From positions 1-6,378 of the forward strand of contig JAPYWL010000060.1 of assembly GCA_028276365.1 (NCBI GenBank): a DNA stretch of 6,378 nucleotides, given 5' to 3'. The DNA comes from Deltaproteobacteria bacterium (lineage in GTDB: Bacteria; DRYD01). Below the pieces are notes generated by a model that had not been told where the DNA came from, searched no databases, and saw only the letters and a list, made by a program, of their open reading frames with translations. Made by a program: the position numbers and the translations under genes. This document shows, one piece after another, positions 1-6,378 of the stretch (the stretch's first letter is position 1; the number at the start of each line of letters is the position of its first letter).

Positions 1-248
1 TTTAAATTAAAACCATTTTCGGGTAATAAATTATTATCCAATAAAGGTTTAGTAAAACCTGGAATATAAAGATTTTTATAATCCTCATCTTTTATATTCC
101 TTGAAAAATAAGAAAAATCAGATATTACAGATATATTTGGATTAAATTTAGTTTGAGAGAACGGATTAGAACTCGCTTCTACTAAATCATCTATTATAAA
201 AACTAATATGAATAAAACTAATAATAAGACTTTAAATATTTTAATCAT
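1..248 (-). CDS. N-terminus of an exported, probably outer-membrane beta-barrel protein (TonB-receptor-like); runs off the left edge
   Basis: About 82 codons are visible from an ATG at 248-246, behind a strong Shine-Dalgarno (GGAGGAG, 8 bases or fewer from the ATG). This RBS settles the start. Residues 1-25 look like a signal peptide: lysines at 3 and 6, a Leu/Ile/Val/Phe core at about 7-19, and a likely cleavage site after VEA (23-25). The mature start has NPNISVISDFSYFSR (37-50), then IPGF (62-65) and NGFNL (78-82). I recognise this order from the start of proteins often annotated as zinc-regulated TonB-dependent outer-membrane receptors or uncharacterised barrels, where NGFN is followed by the first strands. 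The His-rich loop often found between IPGF and NGFN in that family is absent here. The barrel itself is outside the window, so transport function is inference. The preceding gene encodes a small HxH/CxxC protein, which would fit a metal-linked pair. Confidence 0.72.
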   Translation of the reverse strand, partial: MIKIFKVLLLVLFILVFIIDDLVEASSNPFSQTKFNPNISVISDFSYFSRNIKDEDYKNLYIPGFTKPLLDNNLLPENGFNL

Positions 249-290
249 TTTTATCTCCTCCTTTTTTGTTACTTATCACTATAATAAAAA

Positions 291-319
291 ATAACAGATG
301 CTAAATTAAAATAAAACAA
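291..319 (-). promoter_or_regulatory. Weak sigma-70-like promoter candidate for the exported-protein gene
   Basis: On the minus strand TTGTTT (319-314) is followed after 17 bases by TGTTAT (296-291), about 43 bases before the ATG at 248. The hexamers match the consensus at three and four of six positions. The spacing is ideal, but A+T-rich DNA yields such matches often. If real, the promoter lies directly downstream of the palindrome at 323-345, and its transcript would lack the anti-Shine-Dalgarno arm at 380-393, escaping that control. Confidence 0.2.
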
Positions 320-320
320 A

Positions 321-347
321 CCTAAATTAAGATAAAACCGATTTAGG
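321..347 (-). terminator. Weak hairpin with U-rich tail: possible terminator or attenuator
   Basis: CCTAAAT (321-327) and ATTTAGG (341-347) form a perfect 7-base inverted repeat with a 13-base loop. Read on the minus strand, the second arm is followed by a T-rich run (TTTGTTTTATTTTAATTT), as in an intrinsic terminator. The stem has only two G-C pairs, so it would be weak on its own. It lies inside the loop of the larger 253-393 inverted repeat and between two genes on the same strand, so partial termination or attenuation before the outer-membrane gene is possible. Confidence 0.3.
323..345. promoter_or_regulatory. Possible Fur/Zur-family operator
   Basis: Read on the minus strand, this 23-base imperfect palindrome starts TAAATCG and ends AATTTA. 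The Bacillus Zur box as I remember it is a 23-base palindrome with TAAATCG and CGATTTA ends. Most outer positions agree and the middle does not. The site is upstream of a gene resembling zinc-regulated outer-membrane receptors, which is the main reason to list it. In sequence this A+T-rich a partial match is weak evidence. Confidence 0.2.
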
Positions 348-362
348 ATAAATTAAGATAAT

Positions 363-728
363 CTAAGATAAATTAAGATAAAAAGGAGGAGATCTAATAT
401 TAATATGTGATAATATAATACTTAAAACTAATTTACTTTCTAACTTAAAAAAACAATTAATAAAATCTAAATTTATAGAGATTCTATTTTTTAAATCAAC
501 ATTATTAGATTTTGAGATGTTATAATTTGATAATAATAAACATATTGAACAATTTTCATTTGATAAATTATTAGCATTATGTTTATGAAAATAATAAGAA
601 GGGTTTAGATTAAAGAAAAATAAAAATAAAGCTAATAAAAAAAATAGATTAAATTTAGTAGCTAAAAAATTTATTCCCCTTACATAAAAATAATTATGGA
701 ATTTAAGGAATAACTTAAAAGATCTCAT
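363..728 (-). CDS. Small membrane-anchored protein with HxH and CxxC (DUF2946-like pattern)
   Basis: This 121-residue protein has a basic N-terminus, one hydrophobic helix at about 27-40, then HKH (48-50) and NCSIC (Cys60, Cys63), with a further Cys92. A second hydrophobic stretch (about 100-108) leads into a short R-S-P-P tail (112-115). The order helix, His-x-His, Cys-x2-Cys, Arg-x-Pro-Pro recalls small DUF2946-type proteins often found beside metal-related outer-membrane receptors. Metal binding by the His/Cys cluster is inference. The start is the ATG at 728; only a poor AGAG lies upstream of it, 25 bases after the HD-domain gene ends, so translation may be weak or coupled. The in-frame AAGGGG further in has no usable start codon after it. 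The last codons contain one arm of the inverted repeat that can pair with the next gene's RBS. The product is probably real, but the family assignment is tentative. Confidence 0.62.
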   Translation of the reverse strand: MRSFKLFLKFHNYFYVRGINFLATKFNLFFLLALFLFFFNLNPSYYFHKHNANNLSNENCSICLLLSNYNISKSNNVDLKNRISINLDFINCFFKLESKLVLSIILSHINIRSPPFYLNLS

Positions 729-753
729 TTATTATACTCTAAAGTTATTATAT

Positions 754-1440
754 TTAAACCATCCTTTGGTTATTAATGATTAATGCGAATTCACAATTAA
801 TAGCTTCGGCACTTCTTTTACACATCTTCATCCTATGTAAAAATATCTCAAAATACTCAATAATAGAAGAAAAATTAGTATTTATCTTTAAATCAATAAT
901 AATAGTTGGCTTGGAATTAGAATTAGAATTATCAATTATTAATTGATCTTTTTCAACAGCATAATTAACTCTATCATGAATATCAAAAGTATTCATATCA
1001 TTATTTTGAACTCTGCTTCTATGAACATCACTCTTATCAGCAATAATTAAAGAAGCTGCAATAGGATCAGGGATATCTAAGAAATGATCATCTTCATGAG
1101 CCCCAATAGCTGACATAACTTTTATTATATCATTATATTCTACATTCATCTCTTTTAATATATCCAAGGCCAAAAATGCACCACTAATTTCATGATTATA
1201 CCTGGAAACTAAATTCCCGATATCATGTAAAAAACCTGAGATCCCAGCTAAATAAATATCATTTTCAGGATAATTTAGTTTTCTAAGAATATACATAGCT
1301 CTTTGAGAAGTTATCTTAGCATGTCTTATCCCATGCTCAGTATAACCCCAAGCCTTTAAATTAGCGTTAGCTTTCTGTAAACAAAATAAAACCTTAGGAT
1401 TCTTTTCTAAATTATATAAAACTTGCTTTAAATAAGTCAT
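754..1440 (-). CDS. HD-domain metal-dependent phosphohydrolase
   Basis: The 228-residue protein belongs to the HD superfamily, whose members hydrolyse phosphate esters using one or two metal ions. Visible ligands are His40 in GIRH (with His36 just before), the HD pair His72-Asp73 in LHDIGN, His83, His115 in GAHED, and Asp135 in ADKSDVHRSRV (134-144). A conserved block FDIHDRVNYAV (152-162) and a C-terminal helix EYFEIFLHRMKMC (195-207) match a widespread, uncharacterised group of about 220-230-residue bacterial HD proteins, so length is normal. The substrate is unknown, and it lacks a fused GGDEF, PAS or RelA synthetase domain. The ATG at 1440 follows AGGAAGGGAG (1457-1448), a good ribosome binding site. 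A likely extended -10 promoter lies upstream, so the gene may start its own transcript with the small His/Cys protein downstream. One oddity is an Asn-Ser repeat at 171-176 encoded by tandem hexamers. Confidence 0.9.
   Translation of the reverse strand: MTYLKQVLYNLEKNPKVLFCLQKANANLKAWGYTEHGIRHAKITSQRAMYILRKLNYPENDIYLAGISGFLHDIGNLVSRYNHEISGAFLALDILKEMNVEYNDIIKVMSAIGAHEDDHFLDIPDPIAASLIIADKSDVHRSRVQNNDMNTFDIHDRVNYAVEKDQLIIDNSNSNSKPTIIIDLKINTNFSSIIEYFEIFLHRMKMCKRSAEAINCEFALIINNQRMV
914..931. repeat. Tandem hexamer GAATTA x3 inside the HD-domain gene
   Basis: Three perfect tandem copies of GAATTA (914-919, 920-925, 926-931) encode the Asn-Ser repeat at residues 171-176 on the minus strand. The unit is a multiple of three, so gain or loss of a copy keeps the frame. 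The segment lies between the conserved DRVNYAV block and the C-terminal strand, probably in a surface loop. Confidence 0.7.
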
Positions 1441-1473
1441 ACCTCATCTCCCTTCCTAAAATCAAATAATAAT

Positions 1474-1502
1474 ATTATAACAAAAGAGCAATTAATAATA
1501 AG
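1474..1502 (-). promoter_or_regulatory. Extended -10 promoter ahead of the HD-domain gene
   Basis: The minus strand reads TGTTATAAT (1482-1474): a perfect TATAAT with the TG of an extended -10 one base upstream. The -35 position, 17 bases further up (1502-1497), reads CTTATT, a poor match, which an extended -10 can compensate for. Transcription would start near 1467, giving a leader of about 26 bases that includes the AGGAAGGGAG ribosome binding site. This would separate the HD gene and those after it from the queuosine gene's transcript. Confidence 0.5.
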
Positions 1503-1507
1503 AATAA

Positions 1508-2677
1508 TTAATAATAAATTGAAATAACTCTATGATAAGGTAAATTAAACTCCGTATTTTTAGCAATGTTCCATAAAATATTATCTAATAAAGCTTCATT
1601 AATCCCAATTTTTTTAGCTATTTTTTCACAAGCTACTATAGTAGCACTTCGTATCTCTATCTCTTTCTCTTTTGAAATAATTAAACCCTGTTTTATCTCA
1701 TTCCTTAAATCATCTGTATAATTAATTATTTTTTTATATTCTAATAATTGAGGCAACTTGTAATCTGCAAAAATAGTTAAATCCTTTATATTCTTAAAAT
1801 TTAATAATCTTAAATAAGGGAATTTATTTATTAACTCTTTTGCATTTTTTTCATAATATTTATAAAGTAAATACAGGTCATGAGCTAATAACTGAGCACG
1901 CTTATAAAAATATACCTCTATAACCTGTTCATTCTTTAATACATAATCCCCCTTATCCCTATAACTCTTAAAATTATAAATAATATTATCTAAAAACTTA
2001 TTAACATCTAAGGACTTATCAAATAAATTTAATATTTTATTACTTTCATCATCTTCCTTAAAATAAGTTCTTATTTCATTGACATTTTTAATATCTTCCT
2101 TAGAGATAAAAATTTTTTCATATAATTTAGTTAAAGGTTTGCCTAAGATATTTTCTCCTAATTCTCTTAAATTAGTTACTCTCTCTTCTAAAAGCATTAA
2201 CTCTCCTTTAAAATATCTTATATCTCCATATAATGGATAAAGCATTCTTAATAATTCACCTTTAAATAGTTTAGCCCAATAAGATGGTTTGTCAAATAAA
2301 GGATTAGATATAGCTTCCTGTTTTAAAGCTAAAGCCAAAGCTAAATATCCACTTACTAATTCCTCATTATCACCTTCTTTAAAAACTAAAGTCCATTTAT
2401 CCCTCTCATTTAAATTCCAAAAACAAAAATTAATGGTATCAAGTACAAAAAAATACCAAATACTTCTAAGTGGATTACTTAAATCTATATAATGATACTT
2501 AGGTGATATTATCTTTTCAACATTATCATAACTATACTCCTTTAAATAATTCTTTAGATCATTATTAACGAAATCATCAATGGCTTTATCATTAATAGAA
2601 ACATATTTAGCATTGTTAACAACTTTATTAGCACTATCTCTTATTTTATCTGTTATTTTCTTAGTAGTTATAATCAT
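1508..2677 (-). CDS. qng1: Queuosine salvage protein, queuosine 5'-phosphate N-glycosylase (Qng1/DUF2419)
   Basis: The family releases queuine base from queuosine 5'-monophosphate so that tRNA-guanine transglycosylase can reuse it in wobble position 34 of GUN-anticodon tRNAs. Recognisable family blocks occur in order: WYFFVLDTINFCFW (74-87), GYLALALAL (110-118), the LLEERV segment (162-167), SYRD (238-241), VYFYKRAQLLAHDL (255-268), the hallmark FADYKLPQLL (303-312), EIEIRSATIVACE (339-351), LLDNILW (363-369) and the C-terminal PYHRVISIYY (380-389). The aspartate in FADYKLPQ (305) is a likely active-site residue. At 389 residues it is somewhat longer than the human homologue (about 340); the extra length appears to be in the charged middle, about 170-235. 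The ATG at 2677 follows AAGGGGTGA, four bases away. No queuine transporter or tRNA transglycosylase gene is in the window. The flavoprotein gene ends 50 bases upstream, so co-transcription is likely. Confidence 0.93.
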   Translation of the reverse strand: MIITTKKITDKIRDSANKVVNNAKYVSINDKAIDDFVNNDLKNYLKEYSYDNVEKIISPKYHYIDLSNPLRSIWYFFVLDTINFCFWNLNERDKWTLVFKEGDNEELVSGYLALALALKQEAISNPLFDKPSYWAKLFKGELLRMLYPLYGDIRYFKGELMLLEERVTNLRELGENILGKPLTKLYEKIFISKEDIKNVNEIRTYFKEDDESNKILNLFDKSLDVNKFLDNIIYNFKSYRDKGDYVLKNEQVIEVYFYKRAQLLAHDLYLLYKYYEKNAKELINKFPYLRLLNFKNIKDLTIFADYKLPQLLEYKKIINYTDDLRNEIKQGLIISKEKEIEIRSATIVACEKIAKKIGINEALLDNILWNIAKNTEFNLPYHRVISIYY

Positions 2678-2698
2678 ACTTTCACCCCTTCTAAAATA

Positions 2699-2731
2699 TA
2701 TTTTTATTTATTTTTAGTTATTTTTATTTAT
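2699..2731. repeat. 13-base direct repeat in the AT-rich intergenic gap
   Basis: TATTTTTATTTAT occurs at 2699-2711 and again at 2719-2731, 20 bases apart; the second copy covers the stop codon of the flavoprotein gene. The gap is almost pure A and T and has no clear terminator hairpin or promoter. Low-complexity slippage is the simplest explanation. Confidence 0.5.
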
Positions 2732-4089
2732 ATTAATTCATTAAGGATTTCAGATAAAGTAGGGTGAGGAAATACAACTACCTCACTATGATAACTTAAT
2801 AAAACAGAAACCAATAAATCTACATCATTGCCTATCATATGAGCTCCTAATATTTCTCCTAAATTATTATATATTATTTTAACAAATCCGATTCTATCAA
2901 GATCAGCAATAGCTTTAGGATTAGCTGAAAAATACGCTTTCCTTACTATTACATTATTATTTAACTTATTCTTAGCTTCATCCTCTGTTAATCCATAAAA
3001 CGCAGCCTGAGGTATAGTAAAAACTACACCAGGTATTAAGCTCTCTATATTTAAAGTATATTCATAAGATAATTTATTTTTATAAAAATAATCTACAATA
3101 TTTTTAGCTACAATTTTGGCTTGATACTCTGCTTTATGGGCTAACATTTTAAAAGAAGTAACATCACCTAAACCAAATATTAACTTCTTACTCCCTTTTA
3201 ATCTTAAATTATTATCAAAATAAATATTATTTGTATCAGATTTATTTATTAGCTCTAAAGGTAAATTAGGTTTTCTACCAATTGCAGAAATTATATAATC
3301 TACTTCCAATTGCTCCAATTTTCCTTCTTTTTCAAAAATAACTAAATAACTACCATTATTTTGTTTTATTTCTATTAACTTAGAAGATATAAATATATTA
3401 ACATTATCTTTATTAAGGTGCTTAAATAATTCATTGGATATTTCTTTATCAGCATTAAATAAAATTCTATCAGTTAATTCAACAATATAAAACACTGATT
3501 TTTTAAATATACTAAATAAAGATGCAGTTTCTAAACCTATATATCCCCCTCCTACAATTAAAATTCTACTTCCTTTAGCTAAATCATTTAAAAAATCTTT
3601 TAACTTATCTCCCCATAAAGTTCTATTATTTAATATTTTAGAATCATCCTTAATATCTGATTTAACTAAATCCAATATATTGATGGGATAACTACCAGTA
3701 GCTAGTGCTAAAACATCATAATTATACTCTTTGTTAAAAATAATAATTTTATCGTTATTAAATTTAGCAGTATCAAAAATAACATCTATCTCTAATTTTT
3801 TTAGTTTATCTTCTATACCCTTTCTTATAGTATTAACTACCCTTCTTATATTAGTAAAGATATTATCAGGATTTAAAGTTATATCAGTATTAAAAATTTT
3901 TTGGGTTTTATAGAAATTTTTAGAGAAATTAAATAAAGCTTTAGAAGGAATACACCCTACGTTAGTACATTCTCCTCCTAAAAACCTATCCTCAATTAAA
4001 TAAATTTTACTCTCAAAACCTAAGCTTCTTAATTCCTCAGCTAATTTTACACCACCTGGTCCACCACCTACTATAAAAACTTCTTTCAT
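2728..4089 (-). CDS. Dihydrolipoyl-dehydrogenase-like pyridine nucleotide-disulfide oxidoreductase
   Basis: This 453-residue class I flavoprotein disulfide oxidoreductase uses FAD and NAD(P)H to exchange electrons with a disulfide or similar substrate. It has an FAD-binding GGGPGG (8-13), the redox-active pair Cys41/Cys46 in GGECTNVGCIPSKAL (38-52), and the ATGS motif (130-133). The NAD-binding VGGGYIGLETAS (179-190) is followed by Glu204 at the end of the second strand, which favours NADH over NADPH. It also has the second FAD motif GLGDV (306-310), a dimerisation domain from about 347, and His442/Glu447 in HPTLSE, the base pair of the partner subunit. All catalytic parts are present. The tail after HPTLSE is only six residues, shorter than in many homologues. 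No 2-oxo-acid dehydrogenase or lipoyl-protein gene is in view, so the partner is unknown. Mercuric reductase is less likely without an N-terminal heavy-metal domain or C-terminal cysteines. The ATG at 4089 has AAGG 11 bases and AAAGGGG 17 bases upstream, so initiation may be inefficient. Confidence 0.9.
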   Translation of the reverse strand: MKEVFIVGGGPGGVKLAEELRSLGFESKIYLIEDRFLGGECTNVGCIPSKALFNFSKNFYKTQKIFNTDITLNPDNIFTNIRRVVNTIRKGIEDKLKKLEIDVIFDTAKFNNDKIIIFNKEYNYDVLALATGSYPINILDLVKSDIKDDSKILNNRTLWGDKLKDFLNDLAKGSRILIVGGGYIGLETASLFSIFKKSVFYIVELTDRILFNADKEISNELFKHLNKDNVNIFISSKLIEIKQNNGSYLVIFEKEGKLEQLEVDYIISAIGRKPNLPLELINKSDTNNIYFDNNLRLKGSKKLIFGLGDVTSFKMLAHKAEYQAKIVAKNIVDYFYKNKLSYEYTLNIESLIPGVVFTIPQAAFYGLTEDEAKNKLNNNVIVRKAYFSANPKAIADLDRIGFVKIIYNNLGEILGAHMIGNDVDLLVSVLLSYHSEVVVFPHPTLSEILNELI

Positions 4090-4162
4090 AACTTTATTAA
4101 CCTTAACCCCTTTCTTTTATATTTTTTATATTTTTTTATAAAAATGAATCTATTTTATAAAA

Positions 4163-6378
4163 TTAATCCAAATAGATTATTTTTAATATTTTTCCAGTTT
4201 TAGGGCTTTTAATAAATTCTTTAACAAAGTTTATATTAATTTTAATTAAATTAGTTTCAATTCCTTCTCTTAATTGCCAATTAACGTTTTTTAAATTAGT
4301 TAAATATAGCTCTTTAATTTCATTTAATTTAGTTTCATTTAAATTAAAATAATCCTTTAATTTAAGAGAAACTTCTAAGTAATATTCTTTTCTAGAGATT
4401 CTTAGTTGAACAAAAGGTTCTAAATAATCAATTAGCTTTAAAGCATTAATAAAATCTTGATAATAGAAATCATAACTAGCTAATCTAATCCAATCATCAA
4501 ATCTCCCAAGTAATTCAATAATATAGGAACTTCTTAAACATTTACATTCATTACTTACCCATTTACCTAAATCTCCAGTTTTATATCTAATAACAGGCAT
4601 TAAAAACCGGTCTAAATTAGTTACAACGATCTCACCAGGTCTGTTATCAGGAAATTTTATTATTTCATTAGTTTCAGGATCTACAATCTCTACAAATTGA
4701 TAATTAGTAAGGATATGATACTGATTTTTTTCAAGATATTTACATTGATAAGCAATAGGTCCAGCATCCACAGAAGCGTATCCTGCTGACCTTATTAACC
4801 TAGTTTTTAAAACCTTTTTTAAATACTCTCTTTGATTATCATATAACACTTCTCCTCCATAAAAAATTTTCTCTATGGAAATATCTAAATTATTCTTTTC
4901 AATATATTTAGCTATTTCAAGTATCTGAGTAGGAATCCCTAAGATCACATTAGGCTTTAAAACAGATAAATACTCCACAATTAATTCAATACTGGTATTT
5001 CCTGAAACAGGTAAAATAATACAACCCAAAGCCTCTAAAGCTTTATTAACCGCAATAAAAGAAGTCCATAAATTCCCCGACATAAATAAATTAGCAACTA
5101 CATCATTTTTAGTTATTCCAGCTAAAAAATAAATCTGAGATAAATAATAAGTAATCTTTTCAAACTCATCAAATGAATATGCTATATACTTATGTTTTCC
5201 AGTAGTCCCCCCTGTAGAAAATATATAACATTTTTCATAAGTAGTTAATATATCTTTAGAACCAGTTAAAGAATGATTATAGATATCGTCTCTTGTAATT
5301 AAAGGTAAATTATAAAATATATCAAATAAATTACTTTCATTGATTTGATCAATATTTTTTATATTAAATTTTTCTAATACTTTAGAATATTTTTGTTTAT
5401 AAAAATGAGAGTTATTGTAAGCGTGTTTTAGTAAAAATATTAGCTTATTAGTTATATAAAAGGGTTTTAATTTAGATAAATCTTCTTCTAAGAATACATC
5501 AAAATTAGATTTGTTTTTTTCAATAGTAACTAATTTAGAGAACCTTTTAAAAATATAATCCCCTTCATAAGGAGCACCTATATAACTATGAGCTATCAAT
5601 CCAATATTAGTAAATCTTGTTATATTAATAGTAGCTAATTTTTCAGTATATTCATATAATTTTTCGTTAGTAGTTAATATTGAACAGCTTTGTAAAATAT
5701 CTCGATTTTTTTCTAATTTTGATGTTAAAATATCAATATTCTCTATATTTTTAACATAAATAAATCTGTTAAGGGGAGAAATAAAAAAATATTCATCATC
5801 AGATAAATCCAAAACTACTCTATCATAATAAATAGCCTTATTTAAAACTTCTTTTGATAATGCTAATTCCTTTGATATAAATTGTTCAACATATTCATCA
5901 AAAGATAATTCATATTGAGGTATCTCATTTAGCATTAAATTTAAATGATGAGATAATTTATTAGCAAAGTATTTAAGAAACTCAATATCAGTTTTTCCGA
6001 TAATATATATAACTTGAGGAGAAGCGCAAGACCTTTGTTCCCACAAACTTATATCATATGCTAAATTCTCACATATAAAATCTATATTATAATTTAAAAA
6101 TATTTCAGTATCTATAATAGAAATACTATACTTAGGTCCAAATATAACTATATGTTTATTAGGTTCAATATTTTCTAAGAAGTATTTAGTAGAATCTCTA
6201 CCACCCCAAACTACTATCCCATCTATATACTCATTTAACAAATCTATTAGTTTTTTAGATTTATAATCAAAATTAACAATAGCAAATAAAGAAGCTAATT
6301 GTCTATCTATCTCTAAAAAACTCTTAGCAAACAGTAACCCAAAAGTAGTACCTACTTTTGATGAAGTCTTTATTATAT
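4163..6378 (-). CDS. LuxC-type acyl-CoA reductase fused to a PaaK/LuxE-type adenylate-forming domain (5' part outside the window)
   Basis: The frame is open from the right edge to TAA at 4163, giving 737 visible residues (numbered here from the edge). The TTG at 6241 lies inside the first domain and is not the start. Residues 1 to about 300 are the C-terminal part of a LuxC fatty acyl reductase: VVWGG (55-59), FGPKYS (79-84) and WEQRSCASPQ (112-121) with catalytic Cys117. By comparison with LuxC, roughly 150-200 residues are missing. From about 305 a PaaK-like domain follows: LKHAYNNSHFYKQKY, P-loop STGGTTGK (387-394), YGGE (506-509), AGYASVDAG (531-539), Cys611/Cys613, RYKTGDLG (597-604), GRFDDWI (624-630) and the C-terminal lysine motif SPKTGK (724-729). 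The expected chemistry is ATP-dependent activation of a carboxylic acid, transfer to a thiol, then NAD(P)H reduction to an aldehyde, as LuxE plus LuxC do together. The substrate is unknown and no luciferase is in view. Confidence 0.88.
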   Translation of the reverse strand, partial: IIKTSSKVGTTFGLLFAKSFLEIDRQLASLFAIVNFDYKSKKLIDLLNEYIDGIVVWGGRDSTKYFLENIEPNKHIVIFGPKYSISIIDTEIFLNYNIDFICENLAYDISLWEQRSCASPQVIYIIGKTDIEFLKYFANKLSHHLNLMLNEIPQYELSFDEYVEQFISKELALSKEVLNKAIYYDRVVLDLSDDEYFFISPLNRFIYVKNIENIDILTSKLEKNRDILQSCSILTTNEKLYEYTEKLATINITRFTNIGLIAHSYIGAPYEGDYIFKRFSKLVTIEKNKSNFDVFLEEDLSKLKPFYITNKLIFLLKHAYNNSHFYKQKYSKVLEKFNIKNIDQINESNLFDIFYNLPLITRDDIYNHSLTGSKDILTTYEKCYIFSTGGTTGKHKYIAYSFDEFEKITYYLSQIYFLAGITKNDVVANLFMSGNLWTSFIAVNKALEALGCIILPVSGNTSIELIVEYLSVLKPNVILGIPTQILEIAKYIEKNNLDISIEKIFYGGEVLYDNQREYLKKVLKTRLIRSAGYASVDAGPIAYQCKYLEKNQYHILTNYQFVEIVDPETNEIIKFPDNRPGEIVVTNLDRFLMPVIRYKTGDLGKWVSNECKCLRSSYIIELLGRFDDWIRLASYDFYYQDFINALKLIDYLEPFVQLRISRKEYYLEVSLKLKDYFNLNETKLNEIKELYLTNLKNVNWQLREGIETNLIKININFVKEFIKSPKTGKILKIIYLD

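Follow-up and report, generated by a model that had tools for sequence, protein, structure and literature searches.

The window, i.e., the entire 6,378-nucleotide stretch analyzed here, carries on its minus strand three consecutive elements that concern us. First in order is a gene coding for an HD-domain protein (754-1440). It is followed by a leader ORF (uORF; 363-728) of 121 codons and then, across an intergenic loop of 114 nucleotides with two internal hairpins (249-362), by the start of a gene for an exported-type, porin-like outer-membrane (OM) protein (3-248), which is cut by the contig end. All features described below lie on this strand, save where the plus strand is named. Elsewhere on it, a single ORF (4163-6376) combines a LuxC acyl-CoA reductase domain with a following PaaK-like AMP-ligase domain, an unusual fusion that possibly acts in fatty acyl reduction.

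The translation of the leader ORF displays a hydrophobic segment, FNLFFLLALFLFFFNL (606-653), which might be an export or membrane signal, followed by an HKH and a CSIC motif that together constitute a putative metal-binding site (HKH...CSIC, residues 48-63; 540-587), and a C-terminal RSPPFYLNLS. These features make the 121-residue protein a candidate for a metal-sensing arrest peptide. RxPP/RAPP-type motifs arrest ribosomes, and in the published accounts, Pro codons occupy the P and A sites on stalling in CruR, where this was established by toeprinting, and in ApdA and ApdP (PMC12992588, PMC10951233). By analogy with these, R112-S113-P114-P115 (384-395) would be the arrest-type motif of the leader, with the P114 codon (387-389) in the predicted P site and the P115 codon (384-386) in the predicted A site.

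The same terminal codons of the leader ORF harbor an anti-Shine-Dalgarno (anti-SD) arm, AUCUCCUCCUUUUU (380-393), made up of the last base of the R112 codon, the S113-P114-P115-F116 codons, and the first base of the Y117 codon. The RBS of the OM gene, AAAAAGGAGGAGAT (266-253), ends 4 nucleotides ahead of the ATG at 248, and its arm AAAAAGGAGGAGAU (253-266) contains the SD core AGGAGG (257-262). The original prediction had placed an exact 14-base complement of this RBS 113 nucleotides upstream, inside the end of the small gene, and this is precisely what is found: the two arms are complementary at 14 of 14 positions across 113 nucleotides. Between them (267-379) lie about four copies of an A/T-rich repeat, ATCTTAATTTA, which could tune the folding of the loop or bind a protein; for the proposal that these intervening repeats bind something, we found no evidence. 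No promoter-like or terminator-like site lies wholly within 249-362. Among other candidates considered, no intrinsic terminator was found at the locus, the comparison with Rfam riboswitches and RNA families returned only weak chance matches to snoRNAs, and a dispersed intergenic repeat was rejected on the grounds that the matches elsewhere in the same genome are short, A/T-rich, and scattered. Reading 380-393 on the plus strand as the RBS of a divergent gene was likewise discarded, given that a stop comes after the ATG at 405 and no ORF begins there.

That such a match is hard to attribute to chance holds for its length and less so for its core. Across 248 kb of the same genome, 74 genes are preceded by an SD-like motif, and the perfect upstream complements that cover it reach 10 nucleotides at most, as against 14 in the window. 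This 10-nucleotide case apparently represents the RBS of a divergent gene; a control with parallel strands, i.e., in the wrong orientation, reached a maximum of 7. The GGAGGAG core, on which the original prediction had leaned, is partly dictated by the protein, since the arm encodes S-P-P-F: with the codon usage of this genome (CCT 0.60, TCT 0.38, and TTT 0.90), the peptide R-S-P-P-F-Y would by our arithmetic yield the exact 14-mer of the arm about 9% of the time. What goes beyond chance are the A/T-rich flanks that extend the match to 14 nucleotides, together with the strong SD; the perfect 14-bp complement is thus real and not a chance match.

Neither the leader nor the OM protein of the window has a match in Pfam or NCBIfam. 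A profile was built from 49 small proteins whose genes precede this OM gene at other loci, with that of the window left out. It scores the window leader at 26.2 bits, as opposed to at most 14.9 for 500 shuffles that keep the RSPP tail; since the loci were selected by the motif, this comparison speaks to the remainder of the protein. Its profile score places the leader among small leader ORFs of the form H..CxxC..RxPP, a class that is widespread. Its CxxC-to-RxPP spacing of 48 residues (CSIC to RSPP) falls within the 42-49 of its relatives, most of which have 43-45. RSPP, with six residues after the PP, also has the form of a RAPP-type motif, namely R-[A/G/S/D]-P-P near the end of a short exported leader, and it is listed among the RQH query motifs in PMC10987492. 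In 379 sampled ORFs of at least 100 residues from the same genome (128,209 residues), R[ASG]PP does not occur. The Pfam model PF11162 (DUF2946) matches neither the window protein nor any protein in the genomes of its phylum, and it does match the corresponding leaders that precede this OM gene in other lineages, at 2.4e-6 (over the cut-off; G055) and 8.9e-4 (below it; G163). Given that the window leader has no match where its equivalents elsewhere do, we term it CruR/CutF-like rather than a member of DUF2946. Taken together, its sequence features suggest that the protein is probably metal-sensing.

The minus-strand RNA from 400 to 240, whose folding the original prediction had put forward as a check, yields the 14-bp helix at -34.8 kcal/mol (z -3.74; equalled by 0 of 200 shuffles). 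The predicted probability of the arm-SD helix is 0.96-0.98 in contexts of 161 to 661 nucleotides, and in every context the SD is predicted to be buried, with an unpaired probability of 0.00 in the free RNA. We modelled a ribosome stalled at P114/P115 as a blocked stretch of about 404-372, an assumed footprint that takes in the whole arm. Such a block on the RSPP codons raises the unpaired probability of the SD from 0.00 to 0.63-0.68 in contexts of up to 450 nucleotides, whereas a ribosome at the leader stop codon frees it only to 0.23. Hence, the proposal of an RBS hidden by an arm under ribosome control gains support from folding, as it does from the comparison of 50 loci below, and a switch stands in outline; exposure by a ribosome that finishes the small gene is not the best reading, since RSPP is a motif of the arrest type (PMC12992588, PMC10987492) and the effective state would rather be a ribosome halted there. 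When the whole leader ORF is included in the fold (579-661 nucleotides), the SD is unpaired at just 0.17-0.18 with the arm blocked, because other upstream leader sequence re-pairs with the freed SD; trailing ribosomes might occupy that region in cells. A ribosome stalled on the leader would probably switch the OM gene on.

The same results bear on plain translational coupling, whereby any ribosome at the end of the leader would melt the helix, with neither programmed arrest nor metal sensing. The helix and its overlap with the coding sequence would suffice for this, and RSPP is a partly permissive motif, with arrest only partly kept in published ApdA and ApdP mutants (PMC7897499, PMC12992588), where it acts as a weak arrest motif (PMC7897499). 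Nevertheless, the low exposure by a terminating ribosome, the retention of CxxC and RxPP at a conserved spacing across lineages, and the absence of R[ASG]PP from the remaining sampled proteome all speak against it, and we regard coupling of this kind as unlikely.

Over its first part, the OM protein of the window shares 45-50% identity with those of two genomes, G001 and G005, and homologues are followed by genes for a binding protein of the ZnuA type and for a metal permease in G001, G002, G005, and G006. As the OM gene of the window is truncated by the end of its contig, this neighborhood is known from the homologues; with the OM gene directly 3' of the leader, the latter would thus head a set of metal homeostasis genes. 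The family is porin-like by weak matches to BBP2 and Porin_O_P, no close solved structure was found for it, and the single-sequence structure prediction for the OM protein has a pLDDT of 34. A search of 386 genomes recovered the family in 73, from which 72 distinct loci were extracted. In 50 of these, including the window, a short same-strand ORF with an RxPP-like motif in its last residues lies directly upstream of the OM gene (start codons and SDs were picked by an automatic procedure that may have misassigned a few pairs), and these ORFs carry CxxC or His-rich/paired His motifs. The leader-OM order is conserved in many lineages from many bacterial phyla, often with a ZnuA-type metal ABC gene next in line. 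For instance, a genome of another phylum (G020) has a 97-residue ORF ending in ERSPPIN 54 nucleotides ahead of the OM gene. A search of plasmids added one from Sulfurovum mangrovi (L198 2306-5612) with consecutive genes for the leader, the OM protein, the zinc ABC binding protein, and the permease, the leader ending in HAPP (codons CAT GCC CCT CCC), as well as a Vibrio OM homologue without a leader. At L089 and L090, two RGPP leaders lie around one OM gene, which suggests a second controlled gene beside it.

Within the phylum of the window, represented by seven genomes in the sample, the picture is patchier (two further phyla, with 5 and 3 genomes, are too thinly covered for replication). The leader was not found in the only congener, G001, where the contig with the OM gene begins 21 nucleotides before its ATG. 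There, a UvrD-like helicase gene (L055 2198-3676) follows the HD gene in the position taken by the leader in the window, placing the leader-OM module elsewhere in that genome. In G002 and G005, the OM gene is present and has a good SD, and the leader is missing. Relatives with the RBS and no arm had been named at the outset as the case that would speak against the switch, yet in these two genomes it is the entire small gene that is absent and not the arm alone, so the leader module was seemingly gained or lost as a unit. The OM gene of G002 (L049 4086-5403) is split into two ORFs of 75 and 336 residues by an intervening stop, reflecting a frameshift or an assembly error.

Codon choice at the motif provides a further line of evidence. 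The first Pro codon of RxPP is CCT in 27 of the 50 leaders, against 9.4 expected from the usage of the loci; elsewhere, CCT has a share of 16%, both in the remaining Pro-Pro pairs of these loci and in the remaining Pro codons of these leaders. Synonymous recoding of the RxPP segment with local usage in 45 non-redundant loci (the window excluded) makes its pairing with the SD of the next gene weaker (Stouffer Z -5.2; Z -3.2 with the Pro-Pro codons fixed), and no gain is seen for control targets on either side of the SD or for a control window in the leader. Full folds of the 45 loci show a mean RxPP-SD pairing probability of 0.55 versus 0.25 upon recoding (Wilcoxon p 3e-8). A preference for codons that pair with the SD is therefore evident across lineages. 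Taken alone, recoded versions of the window still pair at 0.87, and its own codon choice thus contributes little. Exchanging SDs among loci matched for GC reduces the effect only in part (Z -5.4 with the own SD and a mean of -4.0 after the exchange, with 4 of 60 swaps as extreme), indicating that the signal is mostly that of a generic CCTCC-type anti-SD facing a GGAGG core; partner-specific matching of arm and SD may extend beyond this core but is only marginal. Long individual matches are seen at L113 (CTCCGCCCT/AGGGCGGAG), L075 (CCTCCGCGC/GCGCGGAGG), and L111 (GCCTCCCG/CGGGAGGC). A strong signal also emerged when arms and SDs were permuted between genomes irrespective of GC, but it was set aside as confounded by GC. 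We also rejected the CCT bias as a general trait of RxPP arrest motifs: among nine loci found with the DUF2946 model, a small sample of which two are also within the 50-locus set, the first Pro codon is CCT in one, and this lack of bias argues weakly against an explanation in terms of tRNAs.

These data also address the skeptical reading by which Pro-Pro codons in an A/T-rich genome read CCTCCT and are necessarily complementary to a strong AGGAGG RBS, with no regulation by pairing. The core fixed by the protein motif, the roughly one-in-eleven odds of the arm given its peptide, and the tolerance of the window to recoding are all as it would have them. However, the match passes the core on both sides and exceeds the 10-nucleotide maximum found elsewhere in its own genome, and the preference for pairing recurs in the 45 other loci, leaving mere coincidence very improbable.

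We consider it quite likely that the leader is a CruR/CutF-like metal-sensing arrest peptide, which controls the porin-like OM gene of a metal-uptake operon through the arm-RBS switch. We infer, by analogy with known arrest peptides, that in vivo the nascent leader would stall at R-S-P-P, with the Pro114 codon in the P site and the Pro115 codon in the A site; the stalled ribosome would then cover the anti-SD arm, i.e., the very same codons, and keep the downstream RBS open. Binding of metal to the HxH/CxxC nascent chain would presumably relieve the stall, as in CruR, letting the ribosome finish and leave, whereupon the freed arm would pair over 14 bp with the RBS and turn the OM gene off. Uptake would accordingly be shut down when metal is plentiful, and the ZnuA-type neighbors suggest zinc as our best guess for the metal. 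Against this reading stand the partial arrest by RSPP in the ApdA and ApdP mutants, the missing DUF2946 match, the poorly exposed SD in the whole-leader fold despite a blocked arm, the marginal preference for the own SD over GC-matched swaps, and the same-phylum family members with the OM gene and no leader.

CruR itself raises another option, as in Bordetella its mode of action is transcription attenuation (PMC9426467). Here, an RSPP stall would block Rho and let RNA polymerase proceed, with the SD pairing secondary or incidental. Such a mode would suit the long intergenic region of 114 nucleotides and the occurrence of Rho in the phylum, where G000 has a partial copy at the end of a contig. 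Conversely, there is no C-over-G bubble, C and G being about equal at 253 to 393 (0.11 each), Rho control has no need of an exact 14-bp complement of the SD, and the codon choice of the relatives favors pairing to it. We accordingly deem attenuation of this type distinctly unlikely at this locus.

Extending the arrest-peptide switch beyond the window, we incline on the whole to the view that lineage-spanning metal-responsive leaders use their stalling Pro-Pro codons also as the anti-SD of the next gene (CCU-CCN), such that one short sequence was selected both as arrest peptide and as arm of an RNA switch controlling a porin-like OM protein and a ZnuA-type uptake system. If true, this would account for the control of a following gene by an arrest peptide that lacks a separate hairpin in the intergenic region. 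It would also tie the RAPP arrest family to an unnamed class of porin-like metal-uptake operons in many lineages and offer a simple search rule, namely RxPP encoded with CCT-CCN and a downstream GGAGG.

SecM and the RQH/RAPP arrest peptides (ApdA, ApdP, and uDF_RQH) monitor protein export. Unlike the window leader, SecM, ApdA/ApdP, and uDF_RQH are not known to carry an HxH/CxxC metal motif. In SecM-secA and uDF_RQH, as proposed for the window, a stalled ribosome opens a stem-loop that hides the downstream SD (PMC10951233, PMC10987492); in contrast to the window, no SD-masking hairpin is predicted for ApcA/ApdA/ApdP (PMC7897499). Arrest peptides have been catalogued upstream of TonB, copper, and thioredoxin genes (PMC12992588), and the passages searched in a limited set of open-access papers make no mention of ZnuA-type or porin targets or of arrest codons that double as an anti-SD.

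Also among the closest parallels are two copper-related leaders. CruR (DUF2946) of Bordetella pertussis is likewise a small exported-type uORF product with a CxxC and a C-terminal RxPP, encoded upstream of an outer-membrane metal-uptake gene with a long intergenic region; the CxxC-to-RxPP spacing is 45 in CruR, and 45 give or take one or two residues in DUF2946, versus 48 in the window (PMC9426467). It differs in acting by Rho-dependent termination on a TonB-dependent copper transporter, with no report of SD sequestration (PMC9426467), whereas in the window a porin-like barrel of a ZnuA-type operon lies downstream and its SD is the pairing partner of the predicted arrest codons. In Rhodobacter capsulatus, CutF resembles the arrangement proposed for the window in having a metal-binding leader with a C-terminal Pro motif, as well as an mRNA stem-loop in which an anti-SD masks the SD of the following gene until a stalling-like process opens it (PMC9973294). 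CutF has instead a CxxxC, a PEPEGPPPRL tail, and a stem-loop within a 40-bp intergenic region, and copper raises oxidase expression (PMC9973294). In the window, by contrast, the anti-SD coincides with the predicted arrest codons themselves, and the loop encloses the intergenic region.
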